From Saccopteryx bilineata (lineage: Eukaryota; Chordata; Mammalia; Chiroptera; Emballonuridae): a stretch of 64,000 nt of DNA. This document shows, piece by piece, positions 1 to 64,000 of this stretch (its first letter is position 1; each line of letters starts with the position of its first letter). Both the position numbers and the translations under genes were made by a program. The notes under the pieces were generated by a model, which was not told the DNA's origin, made no database searches, and saw only the letters and a program-made list of their open reading frames with translations. Where the stretch lies: assembly GCF_036850765.1 (NCBI RefSeq), contig NC_089493.1:299080349-299144348 (forward strand). Reading direction: 5' to 3'.

Positions 1-49
1 AAGGCAAAAACATGGGGAATAAGACTCTATACCGAGGGCACGGATCCAG

Positions 50-143
50 TGTCGGGAGCCGATCAACAACTGCTGGCTGATAAGGTCACAGCAGAAGAAG
101 ATACAAAACTGCTGATTGACAACATCACAGCAGAGAAGATTTA
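50..143 (+). mobile_element. 5' end fragment of an ERVK-like LTR
   Basis: The stretch starts TGTCGGGAGCCGATCAAC exactly like the LTR that starts at 278, and carries two of the same 38-bp-type units (CTGCTGGCTGA...GTCACAGCAG). It stops after about 94 nt, where sequence matching the duplicated block at 49.09 kb begins. It is a truncated copy of the LTR family described next. Confidence 0.6.
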
Positions 144-277
144 GGACCCCAGACACAGACCCTATGTTTCTCCACCTAAACAATAGACCCCAAACAAAAT
201 CAGACCCTAGGCCTCAGGCACCAGACCAAACACTCTTCTGCAGACCCAAGTCAGACCCTAGAGCCCAAGTGCCAGAC

Positions 278-1632
278 TGTCGGGAGCCGATCAACCACTG
301 CTGGCTGACAAGGTCACAGCAGGAGAAGACCCACAACTGCTGGCTGACAAGGTCACAGCAGAAGATCAAAAACTGCTGATTGATAAAGTCACAGCAGAGA
401 AGACCAATGGCTGCTGGTTGCCAATGTCACCGCAGTGAAGACCAATGGCTGCGGGTTGACAAAGTCACCGCAAAGGAAAGGCACAACGATACTTTCCCCT
501 TTGACCTTTTGAATTAATCTGGCCTTATATCTCCCCTTTTTCTGGGTGTGTGCTATTATTTGTGGCACAGGGATAATAGTACCATGCTTTCCCTGTAGAT
601 TTGTAGTAATTTTTTTGGAAATGAAACAGAAAGTGTAAGTTTTACAAAAATGCCTGTAAGTCCCTTGAACTAGGCTCGTAAATATAAGAGGCTGGCCATA
701 ATATCCCTCATAAAGGGTTAAGTTTGTAGGAGAATTTCTTCTTATTGATTATGTTAGAAAGAATAAAGTTAGAACTTAACTAGTGTATGAATATAGTAAA
801 TGAATAAAGTTTAACTAGACATTAGAATCTTAGGTAAAGTGTAGTAAAGTGGCCTGTTGCGTGGCTTGGATGGGAGTGCAGTCAGCAAGAAAAGAATGTT
901 TTGCTAAGAGACTTGTTTTATGACTAAAGGCAGTTGCTGGGCTTTCTCAGTGAGACATTCTCATGAGATTTATATACTTTCCCAAGGTTTTTCATTCAGA
1001 TAATAGAGGAATATGGAAGAATCCATAGAAGCAATAGCAATTAATGCCTTCTGATATTATGTTGCTACTAAGCTATTTTGCAGGTGCACTCTATATATCT
1101 TTAAGCAATAGTTACTCTTGATGTTATGACAATTTCTTAATAAGCAAGCCTTTTGAAGTCTTGTGAGAAAAATTAGGACACTGCATGAACTCAAGGCCAT
1201 TTGCCTGAGCAAGCGGTGGTCCTTTGCTAGTCCTTAATGATTTCATCTGCTAATCTCTCTCTGCGCCCTTGACTCACAACAACAGTGAAGAAGAGTTATT
1301 AATTAGTACTAATCTTTTAGAAGTTTGTACCAATATTGTTATTGCTATTGTATAACTGTACTTTGAATAACTTACCACCTGATTTATAGTTTATAGATAT
1401 GAATTAACTGTTATCTGGAAACATGTAACCATAGTGAAACAAAATACCATGTGATTGTAACTTAGTGTGTATGCATAAAAAGAAAGCTAGACCAGCATTT
1501 AGCAGAGATGCCTGGCAGTAAATGCTAACTAGAGAATAAAGAGAAAGAAAATTCAGCTCTCTCACTCGAATTTTGCCAATGCTGTCTCCTCCTGTGGGAT
1601 CCCTGGATCCCCCCCGGGGCTGGACCCCAGCA
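278..1632 (+). mobile_element. Class II (ERVK-like) solo LTR with 6-bp target duplication
   Basis: The element begins TGTCGGG and ends CCCCAGCA, and is flanked by CCAGAC on both sides (272-277 and 1633-1638). The paralogous block near 49.22 kb runs straight through this point without the insert, so it acts as an empty site. A 6-bp target duplication is typical of ERVK/class II integration. No primer site or internal genes are seen, so a solo LTR formed by recombination is the simplest reading. Its 5' part is a tandem array (next entry). Confidence 0.75.
286..478 (+). repeat. 38-bp tandem repeats at the 5' end of the LTR
   Basis: About five head-to-tail units follow the pattern CTGCTGGCTGACAAGGTCAC, then AGCAGAGAAGACCA. 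The later units drift (GCTGGTTGCCAATGTCACCG). They lie in U3, where enhancer-like repeats are common in LTRs; the enhancer role is inference. Confidence 0.8.
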
Positions 1633-1687
1633 CCAGACACCAGAGACTGACACAAGAACTTGCACACCAGATGCCTGGCATTACATA

Positions 1688-3726
1688 CGTTGGTTAAATA
1701 AGTTTGTAAATATAATATATATATTTGCTTGCTTATAGTTTGCAATGGGTGTGGAAGACAGGCTGTAAGTTGACAAAGTCATTATAGCCTAAGACTTAGT
1801 TTTAAGAATAAGCTTTTTCCTACACCCTTGACTGCTGCATGATGTGGGGTGGTACACTCTTATGAGAAATCGCATTATGCCTCAGATAAGTGACTTTGTA
1901 TCAGAGACTTCCTTGTTTGTATATGGAAATAAGGTTTTGATTTCTACACTATAAAATGGATTTCTATTTGGTGTAGTCTGTGGTAATGCAAACCTGCACG
2001 GGCCAGATGGCTGTGATGGTGGCCATGGCTACTGGCTTTCCTGTTGGCATAGTTTTCAGGATTTGATAGAGATTGTTATGAGGCTACTAACACCTTTGAG
2101 CGGTAAAGTAGAGGACTGGCTTCTGTTACAGTTCCCCATGACTGTCCTTCTGGGGGCCTTAGGCTGGCTGACTTGTATAGCCATGCATAAGAAAACCAAG
2201 AGCTCAGTAATATAGGCTGCCTGGGACCCACAAACCGAGCAGTGGAAGGAGCTGGAGCAAACGTGGGGAAAAAATGCCGGCCCTGGAGCTGGAGCAAGTA
2301 CCGGAGAAGGCCGACCAGGTTCATGAAATTTGCTTGGAAATGGAACAGCTGCTGGAGAAGCAATCACAGGTTCGTGAGTTGCAGATTGCTCTAGATGTTG
2401 TGGAGAGCCAGCAGCAGCAGGAGGCCCAGGGCTCAAGCCCAACAGCAGGAGCTGATATTTTCAGTTCCTCTTTGGAGGATGAAGAGAATCGGTCTGGACT
2501 TGTGGTCTGCAATATCCAGAAGGTAAGAGCCCAGCAGCAAGGACTACCTACTAGGTTTCTGGTAGTTCTGTGCTTTTGGGATATAGGAGATGTTGCCATC
2601 ATGCTCTCCAGAGCAAAGATGAAAATACTGACTCCCATTTCCACATGCTACTCTTTGGGAGAGTTTAAGACCTCCCAGAACAGCAGGGATGAGGGGGGTG
2701 GCTGAGGCCCCATGTGTGTGTACTGATTACTGGCCTACAAATGGAGTGGGCACTAGCTTCTTTGTTGGATGGACTTACAGATTTTGGACAATGTGAAATA
2801 ATTTGATAGGGGTGGGGGCGGCTTTGCTGGGGGTCGCCCCTGCCCCAGGAAGCTTTTCAAATGGCTAGAAAGGCCAAAGACATTTTATGCTTTTGGCAAA
2901 ATACTCAGAGACTGGTAAAATGTATCTTTGTAATTGTCAAAATTATATAATTTGTCATGTATTATAATGTATGTAATATGCCTAATTTCCTTGTGCAGGA
3001 ATACCTGTGCTTTAGATTGTGAAGTGAGCAAAAGGGGTAAAATATTGGTCAATATAATATATATGTTTATTTGCTTATATGATAGTTTGCATTGGGTATG
3101 GAATACAGGCTGTAAGCAGGCAGGGTCATTATAGCCTAAGGCTTAGTTTTAAGACTAAGCTTTTTCCTACACTCTTGACTGTTGCATAATGGGAGGAGAT
3201 GCACTCTTTGAAAAATCCCATTATGCTTCAGATAAGTGACTTTGATTCAGAGACTTTCTTGTTTGTATATTGGATTACAGGTTTTGATTTCTGCACTATA
3301 AAGTGGGACAGACCAGGACCTTGCTCTCTCTCAGCTCCTGAGATTAGCATTAGAGAGGAGAGCAGAGAAAGGCCACGTGGAGAATAAAAGAAGCAGTCAA
3401 GATGGCAGAGTGCTGAAGGAGAAGACAGTTTGTGCAGAGTTTATGCAGAGAGAAGGAATGAGATGGGGAACAGAATGAATAAGGCTGCTGAGGTTAGAAA
3501 CCTTTGATTCTAGGAAACTCGAATAAGTCAGTGCCTTTGGGAGCCCTGAATAGAAAGGAAAGTGTTTCCCCACTGTGTGTATTTCTTGTCTGCTGGGTGC
3601 AAGCTAGAATTAAAGGCAATAGCCCACCAGTTCTTGGTTCCATTGTTTCATTACCGTCTCTCCGAATCTAATGCAAACCTGCACAGACCAGGCAGCTCTA
3701 TTGGTGGCCGTGGCTATTGGCTTTTC
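1688..3726 (+). mobile_element. Degenerate LTR retroelement with two diverged LTRs
   Basis: Two direct repeats bracket this insert: about 1700-2045 and 3045-3722. They share blocks such as GTTTGCAATGGGTGTGGAA, a run around TTATAGCCTAAGACTTAG, and ATGCAAACCTGCAC. The paralogue at 49.26 kb lacks the whole stretch: ATTACAT at 1681-1687 and ACATCTTATG at 3727 join there without a gap. ACAT is the likely target duplication. LTR ends cannot be fixed to the base because the terminal TG/CA are eroded. Between the LTRs there is only about 1 kb with one short coiled-coil ORF, so most of gag-pol is missing. Confidence 0.6.
2274..2705 (+). CDS. Short gag-like coiled-coil ORF inside the LTR element
   Basis: This 143-residue ORF has a Glu/Gln/Leu-rich N-terminal half (MEQLLEKQSQVRELQ, then a QQQQ stretch) that should form a coiled coil. 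It is followed by an acidic segment with SSSLEDEEN. The C-terminal third looks like read-through into non-coding sequence. It lies between the two LTRs on their sense strand, so a Gag or accessory remnant is likely. I do not recognise the family and see no zinc knuckle or protease motif. Confidence 0.35.
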   Translation: MPALELEQVPEKADQVHEICLEMEQLLEKQSQVRELQIALDVVESQQQQEAQGSSPTAGADIFSSSLEDEENRSGLVVCNIQKVRAQQQGLPTRFLVVLCFWDIGDVAIMLSRAKMKILTPISTCYSLGEFKTSQNSRDEGGG

Positions 3727-5270
3727 AACATCTTATGGCTAGAGCAGTGTGTGGGCCCCACACTGGAAACCAGGACATGGAGACACACACAGAGGTTCCC
3801 TACACAGATGACACACAGCTCAACACAGATTCAATCACAGATGCCACAGACTGAATCCACATCTGGAACTGAGACCCCACAGCTAAACTCCAGACATGGA
3901 GCCAGGCAACAAACCCGAGTTTCCACACAACAGATGCAAGATCTCAACTAGGTTCTTACCATGCAAACACAGCTGGGACTCAATGCAAAAAACTCATGAC
4001 TCTCTTAGTCCAAGCAGGTAGCTTCTCAGATGTGTCTTTATGCCACTGTAAATGAGAAAGCACTACATAATTCCACCAAACTCTACAAAAATTAACAAAA
4101 CATCTGACAGTGAACAAAAATAACAGTAACCCAGCTGGCAGATGTCCATGTCTCAGCTGCAGTACTTCCCTGACTTTAATTTTTTGTCCTTTATATTCAC
4201 ATGCCAAGCTCACTGACAGGATGAGGAATAAAAAACAGACAAACACATTTTACTTGTACCTTGTAAGTCCCAACAGCTGTGCTAATAATCAAATCAACTT
4301 AATCAAATGAACAAGAGATACTCAACATATAATACATGCTCAAAGTGAACTCATATTCATACAAGACAGGAAAGTAACAGGGGGTTCTCTCACGGGAAGA
4401 AGGCTCTGCTTAGTAAAACTAAGGGGTTGTGCCCATAAGCTATGGGTCCAGGCATTGTGGAAGGGATACCGCCTGACACAGGGAATCCTGTCACATGGGT
4501 TCTGTTCCCTGTGAGCATAGGAAACAGGCCCACCAGAGAGAAGGCGGTCCTGTCACATTAGGTCTGGAACCTGTGAGTGTGAGGAAAGGTCCCTCTCTGA
4601 GAGAGTAAGGAGGACATCACGTCATTTTTGATCCACGTGAGTGCAAGAAAAGGTCTTTCCCTGAAAGCATAGGGCATCCCATCACACATGCTCTGTGTCA
4701 TTTGACGGTGTGGAAGGGTCACAACTGAGAGAGTAGAGGGTCTGTGTTTGACCCCATTGCCTCTGGAGCCTGTGATGTAAGAAGGGGGCCCTAACAAAGG
4801 AGTCATGGTGCAGCGTTGCTGGGTTTTCTGACTGTGGTGAGGGGCCCCACCTAGGAGGGGGTCATGTGAGCTTTGGATTTTGTCTCGTGGAGAAGAGTCC
4901 CACCTGACAGAGTGGTGAGCTTTCTCCCATGTGCTTTAGTTCTTACCATTATGGAGACACACACATCCAGAGCTGGGGGTGATGGGAGGCGCCTTGGACA
5001 TTCACTGTGTCCCGGCAACAGGACAATAGCGGATGCTCGGTAAACGCGTGCTGTTCCCACGGTGCACACTAGATGGCAGCAGAGAAGATTGTTTGCTCTG
5101 TACCCAGTGTGTGCATGGATCCACTCAGCATGGAGAGTCCGGTCACATCGGCTCTGCTTCCTCTGAATGTGCCCAGGGGTCTTCCCTGAGAAAGTACGGA
5201 CCCCTGACACATCAGATCTGACCCTGTCATTGGGTGCAGGGGTCCCACCCGAGATTAGGGGGTCTTTTCA
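3727..5270. repeat. Segmental-duplication block A (matches 49.26-50.84 kb)
   Basis: This stretch resembles 49263-50840 along most of its length: shared runs include GTGTGGGCCCCAC, the ACACACAGAGG stretch and GTGAGCATAGGAAACAGG. The order and strand are the same. The copy at 49.7 kb contains an extra SINE. No gene is apparent; ORFs here are short and not conserved between the two copies. Confidence 0.8.
4380..5270 (+). repeat. Diverged tandem array, about 65-bp period
   Basis: Units recur about every 62-68 bp. Each has CACAT-N-GGTCTG, then CCTGTGAGTGTGAGGAAAGG, then CCCTGAGAGAGTAAGG and a GTCCTGTC spacer. About ten units are visible, each with many substitutions. The paralogous block at 50.13-50.84 kb keeps the same array. 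In one frame units read C-E-C-K-E-R-S-F, which faintly recalls C2H2 finger halves, but the period is too short for intact 28-residue fingers. Confidence 0.6.
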
Positions 5271-5498
5271 CGAGTCCTCCAACTGCGGCAACCAGTAAAT
5301 GCTTACGTAAATGGAACAACAAATCTCTCTCTCTCATCAATAAACATTTTTTAAAGCTGAAGGCCTGGCTACTGGAATTGGCTGCAACTGATGCTGGTGG
5401 ACCCTTCTTTCTCTTCCATACTGCGGGGGAAACGGGAGTTCAGACACGTCACCGGGTAGCCCACGGTAGTGGTTTCCATTCCATTTTCCTTCCTTCAG

Positions 5499-5533
<35 letters not shown>

Positions 5534-6189
5534 ACCTTGTCACACCCAGGCTCTCTGTTCTGAAAGCCTCAGTCCTCTCTTACTGTACCTTACTTAACCA
5601 TAGGCACGCACCCCCTCTCCCTTACCCACCTCTTCATAGTGCCCCTCACAACAGCTCCTGTCCTCCTTCCAAACACAGGCCACAGCCCCTTCCCTTCTCA
5701 CCCTGGGTTTCTCCAGCCCAGAAGTGATGCCGTCGCACCTGCTTCCACCTCCGCTTACACTACACCACTCACCTTGCCCAGCCTGGGCCCTCCTCTCACC
5801 TCCCACCAGAGCTGCGCTCCTTCCCCCACTGTCTCATCGCTCCCCTCCCCCACGTGGCAGCGTCCTAGTCACTTGTTTCTCTGGAGGTTATTTGTCTGGA
5901 CATCACCACCTTCTCCCATCAATGTTCCTCCCCTAGAACCTTGGCAGCCTGTGCCCTGTCCGGCCTGACAGCCCGAACGACTTCTGCCACCACATCCGCC
6001 CATGCAGATTCATCCGCACTGGACATCTCAGGTGCTGACACCGCGGGGAGGGAAAAGCAGAGGAGAGACGGACAAAGGCTGGGGGAGGCTGTGATCTGAG
6101 AAGTGCTTCTGGAACCTGGCCGGCTGGGGGAGGCTTCAGGACCAGTGAGCCCTGAGCTGAGCTGAGCAGCTGGGGCAGGGCTGCCCAGC
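5271..6189. other. No gene recognised; contains a (CT)n run at 5498-5529
   Basis: Overlapping short ORFs on both strands show no domain, splice pattern or conservation with the paralogous block at 51.3 kb, which lacks most of this stretch. The pure CT dinucleotide repeat at 5498-5529 is a simple microsatellite. Confidence 0.5.
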
Positions 6190-6910
6190 AGTGGCGTGGC
6201 TGGACTCATGCTGGCTGAAGTGCACCCCTCACCCCAGAAACCCCAGTACCTCTCACAGGCTGGTGAGAAGCCATGCCCAGGTCTCTCCTTGCCCTTGACC
6301 TCAGGGTGCCCTCTGCCCTTTCTTCCTGCTGGAGCCAGGAAGAAAGAAGTGGCTCCAGGTCTCTCCTCACCTGTTTCCAGAGGCTCCAGCTGCCCATGAG
6401 ATGCTGGGCTACAGTCAGAAAAACACAATTCTCCTCCAGGTCTCTCCTGGCCCCTTCCTACAGAAACCTCTCCTGACCATCATTCTGGCTAAAGCAGGGG
6501 TGGAAATTCAGCCCTAGATGACCCCTTACCCACAACAAGCTACTGCAGCTGTGATGCAGAATTCTGCTCATGGTCTTTCCTGGTCAGTGAACTGAAGACT
6601 CCCTGTGCTATTCACACCCTGGCCTGAGCAAGGAGGGAGAATTCACTGGCCGTTCTCTCCTTCCAGTTATCCCATGCCCCCATCCAAGAGATGCATGCAG
6701 AGGAGATATATATTCTTCTCTGGTCTCTCCTCATTCCTTAGCTAAAACATCTGCTCTGCCCTCACACACTGACCTCAAGCCTCCATGGAAAACATGCACA
6801 AGGTCAGCCGCCTCCTTCTCCAGACGTCCCATCTTCTCTTCCATGGTTGCTGGGAATTGGGATAGAAAGTCTGCCTCCAGGTGTCACCTCACTCCTCACC
6901 CCAGGACAGC
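6190..6910. repeat. Cryptic tandem array, about 80-bp period
   Basis: A unit core close to CTCCAGGTCTCTCCTCACC recurs near 6277, 6355, 6435, 6570, 6650, 6720 and 6877. It is often preceded by GAATTCT-like bases. Read on the - strand the core gives G-E-E-R-P, spaced 27 codons apart, reminiscent of the TGE(K/R)P linker of C2H2 arrays. The zinc-binding Cys and His are absent, so a decayed zinc-finger origin is only a hypothesis. Confidence 0.5.
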
Positions 6911-7430
6911 AGATGTCAGACATGTGAATCTAGGGAACAAACCTCTCAGGGACTTTCTCCTATCGCTTATAAAAGTTCTCCTTTCTGGAGCTTGGAACAC
7001 GAATCTAGGCTCCGAACTTGGCTCTGCTGCCTTGAAGCCTGTGAGATTAGACCGCACCATGGTCAATAAACTGGGACCACAGTGTGCTTCTGAATCTGCT
7101 TTGCATCTATAGGAAGGGCTCACAAAATGTGGCCCCATGGAACAGTTCATCTAATTTGAGACATGAGGCATGTACCTCAGGAATGGCCTTGGTACCCTAT
7201 TTGGGTCCTCACAAGCTGCCTGTAGCTGTTCCCCACTCCCTCTCACCTCATCCCCTCCACTTACCTAGTATCACACATTGCTTACTTCACATCTGGATTC
7301 TGACATGTGAACAGAAATAGAGCCCATATCTACTAAGAGAGACTCCATCCAAGGTGTATGAAACAGCTGGGAGAACAGCTATTCTGCTACAGACTGGATT
7401 TCCCCATCTTCTTCTCTTCTTGATGGTTGG
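6880..7430. repeat. Segmental-duplication block B (matches 51.43-51.96 kb)
   Basis: Shared anchors with the right-hand copy are CCAGATGTCAGACATGTG-like and GGAACAAACCT sequence near 6905, CTGTTCCCCAC near 7210, and ACAGAAATA followed by CACTGACAGA-like sequence near 7310. The last about 220 bp (7207-7430) occur again at 9467-9690, on the other side of the env relic. Confidence 0.75.
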
Positions 7431-8917
7431 GATGAGGACTGTGCTAAAGATCATTGTAACCCTACTATCATTACTATTAAGAAGCCTAAAGACCCAAGTT
7501 GGAATTCAGGAAAAACCTGAGGGCTAAGATTATATGTAACTGAACATGATCCTGGTACCTTTTTCACCATTAGAAAGCTTCCTACAAAGAACAGACCTTT
7601 CCTAATAGGAGTAGGGAACGGGCTGCCACCTAGGCCCCCTGTCAGCCTTCCAGCAGCACACACTCTGGCAGCACCAAAACTCCCAGACAGTAAGACAGGC
7701 CTAGACCACAGTGGAGCTACCAAGACTCCTACTGTAGACTCTTTCCCAATAGAGCCAGAGGAGCAGGACCATAAATTACCTATTTACACTCCCAGCCCAT
7801 TACTGGAAAGACCACACCACCAAGAGACGTATGCCCTAGATTTATTAGATAAGGTATTCCCCTTCTTTAACAAGACACAGCCTGAAATTACAGAATCTTG
7901 TTGGCTTTGCCTTAGTCCCAGACCCCCTTTCTATGTAGGGCTTGGAGCCAACACCTTGAGGGAAGGGGAACTGGCTCCTACTACAGTAACCCTTACGAGG
8001 GACCGGTAACAGGATCAGATGAAAGATTGTGTCTCAGAAGGATCTCTCACTTTAGCAGAGTTCCATGGGAAAGGAACCTGCTACCTCTTAGCAAATTTCA
8101 CCTTAGGTAATTCCAATTACAGTGACTATTGCCTTAACCAAGAAACCCTACTCACCACTCTAGAGGACCCAAAAGTGACGAAGGCACCTGAAGGACTATA
8201 GTTTGTGTGTACTCAAGGCATCTTCAAGTGTATAGTCCCCACTCATGCTGAACTTTGTGTAAGTGCTTACATTATTCCACAGGTATATCAGTATGGGGGA
8301 AATCCTGAATTCCTTGTGGCTCACCCGAGGTGGGAAAAATGAGCTCCATTTCTTATCCCTATCATAGCTACCATAGGAATTGTAGGGTCAGCAGCAGTAG
8401 GGACAGCATCCCTCATTCAAGGGGAACTAACCCTCAGACAGCTATCCAAGACATTTTCCAAAGATATTGCACTTCTCCAAAACTAGGTAATATACCTCGA
8501 GAAGCAAATAGACTCCCTAGCCGAGGTAACCCTTCAGAATAGGAGAAAACTAGACCTCCTCCTACTCGAGCAAGGAGGACTGTGTGCTGCTCTAAGAGAA
8601 GAAGGCTGTTTTTATGCTAACCACTCTAGAGTAATTAGAGAGAATATCAAGGTACTTGCAAACAGATTAGAAAATAGGAACTTAGAAGAAAATGACCCAG
8701 GATGGTATGCCGCTATGTTCAGAACTTCCTCTTGGCTAACCACTCTTATATCTACAATTGCTGGGCCATTACTGATACTTTTGTTATCTCTCACTATTGG
8801 GCCTGTAGTTATTAATAAACTTACATTTATTAAGGAAAGAATCGAGACTGTAAAAGTGATGGTTCTGTATCAACCTACCTACATTATCCTTCCTGCTGAT
8901 GAAGAATCAAGGGTTTG
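7431..8917 (+). pseudogene. Endogenous gammaretrovirus-like env relic (3' part of SU plus TM)
   Basis: The decoded fragments have the order of a class I retroviral envelope. A proline-rich surface-subunit stretch comes first, then the CWLC motif near 7901, then the transmembrane subunit. The latter has a glycine/alanine-rich fusion-type stretch near 8390, a heptad-rich segment followed by the QNRRKLDLL-type region near 8535, a cysteine cluster, and a hydrophobic membrane span near 8740-8830. It is broken: in-frame stops near 7530, 8199 and 8342 and frameshifts around 7985-8020 and 8480-8500. In the cysteine cluster the first Cys of the usual CC pair is replaced by Gly. The signal peptide and N-terminal SU are missing. 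It cannot encode an envelope protein. Confidence 0.85.
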
Positions 8918-9466
8918 ATTTATGCCCTAATAGGAGTAGGGAATGTAAGGACCAAGAGAAGATCAGAAAATAAGCAGGGCACTAATGGAACAGGGAACTT
9001 AAGGGTTACAGGCAGGTCCTGCTCCTGTTCTGTTAGGAGTAACGTGCCCAAGGTTGTTCAAGAAGCAGAGACAGATAGGGACTCTGGGAAGCTGAAAGAG
9101 AAGAGAAAAAAACAGGAAAAAGAGACAAACGTTTGCATTCTATTGGTTAAAAGACCTTATCAGAAGTTTAGGTTTGGAATTCGCCAATGAGCTAGACCCC
9201 AGCCCCTGTTGCTATGCTATGTGCAGCCCCCTTAGGAAATAGGTTACCGCCACATCTGCTTCTGTATGAGGGAGGCTTGCTTGCTTAGCTTATAAAAAGA
9301 TTTAGCTGTGAGCGCTAGGTGCGATTCCCATCTGTAGCTCCTTGTGAGCATGGTGTCTCTGGACACCTCGGGAATTTTCCCCTGAGCAGGTTAAACTGGC
9401 CAATAAAGTTACATCTATACTCCTGAAAGTCTCCGACGTTTGTTCTTGACCCAGTGGATGCTACAC
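8918..9466 (+). mobile_element. 3' LTR of the env-bearing ERV
   Basis: Sequence after the env stop has LTR features: a TATA-like CTTATAAAAAGA near 9290, a polyadenylation signal AATAAAG near 9402, and the terminal ...GATGCTACA at 9466. Block CCACATCTGCTTCTGTATGA near 9250 is shared with the solo LTR at 32.98 kb, so the two belong to related families. The 5' limit is not clear because no polypurine tract is preserved. Confidence 0.6.
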
Positions 9467-10245
<779 letters not shown>

Positions 10246-10499
10246 AAATTGCATCTCCACAGCCATAGCTATTACATGGGTCATATCACAGCTCTGAGGG
10301 GACTTCAGAAGGAGTTTACTGACCCCTTCCCTCGCAAGAGTAATCTGTACAGATGTAACTGGTTAAACAAATTCTTTGCTTTCACAATAAGAGATGAGCT
10401 AGACAAACGGTTGCTTAAGTGCTATGGGAATGTCAACATCAATCCTCCATGGTCTCTTGGCCTCCTGTTCTAATAAATCTTATCACCATAACACTATGA

Positions 10500-10678
10500 A
10501 GACCGCCTGACCTGTGGTGTGCAGTGGATAAAGCTTTGACCTGGAACGCTGAGGTTGCTGGTTCAAAACCCTGGGCTTGCCTGGTCAAGGCACATATGGG
10601 AGTTGATGCTTTCTGCTCCTCCTCTCTCTCTCTCTCTCTTTCTCTCTCTCCTCTCTAAAATGAATAAAGTTTAAATAA
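10500..10678 (+). repeat. SINE A (tRNA-derived)
   Basis: The head is CCTGACCTGTGGTG, with a B-box-like GGTTCAAAACC, a TC-rich body and an A-rich AATAAAGTTTAAAT tail. AACACTATGAAGACC is duplicated around it. The orthologous insertion sits at 26069-26246 in the other copy. Confidence 0.9.
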
Positions 10679-11215
10679 AAAACTATGAGACCACATACCA
10701 CATTCCCCCCGTCACTGAAAACAGAGAGTTCCAGGAGAGCCACAGAGAACTTACTCTCATGCACAGAAACTCAACCCTTGGAAATGTGGAAGTCTGGAGT
10801 CAATCTACTTAGCTTACTGCCCAGGGGGAGGGATTTGAGACAGACTCACCAGGAAAGGAATTTCCTTGATTCACAGGAAGTGGAGCCTTTTTTTCTAGTA
10901 GGCTCACAACCCTCCTTCCTGGGCTTCTCTTGGCTCCTGTCATATTTCCTCACCTCTGTGTCTCAGTGGTGTAAACCAGGGAAGAACATGTGCTTGTGCT
11001 TGTGCATGTCTGTGTACCTGGCTCAGTCTGGGCACCTGGTCTCCCTCACTCTCCTCACTGGCCTCTATAGGGTGAGCATCTCATGGTGCATACCACATGG
11101 ACTCCAGATCATTCAATAGTTGCTTTGAATCTCAGCTCTGCCCTCACCATCTGTGCTACCTAAGGCAAGATTCTCACCTTCCATTTTTCTTTATTTTATT
11201 CTATAAAATGAGAAT

Positions 11216-11530
11216 GGTGCCTGACAAGCAGAGGAGCAGTGAATAAAGCACTAAACTGGGACACAGAGGAGTCAGATTCAAACCCCCAAGCTCGCCAGCT
11301 TGATTGAGCGTGAGGTTGCAGGCTTCAGTGTGGAATCATAGACATGACCCCATGATTGCTGGTTTGAGCCCAAGGTTGCTGGATTGAGCTCCTGGTCAAG
11401 GCATATATGAGAGCAATCAATGAACAACTAAGGAGCCCAAATAAAGAATTGATGCTTCTCATCTTTCTCCCTTCCTGTCTTTCCCTATCTGTCACTCTGT
11501 CGGTCTCATGCAAAAAAAAAGAAAGAAAGA
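11216..11530 (+). repeat. SINE C (tRNA-derived, long body)
   Basis: Head GCCTGACAAGCAGAGGAGC, then the type C body with GAATCATAGACATGACCCC and the tail phrase GCAATCAATGAACAAC, ending in AAAGAAAG. Older and more diverged than the A and B copies. Confidence 0.8.
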
Positions 11531-11566
11531 AAAAATTGCTTCTCTCCACTATATAAAACTGTCCTC

Positions 11567-11640
11567 TTGATGTTCCGCTTATCTGTCAGACATTATCCTT
11601 ACTGGACTATCGCCCCTGAGACAGGAATTCCAATTCTTTT
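11567..11640 (+). mobile_element. Fragment of ERV-F 5' LTR
   Basis: CCTCTTGATGTTCCGCTTAT through CCCCTGAGACAGGAATTCCAA matches the start of the LTRs at 27.09, 33.74, 41.69 and 47.86 kb. It ends where similarity to unrelated sequence begins, so the duplication captured only the edge of the provirus that follows PRDM9 at 27 kb. Confidence 0.8.
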
Positions 11641-11957
11641 TTGGAGAAAAAAAGTGCCAGAGAATACCTGAGGTATTTAAGAAATAAAATAATATTCTAT
11701 CTGTTGTGGTGACAACACTAGAAGTCTTTTCTTTGCTCTTGACAGTCAGGGGCATAAACACTATTTCTAATAGTTTAGCACAAAGTGACCCCTTTTCTAA
11801 CATGTACTTTTTCTTGTGCTGTGGCAGCAGTCCAGACTGAGAAACCACCTAAGCTCTGGGCATCAGTATTTATCTGAGCCTGGGTCACCACTCACAAGCT
11901 AGGTTCCTTTGGTCACAGAATACCTCCCAGGGTCCTTGTTTCATCACTTGTAAATTT

Positions 11958-12128
11958 TCTCAGTATTTTTTAAAGTTTTATTTATTCATTTTAGAGAAGG
12001 GGGTGTGGGGGAGGAGCAGGAAGCATCAACTCCCATATGTGCCTTGACTGGGCAAGCCCAGGGTTTCGAACCGGCAACCTCGCATTCCAGGTCGAGGCTT
12101 TATCCACTGCGCCACCACAGGTCAGGCA
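11958..12128 (-). repeat. SINE A, reverse orientation
   Basis: Reads as poly(T)-rich tail, then GGTTTCGAACCGGCAACCTC, then CACCACAGGTCAGG. AAATTTTCTCAGT is duplicated on both sides. Confidence 0.9.
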
Positions 12129-12290
12129 AATTTTCTCAGTTTTATGGCTGAGAACACGCATTGCTAAAGGATCGAGACTTAGGTCTCAGCTCTGCCTTTC
12201 CAGAAGCTGAGATATGCGATCTCGCCATGATCAATCAAAACTGGGACCAAAGGCATTGAACTGCCAAATCCAGTGCTTATCACAACTTAT
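12129..12290. repeat. Third fragment of duplicated block B
   Basis: TCTCAGCTCTGCC... then GATCAATCAAAACTGGGACC resembles 7010-7085 (GGTCAATAAACTGGGACC) and 51560-51620. It is diverged but colinear. Confidence 0.55.
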
Positions 12291-12334
12291 AATTATTTTA
12301 TTTATGTATATTTTTCATTCCCTCTTCTACTCCA

Positions 12335-12470
12335 TGACAGCATAGTATTCATAAAGACAGAAAGTGAGTCTGTCTCATTCACTACAGACAACCAGTGTCG
12401 AGCACAGTGCCTGGCACATCATAGAAATACAATAAGTGTTTATTGAATGAGTGAATAAATAGTCATTTGT
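12335..12470 (+). repeat. LINE-2 / MIR 3' end
   Basis: CAGTGCCTGGCACATCATAG, then GTGTTTATTGAATGAGTGAA, is the conserved end of mammalian L2/MIR elements. A second decayed copy with CACAGTGCCTGG lies at about 12845-12945. The AT-rich 12471-12844 between them shows no feature. Confidence 0.8.
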
Positions 12471-13135
12471 ATACATATACAGATATACACAAACGACAAA
12501 CACATATAAAAACAGAGGGATATGCTCATGTGCAATGAACATCTATGCACACAGATGTACACACACCCAATCTACCTGGGTACATATACATAGAGAAATA
12601 CAATAGGTACACAGAGAATATGGGAAGTAAATGTCATAATATTAACAGTACATATCTTTGTAAGAAAAATTTGTTCTTTTATTTTCCTCATAATTTTTTC
12701 TAGCATTTCTGCAATAAGAATACATTTTGTGTAATAAAAAACTTGTTAAAATACAATATACTTGTCAAATCAAGGTACATCATATTTTATAATAAATTAA
12801 GGAGATTTAAATAAAATAGATAAAAAGACAGAAGTAAACATAGTAGAATGGGAAGTCATTGAGTGCAGGAACATGAGTTCCTAGCACAGTGCCTGGTATA
12901 GGATGGGCGCTTTCAAAGGCTTTATGAAAGCATGGCTGGAAGGAAAGAAGGAAAACAAGATGTAAAGAAGGGTGATAGAGAAATTTAGGGAGGGGAAGAG
13001 GAAGAGAGAAAAAAAAAGAGAAAAACAAATCATAGCTAGAAAGAAAAAATGGGGGAGGACTAAGAGAGATTCATCGCCATTATACACATTCACAATATTT
13101 GAGATCCCAAGTTCACGATAAAATTTCTCTGCATT

Positions 13136-13303
13136 TGCCTGACCTGTGGTGGTGCAGTGGATAAAGCCTTGACTTGGAATGCTGAGGTTGCCGGTTTGAA
13201 ATCCCGGGCTTGCCTGGTCAAGGCACATATGGGAGTTGATGCTCCCTGCTCCTCCCCACCTTCTCTCTCTTTCTTTCTCTTCCCTAAAATGAATTTTAAA
13301 AAA
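13136..13303 (+). repeat. SINE A
   Basis: GCCTGACCTGTGGTGGTGCA head, GTTTGAAATCCCGGGCTTGC box, TC-rich body, then AAAATGAATTTTAAAAAAAG tail. Confidence 0.9.
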
Positions 13304-13499
13304 AGTTCTCCATATTTACCAAGCATTCAGAAAATATTTTTAGACCATCAAAAAATAAATGAAACTTACTGGCTCTAGAATGTTGAATTTCTTGCATTCC
13401 TGAACTTCTGGATTTCATAAACGTAATCAAGGGAGGACTCAAAAAAAATGTGCCTCTCTTTTTCCACCTGCAGGTCAACCTGTAGAATGGTAGCAAATG

Positions 13500-14648
13500 T
13501 CACAAACATGTAGATATAAGACTGGAGCTATGTTCAGGCTCTATGGCCAACCACAGGGCACTGCAGCACATCCCCAGTCACCCTCCTGGAGCTAAACACA
13601 ACAGAATCATGAGGGCAGCATAGCTGGTATAAAGAGAGCTCCTCTTCCTGGATATAAACCCAGCAGCTAGGTATGGCAGGGCGACCCTTCACCTACTGAG
13701 CTGCATGTGAATGTGGGGCCCTCACCTAGAGAGAGTGCAGAGCTAGCAAAACACTCTGGTACCAGCTGCAGGACGATTCAACCCAGAGAAAGTGCAGAGA
13801 TAGTGAGTCACTATTGGCATTACTCCTCCTGGAAAACGGGGAGCTGCCAAATGGGCTATGGTCTGCACACTGGACTCCCTGATCAGAGAAAGTGCAGAGA
13901 TTGGGGGGCACTGCTGCTCGCACTGGTCGGGCTGCTCTACTCAAAGAAAGCACAAAGCTAGCAAAACCCTGCAGCCCAGTGTGGAGTGAGGGGGGCAATG
14001 CTGTGCATGTGCACAGGGCTGCCAAGCCCCGAGAAGGTTAAGAATGAACATATTAAGGCTGTGTGTGCACCCAGGCTACCCCACCAGGACACAGGTGGAT
14101 GTAATGGAGGGTGAGACACAAGAAACCAATCAGGTAACCCAGCGCACACTGTGCTCTGACGACAGATAATTAAAACAGGACACGCAAAGCACACAAAACG
14201 CAGCCTTTTTTACACCAGGTAGCCCTGCCCAGATTAAAAGGGAAGGAGGCTCACACGCCCCAGGTGGCCCATTCAGAACCCACTCCTTCAGGTCAGGTGA
14301 CAGGCACTTCTTGCAACTCCTCCCCCCCAACTACAACCGGCAGGCTGAAACTACTCAACACACAATGTAACAAAGACAACTGTTTCAAGACTGGGCGGGA
14401 TGACTATTCCATTCAATTCAAAGGAACAAAAACAGAAAGTCAAAGAAAATGGGGAGACAGAAGAATATACACCAAATGAAGGAACAAGAAAGAAACTCCA
14501 GAGAAATATTCTAATGAAATGGAGATGGGTAATCAAACAGATAAAGACTTCCAAGCAAACAGTCATAACGATGTTCAATACACTTCAGAGTAGAATAAAA
14601 GAACTCAAGAGAGCGCTTGAACAACAAGAAAATGTAATAATCTCATCT
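13500..14648 (+). mobile_element. LINE-1 5' end fragment (5' UTR plus ORF1 start)
   Basis: The first 800 bp contain repeated GAGAAAGTGCAGAGAT units, as in an L1 promoter region. The last 270 bp open an ORF from 14400 rich in Lys/Glu/Gln with a heptad pattern (IKTSKQTVITMFNTLQSRIK), resembling the coiled-coil start of ORF1p. It is cut at 14648 by a SINE C fragment. The assignment rests on composition and pattern only; no ORF1 RNA-binding domain or ORF2 is present. Confidence 0.5.
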
Positions 14649-14770
14649 GGCTTGAGCGCAGATTCGCTGGCTTGAGCGCGGGATCATAGACATGACCCCA
14701 TGGTCGCTGGCTTAAAGCCCAAATTGCTGGCTTGAGCAAAGGGGTCACTGACATGGCTGGAGTCCCAAGT
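14649..14770 (+). repeat. SINE C fragment
   Basis: Internal type C phrases GGGATCATAGACATGACCCC and GGCTTGAGCAAAGGGGTCAC, with head and tail missing. It directly abuts the GC-rich 5' region of the PRDM gene. Confidence 0.8.
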
Positions 14771-15047
14771 CTGACCCGTCCTTGCGTTCCTGGGTCTGGC
14801 CCCACGCGCGCACCCCGTGGGCCAAGCAGTCAGCCTCAGCGCCCTCTCCTGTGCAGCCCCGCCGGGGCTGGGCGCGCCCGGTGGTCGGAGCATGACGCGC
14901 ACAGGAGCCTGCGCAGCGGCGCAAAGGGAGCGGCGGGGAGGGTGTGGGCAGCGCCGCAGGTGAGCGCAGGGCGGCCAGAACCCAGCGGGGCGAGAGGCGG
15001 TTCCTTCCGGCAGCTACGCGGGGTCACGTGGCCGCGTCTCCCCCCAG
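14771..15047 (+). promoter_or_regulatory. CpG-rich 5' region of the PRDM9-family gene
   Basis: Sharp rise in G+C and CpG directly upstream of the KRAB exon, as expected of a promoter or first-exon region. No exon like the usual PRDM9 start exon is found. An ATG at 14892 followed by a donor at 14960 gives an exon whose phase does not fit the KRAB exon. Because a SINE scrap and an L1 fragment lie just upstream, the original 5' end may be deleted. Confidence 0.4.
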
Positions 15048-15169
15048 GCCCCCGCGCCTTCAGGGATGTCTGCGCCTACTTCTCTCGGGAGGGGTGGCGG
15101 CCATGCGTGACTGGGAGAAAGCGCGCTGCCCCAACGTGTAGAGGAAACTGGACGCGCTGCTGCGCAAAG
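15048..15169 (+). pseudogene. PRDM9-like: PRDM9-family KRAB exon, frameshifted with a stop
   Basis: Acceptor CTCCCCCCAG and donor AAAG/GTGACG bound the exon. It encodes AFRDVCAYFSREGW, which aligns with the KRAB start of PRDM9. One base is then missing (TGGCGGCC where TGGGCGGCC is expected). The shifted frame continues AAMRDWEKARCPNV, then a TAG where PRDM9 has Lys, then RKLDALLRKG. So there are two independent lesions. KRAB in PRDM9 recruits partners such as CXXC1 and EWSR1-type proteins to the hotspot machinery. This exon cannot supply it unless the assembly is wrong twice. Confidence 0.88.
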
Positions 15170-15275
15170 GTGACGGCGCGCGGGCGGGAATCGCGGCGTC
15201 ATGAGGGCCTGCTGAGTGTCGGGGCTCCTCCTACTAGTGCTTCGGTTTTGGGACCACGATTTTGTTTCTCCCCAG

Positions 15276-15383
15276 GGCTCAGCGCTCATCGGCCCGCTTT
15301 CATGGTTCACCGCCGGCAGGCCACCAGACCCCCGGCGGAGGACACTGAGGACTCGCATGAAGAATGGACTCAGAGGCAGCGAG
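15276..15383 (+). CDS. PRDM9-like: PRDM9-family linker exon (after KRAB)
   Basis: Acceptor TTTCTCCCCAG, donor GCGAG/GTGAGG. The frame reads RPAFMVHRRQ and then EDTEDSHEEWTQRQR, matching the PRDM9 segment after KRAB. It is open throughout and ends in phase 1, which also fits the exon at 18282. It contains a Met that could serve as a start codon for a KRAB-less protein, though its context is unremarkable. Confidence 0.93.
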
Positions 15384-16191
15384 GTGAGGGGCCATAGGCC
15401 GGGCGCTGCCCATTTGAAACCGACCCAGGGTCAGGTCCCCAGCGTCTCAACAATAACAAGAGACAGAACTTGCGTTTAGCAAATGAGCCATTGTGCAGTA
15501 TGGGGCGATTTTCTACACTGCTTCCATGTGTAAATGATTACACGTACTTATAGATGTGTTAATGAGCAGGAACGCTATAAAAGTATAAAAACCTGTAAGA
15601 AATAACTCATTCAGAACAGTTCTCATCACAAGAGGAGGAGGAAGGTCTGGCCGGTGAGCAGTGCTCCAGGACAGGGCTGCCTGGCTGCACCAGCCACATT
15701 GCAGACTGGAAAGGATTATTCATGGTGATTAAGGCAGCTGGGGTTGTGGGCCAGGGTAGGGACCATCGTATCAGGCCCTGTGTCAGCCTTTTCTTCAGTG
15801 TGTCTGGTTTTATGAGGGTGTGGTCAGTAAGGTCCTTCTGCGTTCATGGTCTAGCATTGAAACACAGCTGAAGTCCAGATGTGATCTCTAACTTGACCCA
15901 AATGGTTTCTGTGGTCCATAGACTTGAGGCTCTGTTCCCAAGACTGTTTGGTGCTGACCAGACTCTGATGATTAAGGAAGGGCAAGGACGGTTAAATGTG
16001 TAAAGGTGAAAGAATAAGAAGGAAAGGAGGCAAGGTGGTCACTATACCATTAGACTGGACAAGGCCACTCTGGAACAAAAAGACAGAAAGGAGCCCTGGC
16101 CAAGTTGCTTCATTTGTTAGAGAGTCGTCCCCATACAGCAAGGTTCTGGGTTTGATGTCCACTCAGGGCCTATATAAGAATCCACAACTGA

Positions 16192-16530
16192 AGCCTGACC
16201 AGGTGGTAGCACAGAGGATAGAGCATCAACCTGGGATGATGAGGACCCAGGTTCCAAACTGCAATGTTGTGGCTTGAAAATGGGTTCACCAGCTTTAGTG
16301 TGGGGTCACTGGCTGCAGCGTGGGATCATAGATGTGACCCCATGGTCACTGGCTTAAAGCCCAAGGTTGCTGGCTTGAGCAAGGGGTCACTGACTGAGCT
16401 AGAGTCCCCTGGTCAAGACATACATGAGAAAGCAATTAATGAACAACTAAGATGCAGCTATAAGTTGATGCTTCTCATTCCTTTCCCTTCCTTCCTGTCT
16501 CTCTATCTAAAAAATAAAAAAATAAGAATA
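16192..16530 (+). repeat. SINE C
   Basis: GCCTGACCAGGTGGTAGCAC head, GGGATCATAGATGTGACCCC, then GCAATTAATGAACAACTAAG and an AAAAAATAAAAAAATAAG tail. In the PRDM intron. Confidence 0.9.
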
Positions 16531-16614
16531 ATCAACCACTAAATGCATAAATGAGTGGAACAAAAAATCAATGTTTCTCTTTCAATTCTCTCCTCTCTCT
16601 AAAATCAATAAAAA

Positions 16615-16808
16615 CATTTAATTTTTTGATTCTAGAGAGAGAAGTGAGAGTGAAAGAAAGAGAGAAGGGGGAGGCAGACAGGAGCAGGAAGCATCAACTT
16701 CTAGTAGTTACTTCTTGTATGTGTCCTGACCAGGAAAGCCTGGGGTTACAAACTGGTGACCTCAGTGTTCCAGGTCATGGCTTTATCCACTGTGCCACCA
16801 CAGGTTAG
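16615..16808 (-). repeat. Older SINE A-like copy, reverse
   Basis: AGGAAGCATCAACTT, TACAAACTGGTGACCTCAG and CACCACAGGTTAGG are type A phrases read backwards, more diverged than other copies. Confidence 0.75.
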
Positions 16809-16920
16809 GGAAATTTTTTTAATTAAAAAAAAAAGACAGAAAAGATAAAGTTTTATGTTAAAGAAATGGATTTTCTGTCCAGTTAAGTGACCTTTATTAT
16901 ATTATTGACATGAACAGCCA

Positions 16921-17290
16921 ATGTTTTTTCTTTTTCTTTATTGTTTTAGTGAGACATAGAGAGGAAGGGACAGATAGAAACAGACTGGCTAAAAGGGAGA
17001 GAGATTAGAAGCATTAATTCTTCATTGCAGCTCCTTAGTTTTTCATTGATTTCTTTCTCATATATGCCTTGACTGGGCGGGTACAGCTCAGTGAGTGACC
17101 CCTTGCTCAAGGCAGCTATTTTGGACTTGAGCCAGCAACCATGGGGTCTTGCCTATGATCCCATGCTCAAGCCGGCAACCCTGTGTTCAATCTGGTAAGC
17201 CTGCACTAAAGCCAGATTAGCCCGCACTGAAGCCGGCAGCCTCAGGGTTTTAAACCTGGGTCCTCAGCATCACAGTCCATCCTGGAGAAG
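16921..17290 (-). repeat. SINE C, reverse
   Basis: Starts with a T-rich tail, then GTTTTTCATTGATTTCTTTC, TATGCCTTGACTGGGC and CATGGGGTCTTGCCTATGAT, ending in a head-like GTCCATCC. Confidence 0.8.
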
Positions 17291-17564
17291 CAAGACCCTC
17301 TGGACAACAATCTGGATAAAAATTTGATAGGAGAAAATCATTTGTAGATTTCAGTACCTCTGAGTCCTCTAAAGGCTAATAAGTATGGCCAAGGTATGTG
17401 GGGTGGACTTTGGATAGGCCTGGATTTAAGCTCTACTAAAATGAGAGTGAATTTAGCATTGGAGCTTTGGGAAAATCTTACAAATTCTTTGAGCTGTTGA
17501 ATGCTAATGTGTAAGGTGAAGATACAGGCATGTATTCTTGGACAGTATTCAATTTATTTATTTG

Positions 17565-17895
17565 TGTATGTATTTTTTTAGATAAGAGGAGGGAAGATAG
17601 TGAGGCTAATCCCATATGCACCCTTACCAGGATCTACCCAGCAACCCCAATTCTCGAGTACTGAGCTGGTTTTTACACCTCATGGTGACGTCCTTCGGCT
17701 AACCGAGGCATTCTCAGTGCCCAGGGCCAATGCTCAAACCAGTTGAGCCACTGGCTACAGGAAAAGAAGGAGAGAAGAGGGAAAAGGAGGGGTTCAGAAG
17801 GAGATGGTCACTTCTCCTATGTACCCTGACCAGAACCACACCCGGGACATACACTGGGTCAACGCTTTATCCACTGAGCCACTGGCTAGAGCTTA
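17565..17895 (-). repeat. Older composite tRNA SINE (type D), reverse
   Basis: Two head-like segments (GCTCAAACCAGTTGAGCCAC and GCTTTATCCACTGAGCCACT) end to end, both reading backwards. The same composite recurs at 21536-21860, so it is one family rather than two chance insertions. Confidence 0.6.
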
Positions 17896-18281
17896 AATTT
17901 AATGTAAAATAACTGACAGATACACGTTGTCCAATAAATACATCTCTGATAACAGCAACCATATGTTGCGGGTGTTGTATACCAGGCCTTTCCTCAATAC
18001 CTAACATATACTGTGACCTTAATAAATATTTTATGAATAACTAAAATTTGGGAATGTAAATTTCACAATGGGAAGATCTAGAAACAAAAATGAAATTGGC
18101 CATCTCTAGTCAGTGTAGAGGCTTACTATTGTAGAGAATTTCTGAGCCAATAGTTGACAAAGAAAAATACCAGAGTATGTAGAAGGACAGGTGATAATTT
18201 GATGGGAGGAGATTGTGTGTTTTCTGACAAAATAGAGACTAACACTCCAGATTCCACCAAACTCACTCTTCTCCAACTTAG

Positions 18282-18383
18282 AACTCAGGAAAAAGGAGAC
18301 TGAAGTAAAGATGTATAGCCTACGAGAAAGAAAAGGCCATGTGCACCAAGAGGTCAGCAAACCCCAGGACGATGACTACCTCT
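18282..18383 (+). CDS. PRDM9-like: PRDM9-family SSXRD exon
   Basis: Acceptor CTCCAACTTAG, donor CCTCT/GTAAGT. It reads [18 protein letters not shown] and ends PQDDDYL, the SSXRD motif of PRDM9. SSXRD in the SSX family is a transcriptional repression motif; in PRDM9 its partners are less clear. The exon is open and close to the human sequence, so selection has kept it recently or loss of KRAB is recent. Confidence 0.95.
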
Positions 18384-18585
18384 GTAAGTGACCCTGTGAA
18401 AGCATGTCATGTCTTCATACAATAATTTCATCTGGTTATTTGGCCCTTAGAGCATTCCGTTCCCCTATGGACACGCACTACAGAATTGAGGCTCAATGAT
18501 GTGAGTGCCTGGGCTCTCTCTGAATCTCTCTACGTCCAGGAACATGCACTACACCTTCCCTAATCCCTGTTGCTCTCACCCCCAG

Positions 18586-18857
18586 ATTGTGAGAAGTGTC
18601 AGAACTTCTTCATTGACAGTTGTGACGTGCATGGGCCCCCTACATTTGTAAAAGACAGTGCAGTGAATGAGGGGCATCTGAACCATGCAGCCCTCACTCT
18701 GCCCCCTGGGTTGAGAATCAGAGCATCGGGCATCCCTGAGGCTGGGCTTGGAGTGTGGAACGAGGCATCTGCTCTGCCAGTGGGTCTGCACTTTGGCCCT
18801 TATAAGGGCCAGATCACAGAAGATGAAGAGGCAGCTAACAACAAATACTCCTGGCAG
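18586..18857 (+). CDS. PRDM9-like: PRDM9-family exon: zinc knuckle and first part of PR/SET
   Basis: Acceptor CTCTCACCCCCAG, donor GGCAG/GTGAGA. It begins [12 protein letters not shown], the small zinc-binding motif before PR/SET, then [20 protein letters not shown] and [18 protein letters not shown]. The catalytic-core Tyr of G-P-Y (human Tyr276) and the following Gly278 are present. The frame is open. The PR/SET domain trimethylates H3K4 and H3K36 at hotspots in germ-cell nuclei. Confidence 0.97.
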
Positions 18858-19187
18858 GTGAGAAGTATTTACCTCTTCCTCTGTCTTGTGGCTTCCCACA
18901 TCCCTCCCATGGCATGGTGGGACCTGCCCTTCTACATGCTAGGACATGGATGGAGAAAATATGGTAGACTTTGCAGACCAGAGAACTCCTGTTGAGAATC
19001 GCAGCTTAAGTGGGAGCAAAATGGTACAAACACAAAGGAATGCCTCCTCCCAGCCCTGAGTGGACAGGTCAACGCAGATGTGATGAGTAAGAAAAGAATC
19101 ATGTGGTCACGAGTGGCAATGCATGCCAGCTGAAAGAGCTTTGTGGACAGTAGGGTGAAATAATTTTTCTATTACCTCCTCAACTGA

Positions 19188-19289
<102 letters not shown>

Positions 19290-19555
19290 TAAAGCCAAGA
19301 AGTTTCTGGGAGTCATGAGAACACTCATCCCTCTCAGGCCCATACATCTTACATTCTCATTATGCCTCCCTCAGTGGTCTCCCTCAATGCTCTGTTCCTC
19401 TTTTTTCTCCATGTGGTCCTCTTTCAAAGCAAGAGGTATATAGAGGAAAAAAGGGGATAAAAACTATAGCATATGTCCTCAAAATATAAATCTCTATGCT
19501 AGACAAAATTTAGGCACTGGAGAAAAACTGGGAGGTCCTGGGTTACACTTTAATT

Positions 19556-19728
19556 CAGGGGTCTCAAACTCAACTCAGCATGTGGGCCAAAGAGCAAGAT
19601 CACAGCCGTTTGGCAAATACAAGTAGGCCCCTACTCTTACTTAATTTTATCCAAAATATTTTGAACTTCGTGATTTAGTCTGCGAGCCACACAAAATTGT
19701 TCGGTGAGCCGCGAGTTTGAGACTCCTG
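19556..19728 (+). mobile_element. Non-autonomous hAT transposon with 8-bp target duplication
   Basis: 173 bp with inverted ends CAGGGGTCTCAAACTC and GAGTTTGAGACTCCTG. CTTTAATT flanks it exactly on both sides (19548-19555, 19729-19736). It has no coding capacity. Such short hAT elements amplified in bats. In a PRDM intron. Confidence 0.95.
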
Positions 19729-19937
19729 CTTTAATTGATCTAATGAACATTATTTAAGCTCTTAATATATTCCAGTTTAGTGGAAGGTATTCATTACTTA
19801 AGCAGTTCATATAACCCATCATCTTATGTAGAACTAGTTGCAGACACAGTGAAACAATTGATTTTACCAAACTTAAGTTTTTTCATTTTTTGAGAACTGC
19901 ACACTGCCAGCATACTAAAACCAAGCATAGCCTAAAG

Positions 19938-20147
19938 CAGTGGTTAGCAAACTGCAGCTCGTGAGCCACATGGAGCTCTTTGGCCTCTTGAATGTGGCTC
20001 TTCCTGAAAATACCATGTGCAGATACTACCTCAATAAGGAATGTACCTACCTATATAGTTTAAGTTTAAAAATTTTGGCTCTCAAAAGAAATTTCAGTTG
20101 CTGTACTGTTGGTACTTGGCTCTGCTGACTGAGTTTGCCAACCACTG
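19938..20147 (+). mobile_element. Second non-autonomous hAT transposon
   Basis: 210 bp with ends CAGTGGTTAGCAAACT and AGTTTGCCAACCACTG, flanked by GCCTAAAG / GCCTAAAC (one mismatch). The inner GAGCCACATGGAGCTCTTTG and GGCTCTCAAAAGAAATTTCA are typical of a widespread bat hAT family. Different family from the element at 19556. Confidence 0.93.
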
Positions 20148-20329
20148 GCCTAAACCTGTGAGGGCAGCGAATTATCCCAGCCTCCCTTCTAACTAGAACT
20201 GAGTTCTGAAGCCTGCAGATCAATGATCACGGGACACTTTTTTGAGGGGATCTTTTATCAGGGGCTACAGAATGTGAATGAGCTATTATAGTTCTTTATG
20301 ATTTTGCTAAAACTAAGAGACCTCCAAGT

Positions 20330-20683
20330 CCTGCCCGGTTGGCTCAGTGGTAGATCATCAGCCTGGCATGCAGGAGTCCCAAGTTCGATTCCCGGCCAGG
20401 GCACACAGGAGAAGCGCCCATCTACTTCTCCACCCCTACCCCTTTCCTTCCTCTCTGTCTCTCTCTTCCCCTCCCGCAGCCAAGGATCCATTGCAGGAAA
20501 GTTGGCCCCGGCTATGAGGATGGCTCCATGGCTTCCACCTCAGGCACTAGAATGGCTTTGGTTGCAGTAGAGCAATGCCCCAGATGGGCTGATCATCGCC
20601 CTCTGTTGGGCATGATGGGCGGATCCCGCTCAGGCGCATGCAGGAGTTTGTCTGCCTCCCCACTTCTCCTGGGGTGGGGGGAG
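20330..20683 (+). repeat. SINE B (long tRNA-derived)
   Basis: Head CTGCCCGGTTGGCTCAGTGG, box AGTTCGATTCCCGGCCAGG, long unique body ending CACTTCTCCTGGGG. Flanked by GACCTCCAAGT / GACCTCCAGGT. Confidence 0.9.
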
Positions 20684-21160
20684 ACCTCCAGGTTTTTATG
20701 AAAACCTGAGTGAGGCATCAAATGCTATCTAAATAAAATGTGAGGAGAATGGAGAAAGGCCTCTCAAGAAAAGATGAACTTGGGCTAAGTATTAAATGAT
20801 GTAAACTAATCTAGGCACAGATTACAACATCAAGTAGCAAGTTCTGTGATATAAAATAGAACCTGAGTTAGAGGAGCTAGAGGTCACTGGGTTTTATGGT
20901 CAATCAGTGTAAAGGGTACATCTGGAATTGGCTTTGGAAAATGGTATTAGGCAGGATGAGCACCGTATGCAGGATATGGACATTGGAAATCATATGACAT
21001 GGTGACAGGCTCAGACATTGAACAGGAGGTTCTCCGGGAACACTGTGAAACCGGGTGACATCAGAGCCCGAGTGTCACGTGCAGAGATAGACGTGGATCT
21101 GAGAGGTAGTAAGAACTCATCATCTGTGGGTTTCTTTTCTTTCATCTGCCTCAATCCCAG

Positions 21161-21354
21161 GTATGTGAACTGTGCCCGGGATGATGAAGAGCAGAACCTG
21201 GTGGCCTTTCAGTATCGCAGGCAGATTTTCTACCGAACCTGCCGGGTCATCAGGCCAGACTGTGAGCTGCTGGTCGGGTACAGTGATGAGTTTGGCCAGA
21301 AGCTGGGCATCAAGTGCGGCAGCAAGCAGAAGAGAGAGCTCGCAGCACCTGAAG
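21161..21354 (+). CDS. PRDM9-like: PRDM9-family exon: end of PR/SET with catalytic tyrosines
   Basis: Acceptor CTCAATCCCAG, donor GAAG/GTGGGC. It reads [18 protein letters not shown], then [16 protein letters not shown] and the motif [12 protein letters not shown]. Tyrosines matching human Tyr341 (IFY) and Tyr357 (GY) are kept, as is Cys321. The residue before Tyr357, Trp in human, is Gly here, and the residues after it also differ (YSDEFG versus YGDEYG). Whether this alters methyltransferase activity is unknown. The frame is open. Confidence 0.97.
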
Positions 21355-21535
21355 GTGGGCACAACTATTCTTCTAAATGGAAAGAAAAGAGAGCACTCAC
21401 CTTAGAAATTTTCACAGTACACTCTAAAGTCAGTAAGATTTCAAATCAGATGCTTCAGAAATGAAGGATTGATTTCATATGCCTTTGATTCTTAGGAAAA
21501 ATCTTTATATTTTTACTTCAGATTTAATTTTAATT

Positions 21536-21862
21536 TTTTTAAGTGAGAGTAGGGGAGATGGACAGATTCCTTCATGTGCCCCGGCCAGGATCCACACAAC
21601 AACCCTAGTCTGAAGTCCACGCTTGGACTAGCCAAGCTATCCTCAGGGCCAGAGGTCAACACTTGACACAACTGAGTTATCGGGCTGATGCTTGAACCAG
21701 TTGAGGCACTGGCTCTGGGAGGGGAAGAGAGAGAGAAGGGAGAGAGGGAGGGGAAGAGAAACAGATAGTCACTTCTCATTTGTGCCCTGACCAGGGATTG
21801 AACCTGGGACTTCCACATGCCAGGCCAACACTCTGTCCACTGAGCAAACTGGCCAGGGCCTG
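21536..21862 (-). repeat. Older composite tRNA SINE (type D), reverse
   Basis: Segments CTTGAACCAGTTGAGGCACT and CTGTCCACTGAGCAAACTGG repeat the architecture of 17565-17895. In the PRDM intron. Confidence 0.6.
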
Positions 21863-22162
21863 TTTTCTGAGGGCCGCTCTTGTCTAGCATACAGGTTAAG
21901 AGCAGATGACGGATAGATGCCCAGCAGCCTGGAAATACAGTGCTGTGATTAAGCTGAGACACTGGAAACCTTCCTGAATTAGGTGGGACAATGGTGCTGT
22001 TCTCGGCTATAGTGTGTCTTATTCTCTAAGATTTGCTTTGTTAATTTTTTGAAAATGCACTTCAGTGGGGAATTCTCTCAGAGATTACTTCATCTCCAAG
22101 TGAGAGAGGATGGTTGATTAGCTGGAGAGGGATAGGAGTAAAGCATGTAAGAAGTATGGTTC

Positions 22163-22372
22163 GGGGCCCTGGCTGGTTAGTTCAGTTGGTTACAGCATCA
22201 TCCTGTAATACCAAGGTTGAACCGGGTAAACACACATACGAGAAATGACCAATGACTGCATTTCTAGGTAGAAAAATGAATAAATGCCTTTATCTTTCTC
22301 TCTCTCTTTTTTTCTTCTTCTACTTCTTCTTCCTCCTGTCTTTGTCTCTCTAAAATCAATCAATTTTTTAAA
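22163..22372 (+). repeat. Old tRNA-derived SINE
   Basis: GGGGCCCTGGCTGGTTAGTT head, GTACCAAGGTTGAACC-like box, TC-rich body and CTAAAATCAATCAATTTTTT tail. Related to the short copies at 39303 and 63828. Confidence 0.7.
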
Positions 22373-22743
22373 AAGTATGGTTAGGGAAATATTTTGAAAC
22401 AGGACTTCCCATTGTATATGAAATGGGCTGACACTAAATAAAATCAAGTATGAATATTTGGTGTGAGGCTTGAGGAAGGACATTTTCAGTTTATCATCTG
22501 TGGGAAACAATGAGGGAAGCAATTGTTAATTGGGGCCAATTGTCTTTCTAAACAACTGTGTTAAAAGCTAGGTGTATATAAGAAAGGTCAGCATTGTTCC
22601 ACTCACACAAGGGGTGAAACAGCCCCTGACAGTCCCTAATCTGGCAATGCACAGAAAGGACCCTTGATATGGGCTTTCTGGATTTGTAAAAAAGATACAG
22701 TACAAAAAATTAAAAGATAAAATAGAGTGTAAGAAAAAAAACA

Positions 22744-23110
22744 GGACCTGGCCGGTTGGCTTAGCTGTAGAGCGTCGGCCTGGCATGCGGGGGACCCGGG
22801 TTTGATTCCTAGGTAGGGCACATGGGAGAAGCGCCCATTTGCTTCTCCACCCCCCCCCCCATTTTCCTCTCTGTCTCTCTCTTCCCGACCCGTAGCCAAG
22901 GTTCCATTAAAGAAAAGATGGCCCGGGCACTGGGGCTGTCTCCTTGGCCTCTGCCCCAGGCGCTAGAGTGGCTCTGGTCACAGCAGAGTGATGCCCAGGA
23001 GGGGCAGAGCATCACCCCCTGGTGGGCGTTCCAGGTGGATCCCGGTCGGGCGCATGTGGGAGTCTGTCTGTCTCTCCCCGTTTCCAGCTTCAAAAAAACA
23101 AAAAAACAGA
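22744..23110 (+). repeat. SINE B
   Basis: ACCTGGCCGGTTGGCTTAGC head, body with GAGTGGCTCTGGTCACAGCA, ending CCAGCTTCAAAAAAACAAA. In the intron before the zinc-finger exon. Confidence 0.92.
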
Positions 23111-23131
23111 CTGTAAAGAAACACTTTGTGG

Positions 23132-23298
23132 GCCTGACCTGTGGTGGCGCAGAGGATAAAGTGTCAACCTAGAAACACTGAGGTCGCCAGTTCAAAACCC
23201 TGGGCTTGACTGGTCAAGGCACATATGGAAGTTGATGCTTCCTTCTCCTTCCTCCCCTCTCTAAAATGAATAAATAAATAAAATATTTAAAAAAAAGA
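23132..23298 (+). repeat. SINE A
   Basis: GCCTGACCTGTGGTGGCGCA head. A 17-bp target duplication AAAGAAACACTTTGTGG flanks it (about 23115 and 23295). Confidence 0.93.
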
Positions 23299-23436
23299 AA
23301 CACTTTGTGGAAGACAGAGATTACACTGTCAAACCCATAAGAATGACTCATGAGAGAAGTCTTAGCAGTGGACAAAACATATGACCCACGCACTCTTATC
23401 AACATCTACTTTGACCAAAATTTACTCTTTCCGCAG

Positions 23437-25628
23437 AACCAAAGCCAGAGATACATCCGTGTCCTTCATGCTCTCTGGCCTTCTCCAGTCAGAAATTCTT
23501 CACCCAGCACGTGAAACGCAGTCACCCCAATGAGATTCTCCCAGGAACATCTACAAGAAAACAGCTCCAATCAAAGGATCCTTGCCCAGACCATCCAATT
23601 CAGCAGCAGCAACATACTGATACACACAGCTGGGATGACAAAGCTGAAGGTCATGAGGTCAAAGAAAAGTCCAGACCTTTGCTTAAAAGGACCAGGCAGA
23701 GGAGTATTTCAAGGGCCTTTTTCAAACCTCCTAAAGGACACATGGGAAGCTCTAGTGAGCAAGAGAGAATGATGCAGGAAGTGCCCAGCACAGGCCAGGA
23801 AGTAAATTCAGTGGACACAGGCAAAGTATCTATGGGAGTGGAAATGTCAAGAATTGTAGCTGTCAAGTATGGAGAGTGTGGGCAAGACTTTGAAGATAAG
23901 TCAGATCTCCTTATACACCAAAGGACAAACTCAGGGGAGAAACCCTATGTTTGCAGGGAGTGTGAACGAGGCTTTACACGGAAGTCAGATTTCCTCAGAC
24001 ACCAGAGGACACACACAGGGGAGAAGCCCTATGTTTGTGGGGAGTGTGAGCGAGGGTTTGCACGGAAGGCAGATCTCCTCATACACCAGAGGACACACTC
24101 AGGAGAGAAACCCTATGTTTGCAGAGTGTGCAAGCATGGCTTTGCACAGAAGTCACATCTCCTCATACACCAGAGGACACATTCACCGGAGAAACCCTAT
24201 GTTTGCAGGGTGTGCAAGCGTGGCTTTGCACGGAAGTCACACCTCCTCATACACCAGAGGACACATTCAGGGGGAAAACCCTATGTTTGCAGGGAGTGTG
24301 AGCGAGGCTTTCTATGCAAGTCAGATCTCCTCAAACACCAGAGGACACACACAGGGGTGAAACCCTATGTTTGCAAGGTGTGTGAGCGTGATTTTGCATG
24401 GAAGTCAAATCTCATCATACACCAGAGGACACACTCAGGTGAGAAACCCTATATTTGCAGGGTGTGTGAGCATGGCTTTGCAAGGAAGTCACAGCTCCTC
24501 AGACACCAGAGGACACACTCAGGGGAAAAGCCCTATGTTTGCAGGGAGTGTGACCAAGGCTTTGCACAGGAGTCAACTCTCCTCAGACACAACAGGACAC
24601 ACTCAGGGGAGAAGCCCTATGTTTGCAGGGAGTGTGAACGAGGCTTTGGACATAAGTCTCATCTCCTCACACACCTGAGGACACATTCAGGTGAGAAGCC
24701 CTATGTTTGCAGGGAGTGTGAGCGAGGCTTTGCACGGAAGTCAGATCTCCTCAGACACCAGAGGACACACTCAGAAGAGAAGCCCTATGTTTGCAGGGAG
24801 TGTGAGCGAGGCTTTGCCCAGAAATCATATCTCCTCAGACACCAGAGAACACACTCAAGGGAGAAGCCCTATGTTTGCAGGGAGTGTGAGCGAGGCTTTG
24901 CCCAGAAATCATATCTCCTCAGACACCAGAGAACACACTCAAGGGAGAAGCCCTATGTTTGTGGGGAGTGTGAACGAGGCTATACCTGGAAGTCAGACCT
25001 CCTCAGACACAACAGGACAAACTCAGGGGAGAAGCCCTATGTTTGCAGGGAGTGTGAACGAGGCTTTGCACAGAAGTCTCATCTCACACACCTGAGTACA
25101 CACTCAGGGGAGAAGCCCTATGTTTGTGGGGAGTGTGAGCGAGGGTTTGCACGGAAGGCAGATCTCCTCATACACCAGAGGACACACTCAGGAGAGAAAC
25201 CCTATGTTTGCGGAGTGTGCAAGCATGGCTTTGCACGGAAGTCAGATCTCTTCATACACCAGAGGACACATTCAGGGGAGAAACCCTATGTTTGCAGGGT
25301 GTGCAAGCGTGGCTTTTCAAGGAAGTCAAATCTCCTCAGACACCAGAGGACACACTCAGAAGAGAAGCCCTATGTTTGCAGGGAGTGTGAGCGAGGCTTT
25401 GCCCAGAAATCGTATCTCCTCAGACACCAGAGGACACACTCAGGAGAGAAGCCCTATGTTTGCAGGGAGTGTGAGCGAGGCTTTGCCCAGAAATCGTATC
25501 TCCTCAGACACCAGAGAACACACTCAAGGGAGAAGCCCTATGTTTGCAGGGAGTGTGAACGAGCCATTGCACGGGTCTCATCTCACACACCTCAGGACAC
25601 ACTCAGGGCAGAAGCCCTATGTTTGTAG
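23437..25628 (+). CDS. PRDM9-like: PRDM9-family last exon: post-SET finger and 19-finger C2H2 array
   Basis: Acceptor CTCTTTCCGCAG. It opens with [19 protein letters not shown], the isolated post-SET zinc finger, then a basic linker and a degenerate finger (one Cys, last His changed to Asn). From 23940 come 19 head-to-tail 28-residue fingers of the form [10 protein letters not shown]...[13 protein letters not shown]-contact residues (-1,3,6) by finger: RDR, RDI, QHI, RHI, CDK, WNI, RQR, QTR, HHT, RDR, QYR, QYR, WDR, (short), RDI, RDI, RNR, QYR, QYR. Finger 13 ends N-R-T-N, losing a zinc ligand. Finger 14 lacks one helix residue. Finger 20 is frameshifted by a 2-nt loss near 25573 and ends at TAG 25626. 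Such arrays bind DNA to place hotspots. Confidence 0.97.
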
Positions 25629-25800
25629 GGAGTGTGAGCAAAGCTTTGCAAGGAAATTCCAGCTCCTCAGACACCAGAGAATACACTCAGGGGAGAAGCC
25701 TTATGTTTGCAGGGAGTGCAAGCAAGGCTTAACATAGAAGGCAAATCTCATACACTAGAGGACACACTCAGGGGAGAAGACCTATGTTTGCATAGAGGGT
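25629..25800 (+). pseudogene. Decayed last fingers beyond the array stop
   Basis: After the frameshift the finger pattern continues in another frame: [20 protein letters not shown], then a finger start ending CKQGLT-stop, then stop-ridden finger scraps up to GTTTGCATAGAGG. Compared with the duplicate at 10004-10245 one 84-bp finger is missing here, as expected if unequal exchange removed it. Confidence 0.9.
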
Positions 25801-27090
25801 AGCAAGTTATTAGCATAAAATTGCATCTCCACAGCCATAGCTATTACATGGGTCATATCCAAGCTCTGAGGGGACTTCAGAAGGAGTTTACTGACCCCTT
25901 CCCTCACAAGAGTAATTTGTACAGATGTAACTGGTTAAACAAATTCTTTGCTTTCACACTAAGAGATTTGCTAGAGAAACGGTCCCTTAAGTGCTATGGG
26001 AATGTCAACACCAATCCTCCATGGTCTCTTGGCCTCCTGTTCTAATCTTATCACCATAACACTATGAAGACCGCCTGACCTGTGGTGTGCAGTGGGTAAA
26101 ACTTTGACCTGGAATGCTGACGTCGCTGGTTCAAAACCCTGGGCTTGCCTGGTCAAGGCACATATGGGAGTTGATGCTTTCTGCTCCTCCCTTCTCTCTC
26201 TATCTCTCCTCTCTCTCTAAAATGAATAAATTAAAAAAAAAAACTATGAAGACCACATACCTCATTTCCCCCTGTCACTGAAACCAGAGTTCCAAGAAAG
26301 CCACTGAGAACTCACACTCTCATGCACAGAAACTCAACCCTCTGGAAATGTGGAAGTCTGGAGTCAATCTACTTCGCTTACTGCCCAGGGGGAGGGATTT
26401 GAGACAGACTCACCAGGGATGGAATTTCCTTAATTTCCAGGAAGTGGCACCTTTTTTTTAGTAGGCTCACAACCCTCCTTCCTGGGCTTCTCTTGGCTCC
26501 TGTCATATTTCCTCTGACCTCTGTGTCTCAGTGGTGCAAACCAGGGAAGAACTTGTGCTTGTGCATGTCTGTGTACCTGGCTCAGTCTGGGCATCTGGTC
26601 TCCCTCACTCTCCTCACTGGCCTCTACAGGGTGAGAATCTCATGGTGCATACTACATGCACTCTGGATCATTCAATAGTTGCTTTGAATCTCAGCTCTGC
26701 CCTCACCAGCTGTGCTACCTAAGGCAAGATTCTCATAAAATGAGAATGGTGCCTGACTAGCAGTGCAGCAGTGAATAAAGCACTAAACTGAAACACAGAG
26801 GATCCAGGTTCAAAACCCCAAGCTCACCAGCTTGATTGAGCCTGAGGTTGCAAGCTTCAGTGTGGAATCATAGACATGACCTCATGATTGCTGGCTTGAG
26901 CCCAAGGTTGCTGGATTGAGCTTCTGGTCAAGGCACATATGAGAGCAATCAATGAACAACTAAGGAGCCCAAATAAAGAATTTGATGCTTCTCATCTTTC
27001 TCCCTTTCTTTTCCTATCTGTCCCTCTGTCGGTCTCATGCAAAAAGAAAAAAAAAAGAAAAAATTGCTTCTCTCCACTATATAAAACTGC
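25801..27090 (+). repeat. PRDM9 3' flank, duplicated at 10246-11566
   Basis: Includes the conserved but probably untranslated MHLHSHSYYMGH reading frame (25821-26045), SINE A at 26069-26246 (CGCCTGACCTGTGGTGTGCA), a MIR scrap (CTCAGCTCTGCCCTCACCAG) and SINE C at 26750-27060. AATAAA present near 10470 in the other copy is lost here (TTCTAATCTTATC). Confidence 0.88.
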
Positions 27091-27825
27091 CCTCTTGATG
27101 TTCCACTTACTGGACCTCACCCTTACTGGACTATCGCCCCTGAGACTGGAATTCCAAGAAGCTGACAAGCTGCCCCAAGGAGTGGCTCCTGATATACCAG
27201 GACTTTTTTTTTTCTTTTGTATTTTTCTGAAGCTGCAAACGGGGACAGTCAGACTCCCGCATGTGCCCGACCGGGATCCACCCAGCACGCCCACCAGGGG
27301 CGACCCCCTGCCCACCAGGGGGCGATGCTCTGCCCCTCCAGGGCATTGCTCTGCCATGACCAGAGCCACTCTAGCGCCTGGGACAGGGGCCAAGGAGCCA
27401 TCCCCAGCACCCGGGCCATCCCTGCTCCACTGGAGCCTCGGCTGTGGGAGGGGAATAGAGAGAGAGGAAGGAGGGGAGGGGGTACAGAAGCAAATGGGCG
27501 CCTCTCCTATGTGCCCTGCCCAGGAATTGAACCTGGGTCCCCTGCACGCCAGGTCGATGCTCTACCACTGAGGCAACCAGCCAGGGCCCATACCAGGACT
27601 TTTGATTCAACACCCACATGCTCGAAGCCCCCCAAGGAGGAACGTTCCAGACATACCAGAACTTTTGCCTCAGTATCCCCTCAGGCTCTCCCAAAAACTA
27701 TGTAACTTGCCCCTAGTTTGTAGCTGGTTCTCTTCTCCCTGGAGAAGTGCCCGGCAGGGTCTCTTTCTTTCTTTCAAGAAAGCCTGTTGTTACTCTGGCC
27801 TTCTGAACTCCCATGGATTCCAACA
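27088..27825 (+). mobile_element. ERV-F1 5' LTR, interrupted by a SINE B
   Basis: LTR starts within CTGCCCTCTTGATGTTCC; its first about 15 nt are missing. It has CTATGTAACTTGCCCC, then TTCTTTCAAGAAAGCC where other copies keep an AATAAAG polyadenylation signal, and ends ATTCCAACA. It is split by a reverse SINE B at 27198-27592, with TACCAGGACTTTT duplicated around it. Confidence 0.88.
27198..27592 (-). repeat. SINE B, reverse, in the LTR
   Basis: GTATTTTTCTGAAGCTGCAA start, GGGCGATGCTCTGCCCCTCC body, GAGGCAACCAGCCAGGGCCC head. Target duplication TACCAGGACTTTT. The ORFs of 150-210 codons across it are SINE read-through. Confidence 0.95.
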
Positions 27826-29571
27826 TTTGGTGCCGGAACCTGGGACAGGGTACTAACTGCCTGGACAATCTTTCTATGACATCCAAATTTAAACCAGGGA
27901 AGCAATGGGCAGTGGCAGCTCGTCCCAGGCTTACTCCCTGATTCTATTTGGATGTGTAATTGTAAGGTCAATTGGCCAGTAGTTTAACCCTGTCCTGAAC
28001 CCCTGCTGGATCAGAAAGGTAAAAATGCTCTCCCTTCCCCTTTCCCAGTTGGCCTCCAAATTTCTCTCGAAAACACCCCTTCCTGGATGGACGGTTTTTA
28101 CTTTGGACCCCATATCTACCAGTGGTCTGCCTCTACTCCTTTATGGACTTCTACGAAAGTCCAGGCATGCCTAGCCTGGCCTCTCTCCTACATCCTGGGA
28201 TCTTGGCCTTTGGGTGATGACCTCTTGTCTCAGTCTCTCTTTCTACGGAGATTTTCTCCTCGAATTGTGACTGAAGGTGGGAACCACACTTCTCTCACCA
28301 GTGTCCTCTACAGTGGGCTCCTCTCAGTCCAAACCATTCAGCCAGGCTCCCCTCAGAACATGGGAGAGGGATTTGTGACAGACCTCAGGCCTGTCAATCT
28401 CAGGCCTCAGAGACTACTCCTCTACTCCTTCAGGACTCACCCTACTCTGTGAGGTTCACAGTTTGGGAGGTTTCTACTCCGAGCAGCTAGTTTCTACAGA
28501 CTTCCTCAAAAGCCTAGAAACCTTGCCAGGTTGCTTTCTAGTACCATCACTATATCCTAAGAGATCTTGACCATTTCTGCCACCGGATGGGGAAGGCATC
28601 AGAGATTCCTTACGTGTGCAGGCCTTTCTTCCCCCTTCTCTCCTGTCCTTAATTTCTGTACCGCTTGTTCTACATGCAGGCCGGTTTTGGCCAAAGAAAC
28701 TTCACCTAAAACCTCTGCTCCTAATATTTCCTTCTCCGTGGACTCCCAACTCTCTCCTTCTCCTGCCTGACCTCCAAGGGCACCCTTCTCTCAGGACCCT
28801 TCTCTAATTCCTCTACAAATGTCTTTTGCTCTAGTCTCTTCCCTCCAAGAGCCCCCTCCCTTCTCCACTGTGTTCTTCATTCCCTCCCCCTCCTTAGAAG
28901 CTGTGGCTCTGGCTGCGGTGTCTGTCTCTCTTCTTCGACCCCTCCCCACTGGCTTTGCTGTATTTTACCCATTTCCCTCTCCCCACCAGCTTCTGCTACA
29001 GCTGTGCCCTTCTCCCCCTCATCCTGCAGATTCTGACCCTCCTTTTCCATCCAGCTGCTCACACTGTCCATCCGTCTGCCTTCTCTCTTCCTCCCCTCTA
29101 TGCTGGCAACCCCCTGCCATCTCGAAAAACTTAAAAAAGCAGAATTGTATATAAAGCTATGTAAGTAATCCGTCATGTCTCTGTCAGAAAATATCTCTAG
29201 TATATAATAATTTGAATTGAAACAAGTAAAGCACGCTCATTTATTGTAAATTCCTTAATTCATAACTTTTATGTAAAGTCTTTGTTTAATGTGTAACTGT
29301 GTATGTTTCTCTAAGGCCTTAAACAAATAATTACCTGCCTCTTAAACCAGGCTTACTCATCTCCACGGACTCTCCCTGCAATACCCCCAACCTTGCTGTC
29401 CGAAAACCTTCAGGGGATTATCGCCTCCTACAAGTCTTATGCCTAATCAATGAGGCAATAGTTTCCCTCCATCCAGTAGTCCATAATCTCTACAAGTTAT
29501 TGTCACACATCCCCTCAAACACCTCTTACTTCAGGATCATAGACCTCAAGAATGTCTTCTTTATCATCCTC

Positions 29572-29769
29572 TACCAGGGGTCCCCAAACTTTTTCACAGG
29601 GGGTCAGTTCACTGTCCCACAGACCGTTGGAGGGCCACCACATACAGTGCTCCTCTCACTGACCACCAATGAAAGAGGTCCCCTTTCCCGAAGTGCAGCA
29701 GGGGGCCAGATAAATGGCCTCGGGGCCGCTTGTGGCCCATGGGCCGTAGTTTGGGGATGCCTGCTTACA
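29572..29769 (+). mobile_element. Non-autonomous hAT-like transposon inside ERV-F1
   Basis: Inverted ends CAGGGGTCCCCAAACTTTTT and TAGTTTGGGGATGCCTG. The matching point in ERV-F2 (near 43880) reads through CCTCTACACCCTGAC without it. A TSD close to CCTCTAC is visible but mutated on one side. It splits the reverse-transcriptase relic. Confidence 0.92.
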
Positions 29770-31339
29770 CTCTGACTCTTTACTTTCTGTTTACCTGTAC
29801 ATAGACTATCTTACCCTAGGCGATCAAAAAAGCCCACACCTGTTTGGGCAGGCACTAGCTCAGGATTTAGCAGCATGCAATCTCAAAACTAGTACTCTCT
29901 TACCATATGTAGATAACCTACTCCTCTGCAGCCCCTCCCTGCCTGCTTTAAGGAGACACATCTCCACCCTTCTTAACTTCCTCACTGTGAAGGGATATCG
30001 TGTCTTCTCTGCTAAGCCTCAAGTTCACTCTTAGTCTGTAGTCCATCTGGGCATCGCTTTAACCCCCACCACCTGAAGTCTTACCCTACATCTAACTCAG
30101 AATCTCTGCAATCTCCAACCACCTACCACCGCAAATCAAATATTTTCGGTCCTTGGTCTAATAGGCTTTTTTAGACACTGGATTCCCAAGTTTGCTCTCT
30201 TTGTCAAGCCCCTCAGTGAGATCTTCTGAGCATGGCTTTTAAGGTCTATAATGACCAAGGAAGTAACAGAAAAGGCAAATAAGAAACAAAAGAAGTCAGG
30301 AAATACCAGCTTTTGGCATACGCTCTTAAAGGCTTCAGAACCATAAAGGGCTTTATAGGACTCCATCAGGGCCCTGCTCCAGAGTGGAAAGAAAGGTCAT
30401 TGAACTGAAGCCTGGCAGGCTTCCCAGCCCCATCTGTTGACATGTCTTTTCTGTGGAAAAAGGTACACGAGAAATTAAGCTGCCCATGGAGGGAGGGTTC
30501 AGTCTCTTCTAGCCCTGCTCCAGCTACCTGTGACCTGACCTTGCCCAGCATGCTGGGAATTGCCACTGAAGGCCCAAGGACATCGTTCAGGAGCCTAAAG
30601 TATTTCTTCCAAATAGAAGATAAACTAATCTCATTTCTTATAAACACAAGGGCCATCTACACTGCCTTGCTTGCATATTTGAGTTTTATTTATCCCTCGA
30701 AGATCTCTACTGTGGGTATTGAGAGTTTGATTTTGTTGCTCTATTTAATGTATAGTATATCCTTTATACCTCTTGTCTCAATGCCCCATTCCTATGGTGG
30801 GCTGGGACCTGCTGCTAATTCCAGCTAGAAGCAGTGATCAATAGGACCTAAACTCTAATGCAAAGTATAGAACTGTAACCACCCTTTCCCTAAGTACTTT
30901 CAAGATTTATAGTTTACTCAGCAAACTGTTCAAAGACTGTCCAAGAGGCGCTTCCAGCAGTACATCACCCAAAGACTGATTTTCATGTGGACAGGTCCAC
31001 ACACCGTGGTCCTGACAACTCCCAGTGCTGCTAAGGGTGACTCTTTCCTCCACCCTGACCATCTAGAGCTCAGAAACAGAGAAACAAAATTGACCCCTTG
31101 TCCTTCTAGTCTCTATTCATGTCTCAGCCTGCCTCACCCAATCAGGGGTTTTCTACTCATATGGGACCAACACCTATATATGTCTCCTTACTAATCGAAC
31201 AGAAACCTGTAACCTAATCTATCTCACCCCAAATATAAACCTAATCCTACCCCATGAGCCTTTTTTAATTCTTAGTACATTACTCATCAATCTAAGAACC
31301 AAACAAGCTGTACAGGTAATCCCTCTTCTTCTTCTTCTT

Positions 31340-31706
31340 CTTTTTTTTTTGTATTTTTCTGAAGTTGGAAGCGGGGAGGCAGTCAGACAGACTCCCGCAT
31401 GCGCCCGACCAGGATCCACCCGGCATGCCCACCAGGGGGCAATGCTCTGCCCCTCTGGGGCATCGCTCTGTTGTATCCAGAGTCATTCTAGTGCCTGAGG
31501 CAGAGGCCACAGAGCCATCCTCAGTACCCGGGCCAATTTTGCTCCAATGGAGCCTTGGCTGTGGGAGGGGAAGAGAGAGACAGAGAGGAAGGAGAGGGGG
31601 AGGGGTGGAGATGCAGATGGGCACTTCTGTGTGCCCTGGCCAGGAATCAAACCCGGGACTTCTGCATGGCAGGCCAACACTCTACCACTGAGCCAACCGG
31701 CCAGGG
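31340..31706 (-). repeat. SINE B, reverse, in ERV-F1
   Basis: TTTGTATTTTTCTGAAGTTG start, CCAACCGGCCAGGGCC head; CCCTCTTCTT duplicated. ERV-F2 lacks it at 46391. Confidence 0.95.
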
Positions 31707-31896
31707 CCCCCTCTTCTTGTTGCTTTAAAAATCTCTACAAAAATAGGTCTAGGGGCAGGGGGACTGGCCACTTACCTTTTTTATTCCTACTCTCTCTCTC
31801 TCTCTCTCTCTCAAGCCCAGCAAATTTGTAAACATGGAATCAGTGGTTTCACACAAACTGGGCATCTTGATTATAGCCTTCAATTAGTCCACTCAG

Positions 31897-32076
31897 GCCT
31901 GACCTGTGGTGGCGCAGTGGATAAAGCGTTGACCTGGAATGCTGAAGTCACCGGTTCAAAACCCTGGGCTTGCCTGGTCAAGGCACATATGGAAGTTGAT
32001 GCTTCCTGCTCCTCCCTCCCTCTTCTCTCTCTCACACACTCTTCTTTCTAAAAATTAATAAAATTTAAAAAAAGCA
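31897..32076 (+). repeat. SINE A in ERV-F1
   Basis: GCCTGACCTGTGGTGGCGCA head; CAATTAGTCCACTCA duplicated on both sides. Absent from ERV-F2 near 46575. Confidence 0.95.
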
Positions 32077-32344
32077 ATTAGTCCACTCACTCTCCTATTT
32101 ATTTCTCTAACTTTAGGACCTGCCTCTTACATTTGTTCACTAGTTTCTTACAGAACCACATACAGACCTTCACCAATCAGAAAATTGAAAAAATTACCTA
32201 ACCCTACACACCAACCCTGAAACCTGCCCTACCAAAACAGAAAAATCTGAAACCTTATATCAGCAAACCTTGTAAATCCTATCTTTCAACTCCTACAGGT
32301 CCCCTAAACCTAAACCTCTCCCGTATCCCTGAAGAACTAGGAGA

Positions 32345-32719
32345 ATGAATAGCATTCATCTCTTAACACTTCTCAGTCTTTTTACCCTTCACATAATAAG
32401 GGGACAAGATCGCTGGGTCTTCTTGGCTGAAGAAGAGCCTACAAATGGACATGAAACATTTCTTTTAGCTCAAGCTAACTGCTCTCTCCAGGGCTGCCAG
32501 GAAAGAATATCTCTAACTTTACCATGGAAGAACTTTCACTCCCTGCTATACAACCCTCCTTATCTCTGCATTCCTAATCTCCAAATACTTGCCCCTTTCT
32601 TTATCAAGTTGCTACAGGCCCGGGTGAGAGAAATCTCTAGAATTACCTACAGTCAAATGCTCTTACACTCCTATTCCCCAATACCCCAAGGAGAACTTCA
32701 CGAGGGAAATATCAAATAG
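32345..32719 (+). pseudogene. ERV-F1 env N-terminal relic with signal peptide
   Basis: A 124-codon ORF starts with a hydrophobic signal-like segment (about residues 3-20) and has two Cys within an NCSLQGCQ motif. The envelope would continue downstream but stops at 32719, and a solo LTR sits 60 bp later. The equivalent ORF in ERV-F2 (46840) is cut by the 5S insertion. No CWLC motif, fusion peptide or QNRR-type region is seen downstream, so most of env is deleted in both copies. Confidence 0.6.
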
Positions 32720-32778
32720 GTAGGGATGACAGCAAGAAGAAGCCGCCCTCAGCCTGAGAAGTTTCGTCCTGAATGTTC

Positions 32779-33267
32779 TGTTAGATTCAGGGAGTACTGA
32801 CATACTGGGGCTGCCAAGAGTGTACAAGGTCCCTGTGACACTGAGAACAAAGAGTTCAGCAACATCCTGCATTGAGTCAGAGACCCTTATCAGTTTATGT
32901 TTGAAATTTTCCACTGAGTAATACCCCTTCATAACTGTGCACGACCTCCCTAGCCAATAGCTAACAGCCACATCAGCTTCTGTATGATGCTTGCTCATCC
33001 TAGATAGCCACCCTATAAAAAGGAGCCATTTTAGAAGCTCGTGGCTGCAGTGCTCCAGTCTCTTCGGAGGCGTGGGTTGCCTGCAGTCCCTGCGCGGGTT
33101 TGGGGTGCTGCAGTGTTGCCCTGTGTGGGTTACCTGCAGTCCCTGCGCAGGTTTGGGGGGCTGCAGTGCTCCCTTGCATGGGTTGCTTGCAGTCCCTGTG
33201 CAAGTCTGCAATAAAACTTATAAAATTCACTTTGTGTCTGCTGTGGCCTGTCTCCTAGGATGTAACA
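32779..33267 (+). mobile_element. Solo LTR of a second ERV family inside ERV-F1 env
   Basis: Begins TGTTAGATTCAG, has CCCTATAAAAAGG (TATA) near 33012 and CAATAAAACTTATAAAATTC near 33210, ends GATGTAACA. ERV-F2 shows the empty site at 47390 (GAATGTTCTCCAAACC). The flanks GTTC/ATTC give a 4-bp target duplication with one mismatch. Three about 53-bp tandem units (GGGTTGCCTGCAGTCCCTGC) at 33070-33205 lie in the R-U5 part. Shares CCACATCAGCTTCTGTATGA with the LTR near 9250. Confidence 0.9.
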
Positions 33268-33723
33268 TTCTCCAAACCCCCTTCCTTTTAAACCACACAT
33301 ATTCAGTCCTTCTAAAAACTTACACCAACAGGTTCCCTGTCTCTACAAATCTCCACATGTCCTCCCATTCGAGAGGAACCAGACCAGCACGTCTCATGAG
33401 GCTCATCCAGGAGACCATGTGTCACCATGTCACTCTGTCCAATGGGCACTCGCAGCAGGCAATTCACAATTATTACCTCGCAAATTTTTTTTACTTCCTC
33501 ACTCAGGTTTTCAGAGACATCGCCTGGTTCAGACTTTACAACTTGGAAATTGACGACCTTTTTAACCGGATGGGAGACTTGCCTTGGCAAAGTTTCCTTC
33601 TTAAGTTCTCTCCAGAAAAAGCAATAATTTTCCAATTTTTTCTCCTCTTTCTCCTCACCTCTCACCATATATTATAAAGTTAATAACTGCCTATCTTTTA
33701 TATGTAACCACAGAGTTGAGAAA

Positions 33724-34492
33724 TGATAGATATGTGTATTCCAAACTGCCCTCTTGATGTTCCTCTTATCTGTCAGACCTCACCCTTACTGCCCCCGAGA
33801 CAGAGGATTTCAAAGAAACTGATGAGCCACCCCAAGGAGGGGCTCCGGATTTACCAGGACTTTTGATTCAACACCCACATGCTCGAAGTCCCCCAAGGAG
33901 GAGCATTCCGGACATACCAGAACTTTTGCCTCAGTATCCCCTCAGGCTCTCCCAAACACTATATAACTCGCCCCTAGTCTGTAACTGGTGCTCTTCTCCC
34001 TGGGAGAAGTGCCCAGTAGGGTTCCTTTCTTCCTTTCTTTCTTTTTTTTTTTTTGTATTTTTCTGAAACTGAAAATGGGGAGAGACAGTCAGACAGACTC
34101 CCGCATGCGCCCGACCGGGATCCACCCGGCACGCCCACCAGGGGCAACGCTCTGCCCACCAGGGGGCGACGCTCTGCCCCTCCGGGGCATCGCTCTGCCG
34201 CGACCAGAACCAATCTAGCGCCTGTGGCAGAGGCCAAGGAGCCATCCCCAGCACCCGGGGACATCTTTGCTCCAAAGGAGCCTTGGCTGCGGAAGGGGAA
34301 GAGAGAGACAGAGAGGGGGCAGGAGTGGAGAAGCAAATGGGCGCTTCTCCTATGTGCTCTGGCCGGGAATCGAATCCGGGTCCCCTGCACACCAGGCCGA
34401 CGCTCTACCGCTGAGCCAACCGGCCAGGGCTCCTTTCTTCCTTTCATTAAAGCCTGTTACTCTGGTCTTCTGGACTCCCATGGATTCCAACA
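33724..34492 (+). mobile_element. ERV-F1 3' LTR, interrupted by SINE B (34042-34430)
   Basis: TGATAGATATGTG start, ATTCCAACA end. A reverse SINE B lies inside it, with CCTTTCTTCCTTTC duplicated. Different SINEs interrupt the two LTRs of this provirus, so they arrived after integration. Confidence 0.92.
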
Positions 34493-35160
34493 GTGTCCAC
34501 AGTTTCAAAGCTAGTAGGAAAGGAACCCAATATTAATTAGAAACTAATTTGAAGTTACATTGTGCCCACAGGTACCAAAAGGTCAAGGCAAGTAAAATGC
34601 ATGAATCAAATAGTAAAAGAAAAGTAACCACCCTTTCCCTATGTAATTGACAGATTTACAGGTTACTCAGCAAACTGTTCAAAGACTGTCCAAAGGTGCT
34701 TCCAGCAGATTCAGTACATCACCCAAGGACTGACTTTCACATGGACAGGTCCACACACCATGATCCTGACAACTCCCACTGCTGCTAAGGTAGAAAAACA
34801 GCATGCCCTACTCCAAACACAAACCAGAAGCTGGTTGGTCTATGTACGGTGAATGTATGAAAACCTCACTATGGACTTCTTTTTATCAGACTTTCGGAAA
34901 AGGGAAACTAGAGTAAAACAAAAGCCAACTTAATTGTCACTAAAGGTTAAGATTTTTAATATCAAGAGTTTTGACTGGAAAGGAAATTGTACAGTCTATA
35001 GAACATTAATTAGTAATATTTGTTTCTTTAGTGAACTGTAATGCTATTAATTCTGTCTGTTAAATATCTGTTACATGTTATTATATCCCTAGACAGCAGC
35101 CTCATAATCTTCAGTAAACTAAGTCAAGGATTTGACTTAGGAAATAGAACCAGTGGGGAA
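34493..35160 (+). pseudogene. Third ERV pol/integrase fragment
   Basis: 34625-34800 matches the integrase-end segment of ERV-F1 and F2 (GGTTACTCAGCAAACTGTTC, CATGGACAGGTCCACACACC) but then continues differently, without env, into a distinct LTR at 35161. It is full of stops. This is a deletion derivative or recombinant of the same lineage. 34493-34624 shows nothing recognisable. Confidence 0.65.
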
Positions 35161-35946
35161 TGTTGTAAGGTACCAAAAAGCTGAAAATTGATATTGATAT
35201 TCTGGGAGGAAAAGTCAGGTTTTCTTATCAGGCTTTCCTGTCCCACCCTCCTTTAGGGAGGGGAGGGAGAAGAATGCAGAAGTTTCTGGCTTGCAAGAAC
35301 AATAGGTCATTCAGTTTGAAATCTAAAATAAAGGTTAACCAAAAAACTTCTTCTCTTTCAATAGGAGGCAAAATTTACATACCACCTTGCATTGATTGTA
35401 GTTCCTCCCATTCCTGGAATCTTGAGAGTAAAATACCTCTAGGCTACTGAGGAAAGATGAACCCTGAAACATTTGTAAACATCTTTGTGTTACCTTGAGA
35501 GTCATAATGTTTCTGTGTATCCCCTAAAGAAATGTTGCCAGCTTGTACAGTGATGTCATGCTCTCCCCCTCCCGTGTGCGATCAAGGGTATACAAGCAGC
35601 CCCTGATCTATTTTTGGCAGTGCACAATTTGAGCCTGATGCTTTCTGTAGGCCATATGCGGCCAGCTTATTTTATTTTATTTTTTTTAAGATTTTTATTT
35701 ATTTTTATTCATTATGGGGGGGAGAGAGAGAGAGAGAGAGAGAGAGAAGGGGGAAGGAGCAGAAAGCATCAACTCCCATATGTGCCTTGACCAGGCAAGC
35801 CCAGGGTTTTGAACCGGCAACCTCAGCGTTTCCAGGTTGACGCTTTATCCACTGCGCCACCACAGGTCAGGCTGCGGCCAGCTTATTAATAAATCTCCTC
35901 CTCTAATAAAACTCTTCAAAATTCATCTGGACTTGGTGTCTCTACA
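35161..35946 (+). mobile_element. LTR of the third ERV, with SINE A inserted
   Basis: TGTTGTAAGGTACC start after a purine-rich CAGTGGGGAA, AATAAAACTC near 35906, TCTCTACA end. A reverse SINE A at about 35670-35876 splits it, flanked by GCGGCCAGCTTATT on both sides. Not the same LTR family as ERV-F. Confidence 0.75.
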
Positions 35947-36800
35947 TGAACTTGATGAAATGAGGTACAGTGCCTTCAAGAATCTGGGGTGCGGTACTTT
36001 ATAACAGTGTGTTTGCCGTGTCTTTCCTCCGGTGGCGATTGGTCTCAGTACCAATAAGCAGAGTCCTCATTGCCCCCTCAAGAGTAGTCTCAAAGAGGCT
36101 GCCAGCCCTGCTGCTAAGCAGGAGTGTCCCACTGCACGGGGAAGTCGAATCAGGGACGCCTGACCAACATAGAGCTAGGGCTCTACTGGGACAGGGAAGC
36201 ACTTCTCTAGGAAGCCAGCCTCTCTCTGAGGAGGGTGTGGGAAAAAAAAGGGGCCACATGCTGAACCTGACAAGCTCTGGGGAGGCTTGCATGGTGGCCT
36301 TACAAATTCAGAGACCTAAAATAACCACACAGGATGGTCTGAAATGGAAACTTTCTAACTAAAAGCAAGCAGTTCATGGTAGGGTGGGTAGTCATGTATA
36401 GAGAGGTATTTTTCTCTAACAAAGGTAAAAGGCTTACTTTAATTGAGCCTGGCTCTTGTCTTTTGGATCTACAGTAATGTACCTGATAATGGCACCAGAG
36501 AAAACTCAGGTCCTAGAGGGCTTCTCAGGTGAGAAAGAATTCAGGTGAGAGACAGGGTGCAGTGTTCAAGCAAAGCAAGCAGTATATTAAGCAAAGCTGT
36601 GCACTTGGCACAAGACACAGGTGGACAACTCAGCTTGTCTGAGCACCGCTACCTGTTGGGGTCTTAGAGATCATATACTTTAAAAAAAAAATTTTTTTTT
36701 TTAATTGCAAGTGAGGATGCCAATCAAGAAGCAATATGGGAATATGTTAAATAAGTTTTATTGTTTTTTGCCAGGTATTACTTAATACTTTTCATGAATA
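35947..36800. other. No gene recognised
   Basis: A 130-codon + strand ORF at 35970-36362 shows no domain and lies directly after the LTR; it may be retroviral leader or unique sequence. The rest is AT-rich. Confidence 0.4.
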
Positions 36801-36819
36801 TTTTATTTATTTATTTATT

Positions 36820-37008
36820 TTAAAGATTTTATTTATTCATTTTAGGGGAAAGAGAGAGAGAGAGATAAGGAGGAGGAGGAGGAGGAGGAGAGGAGCAGGA
36901 AGCATCAACTTCCATATGTGCCTTGACCCGGCAAGCCCAGGGTTTCGAACCGGCAACCTCAGCATTCCAGGTTGACACTTTATCCACTGCGCCACCACAG
37001 GTCAGGCG
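36820..37008 (-). repeat. SINE A, reverse
   Basis: GGTTTCGAACCGGCAACCTC and CACCACAGGTCAGG. GATCATATACTTT occurs both at 37009 and at 36668, so about 150 bp of T/A-rich DNA at 36680-36820 seems to belong to the same insertion event. Confidence 0.9.
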
Positions 37009-37049
37009 AGATCATATACTTTTTAACTCTAACTTTCAAGTTTCCCTTT

Positions 37050-37416
37050 TGCTGGCCCTGGCCGGTTGGCTCAGTGGTGGAGCGTCGGCCTGGCGTGCAG
37101 GAGTCCCGGGTTCAATTCCCGGCCGAGGTACACAGGAGAGGCACCCATTTGCTTCTCCACCCCTCCCTCTCTCCTTCCTCTCTGTCTCTCTCTTCCCCTC
37201 CCACAGCGAGGCAACATTGGAGCAAGGATGGCCGGGCGCTGGGAATGGCTCTGTGGCCTCTGCCTCAGGCGCTAGAATGGCTCAGGACACAACAGAGCAA
37301 TGTCCCAGAGGGGCAGAGCATCGCCCCCTGGTGGGCATGCCGGGTGGATCCCGGTCGGGCACATGCAGGAGTCTGTCTCCCTGTTTCCAGCTTTGGAAAA
37401 ATGGAGAAAAAAAAAG
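37050..37416 (+). repeat. SINE B
   Basis: GGCCCTGGCCGGTTGGCTCA head; AGTTTCCCTTTTGCTG duplicated on both sides. Confidence 0.95.
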
Positions 37417-38179
37417 TTTCCCTTTTGCTGATACTCTGACCATCGTACAGTATTTCAAGGGTGTTTGGACATTTGATTTTATTCTGGCAGACCCTGTGAT
37501 CTCTGACCCCCTCCTTCAGTGGGTGAGATAAAACCCCTTTGTTCCCTTTTCCTGCCCTAGTGCCTGTCTATCCTAAGGATAGCACACCTTTGAAATGTAA
37601 GGGTAATTTTTTACTGCAGTCCTCAGAGAAAGCTCATCACCAGAGCAGAAGCCTATCACCCTTACTGTTATTATCACGGTCATTGTTAGCTATCATATTC
37701 CAGCCCACAAAAAAGAAATTTTAGTATATACATTTTTACTTTCAACCATTACCCTGCTTTCCGTTCTCAGCCTCCTGAATCTATCACCAATTTCATGTTA
37801 CCCCTTTGTCTTCTGCTTTGCTTCTGATGTACAGAATACGGGGAAAACGCCATTTTCCAGATCACGTTTTCAATCTGCTGAGATTTTGATTACCAGCAAT
37901 TGTGCACAGTTTGGCTAAAATAAACTCATAAATATTCTACAGGTCTGGACGCTGCTTAACTTGACAAGGGAAACTTGGGGGGGGGAGGCTCCCTTCCCTC
38001 AATAAACGTCTCCAGGGAGATGCCGCCCCTCCATGGAAGAAGAGCCACTCTACACAAGGAGGGCCCCCTTACTGGGAAGGTCACCAAATCCAAGGAGGGA
38101 AACCCTCCTCAGGGAGTTGTACCCTCTCTGGGGAGGGAGCTCCTGTCTAAGGCGAGGCTGCTGCTCCTTTCCAGGGACT

Positions 38180-38640
38180 GACCCAACCACAGGAGGTGTC
38201 CTGCCCTCGTGGACCCCAGCGCACCCTCGTCTACCACACGCTGTCAGCCCCGCTCCCGTGCACCCTGCCCCGCGCTGTCCCCGATCCTCCTCGCTGTCCC
38301 GAGCGGGATGCCCACCCTGCCCCTCCCAAACCGCCCTGCTCAGTCCCTCCTTCCCCCAGCCCCTTGCCAAACACCCAGCCCAGCGCCGCTGCCTGAACCG
38401 CCCCCTCGCTGTCTCCGCCCCACGCTGTGCACGTCCCATGCTATCCCCGCCCCATGCCATCCACGTGCTTCGCCTGCTGGGACTGACCCGACTGGGCTAC
38501 CTCTGACCTTTCAGCCCCGTGCTGTCCGACCTGCCCCGCACCGGCCCTCCCCTCGCGGTCCACATCCTGCGCCATCGGTCCCATCCCAGCACCGCCCGCG
38601 CCTTCGAACCACGCCCTGCGCCATCCCTAAAATATAGCGT
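38180..38640. repeat. C-rich degenerate minisatellite / CpG-rich block
   Basis: Short imperfect units around CCCCGCGCTGTCC and CCCATGCCATCC recur many times, giving overlapping proline-rich ORFs on both strands. No splice sites or domain support a gene. 37417-38179 and 38641-38895 contain nothing recognisable. Confidence 0.55.
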
Positions 38641-38897
38641 GTAAAGAGATTAAAATTGAAAGATGGAAAAAGACACATCCATGCGGTGACGCAGAAGTAG
38701 GTTGACAGTCTCCGGTTACATGCACTCAGCTTTTTATTTCTAATTGTGCACCAGATTGCAGCAGAGGACACAACTTTCTGGTGACTCTTACCTAGCTGTT
38801 ATTCTCAAGATGCACACAAGATGGCAGCAAAAACATACTTGTGGGCTTTTTTCCTAGACGGGTCCACTGTGATGTTGATTAAAATATGTGCAAAACA

Positions 38898-39270
38898 TTG
38901 GCCCTGGCCGGTTGACTCAGTGGTAGAGCGTTGGCCTGACATGCGGAAGTCCCAGGTTCGATTCCTGGCCAGGGCACACAGGAGAGGCGCCCATCTGCTT
39001 CTCCACCCCCCTCCTTCCTCTCTGTCTCTCTCTTCCCCTCCTGCAGCCGAGGCTCCATTGGAGCAAAAAGATGGCCTGGGCGCTGGGGATGGCTCCTTGG
39101 CCTCTGCCCCAGGCGCTAGAGTGGCTCTAGTCGCAACAGAGCGACACCCCGGAGGGGCAGAGCATTGCCCCCGGTGGGTGTGCCGGGTGGATCCCGGTTG
39201 GGCGCATTTGGGAGTCTGTCTGACTGCCTCCCCGTTTCCAGCTTCAGAAAAATACCAAAAAAATAAATAA
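38898..39270 (+). repeat. SINE B
   Basis: GGCCCTGGCCGGTTGACTCA head, CAGAAAAATACC tail; ATATGTGCAAAACA duplicated. Confidence 0.95.
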
Positions 39271-39302
39271 ATAAAAATATATGTGCAAAACAGAACAGCA
39301 AA

Positions 39303-39478
39303 CGCCCTGGCTGGATGGCCTGGTGGGTTGCACCATCGTGCTGAGATGCAGAGGTGGCTGGTTCCATCCCTGGCTGGGGCACATACAGGAACAGATTCAT
39401 CCTTCTGTCTCCCTCTCTCCCCCTTCCCTTCCCAGGATTCAATTAAAAAGAAAAAGAGAAAATAAAAATAAAAATTAA
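39303..39478 (+). repeat. Short tRNA-derived SINE
   Basis: CGCCCTGGCTGGATGGCCTG head, CTGGTTCCATCCCTGGCTGG box, TC-rich body, AATTAAAAAGAAAAAG tail. Confidence 0.8.
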
Positions 39479-39499
39479 GCAACAGCACTGCCCGCTACA

Positions 39500-39842
39500 T
39501 TATTTATTTATTTTTTTACAGAGAGAGAGAGAGTCAGAGAGAGGGATAGACAGGGACAGACAGACAGGAATGGAGAGATGAGAAACATCAATCATTAGTT
39601 TTTCATTGTGCATTGCGACACCTTAGTTGTTCATTGATTGCTTTCTCATATGTGCCTTGACCGTGGGCCTCCAGCAGACCGAGTAACCCCCTGCTCGAGC
39701 CAGCGACCTTGGGTTCAAGCTGGGGGGCTTTGCTTAAACCAGATGAGCCCGCGCTCAAGCTGGCGACCTCGGGGTCTTGAACCTGGGTCTTTCCGCATCC
39801 CAGTCCCATGCTCTATCCACTGTGCCACTGCCTGGTCAGGCA
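39500..39842 (-). repeat. SINE C, reverse
   Basis: TTTTACAGAGAGAGAGAGAG tail side, GTTCATTGATTGCTTTCTCA, CCGCATCCCAGTCC, CACTGCCTGGTCAGG head. GCACTGCCCGCTACATT duplicated. Confidence 0.95.
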
Positions 39843-39869
39843 CTGCCCGCTACATTAAATGAGAATCCA

Positions 39870-40010
39870 GACCTGGTAATAATTCCTACTTTAAGACCCT
39901 CACATGCCTCACATTACTTATTGCTCCCATTTGCTGGATGAAACAAGGACAATTATTATCTCCATTTCACAGGTATCTGAACTATGGACTGATTCTAACA
40001 CAGTTCAAAT
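39870..40010 (-). repeat. MIR fragment, reverse
   Basis: ATTATTATCTCCATTTCACA reads as the MIR core backwards. Diverged. Confidence 0.5.
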
Positions 40011-40107
40011 TCCAGAACCGATACTCCAAGATGGGTTAGAAGAGTGAGCACTCACAGTATCCCGAACAAAACGAGCAATCCAAGGACTCCTTGCAGCCTT
40101 CTGTTGA

Positions 40108-40362
40108 ACATTGAACAGTAGCACCTTGAGATACAATCTTAATTAGTTCTGTAACCAAGCTCGTCAGTCAGTCAGCTCGTGTATCAAACTGCTGATACTG
40201 GAACAGTGCAACAACGCGCCAACTAGCAGCAGCTTCCCGAATCATGACTCGTATCTTGGAATTTCGCTCAGATCTCGAACAAAAATACAGACAAAACCGC
40301 AGCTCATATCTTAAAAAAAAAAGTATGTTGGTCTGTTCGTATCTCAAGGTACCACTCTACTT
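40108..40362. mobile_element. Non-autonomous DNA transposon with GTACCTTGAGATAC inverted ends
   Basis: Left end CAGTAGCACCTTGAGATAC and right end GTATCTCAAGGTACCACT are inverted copies. The interior has further short inverted phrases (GAGCTCG-like, GTATCAAAC/GTATCTTGGA). No transposase. The superfamily is uncertain because the target duplication is eroded. Confidence 0.7.
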
Positions 40363-40371
40363 TAATTTTTA

Positions 40372-40738
40372 TTTATTTTTTTAAACATTATTTTTATTTT
40401 TTAATTTATTTTATTTTTATATTTACAGAGACAGAGAGAGTCAGAGAGAGGGATAGCGACAGACAGACAGGAACAAAGAGAGATGAGAAGCATTAATCAT
40501 TAGTTTTTTGTTGCAACACCTTAGTTGTTCATTGATTGCTTTCTCATACGTGCCTTGACTGTGGGCCTTCAGCAGACCGAGTAACCCCTTGCTCAAGCCA
40601 GTGACATTGGGTCCAACTGGTGAGCTATTGCTCAAACCAAATGAGGCCACACTCCGGCTGGCGACCTCAGGGTCTCGAACCTGGGTTTTCTGCATCCCAG
40701 TCCAATGCTGTATCCACTGTGCCACCGCCTGGTCAGGC
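40372..40738 (-). repeat. SINE C, reverse
   Basis: ATATTTACAGAGACAGAGAG, GCAACACCTTAGTTGTTCAT, CACCGCCTGGTCAGG. Confidence 0.92.
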
Positions 40739-41029
40739 TTTTTTATCTTTTTAAGAAAAACTGCTCATAACCTGAGGGTCCACTTGCCATGCTCTCACCT
40801 GAGGTGGTGTTTGAGGTGGAACTTGGGCAGGAAACGAGATAGGATAGGTGGAGAGGGAGGAGGTGGCCTGGCCCTTCCCAGGTGCTCAACCAACAGATCC
40901 CTTTAAGAGTGCCCTCCCCACTTCTACCCCCTCCCTGTCTTTACAACCTGTTCTTCAGTCCAGAGCACTGGTCTGCTTCTACCCATGTGTCCTTCCTCTG
41001 AGGCCTCACCTGACAGGAGCTTCCCATGG

Positions 41030-41185
41030 GCTCGGAATAAACTCTAGAGCTGACTTCTGGCTCCACCACCTGTAAGCTGTGTGATTTCAGGCAAATAAAT
41101 GAAAACTCAAGTGTCCTCATCCGTCAAATGGGGAGAACGGCTCCCTCTCAGTGGCTGTGAGGATTCAGGAAAGTGGTGCGTGTTA
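41030..41185 (+). repeat. MIR
   Basis: CTGTGTGATTTCAGGCAAAT then CCTCATCCGTCAAATGGGGA is the MIR core. The surrounding 40739-41673 holds no recognisable gene. Confidence 0.8.
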
Positions 41186-41673
41186 GCTCCTGCCAACCGT
41201 GTGACCAGCAATCTCTCTCCCTCTGTCCTGTCTTGGTCCATGCCTCATATGACATTCCTTTCAGTCCCTTCCTCTCTGCAGCCACCACCACATGGCATGA
41301 GAGACCTTGAAGCTCAGGACAGCCCTCCTGCACTCTGTCCTTGCTGTTCCCAGCTGACATCCAGGCCAATAATACACTGATGTGACTGAGCACCCAGAAG
41401 CCCAGGCTTACCCGGGGACACCCTCCCAGTCCTTGCACTTTCACAACCTCTTCACTCCTTGGAGACCACAGTCTGAGAAGGGACACTTAGACTGTGTGTC
41501 CCTTCTGAAAAGTGGAGGCATCCAGAGGAAAAGGGCAGAAGGACTCAGTGCCCATAACCCCCACCATTATAATGACTTGCTCTTGACCTTCTCCAGAAGC
41601 AGAGCAGCTATGGCACAGAGGGGCCAGACCCACAGGCCACTGGGCTGTTTTCCCTAAACTCCTTCCTGGCATC

Positions 41674-42045
41674 TGATAGATTTGTAAATTCCAAACTGCC
41701 CTCTTGATGTTCTGCTTATCTGTCAGACCTCACCCTTACTGGACTATCATCGCCCCTGAGACAGAGGAATTCCAAAAAGCTGAGAAGCCGCCCCAAGGAG
41801 GGGCTCCGGACATACCAGGACTTTTGATTCAACACCCACATGCTCCAAGCCTCCAAGGAGGAGCATTCCGGACATACCAGGACTTTTGCCTCAGTATCCC
41901 CTCAGGCTCTCCCAAACACTATATAACTCGCCCCTAGTCTGTAACTGGTGTTCTTCTCCCCCAGGAGAAGTGCCCGGCAGGGTACCTTTCTTCCTTTCAA
42001 TAAAGCCTGTGACTCTGGTATTTCGGATTCCCATGGATTCTAACA
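41674..42045 (+). mobile_element. ERV-F2 5' LTR
   Basis: 372 bp from TGATAGATTTG to TTCTAACA, with CACTATATAACTCGCC (TATA-like) near 41917 and CAATAAAGCC near 41998. Preceded by GCATC, which recurs directly after the 3' LTR at 48210: a 5-bp target duplication. Confidence 0.95.
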
Positions 42046-44397
42046 TTTGGTGCCGAAACCCGGGACAGGGTACTAACTGCCTGGACGATCCCTCTTTGCC
42101 GTTCAAACTTACAATCAGAGAAGCAATGGGCAGCGGCAGCTCATCCCGGGCTTACTCCCTGATTCTGTTTGGATGTGTAATTGTGGGTTGATTGGCCGGC
42201 AGTCTAACCCTGTCCTGAACCCCTTCTGGACCAGAAGGTAAGGAGTTTCTCCCTTCCCCTTCCCTGGTTGGCCTCTAAATTTCTCTCTAAAAACACCCCT
42301 TTCTGGTCAGACGGTTTTCTCTGACACGCCTCACGTTTTGAGGGGTTTGACTTTCAGTCTCAGTGGACTGCACGGAAGACTAGGTGCCTAGCCAAACCTC
42401 TCCACTCTCTCGGACTTCTCATCCTCGGAGCTCCCTGACAGGTGGTGATGACCTCTATCAGGGATGACTCCCCCACACGGAGATTCTCTCCTCTTGAGAC
42501 AGTGACAAAAGGCGGGGATGCCCCCTCTTGCTCACCTGTCTCCACTCTGGGCTCTTCAGGGTCTAAGCCTTCCGACCAGACCCCTCTAGGATGTCTCATA
42601 AAAATCCTCACCAAACTCGGTCTCTCAGACCTCAAACCAAAGAAATTAATCTTATTCTGTAACACAGCATGGCCTCAGTACAGACTAGACAATGACTCTC
42701 ATTGGCCTGAAAACGGGACATTCAATTACAATATCCTAAGACATCTTGACAATTTCTGCCACCGGACTGGGAGGGCATCAGAAATTCCTTACATGCAGGC
42801 TTTCTTCTCCCTTCTCTCCTGTCCTTAATTTCTGTACCTTCTGTTCCACACGCAGGCTGTTTTTGGCCAAAGAAACCTCACCTAAAACCTCTGCTCCTAA
42901 TCTTTCCTTCTCCGCAGACTCCCAAACTCTCTCCTTCTCCTGCCTGACCCCCAGGGGCACCTCTCGGGATCCCTCTCTAGTCTCTCAGCAAATCTTTTTG
43001 CTGGAGTCTCTTCCCTCCAGAAAGCCTCTTCCCTTCAATAATCCTGTTTCCTCATTCACTAGTCTCTTTCTCCTCCCCTGCTGGCCGGGGGCCTCTCCCT
43101 TCTCCACTGTTCTTCGTCCCCTCACCCCTCCTCAGAAGCTGTGGCTCTGGCTGCAGTGCCTGTCTCATCTCTGACCTCTCTTCCCTCCTTACAAACTGCA
43201 ATTCTGTCTCCTCTCCGACCCCTCCTCCTTCCTTACAAACTGTGACTGAGCCTCTTTCTTCCTTGCCCTCTCCTCTCTCCTCAGAGCTCTAAATCCTTTT
43301 GACTCCTCTGACCATGTGGTGCCACACCAATACCTCCTCCTCTCCTCCTGCAGATTCTGACTCTCCTTTTCCATCCAGCTGCTCACACTGTCCATCCGTC
43401 TGCCTTCTTTCTTCCTCCCCTCTATGCTGGCAACTTCCTGCCGTCTCAAAAAACTTAAAAAGCAGAATTATATTAAGCTATATGAGTAAGTAGTTCGTCT
43501 TGTCTCTTTGTCAGAAAATATCTCTAGTATAATTTTAATTGAAATAAGCGCACTCATTTAAATTTTTTTATTCATAATATGTGAAGTCTTTGTTTAATGT
43601 GTAACTGTGTCTGTTTCTAAGGCCTTAAACCAGTAATTACCCACCTCATAAACCAGGTTTACTCATCCCCACGGAATCTCCCTGCAATACCCCCATCTTT
43701 CCTGTTTGAAAACCTTCAGGAGCTTATCACCTCATACAAGCCTCATACCTAATCAATGAGGCAGTAATTCCCCTCCATCCAGTAGTCCCTAATCTCTATA
43801 AGTTACTGTCACACATTTTCTCAAACACCACTCATTTCATGGTCCTGGACCTCAAGAATGCCTTCTTTACCATTCCTCTACACCCTGACTCTTACTTTCT
43901 GTTTGCCTTTACCCGGACACTAATGCAGCTCAGCAATTGACATGAACTGTCTTACCTTAGGGGATCAGAAACAACCCACACCTGTTTGGGCAGGCACTAG
44001 CTCAGGATTTAGCAGCATGCAATCTCAAAACAAGTACTCTCTTACAATATGTAGATAACCCACTCCTCTGCAGCCCCTCCCTGCCTGCCTCCAGGAGACA
44101 CATCTCCACCCTTCTTAACTTCCTCCCTATGAAGTGATATCTGTCTTCTCTGCTAAGGCTCAACTTTATTCTCAGTCCCTAGTCTATCTAGGCATTACTT
44201 TAACCCCCACCACCTGAAGTCTCACTCTAGCTCAAACTCAGACCCTCCACAGTCTCCAACCACCTACCACAACACATCAAATCTTTTCTTTCCATGGTCT
44301 AATAGGCTTCTATAAACACTGAATTCCCAATTTTGCTCTTAGTCAAGCCCGTCAGTGAGATCTTCTGAGCATGGCTTTTTTTTTTTTAGAAAGTTTT

Positions 44398-44575
44398 TTT
44401 TTTTTTTTTTTAGATTTTATTTATTCATTATAGAGAGGAGAGAGAGAGAGAAGGGGGAGGAGCAGGAAGCATCAATTCCCATATGCGCCTTGACCAGGCA
44501 AGCCCAGGGTTTCTTACCGGAAACCTCAGTGTTTCCAGGTTGATGCTTTATCCACTGCGCCACCACAGGTCAGGC
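44398..44575 (-). repeat. SINE A, reverse, in ERV-F2
   Basis: Poly(T) start, CACCACAGGTCAGG head; GAGCATGGCTTTT duplicated. Confidence 0.95.
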
Positions 44576-44623
44576 TGAGCATGGCTTTTAAGGTCTATAA
44601 TGACCAAGGAAGTAGGCCCTGGC

Positions 44624-45000
44624 CAGTTGGCTCAGCGGTAGAGTGTCGGCCTGGCGTGTGGGGGACCTGGGTTTGATTCCCGGCCAGGGCACATAGGAGA
44701 AGTGCCCATTTGCTTCTCCACCCCCCCTCCTTCCTCTCTGTCTCTCTCTTCCCCTCCCACAGCCAAGGCTCCATTGGAGCAAAAATGGCCTGGGCACTGG
44801 GGATGGCTCCTTGGCCTCTGCCCCAGGAGCTGGAGTGGCTCTGGTCGTGGCAGAGTGACACCCCGGAGGGGCAGAGCATCGCCCCCTGGTGGGTAGAGCA
44901 TCGCCCCTGGTGGGCGTGCCGGGTGGATCCCAGTCGGGCACATGCGGGAGTCTGTCTGACTGTCTCTCCCCGTTTCCAGCTTCAGAAAAATTAAAAAAAA
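44624..45000 (+). repeat. SINE B in ERV-F2
   Basis: GGCCCTGGCCAGTTGGCTCA head; AATGACCAAGGAAGTA duplicated. Confidence 0.95.
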
Positions 45001-45658
45001 AAATGACCAAGGAAGTAAAAGAAAAGGCAAATAAGGCCCAAAAGAAGTAAGGAAATAACAAATTTTGGCTCCAGCATCCTAAGGGGCTTCATAGCATTCC
45101 ATCAAGGCCCTGCTCCAGAGTGGAAAGTAAGGTCATTGAACTGAAGCCTGCCAGGCTTCCTGGCCCCACCAGTTGACATACCTGTGCTGTGGAAAGAGGG
45201 ACATGAGAAGGTAAGCTGCCCCCTTGCTCCATGGAGGGAGGGTTCAGTCTCTTCTAGCCCTGCTCCAGCTACCTGTGACCTGACCTTCTCCAGTGTGCTG
45301 GGAATTGCCACTGAAGGCCCAAGGACATCCTTCATGAGCCTAAGGTATTTCTTCCAAGTAGCAGATAAACTAATCTCATTTCTTGTAAACACAAGGGCCA
45401 TCTACTATGCCTTGCCTGAATATTTAAGTTTATTTATCCCTCAAAGATCTCTACTGTGGGTATTGACAGTCTGGTTTTATTGCTTTATTTAATGTTTAGT
45501 ATCTCCTTTATTCCTCTTGTCTCAATGCCCCATGACTATTGTAGGTTGGGACCTGCTGCTAAATCCAGCTAGAAGTAGTGGTCACTAGGACTTAAACTCT
45601 AACTGCAAAGTGTAAAAATGTAACACCCTTTCCCTAAGTACTTGCAGGTTTTATATTC

Positions 45659-46055
45659 TTTTTTTTTTCCCCCTGAAGCTGGAAATGGGGAGAGACAGAC
45701 AGACAGACTCCCACATGCGCCCAACCGGGATCCACCCGGCATGCCCACCAGGGGTGGCGCTCTGCCCACCAGGGGGTGATGCTCTGCCCCTCCGGGGCAT
45801 CGCTCTGCCACAACCAGAGCCACTCTAGCACCTGGGGCATTGGCCAAGGAGCCATTCCCAGCGCCCGGGCCATCTTTGCTCCAATGGAGCCTTGGCTGCG
45901 GGGGGGGGGGGGGGGTAAGAGAGAGACAGAGAGGAAGGAGGGGGGAGTGGAGAAGCAAATGGGTGCTTCTCCTATGTGCCCTGGCTGGGAATCAAACCCG
46001 GGTCCCCTGCATGCCAGGCCGACGCTCTACTGCTGAGCCAACTAGCCAGGGCCAG
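45659..46055 (-). repeat. SINE B, reverse, in ERV-F2
   Basis: CCTGAAGCTGGAAATGGGGA start, CCAACTAGCCAGGGCC head; GTACTTGCAGGTTTTATA duplicated. Contains a poly(G) run near 45900. Confidence 0.95.
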
Positions 46056-46839
46056 TACTTGCAGGTTTTATAGGTTACTCAGCAAACTGTTCAAAGACTG
46101 TTCAAGAGGCCCTTTCAGCAGTACATCACACAAGGACTGACTTTCACATGGACAGGTCCACACACCGTGGTCCTGACAACTCACTCCCACTGCACCTTTC
46201 AACCTACCTCACCAAATCAGGTGCTTTCTACTCATGTGAGACCACAAGTATATGTATCTCCTTACTAATTGTACAGAAACCTGTATCTTAATCTGTCTCA
46301 CCTCAAATATCAACCTAATCCCACCCCATGAGCCTCTACCAGTTCCTAATACACTATCCATCAATCTAAGGACCAAACGAGCTATACAGGTAATTTCTCT
46401 TCTTGTTGCTTTAAAAATTTCTATAAAAGTAGATCTAGGGACAGGGGGACTAGCCACACTGCCCTGTCTTTTCCTTCTCTCTCCCTCTCTCTCTCTCTCT
46501 GAAGCCCAGCGAATTTGTAAACATAGAGTGAGTGGTTTTTGCACAACTTGGGTATCTTGACAATTGCCTTTCATTGGTCCACTCACTCTATTTACTTTTC
46601 TAACTTTTAAACCCTGACTCTTACGTTTGTTTACTAGTTTCTTACAGAACTGCATGCAGACCTTCGCCAATCAGAAAATTGGAAAAATCTACCTAACCCT
46701 ACACACCAACCCTGAAACCTGCCCTCGTGAAACAGAAAAATCTGAAACCCTATATCAGCAAACCTCCTAAATTCTATCTTTCAACTTCTACAGGTCCCTT
46801 AACCCTAAAGCTCTCCCGCATCCTTGAAGAACTAGGAGA

Positions 46840-47043
46840 ATGAATAGCAATCACCTCCTAGCGCTTCTCAGTCTTTTTACCCTTCATATAGTGAGGGGAC
46901 AAGACCGCTGGGTCTTCTTGGTTGACGAAGAGCCTACAAACAGGCATGAAACATTTCTTTTAGCTCAAGCTAACTGCTCTCTCCAGGGCTGCCAGGAAAA
47001 AATATCTCCCATCCAAGTACTAACCAGGCCCGGCCCTGCTTAG
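46840..47043 (+). pseudogene. ERV-F2 env N-terminal relic, cut by 5S insertion
   Basis: Same signal-peptide start and NCSLQGCQ motif as the ERV-F1 ORF at 32345. The reading frame runs into the inserted 5S sequence and stops at 47043. Confidence 0.65.
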
Positions 47044-47094
47044 CTTCCGAGATCAGACGAGATGGGGCGCGTTCAGGGTGGTATGGCCGTAGAC
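47009..47094 (-). pseudogene. 5S rRNA retrocopy, 3'-truncated
   Basis: On the - strand it reads GTCTACGGCCATACCACCCT then GATCTCGGAAGCTAAGCAGG and CTTGGATGGG: about the first 86-88 nt of 5S rRNA with few changes. GGAAAAAATATCTC flanks it on both sides (46995-47008, 47095-47108). ERV-F1 shows the uninterrupted site near 32503 (GGAAAGAATATCTC). The 3' third of 5S is missing and there is no poly(A). It is an insertion product, not a working gene. Confidence 0.95.
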
Positions 47095-47839
47095 GGAAAA
47101 AATATCTCTACCTTTACCATGGAAGAACTTTCACACACACACACACACACCCGCTATACAACTATACAACCCTCCTTATTTCTGCATTCCTGATCTCCAA
47201 AAACTTGCCTCTTTGTTTATCAAGTTCCTACAGGCCTAGATGAGAGAAATCTCTAGAATTACCTACAGTCAAATGCTCCTACACTCCTATTCCCCAATAC
47301 CCCAAGGAGAACTTCATGAGGGAAATATCAAATAGGTAGGGATGACAGCAGGAAGAAGCTGCCCCTCAGCCCGAGAAGTTCCCTCCTGAATGTTCTCCAA
47401 ACCCCCTTCTTTTTAATATTCAGTCCTTCTAAAAACTTACACCAACAGATTCCCTGTCTCTACAAATCTCCACATGTCCTCCCATTTGAGAGGAACCAGA
47501 CCAGCACGTCTCATGAGGCTCATCCAGGAGACCATGTATCACCATGTCACTCTGTCCACTTGGCACTAGCAGCAAGCAACTAACTATTACCTTCGCAAAA
47601 TTATTTTACTTCCTCACTCAGGTTTTCGAGGACATCGCCTGGTTCAGACCTCACAGCATGGAAATTGATGACCTCCTTAACTGGATGGGGGACTTGGCTT
47701 GGCAAGGTTCCCTTCTTGAGTTCTCTCCAGAAGAAGCAATAATTTTCCACTTTTTTCTCCTTTCTCCTCATCACCCCTTATCATATATTATAAAATTAGT
47801 AACTGCCTTTCTTTTATATGTAACTACAGAGTTGAGAAA

Positions 47840-48209
47840 TGATAGATACGTGAATTCCAAACTGCCCTCTTGATGTTCCGCTTATCTGTCAGACCTCACC
47901 CTTACTGGACTATCATCGCCCCTGAGACAGAGGAATTCCAAAAAGCTGAGAATCCACCCCAAGGAGGGGCTCCGGACACAACAGGACTTTTGATTCAACA
48001 CCCACATGCTCCAAGCCCCCAAGGAGGAGCATTCGGACATACCAGGACTTTTGCCTCAGTATCCCCTCAGGCTCTCCCAAACACTGTATAACTCGCCCCT
48101 AGTCTGTAACTGGTGCTCTTCTCCCCAGGAGAAGTGCCCTGCAGGGTTCCTTTCTTCCTTTCAATAAAGCCTGTTACTCTGGTCTTTTGGACTCCCATGG
48201 ATTCCAACA
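47840..48209 (+). mobile_element. ERV-F2 3' LTR
   Basis: TGATAGATACGTG to ATTCCAACA, followed by GCATC (target duplication with 41669-41673). Differs from its 5' LTR at scattered sites, so the provirus is not recent. Confidence 0.95.
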
Positions 48210-48316
48210 GCATCTAATGTGAGATCCTCAAGCTGTATCAATAGCTCATATGGCCTTACTGGGGTCCCTGTAAAGATGGGACTATCCAACCTATTCATTT
48301 AAAAAACTTAATTCTT

Positions 48317-48496
48317 AAAGTTTTTATTTATTAATTTTAGAGAGAGAACACAGAGCAAGGTGGGGAGGAGCGGGAAGCATCCACTGGTAGTTGCTTCTCC
48401 TGTGTGCCTTGGCCAGCAGAGCTTGGGGTTTCTAACCAGCAACCTCAGCATTTCCAGCTCGATGCTTTCTCTACTGCACCACCACAGGTCAGGCTA
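48317..48496 (-). repeat. SINE A, reverse
   Basis: AAAGTTTTTATTTATTAATT start and CACCACAGGTCAGG end; followed at 48500-48690 by an older reverse tRNA SINE (AGCTACCCGGCCAGGGCT). Confidence 0.8.
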
Positions 48497-49059
48497 TTTA
48501 TTGATTTTAGAGAGCAAGAGGAAGGTGAGTGGGAGGAGACAGACAGAGGCCGAGAAAGAGAAACAATGATGTGTTGTTCCACTTATTTAAGCATTTAATA
48601 GTTGCTTCTGACATGTGTCCTGACCAGGGATCAAACCCACAACCTTTATATATTGGGAGGACACTCTAACCCACTGAGCTACCCGGCCAGGGCTCCACCC
48701 TATTCATTTTGTAAGTTAGCTCTCAATATGCCAATGTGGGTTATCTGTGTCCATAGCTAAGAACTGGGACACCTTCCAGTGCCTGATGACCTGGGCCTCC
48801 TTCACTCACTCCTGCCAGACTGGAACGCAGGGGACAATGAACTTCTGAGGACACAGTGGATTCCTGAAACGGGCCATCAAGCCTAGAAATACTTGAGCTT
48901 TCCTGCTGATTAAGCTTAAGCTCAATGGAATGCTGAAGCTTCTTCCTAAAACAGGCCTTCTTAGAATTATAAACTATAATGTGCTATTTCCTTACCTCTC
49001 TCTTTTCAACAATAGCCAGCTACCTGTCCTTGTAAACATAACAACCATTACTTGATAGA

Positions 49060-52000
49060 CACCAGACGGTGGCCACAGACAGACTCGGGACCCCAGACAC
49101 AGACCCTACGTTCCTCCACATAAACAACAGTCCCCAAACCAAAAGTAAGACCCTGGACTCTAAGCCCCAAACCAAACACTGTTCTCCAGACCCAAGTCAG
49201 ACCCTAGAACCCAAATGCTAGACACCAGAGACTGACACAAGATCTTGGACACCAGATGCCACACATTACATCTTATGACTAGAGCTGTGTGTGGGCCCCA
49301 CCCTGGAAACCAGGACATGGAGACACACACAGAGGGACCCCACACACCAGATGCCACAGAACTCAATACAGACCTCAGAGACTGAATCCACATCTGTAAC
49401 TGAGACCCCACAGCCGAACTCCAGACATGGAGCCAGACAACGCACCCAAGTTTCCACACGACAGATGCAGGAGCTGAACTGGATCCTCACAATGTAAACA
49501 CAGCCGGGACTCAATACAGAAAACTCATGACTCTGAGTCCAAGCAGCTAGCTCCTCAGATGTGTTTTCATGCTGCTAAATGAGGGAGCACTACATAATTC
49601 CACCAAACCCTACAAAAATTAACCCAAACAGCTGACAGTGAACAAAAATAACAGTAACCCCAGCTAGCAGAGGTCCACGTCTCAGCTGTAGCACTTTCCT
49701 GAAGTTAGTTTCTCATCCTTTCTCTTCACATGTCCAGCTCATCAATAGTGTGGGGGCCTGACCTGTGGTGGCGCAGTGGATAAAGCTTCGACCTGGAAAT
49801 GCTGAGGTCGCCAGTTCGAAACCCTGGGCTTGCCTGGTCAAGGCACATATGGGAGTTGATGCTTCTCTCTCTCTGTCTCTCCTCTCTCCCTCTCTGTCTC
49901 TCTCTCCTCTCTAAAAATAAATAAATAAAATTAAAAAAAATAAATTAAAAAAAATAGTGTGGGGGATAAAAAACAAACAAACAGGTTTTCCTATTACCTT
50001 ATAAGTCTCAATAGCTGTGGTAATAATCAAAGGAACTTAATCAGATGAACCAAAGCTCACCTTACCCCCTCCTAGAGATACCCAACATATAATACAAGCT
50101 CAAGGTGAATTCATATTCCAAAGAACACAAGACAGTGGGGTAACAGGGGTCCTCCCACAGGAAGAAGGCTCTGCCTCGTGAAGGTAAGGGGTCGTGCCCG
50201 TAAGCTCTGGGTCCAGGCATTGTGGAAGGGGTCTCGCCTGACACAGGGAGTCCTGTCACATTGGTTCTGTTCCCTGTGAGCATAGGAAACAGGCCCACCA
50301 GAGAGAAGGGGGTCCTGTCACATCAGCTCTGGAACCTGTGAGTGTGAGGAGAGGTCCCTCCCTGAGAGAGTAAGGAGGGCATCACGTCATTTTTGATCCA
50401 CGTGAGTGCAAGGAAAGGTCTTTCCCTGAGAGCACACAGCATCCCGTCACACATACTCTGTTATTTGACGGTGTGGAAGGGTCACAACTGAGAGAGTAGA
50501 GGGTCTGGGTTTGATCACATTGCCTCTGGTCCCTGTGATGTTAAAAGGGGGTCCTACCACAGGAGTCATGGTACAGCAGTGTTGGGTCTTCTGACTGGTG
50601 TGGGGCCCCACCTGGGAGGGGGTAAGGTGAGGTTTGGATTTTGTCTCCGTGGAGAAGAGTCCCACCTGGGAGAGTGGTGAGCTTTCTCCCACACACTTTA
50701 GTTCCTACCATTATGGAGACACAGACATCCAGAGCTGGGGGTGATGGGAGGCGCCTTGGACATTCACTGTGTCCCTGCAACATGACAAAGGCAGATGCTC
50801 CGTAAATGGGTGCTGTTCCCATGGTGCACACTAGCTGCTTTTGTGAAAGAGAGAGGGACAGACAAGAAGGGAGAGATGAGAAGCATCAAGTCTTAGTTAT
50901 AGCACCTTAGTTGTTCATTGATTGCTTTCTCATATGTGCCTTGACGGGGGGGGGGGGAGGGGGCTACAGCAGAGTGAGTGACCCTTTGCTCAAGCCAGCA
51001 ACCTTGGGCTCAAATCAGATAAGCGCATGCTCAAGCCGGGGACCTTGGGTTTTGAACCTGGGTCCTCGGCGGCCAAGTCAGACACTCTACCCACTATGCC
51101 ACCGCCTGGTCATAAGAGCTCTTTTTAGCACTTTCAACTTTTTAAAGTTCTCGTAGATATTTTACCCAAGGCCATTTCAGAACCTATTGGTTTCCACTAT
51201 TCTTTTTGCCAAAAATGGGGAACCCAGGCTGGGGTTCTTGAGCCCGCAGCTCAGTGGGAGGAGACGGAAGCAGGTTTAGAGTGTTTCCTGTCAGCGTGCA
51301 GCTGCGTGTGTGCAGGGTTCCACTCAGACAGTGTGGAGAGTCCAGTTACATTGGTTCTGCCTCCTCAGAGTGTGGCCAGGGGTCTTTCTGAGGAAGTCTG
51401 TCTGCACCTCTCAGCCCAGCACTCTCTGTGCAACTCGTACACCAGATGTCAGACATGTGGATCCAGGGAACAAACCTATCAGGACCTTTGTTTTGTCACC
51501 TGTAGAAGTTGTCACTTTCATAGTTTACAACACGCTTTGTAGAAAACCTTGGCTTCAGACTCGGCTCTGCCGCCTAAAAGCCTGTGAGGTTGGACCTCGC
51601 CGTACTTACGTGAACTGGTGTGAGCAGAATTAGTGTGCTCCCAGATATGGTATGCAGTCCAGCTGATGGACTCACTAAAAGTGGTCCAATCAGAATGACA
51701 CTCCTACTTTAGAACCTGAGACGTGTAGCCCAGAACTACCCTCACAGGCTGGCTGTACCTATTCCCCACGCCTGCTCACCCCCAGCCCCCTCCACTCATG
51801 TGATATGCCCTGGACCACATCACTAACTTTGTCTGGGTTCTGATAGGTGGACAGAAATATAACGCATAGCCACTGACAGACACCACACCCAAAGTGAAAG
51901 AACAGGTGGGAAAATCGGTATTCAACGACAGCCTCGATTTCTTTGTTGCTTCCTGTGCCATCTCACCTCAAGCACTCACTACGCCCACAGGGAGGTGACG

Positions 52001-52270
52001 GAGGAACAGGACTTCTTACTCCACAGACAGGGGAAAACCGAGCCTCCTCAGAGCCCCTACACCTTCTCCTTCCTTCCTTCCTCCCTTTGGGGAGGTTTCA
52101 CACTCAACCATACAGGAGAGGGGGTCACTCCAGACCTGACCCACTCAACGTGTCCTTAGCATAACCCCCGGAATGTTAACATTCTCCCTTGTAGCAACAC
52201 GCTGACACACGAAGAACATGTAAAACACTGTGGTCCCACGAAGTCATCAGTGGATGAAGTTTCAGATTCG
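49060..52270. repeat. Right-hand segmental-duplication block (partner of 0.14-10.0 kb)
   Basis: Colinear with the left-hand block: 49087-49219 with 144-277, 49222-49262 with 1633-1687, 49263-50840 with 3727-5230, 51300-51400 with 5105-5200, 51430-51960 with 6880-7430, and 51960-52260 with 9690-9995. Because the LTR elements and the env ERV are absent here, it supplies empty sites for them. SINE A at 49757-49953 (ATAGTGTGGGGG duplicated) is specific to this side. No PRDM9 finger sequence is present at its end. Confidence 0.8.
50836..51116 (-). repeat. SINE C, reverse, first copy of a local tandem duplication
   Basis: GTTCATTGATTGCTTTCTCA and CACCGCCTGGTCATAAGAGC. The SINE plus about 160 bp of following unique DNA (to about 51285, ending GCAGCTCAGTGGGAGGAGAC) is repeated at 52420-52850. 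Confidence 0.85.
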
Positions 52271-52419
52271 TCCTCCCTCCTCTGACGGTACTTCCTAGAT
52301 TTGAGGCAGGGGAGGTGAGGGCACCCCACGCCCAGTCTCCATCACCATCTATCTCTCTCTCCCCTCCTCTCCCCCACCTCCTTCCCTCCTGCAGTCCCCC
52401 GCCCTCTGCTGTGTCTAAG

Positions 52420-52850
52420 AGCTGTTTTTGTGTGAGAGATAGGGACAGACAAGGGAGAGAGATGAGAAGCACCAATTCTTCGTTGCAGCACCTTAGTTGT
52501 TCATTGATTGCTTTCTCATGTGCCTTGACCGCAGGGTGTTACAGCAGACCGAGTGACCCCTTGCTCAAGCCAGCGACCTTGGGCTCAATCTGGTGAACTT
52601 TGCTCAAACCAGAAGAGCCCGCGCTCAAGCCAGCGACCTTGGGTTTTGAACCTGGGTCCTCGGCAGCCAAGTCAAACACTACCCACTGCGCCACCGCCTG
52701 ATCATAAGAGCTGTTTTTAGCCTGTTCAACTTTTTTTTAATCCTCTTATTTTACCCAAGGCCATTTCAAAACTTACTGGTTCCCACTATTCTTTTGCCAA
52801 AAACGGAGAACCCAGGCTGGGGTTCTTGAGCCCGCAGCTCAGTGGGAGGA
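52420..52850 (-). repeat. Second copy: SINE C plus 160 bp
   Basis: Matches 50836-51285, including TTTTACCCAAGGCCATTTCA and GAACCCAGGCTGGGGTTCTT. Since the same SINE and flank occur in both, one is a duplicate of the other. Confidence 0.85.
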
Positions 52851-53366
52851 GACTGTCTCTGCCCTTGAGGGTCTGTGTCTGTGACAAAGAATGAGGCAGA
52901 TTTAGACCCATTAACAAAATAAAGTGTCCCCGACTTTCTGCATGCACAAAAGACCTGAGCAGTGAGCACAGAGCTGGTGTGCTTGTTAGACAAGTGACCT
53001 TACCTGGGAGCCTGTGATGGGGCAGAGAGGCTCCAGACGGGGCACTAAATGGTGGACAACTACTCAGGGCACGCATGTGGTGCCCAGGACATCGTGGGGT
53101 GACAGGGACACACATGGGGTGATGGGACTTGGGAGTGATACATGACTCGTCAGAGCACCTTGGGTGTGTAGTGTGCTTACTCTTTTTCAAGTGTCCTTAC
53201 CTTCGGGTGTCCTCACTCCAGTATTTCTGAGGACACAAGTGCTCTTTGGGACAAGTTCAATGACCTCCACTGGGTGTGGGGTGGAAGTGGACGCAGGTGA
53301 AGGGGTGGCCCTGTGTCCTCACCTCACCAGGGGTCATTGTACTCGTCCCTGCTCCCGTCTTGTTTA

Positions 53367-53815
53367 GATTTTCCCTGAGACAAAGTCGATCCTGCCAACG
53401 GGTTACCTTTTCCTCTGGACTGGACCCGGATCGTGGGGACAGACTGCCCGGGGGGGGTCCGTGTGTGTGGGGGGAGGTTTTCTCTGAGACAAAGTCGACC
53501 CTGCCAACGGGTCACCTTTACCTCTGGACTGGACCCGGATCGTGGGGACAGACTGCCCCGGGGGGGGGGGGGTCCGTGTGTGTGGGGGGAGGTTTTCTCT
53601 GAGACAAAGTCGACCCTGCCAACGGGTCACCTTTTCCTCTGGACTGGACCCGGATCGTGGGGACAGACTGCCCGGGGGAGGGGGGTCCGTGTGGGGGGAG
53701 ATTTTCCCTGAGACCAAGTCGACCCTGCCAACGGGTCACCTTTTCCTCTGGACCCGGATCGTGGGGACAGACTGCCCGGGGGGGGGTGTGTGGTCCGTGT
53801 GTGGGGGGAGGTTTG
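53367..53815. repeat. Minisatellite, four units of about 112 bp
   Basis: Each unit has CCTGAGACAAAGTCGACCCT, GCCAACGGGTCACCTTTTCC, CGGATCGTGGGGACAGACTG and then a variable poly(G) run. Units differ mostly in the G run and small indels. It produces long artefactual ORFs on both strands. 52851-53366 holds no recognisable gene. Confidence 0.95.
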
Positions 53816-56376
53816 GGTGCAGCCACCATGAGTGAGGGGATCTGGGTTCCTGCCAAGCCCAGGTGCTGAGGAACCCTTTGGAGGAGGACGTGGTGGAAAC
53901 GAAGACAAAACCTGCTGCAGAAACAATGCTGACCCCCTAACACCACAAACACCCCAACAGAGCCTCCCCCATGAAGGGTGAAGCTGTCTGCAGCCTCACA
54001 GCCAGTGGGTGGGGTGGGGTGGTAAGAGCTCAGACATTTTCCATAAACAGCTGGGGCCAAATTAATGAGCCACGAATACCCCAGAGGAACCACAGGCCTC
54101 CTTCCGACCCCATCGCTGGACCCTGGAAACACGCAGAGCCAAGAACAGCCCCCAGGGAAAACCATCACTGGTGGGTCGGTCACCCTCTCACACCTGCACT
54201 GGGACGCCCCTCGCTGCTGTCTCAGACGAAGGTCCCAGGGACAAAGGTGACACGTGTGCCCGAGGTTCCCTGTGGCCAGCAGGCTGGGCAAGGCCAGGAG
54301 GGCCGAGGGGAGCTCCCTGCCCAGCGCGGAGGTTCTGGCCGCAAGCGGTCCTCAGGCGGCAGGGGCGCGAGCAGGCGACCGCGGGAGCAGCTGGGAGCCG
54401 GGGGAGGCGGCACGGAGAAACAGCACCCTCCCCCCCGAAATCCAGGAAAAGACGGGGTTGGTGAGCCCCGGGGACGGTCCCGTAAGTGACGCTCAGCGTC
54501 CCGAAATCTGAGACAGAGGGCTCTCCTGGACGGGGTAGCTCCGTCCACCGCTAACCCTGTAAGCGTCTCCTTCGCAAAGCCGGCCCTGTCCCCGAACCCC
54601 CAAGCCCCGAAACCGTGGCTGCAGGCTCGGGGACTTCGCGCAGAGGCATCCAAGCAGGCAGCGGGGAAGATGTTCACAGTGGGGTGGGGGGAGGAGAGGA
54701 CGGAGCCCCAGGGGAACCGGGGAGGTGGGGGCCGTGGGAGGAAATCAGGAACCCCCCCCCGGAAGAGGTTCTACCTCTTTTTCCGGGGTGGGGGGGCAGA
54801 CCGCATTTGGACTCACTCCCCCCTGCATGGCTCCTCTAGGTCCCGAGAACCGGAGACGAGTGACTGACAGGGAGACAGACGGGGTGACAACCTGGCCGGG
54901 GTGGGGCGGGTCTCAGCAGCCCCTGATCTGGTCCGCAGGGCACCCGGAGGTCCCGGGCTGTCTCGCCCTCAGCCCCCATATGGGGGAGCGGTTACCGCGG
55001 CCAACGCTGGGGACACCGTGCAGCTGACCGGCTCACCTGGCCTTGCTACGTGCCCCGGCCCCTTGGCCTCAGCCCACCCAGGACGGACACAACCCAAGCG
55101 CTACCCACCGCCCCAGGAACGCTGAGGGTCCCCCAACAGCCGAGAACGCCGAGCTACAGGGGAGCCCTGTGTGTGTATGGGGTGGGGGGCTGATTCTGTC
55201 CTCAGCTCCGCAGTCACAAATGTCCTGCACAAAGCGGTTGGCCCCCAGCCCGGAAGTCTCCGCAGAGGTAACCACAGAACCCCCCACCTTTCTAACCCTG
55301 AGCTTCCCGTCCCGCAGACCCGGTCAGAGCACAGCCCGCTGCCCAGGCTGACACAAAGGACAGGACAGGCGGCGGGTTCCAGAAGGTCCAAGGTGGACAA
55401 GACGTCACAGAGGGGAGACGTTAACAGTGTCCAACAGCAACGTCCCTCTGGGGCACTGGGCTGTCCTGGGGGAGGGGGGCTCTGGGCAGAGTGGCCTGGG
55501 GGAGGGGCCGATGGGCCTGAGCTGACTGGACAGAGGAGGCGGCTGTGGGGAGTGGGTGGGCAGCAGTATGTCCCCGAGACCACAGCTGCCCTGAGACACC
55601 TGCAGCCTGCAGCTCGGAGGACGGGTGCCTAGAACTGAGGTATGACTGCATCCCAAAAACCTGCACCGAGCCGCCCCAAATGTCCCTCCCGTCCCATTCA
55701 CTGCTGGGTCCTGTCCTCTCGCCGGGGAGGGACATGGGGGCTCAAGGTACTTTGTTGACTGGACAGCCCACTGAGCCAGAGAGAGAAGTGGGGAGGGAGG
55801 AGGGTGAGGGACCCCTGCTGGATCCCGGTCACCTCGTGTCTGGTCAGCGATGGGGCTGAGGAAGTCCGCAGGATGAGACCTGCCCAGGAAATTATTTCCC
55901 CCACTCAGGCGGCACACCATGCTGGGGTCTGGGACAAGGGCCACTCAGGGCTGGGAGGGCTGGACACTTCAGGAAAGGGCGTAAACACTTCCAGAACCGC
56001 TGCTCAGAGATCACAGACCCGGGCTCTGGGCACAAAGCCACCAGAGGACTGGGAAGAAGGCTTGTTTGCTCTGGCCTGGGGCCCACAGAGTGGGGTCGGG
56101 CCTTCAGGTCACCCTGTTCTCTGACCCCTGACCTGTGGTCACACGCAGGACAGCCGCCTTCCCCATCCCCTGTCCTGTGACCATGGGGTCTCATGGCCAC
56201 AGCCGGGCATCCTGACACCCCCAAGAGAGTCTGTTCCCCACACACTGGAGGCTGTGAGGGCCATGGGTCCCCCTTCCAGCTGGGCAGTGCTGTCTCCACA
56301 GTGGGGTCCTGCTCTGGACTTAGGGGTTGCAGGGCTGTTCTGGGTGGGGGCCCTTCCTCCTCCCCTTCCCAGGAGT
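53816..56376. other. GC-rich DNA, CpG-rich around 54.25-55.1 kb; no gene recognised
   Basis: Many overlapping ORFs arise because GC-rich DNA has few stops. None has a domain I recognise or matching splice sites. The CpG-dense part could be a promoter, without a visible first exon. Confidence 0.4.
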
Positions 56377-56521
56377 GGGTGTTCCCAGCGTCCAGTGGAG
56401 GTCCCCGGGAGTGTTCTCGAAAGTGCCTGAGTCTGAGGAGGGAGACCAGAGCGGAGTAGAGGCCCAGCTGGAAACTCTGCTGGAGGGACGGAGGCTGGAG
56501 GAGCTGAGTGAGGTCCGCAGA
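56377..56521 (+). CDS. Possible orphan exon
   Basis: Preceded by a pyrimidine tract and CCCTTCCCAG, and followed by GCAGAG/GTGAGTGAGG. The frame stays open and reads a charged stretch (SGVEAQLETLLEGRRLEE) that could form a helix. No neighbouring exon of the same gene is recognised; it may be chance. Confidence 0.2.
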
Positions 56522-57647
56522 GGTGAGTGAGGTCCTCTGAGGTGAGGGACTGAGGCCCCACAGGAAGTCAAGCCGACAGGCACAGCATGGTCCCCATGGG
56601 GCCCCCTCTCCTGTCACTCAGGCTCTGCCTGGACCTGGACCCCAGGGACCCCACGGGTGGCAGGGTGTGAACCTCCTGGGCTCAGAACTGCTGACCCAGG
56701 GGACTGGGGCCCTGACAAGCCCCGTGGGGCTCAGGGCTGCTGACCTGGGGGAGGACTCAGCACCCAGCTGCCCTGTCCCTGCTGCCTGTGGGCAGGGCTT
56801 CCTGGACTGGCGGTGCTGTGAGTGTCTGGGTACCTGGTGAGGACCAGGGCAGGAATCACTGCATCACCTGCACTGTATGTCCCTATTTCCTGTGTACCTA
56901 ACACTCTGGTGACCACAGGCGTGCGGGGGACCCCACATCGTCCCACAGCCTGGGCGCTGCTGCCTCCTCAGGCCCACAGCCTGGGTCCCAGGACCTCGAC
57001 AGTCACGGAAGTACCTCCTTTGTGTACGTGGCTTTCCCAAGCCAGGGGCTCTCGTTTGCAGACAAAGGGTGGACCCCAGCCACGGTTTCACGTCACTTCC
57101 GTCCTGGAAGGGATGTCAATCCTTGTGCAGCTCCTGCTAGGGAACATTCATCCTAAAGGCAAGGGCACCAGACGTTACGGTGTCTCAGCACAAACCCAGC
57201 TCGGGCCCTGCTGGACTGGATTCTCTTTGGGGTCAACTCAGCCATTTCCCACAAGACAGACCTGCTCACGCTTCAGGGGCCAGGATGCTGTTGTGTCACC
57301 AAGGCCCTGAGACTCTGAGGTGGGAACCACGTGCTGGGACATCAGGCCATGGCTCAGCCTGGTCGGGCACAGCAGACCAGGTGTCAGGGCCGCATGCTGG
57401 GACGACTCACGGTGTCTCTGACGTAGCGACTGTCACCCCCTGCACACCCACATTTCCCTCAGTCGTGCCTGAGCCAGGAACCATCCACAGCAGTGACTTC
57501 CTCCCAGAGAACAACGAACTCATGTGAAACTCGGCTTTGACACAGATTTTTGTGGTCAGACAACCCAGGCATTGAGAACATGAAGGGCTTCAGAAATGTG
57601 AACTGTGTCCGGGTCCCGGGGAGCTATTTTTAAACATGGAATTGTTG

Positions 57648-57860
57648 CCTGACATGTGGTGGCGCAGTGGGTAAAGCGTTGACCTGGAAATGCTGAGGTC
57701 GCAGGTTCAAAACCCTGGGCTTGCCTGGTCAAGGCACATATGGGAGTTGATGCTTCCTGCTCCTCCCCCTCTTCTCTCTCCTCTCTCTCTCTCTCTCTCT
57801 CCCTCTCTCTCCTTTCTAAAATGAATAAATAAAATTAAAAAATAAATAAATAAACATGGA
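57648..57860 (+). repeat. SINE A
   Basis: TGCCTGACATGTGGTGGCGC head; AAACATGGAATTGT duplicated on both sides. Confidence 0.95.
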
Positions 57861-59562
57861 ATTGTGCCCTCCTTCCTCCCATTTATCTTTGATTTATAGA
57901 GTTCTGAGGTTCACAATACCTTCAGCCTCCCAGGGGCCATGAACCAAAGGTCTGCATGTAATTGTAAGGATGACTCCTCCAGACTTTTTGTTAAAGGGAT
58001 GTGTTCTTCCAGCAGGACATTCCGGGCAAACTGACTTCCAGTCTGTGGGCAGGGACTGCCACTATGAAGCCACTCAATAAATGTTTGTGAAGGAGCCACC
58101 AGGCACATGCTGACCTGGGCTCTCTCTCTCAAAACACTCCCTCCTCAGACACATGGTGGGCACCCTCTGGTCTGCCCAGCCCAGACCACCTTCCCCCAAT
58201 GACACAACAGCCTCCATTCCTGCCTTTTCCCCTCCCTCCCTCCCACTTGCTGTTGTTCTCAGGGTCGGGGCTCCTGTGGGCCCAGTGGACCCTGTAACCG
58301 GGAGGGGACAAGACTGTCAGTGGTGCAGAGTGGTCTTGCACCTGTTCTCCCCCACACGAAGCCCAACGCTTCCTCTCTGGGGCCCCGAGACCCCAACCTC
58401 ATTCTCCTCCTTGTGGCCCCACTGAGCTGGGCCCCCGCAATGCTGTCAGGACCAGGCAGTGGGCCAGGCTGTGCCTGAGGCAGCCCTGGGGTGAGCTCTC
58501 TCCTCCTCGACTCCAGGAGTGAGGACAGGGGTGCCGGCCATGGGGTACCAAGAGGAGAACCAGCCCGAGAATAGAACCCCCACCCAGCCCCGTCTCCCCA
58601 GCCAGGGAGGAAGTGGCCTGCAGCAGATGAAGCCGGAACTGGACGGGCGGGTGTGGGCAGCAGCCGGGAGAGGACGTGAGGCAGCCTGCAAAGGGACAGT
58701 GCTGCCCCCAGGTGGCCGCCGGCTGCAGCGCACTAGGCAGGACCTCAGGACCCGGAGGGCACCCCAGGAGGAGTTCTCCACCCCGTCAGAGCCTTGATGA
58801 GCGTGGTCTTTCCTGGACGGTGGTACAAGGACACTCGCTGCAGGAAGGGCCCTCACATATCCCTCACGTCCACTGGGGCGACACAGCAGGCACAAGTCCT
58901 TGTGGTGAGGTTTGTCCTGGGAGGTAGCAGTATGTACGTGTATGTTATGCCTCTTTAGGCCTGGAAGAACCCTCAGCTTGGGTTTTGAGGGAAGTCACCC
59001 TCTTTTGCACACAGACCACAACTCCTTGAGGGTGGGGAGCTGGCTGTGCCCCTTGGGAGGGGCTGGACCTCCGGGTGCTCAGCAGATGCTGAGTGAGAAA
59101 CAGAGGACAGAACGGGTGCTGCCCATTTACCCACGGTGCCCAGGACTGCAGGGCTCTGGGCCCCTCCAGGACACCCGGGGTTCTGACTGTACCTAACGAT
59201 TCAGTCAGCACGCGGTCTGATGAACGCCACGACGCACCATGATGCCTGCCCCACTTCACACGACCCGAGTGCTTCTGTCGTCTGCAAGGGTGTCTGCTAG
59301 ACTTAAAACGTGAAGTGTTCTCCGAGTTCGAACCCATCCGTAAGCGAGGGCGTCCACCCCGCTGTGGGGAGCTCGGCAGACACACCCCTACGTGACCGCT
59401 GCTGTGGGCCTGACAAGCCCGGGGCACTCGGCTCACGGTCGGTCTGCTCCTGCCCTCCGGCGGCCTCGGTGACCACCAGCCCCTTCGTCTTTGCGAGTGG
59501 GCTCCCTTCACACACACCGGCCCAGCACGGAGGCCCCCACGTCTAACGTGTCGCCCACTCAC
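57861..59562. other. No gene recognised where GTPBP6 3' exons would be expected
   Basis: The - strand was searched for the sequence following the P-loop of GTPBP6 (switch and G3-G5 motifs such as DTIGF) and none was seen back to 53 kb. The remaining unique, GC-rich DNA has no supported exon. Confidence 0.45.
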
Positions 59563-59685
59563 CACTGTTGGTGTAGCCCACCACAGAGACCACCGGGAAC
59601 TCCCGCAGCCGCTCCAGGGCCTTCCGAATTTTCATCTCCTCCGCCCTCATGAGATGCTGCTGCTGCAGCTGCACCAATGACTCTC
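59563..59685 (-). CDS. GTPBP6: GTPBP6 exon carrying the start of the G domain
   Basis: Reading the - strand: acceptor GTGTTTAG, donor ACAGTG/GTGAGT. It encodes ESLVQLQQQHLMRAEEMK, a helical linker, then REFPVVSVVGYTNSG, the first half of the P-loop (G1) of an HflX-type GTPase; the Lys-Thr would come from the next exon. Phase fits the exon at 60466. GTPBP6 is a mitochondrial GTPase acting on the mitoribosome. Confidence 0.92.
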
Positions 59686-60465
59686 CTAAACACACCCGAG
59701 GGGGCGGGTCAGGGAGCAGACAAAGAGGAGAAATTAGAGTGCCCGCTATATAACATCACCCAACACCTTGTCTGACACACAGCCTGTCCAGGAAAAGGCA
59801 GCCTCGCCCCCAACTTCCCCCACCTGGGCCCCCCTCACTCTGCAGGAAGTAACAGCCTCGGAAGAACAGCCCCTGACGTCCCCAGGGAGCCAAGTGGCAC
59901 CTCTAAGGTGTGTGACATCCTGACCCCCAGCATCTGTGAGTGGCACCTTATTGGAAAACTGGGTCTGTGCAGACGGGATGAGGTGACGGGTCTGAGATGA
60001 GTCACCCTGGGTCAGGGGGGCCCTGTATGCACCCAGTGACAGGGACCTTAGAAGAGACAGAGGAGGGGACACAAACACAGAGGAGAAGCCACGTGGGGAT
60101 GGAGGCAGAGATGGAAGGGAGTTGTCCACCAGCCTGGGTCGCCTGGAGCCCCAGGAGCTGGGAGAGGCAGAAGGACCCTTCCTGGAGCCTCCAGGGGAAG
60201 CACAGCCCTGGGACCCCTGGACCTTGGACGTCTGCTCTCCAGGACGGAGGGAGAGTGAATCTTTGATGCTTTATGCAAGACCAGTGGCCTGTAACAGGCT
60301 CCCAGGACCACCTGGACCCCTAGCTTGTGGGATGTGACTGCAGAGGAGGCCCACACACAGCCCTTGCCTCATCAGGACTGTTCAGGGATGGTGCCGCCTT
60401 CCTTAACATGGCTGCCACGACTTACCCCCTTCCCAGCACTTGGTGAGGAGACCTTGGACACTTAC

Positions 60466-60536
60466 CTGACCCCATGATGTAGCGAGAGCTCCCTCCACGT
60501 CCATCCAGGTGGGAAATCCTGTCTTTCAGGCGGGAC
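60466..60536 (-). CDS. GTPBP6: GTPBP6 exon (linker)
   Basis: 71 bp; acceptor TGCACTACAG, donor GTCAG/GTAAGT. Reads SRLKDRISHLDGRGGSSRY then IMGSG, a recognisable GTPBP6 segment just before the G domain. In frame with both neighbours. Confidence 0.92.
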
Positions 60537-60683
60537 CTGTAGTGCAAACAGGGCAACCAGTAGACAGAAGATGCAGAGGCCGTCCAGGAAGCACAGAGCA
60601 GGGGCACCACGTCATGTGCGAGGGCGAGGGAAGGACGCTGTGTGGGGCCTGCAGATGGACAGGACCAGCGCACTGAGGTCCTC

Positions 60684-61015
60684 TCCTGATGGGCCTTCAC
60701 TGAGTCAGGGCACAGGGTCCCACACGGGGTGACGCAGTCAGGGAATGAGGTCCCACATGGGGTTCTCTCCTGATGGGCCTTCACTGAGTCAGGGCACGGG
60801 GTCCCACACGGGGTGACGCTGTCAGGGAATGAGGTCCCACATGGGGTCTTCTCCTGATGGGCCTTCACTGAGTCAGGGCACGGGGTCCCACACGGGGTGA
60901 CGCTGTCAGGGAATGAGGTCCCACATGGGGTCCTCTCCTGATGGGCCTTCACTGAGTCAGGGCACAGGGTCCCACACGGGGTGACGCTGTCAGGGATTGA
61001 GGTCCCACATGGGGT
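60684..61015. repeat. 84-bp VNTR, four units, in a GTPBP6 intron
   Basis: Unit: GATGGGCCTTCACTGAGTCA, GGGCACGGGGTCCCACACGG, GGTGACGCTGTCAGGGAATG, then AGGTCCCACATGGGGTCCTC and TCCT. Copies are nearly identical, so the array is young or homogenised. The 285-codon ORF on the - strand is a by-product. Confidence 0.97.
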
Positions 61016-61172
61016 GATGTTCCTCGTGAAGGGACGAGCCCCAGCAGGCATCCGACACACTGTGCCGTCCAGGACTGAGGTCAGCCATGTTCCGTCCTTA
61101 CCACCCCTGAGCAAGTCAGACATGGGAAAACAAGAAGGTTGTCTGTTGTGACACCTGGCACTGTTGCTGTAC

Positions 61173-61303
61173 CTGAGCACAGGGAGCTCAGCCAGGGCCA
61201 CCTGCAGCCGTGCCTCCTTGGTCCGGGCGTTGCAGCGGAAAATGTGCAGGACCACCGTGAACCGGTCGAACACCTGCACGCCCCAGGCGGCCTCCAGTTC
61301 TTT
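61173..61303 (-). CDS. GTPBP6: GTPBP6 exon (HflX N-terminal domain)
   Basis: 131 bp; acceptor TGCACTTCTAG, donor GCTCAG/GTACAG. Reads KELEAAWGVQVFDRFTVVLH then IFRCNARTKEARLQVALAEL, the conserved HflX-family segment. Frame open and phase fits the next exon. The preceding segment of human GTPBP6 is not found between here and 62293. Confidence 0.95.
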
Positions 61304-62292
61304 CTAGAAGTGCAGAGTGCGTGAAACGACCCGCACTGGGAGCCCGGCCCCATCACTGGACCTCAGGTGAGGGGACCTGTAGGAAAATGGCTGTAGACTG
61401 CAGCCCTGAGACAAGTCTTCCGTGAGGACTTTAGAACGCCGCCCCAGCAAAAACCAATAAGATTGTTTAAAGGAAGCACTGATCCTTAGAGCCTTTTCCT
61501 GCCTACTGAAAGCTACTGGACAACTGCATTCTCCGCATCTGAACCCATTCTAGGCTAATTTGCTCCAGGCTCTGCTAATTTGCTTCATAACCAAAAACAT
61601 GAATAAACACGAAGAGGCTGCAGAGATCTGGGCTCTCAGTCCTAGAGGCTGGGAATCCCCTGTACCCATCTTTTCTCCATGTTGTATCTTGTATGTTTTC
61701 CTTAAGTCCTGCAGTGCCTTCCCCTCGTGCACACCCACTGCCAAACTGGCCGCGGCAGGGACCTGTCCCAAACACTGTCCTCTGTTCCTCCCGGGAGGCT
61801 GACCTGCACCTTGGCTGTGTCCCTGGACTCTCTGAGCAAGGTGTTTGGGACAGCTGGGGCGTGGACTGGGATTGAGGGGAAGCCCAGGGTCCAAGTTCAA
61901 GCATGGAGGTGACGTGACTGACCTCATGGGGAATGAATGCACGTAAGACTCATGGAGACACCGACAGGCAGCGAGGATTCGCCTGCCGCTCGCTGCTGTG
62001 AACTGTGAGCCCCAAACAGTGAGGAGTGTGACTGTCAGGGGTCCCAAAAGAGCAGGGTTCCCATTGGGTGTTGCGAGGGCCAGGAGGGAGGGCAGGGCTG
62101 GGGGGCAGCCCACTCTCAACGCACCAGGAGGCTCCACCACGTGGAGGCCTTTGTGACGTCAGAGGTGTCCTCCCTCAGTCGCGCCAAGCAGCGGCCTGTA
62201 CTTGACCTGCTGGTCACCGCGATCCCACGGGCGGCGCTATGCTCACTGCCCCTCTCGGCAGGAAGGGGCAGGGACACGCGCACGGGACCCAC

Positions 62293-62431
62293 CTGTCAGG
62301 TGCTCCTAGGTCCCTTTGCCGAAGACGAGCTTCCGATCGGGCGCTTTGATCGGCACCATCCTCGTCTCCACCACAGACCAGCTGTCCAGCGTGTGGACCA
62401 GCGCTTTCGCCTCCGCTACCTGCCACTCAGC
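62293..62431 (-). pseudogene. GTPBP6: GTPBP6 exon 2 with in-frame stop
   Basis: Reads EWQVAEAKALVHTLDSWSV then PDRKLVFGKGT, as in GTPBP6. A TAG (plus-strand 62306-62308) follows where a Leu is expected, and EHLT continues afterwards to the donor GACAG/GTGGGT. One substitution (TTG to TAG) explains the stop. If real, it removes the whole G domain. Confidence 0.82.
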
Positions 62432-62509
62432 TTCGGGGAGAGACGCGTCCTTGGTGACGGAAGCTTCCAGAGGTACAGGGCCAGTGGGGACGGGGTTCAC
62501 TTAAGCCCC

Positions 62510-63060
62510 CCAACCCCTGCCCCTCGGATCCTGCTCCCACTAACCCCCGCCATCAGAATCCTCAGCGTACACGAAGCCCCGCCCACCCTCGCTGGCTTCC
62601 AACCCTGGAGCCCCGCCCCTAACCTAACCTCCGCCACTCCCGACAAAGTTCCAGCCACGGAACCCCACCCCCAGCAAATAAGCCCCGCCCACTCACGCAG
62701 AAATTCCAGCCCGGAGCCCCACCCACTCTCGCCGAACCCCGCCCCTAGCCTAAGCTCCGCCACTCCCGACGAAGTTCCAGCCGCGAAACCCCGCCCCCAG
62801 CGCAGAAGCCCCGCCCACTCGCCGGAGTTCCAGCTCTAGAGCCTCGCCGCCGCCCCGGGGGTCACCTCGAGTTAAAACTGCGCCTTCGCGGGTCCCCACT
62901 TGACCCGCGGGGTGCACCAGACACACGCGCTGCGCCCCCGCCGGCAGCAGCGGTTGCCGGCGCAGAAGCCCCGCCCACTCTCGCCGGAGTGCCAACCCGG
63001 AGTCCCGCCCACTTTCGCCGGAGCCCCGGAGCCCCGCCCCTAGCTAAGCTCCGGCGCAGC
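62510..63060. repeat. GC-rich minisatellite in and beside GTPBP6 exon 1
   Basis: Degenerate units on the + strand combine GCCCCGCCCACTCTCGCCGG, AGTTCCAGCC and AGCCCCGCCCCTAGC. They fill intron 1 and also sit inside exon 1 at about 62950-63055. Confidence 0.85.
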
Positions 63061-63269
63061 AGCTCCTCCTCCGCCTCCCCGGCCCGGCTACTCCGGCCAT
63101 CCGCACGTGGGCCCCGGCCGCCGCCCCTTCAGGCCCCGCCCGGAGTCCCGGGGCCGAAGGCGGCGAGCGCGCGAAGGGGACACGGCGTCGGCGACGGAGC
63201 GGCCTTTACAGCTCAACTGCCGCGGGACACGCGAGAGAACCAGGCTCCCGGGCGGACGGCGGCCCGCAT
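62866..63269 (-). pseudogene. GTPBP6: GTPBP6 exon 1, disrupted by a 94-nt minisatellite insertion
   Basis: The - strand starts ATG at 63269, giving MRAAVRPGAWFSRVSRGS like the GTPBP6 N-terminus, then a stop. In another frame ADGRSSRAGEAEEELLRR matches further on. After CTGCTGCGCCGG come 94 nt of the neighbouring minisatellite ending in the near-copy CTTCTGCGCCGG, then LLPAGAQRVCLVHP, and a donor CTCGAG/GTGACC. 94 is not a multiple of 3, so the frame breaks. Transit-peptide regions evolve fast, so the upstream frame problem is less certain than the insertion. Confidence 0.72.
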
Positions 63270-63470
63270 GGTCCACATCCCACGTCCTGCCGAACGCCAT
63301 GGGGCGGGGCCGGATGCGCGATTCCGTGCGCACCGCGCATTGGCCGTGCGGCGTCACGTGCTTCGCGGGGGGTAGCAGTTACCGCGGTGCTCGCGCTCCG
63401 CGTGCGTTCTTTTCCGCGCGCCCGATCCCGGCAGGACGCCCCCGAACGCGGCCGGGCTCAGTCCCCAGAC
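63100..63470. promoter_or_regulatory. CpG island at the GTPBP6 5' end
   Basis: Dense CpG, a GGGGCGGGGC box near 63301 and GCATTGGCCG (CCAAT-like) near 63338, just upstream of the GTPBP6 ATG on the - strand. No TATA. Could be bidirectional; no + strand gene is recognised. Confidence 0.6.
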
Positions 63471-63519
63471 CTCAGTGCGCGCTTCCTCTGGCGCCGTCCC
63501 GCGCCCCGCCCCGGTCTCC

Positions 63520-63655
63520 GGTGGGCGCTGTACGTGTCCATCTAGCCCCTATTTGTACGTATTGCTTCTGCACGCCGCGACCCGGGACGGAACCTGTGAC
63601 CTCTGTGCACTGGTTGGGCGCTGTACCCACTGGACCGCCCGGCCGGGGCCTGGTA
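63520..63655 (-). repeat. tRNA-derived SINE, reverse
   Basis: Reads backwards as CCCGGCCGGGCGGTCCAGTG head with a GGTTCCGTCCCGGG box. A second short tRNA SINE on the + strand lies at 63828-63935 (GCCTGGCTGGCTGGTTCATT). Confidence 0.65.
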
Positions 63656-64000
63656 GTCGGGCCCCTCGTGCGGCTGTTGCCCCTGCTGCTCCCACGGCAC
63701 AGAGACGTGGGTGGGTGGGTGGGTCCATGCAAAACTTGCAAGGTCCCGACTTGAGTCACGTTCTTCCCTCTGCTGACAATTTCAAACTGTCTAGGGGAGA
63801 GCGGCGCATTCAAACTCAGGGTCTGCGGCCTGGCTGGCTGGTTCATTGGTTAGATCGTTCTCCTTAAATGCAGAGGTTGTCAGCTCCATCCCATCTGTCT
63901 CTTCCTCTCCCTCTAAAATCAATTAAAGAAAAGAAAGCCCCTGGGTCGGAAAGGTCTGTACCCTAGAGCAAGATGTAATGAGTTAAGGGTCGGCTGTGTC

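Follow-up and report, generated by a model that had tools for sequence, protein, structure and literature searches.

The window, a stretch of 64,000 nucleotides from the bat Saccopteryx bilineata, contains at positions 15048-25628 a PRDM9-family gene in which the KRAB exon is disabled, whereas the SSXRD and PR/SET exons are open and are followed by 19 fingers (Table 1). This exon map confirms the core of the original prediction, which was made from the letters of the sequence. All exons from the KRAB to the finger exon have good splice sites, and an NCBI protein of S. bilineata is a 100% match to the window. The PR/SET pieces matched PRDM9 structures far beyond chance, with best E values of 1.3e-30 (human) and 4.7e-48 (mouse). 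Upstream lies a fragment of a second PRDM9 copy, and a gene at 53-63 kb of the window gave only a Pfam match below the cut-off.

Table 1. Features of the PRDM9-family gene and of a neighbouring fragment in the window.
Feature	Position	Strand	Evidence
Fragment of another PRDM9 copy: remnant of the fingers plus 3' tail	9914..11633	+	10028-11633 has 89% identity to 25600-27157
Homologue of the start-codon exon, no in-frame ATG	14892..14959 (approx.)	+	Aligned to C8 start exon 35824-35904
Disabled KRAB exon with TAG at 15139 and, compared with C8, two 1-nt deletions	15048..15169	+	C8 alignment
Exon 4 (e4, linker), open; ATG 15302 is the first residue of NCBI model P0001	15276..15383	+	Splice sites and protein model
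Exon 5 end remnant HPGEARPSGQQS, about 12 residues, then stop	17278..17313	+	tblastn E 0.002; C8 homology from 17277
SSXRD exon, open; in-frame junction with exon 4	18282..18383	+	
Zinc knuckle and first PR/SET exon, open	18586..18857	+	PRDM9 structures, E 4.7e-48
Small middle SET exon, open	19221..19288	+	
Last SET exon, open; Y341 and Y357 retained, W356G and G358S	21161..21354	+	
Finger exon with 19 fingers in frame, of which 17 are canonical; a frameshift lies near 25560	23437..25628	+	

Several details had to be amended. A start exon, previously not found, has a recognizable homologue that lacks an in-frame ATG; exon 5, also described as not found, is indeed lost except for its end remnant. 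The KRAB exon carries the separate stop that had been noticed, but instead of a single 1-nt deletion it lacks single bases near 15054 and at 15095-15097 when compared with the intact exon on contig C8 (see below), and its Pfam KRAB score, 11.2 bits, is below the cut-off of 20.4. The PR/SET domain, said to be intact, is open and retains the catalytic tyrosines Y276, Y341 and Y357, but Y357 is flanked by two replacements, W356G and G358S, that are carried in the window's own clade (survey of the best 80 of 106 matches by protein score, and thus biased to conserved copies). Likewise, the 19 fingers are in frame as claimed, but one lacks its last His, another is short by a residue, and the frameshift throws the last ones out of frame.

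A whole-genome search for a PRDM9 copy with an intact KRAB, suggested together with the original prediction, found that the S. bilineata assembly carries a complete PRDM9 at C8:35.8-44.6 kb. Such a copy is one of the two findings that the original prediction named as jointly refuting it. Its KRAB (C8:36009-36128, 61 bits) was the only PRDM9-like intact one found among the 150 of 222 candidates scored; none of the other copies was seen with an intact KRAB in this search, and that of the window was absent from its eight matches. The next best of these, on C13, was 63% identical, and the remaining six only 39-49%. The genome search thus led us to reject the idea that complete PRDM9 had been lost for a third time in mammals. 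None of the 15 emballonurid proteins among 120 protein matches listed has a full KRAB, with a KRAB-like match occurring in 80 of the 120. With the C8 protein as a query, no emballonurid protein appeared among the 120 of 217 matches listed, the top one being from Pipistrellus (78%); therefore, the complete gene seems to be unannotated, and annotation-based surveys can mislead, because they could score S. bilineata as lacking a complete PRDM9.

Because PRDM9 sets crossovers and can cause hybrid sterility, it normally exists in one or a few copies. The S. bilineata genome contains 81 near-full PRDM9 places, including the C8 gene and the window, which are the best 81 of 150 genome matches, down to E 1.1e-47, with the lower matches, mostly fragments, left out. 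A finger frame of at least 300 aa without a linker stop was present in 34 of the 81, and NCBI protein models exist for the window gene and four other C4 copies. Introns and flanks are present and can be aligned between copies, so we rejected an origin as retrocopies or processed pseudogenes. The size and spread of this family of copies that lost their KRAB end, which we call headless, are striking. On the 13 chromosome-scale contigs, 30 of 42 places are situated at most 1.7 Mb from a contig end, a limit chosen after the C4 run had been seen, and 22 at most 0.5 Mb; such end-proximal places occur on all 13 contigs and at 15 of the 26 ends. Placement at every telomere is nevertheless weakened, because no telomere repeats were found at 15 contig ends examined and because contigs C9 and C10 start inside PRDM9 copies. 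Scaffolds therefore break in duplications, and the placement at contig ends may be partly an assembly effect.

We compared the KRAB exons of 30 of 41 matched copies, the window itself included, and found that all 30 lack the same base relative to C8, indicating that the KRAB break is ancestral. The spacing from Tyr to Asp in this exon is 32 nt in 21 copies, 31 in six, 30 in one and 20 in two, and further lesions are specific to clades. The original prediction was thus right in considering a paralogue that had lost its 5' end, but a recent, private loss in the window gene is rejected by the shared deletion and by a Saccopteryx leptura protein model, P0019, that reads the same shifted KRAB frame (one model, judged by its reading frame). 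That the KRAB lesions arose from sequencing errors or are haplotype artefacts is extremely improbable: the assembly does break within duplications, as C9 and C10 illustrate, but an identical missing base in copies at different places, the additional clade-specific lesions and the S. leptura model all speak against it. As for exon 5, the sole full-length genome match to its second, long part is C8 (17 of 17 candidates scored). In the tree, all headless sequences, from S. bilineata, S. leptura and R. naso (P0012), form one clade (support 97/96) beside C8, and both C8 and R. naso P0008 fall outside it. We infer that a single founder copy lost the KRAB base and exon 5 and was afterwards multiplied, probably by segmental duplication, since introns and flanks were kept; this would have included a tandem run of ca. 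40 kb units within which the window lies.

The finger arrays of the window and C8 genes also differ. The window fingers are less homogenised (unit identity 84% vs 94%) and less contact-diverse, with a contact share of finger diversity of 0.35 vs 0.63, although full-KRAB proteins of other mammals span 0.17-0.73. Indeed, the value of the contact share for dividing full-KRAB from headless proteins is weakened by several low values despite a full KRAB (P0029, 0.17; P0047, 0.36; P0037 and P0076, both 0.39) and by two headless S. leptura proteins with 0.49-0.50.

Within the window's own clade, the PR/SET exons are near neutral. For the window gene and four C4 relatives, the first PR/SET exon shows 37.9 substitutions per kb vs 41.1 in introns, with lower values in the short exons e6 (31.7) and e8 (23.5); in the clade of seven, the best omega from a grid of fixed values (IQ-TREE) was 0.6, and omega 1 was just 1.6 log units lower. 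A decaying copy is therefore the most likely state of the window gene. When different clades are compared, the first PR/SET exon shows 42.5 vs 101 substitutions per kb and is lower in 77 of 78 pairs; likewise, in 24 headless copies omega was near 0.6, which fitted better than omega 1 by 13.5 log units, with similar results when C8 (locus L061) was included as the 25th (26 of 30 loci were paired, and L066 was then dropped because of a missing exon). The KRAB exon appears unconstrained across clades (167 substitutions per kb vs 141 in introns). Private changes gave a pN/pS of 0.42 (p 0.0009) in the first PR/SET exon of 29 headless copies, and of 0.88 (p 0.27) in the last SET exon of 79 copies. 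The finger exon is open to a common natural end in six of seven relatives, each with a chance of 0.005-0.043 from intron rates, although these seven are the top matches of a protein search and hence a favourable choice.

Together, the open finger exons, the low rates in e6 and e8, the cross-clade PR/SET constraint and the NCBI models fit a family that was once or is still translated. The headless copies might even be working genes, with selection maintaining KRAB-less, PRDM9-like proteins whose fingers bind DNA and which may be competitors of PRDM9 or transcription factors, a possibility we consider unlikely. It would agree with a first PR/SET exon constrained across clades when the KRAB exon is not, with its low private pN/pS and with the 34 places with long finger frames. 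It agrees poorly with the higher private pN/pS of the last SET exon and the near neutrality of the window's clade; moreover, an appearance of constraint could arise through gene conversion from copies that are constrained, and the KRAB exon also has rarer indels than introns (7.4 vs 14.1 per kb), so that the contrast between exons is not clean.

As to the window gene itself, the complete PRDM9 elsewhere in this bat makes it probable that the window copy is not its recombination gene, and we are confident that this gene is a headless paralogue of PRDM9 rather than the one that sets the species' hotspots. If translated, its product would start at ATG 15302 and contain the SSXRD, a PR/SET with an altered catalytic neighbourhood and the finger array, with no KRAB; a product lacking KRAB would not be expected to recruit the double-strand-break machinery. 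In mouse, according to the sections available of PMC8892340, a KRAB-only knockout concentrates recombination at promoter-like sites. The other option of the original prediction, a KRAB-less PRDM9 directing recombination from an internal start, could draw on the open SSXRD, the three catalytic tyrosines, the long finger array and the in-frame ATG in exon 4. However, it is highly improbable in view of the complete gene on C8, the less homogenised fingers, W356G and G358S around Y357, and those published mouse data. Going beyond the headless paralogue, a bolder reading, which we consider unlikely, is that an emballonurid PRDM9 copy without KRAB box and exon 5 gave rise to a large, scattered and still translated family of finger proteins, part of them with an altered W356-Y357-G358 in parallel to phyllostomids; these copies would occupy DNA without being able to start recombination, and would thereby tune the single complete PRDM9 or compete with it.

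One complete PRDM9 accompanied by dozens of headless copies offers a natural test of the contributions of KRAB, SET activity and fingers. In the literature searched, we found no paper on PRDM9 together with Saccopteryx, and for Emballonuridae one review, in the accessible part of which the single PRDM9 passage concerns phyllostomids. In these bats, excerpts of PMC10510315 describe an expansion by five genes, with more in Artibeus jamaicensis, called phyllostomid-specific; as in S. bilineata, PRDM9 is multi-copy and many copies lack KRAB. S. bilineata differs in belonging to another bat family and in its 81 near-full places, one common KRAB lesion and one exon 5 loss. Also, S. bilineata changes W356 and G358 of the triplet, whereas most of 47 phyllostomid proteins, hand-picked by name from the listed protein matches, change Y357.

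Partial PRDM9 genes with SET and fingers but no KRAB, as in our headless copies, are described for platypus, catfish and swordtails in the portions consulted of PMC5519329 and PMC8892340; there they replace the complete gene, of which S. bilineata keeps one. Primate PRDM7 is likewise a paralogue with a changed catalytic neighbourhood, at Y357, although eight primate PRDM7 genes have no finger array (both from the PRDM7 text seen of PMC5519329), whereas dozens of copies exist in S. bilineata, many with long arrays. The canid PRDM9 pseudogene resembles the window gene in being PRDM9-derived and in its disabling lesions, but canids have no non-pseudogene copy, as stated in an extract of PMC5519329, whereas S. 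bilineata has a complete one.

In the window (C4:299080349-299144348; assembly size, 2.61 Gb), the exons of the PRDM9-family gene listed in the original prediction, with a broken KRAB and open SSXRD, PR/SET and fingers, are present with proper splice sites. The finding is real. An NCBI protein of S. bilineata is 100% identical to the spliced exons across 98% of the 400 residues used as query, and PRDM9 structures match the PR/SET region with best E values of 1.3e-30 and 4.7e-48. Within the finger array, 3 nt are deleted at one point and one finger no longer has its His ligand; a frameshift removed the array's shared natural end. The NCBI model of this gene, P0001, omits part of the fingers and extends into sequence near 54 kb; its 3' end is therefore probably wrong. 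Two retroviral envelope pieces (Pfam TLV_coat; 7521-8918) lie upstream of the gene.

The interest moves from this gene to its family. A genome search for KRAB (150 of 222 candidates scored) gave eight matches, one of them a full PRDM9-like KRAB at C8:36009-36128 (61 bits). The C8 gene has the start exon, KRAB, exon 4, both parts of exon 5, SSXRD, every SET exon with W356-Y357-G358, and a finger frame of 543 codons. The four contact positions hold 63% of finger diversity in C8 (mean unit DNA identity 94%, 13 counted fingers), 35% in the window (mean unit identity 84%) and a share of 0.49-0.50 in two S. leptura proteins without intact KRAB (headless), while full-KRAB proteins of other mammals span 0.17 to 0.73, so that a single number is no clean divider. 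Rapid contact evolution is the published hallmark of complete PRDM9 (PMC5519329). The complete copy (C8:35824-44582) is seemingly not annotated as a protein, unlike several headless copies, among the protein matches listed. Within the same 150 scored candidates, a second KRAB exon at C13:74049364-74049468 is 63% like that of PRDM9; it may belong to an SSX gene, and C13 would then be the X.

Exons and exon remnants of the window gene and of the complete copy
Location	Feature	Coordinates	Detail	Basis
C8	Start exon	35824-35904		
Window	Start-exon homologue	14892-14959	No in-frame ATG	Comparison with C8
Window	Exon 5 end remnant	17278-17313	About 12 residues, then a stop	
Window	Small middle SET exon	19221-19288	Completes the SET domain	

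Compared with C8, the window KRAB exon is missing two single bases and carries a TAG at 15139. In the 30 of 41 genomic KRAB exon rows sampled (the window's own included), the conserved Tyr and Asp codons are separated by 32 nt in 21 copies, by 31 nt in six, by 30 nt in one and by 20 nt in two. All 30, aligned to C8, are missing the same base, so the main deletion is old and common to the copies. The gene had been proposed to be either a KRAB-less PRDM9 or a paralogue with recent loss of its 5' end; the paralogue alternative is right, the intact PRDM9 being the C8 copy, but the KRAB loss, common to all exons checked, is not recent. Several copies that are free of the C4 stop have an ATG past the deletion in a good start context, GCCGCCATGG, and this is the start of NCBI model P0013. 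In one headless copy (C29:93766-94134), the loss of two further bases opened the KRAB frame again; it is without the EEW core and was not among the matches reported by the KRAB search.

When 13 headless copies drawn from different clades are compared, divergence in the first PR/SET exon is 42.5/kb against 101/kb for introns, and falls below the intron value in 77 of 78 pairs; the short exons e6 (93/kb) and e8 (71/kb) are nearer to introns. Across clades, the KRAB exon reaches 167/kb versus 141/kb for introns on the KRAB side, with rarer indels (7.4 versus 14.1/kb). Over 24 headless copies, the best omega on a grid was 0.6, 13.5 log units better than 1. Private changes gave pN/pS of 0.42 in the first PR/SET exon (29 copies, p 0.0009) and 0.88 in the last SET exon (79 copies, p 0.27). 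Decay is countered by the finger exon, open to the shared natural end in six of seven relatives (chance 0.005-0.043 each at intron rates), these being the top rows of a protein search and hence a favourable choice. Together, these results indicate past constraint on the family in its headless protein form. Between the window and its four C4 relatives, divergence is 37.9/kb in the first PR/SET exon, 31.7/kb in e6 and 23.5/kb in e8, against 41.1/kb in introns, and omega in the window's clade (n=7) did not separate from 1; the window copy may no longer be under such constraint.

The window has W356G and G358S (GYS) at the catalytic triplet, which is WYG in 100 of 109 PRDM9/7 proteins from animals other than phyllostomids and emballonurids; neither Cys nor Phe occurs at Y357 in any of the 109 with a readable triplet (four are without one). 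GYS is found in 11 and WYG in 56 of the best 80 of 106 genomic rows by protein score, and GYS also in the S. leptura proteins P0010 and P0019. In 47 phyllostomid PRDM9-like proteins, hand-picked from listed names and read as annotated gene models, the triplet is WCG (20), WFG (15) or WYG (12); Tyr357 is thus replaced in 35, eight of which have a full KRAB. Two bat expansions therefore changed the same spot. PMC5519329 reports no Y357 replacement in a complete orthologue, and that in PRDM7 such a change lost H3K36me3 and apparently kept H3K4me3. The triplet change in the window is predicted to affect activity.

For the second part of exon 5, C8 gives the single genomic match (17 of 17 candidates scored); short remnants like the window's, if present elsewhere, would escape this search. 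SET exon 9 gave 106 matches, a few being other PRDM genes or fragments, and the finger-exon linker 150, the top 81 of which are near-full places, C8 included, although unplaced contigs may include second haplotypes. The loci compared have common introns and upstream flanks. C4 carries seven copies that share one orientation and are spaced at about 35-48 kb. Forty-two of the 81 are on the 13 chromosome-scale contigs; 30 of these lie within 1.7 Mb of a contig end (1.7% of sequence, a limit chosen after the C4 run was seen) and 22 within 0.5 Mb (0.5%). The family breaks the assembly: C9 and C10 start, at position 1, inside PRDM9 copies (L159 and L044). We speak of scaffold ends, not telomeres, because contigs break inside these duplications; no telomere repeats occurred at the 15 contig ends looked at. 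In a protein tree of 46 rows, whose bootstrap is not fully settled, all headless rows of both Saccopteryx species and P0012 of Rhynchonycteris naso form one clade (97/96); C8 and R. naso P0008, which bears exon 5, fall outside it. The founder is thus older than the divergence between S. bilineata and S. leptura, and perhaps older than that from Rhynchonycteris too.

The window contains the remnant of a second PRDM9 copy at 9914-11633, made up of part of the fingers and a 3' tail, with 89% identity to 25600-27157. Two further stretches, 61171-61303 (-) (Pfam GTP-bdg_M, 19.8 bits, below cut-off) and about 62.7-63.1 kb (no Pfam match), resemble exons of GTPBP6, a pseudoautosomal gene in other mammals. 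These GTPBP6-like exons adjoin the PRDM9 run on the 300 Mb contig.
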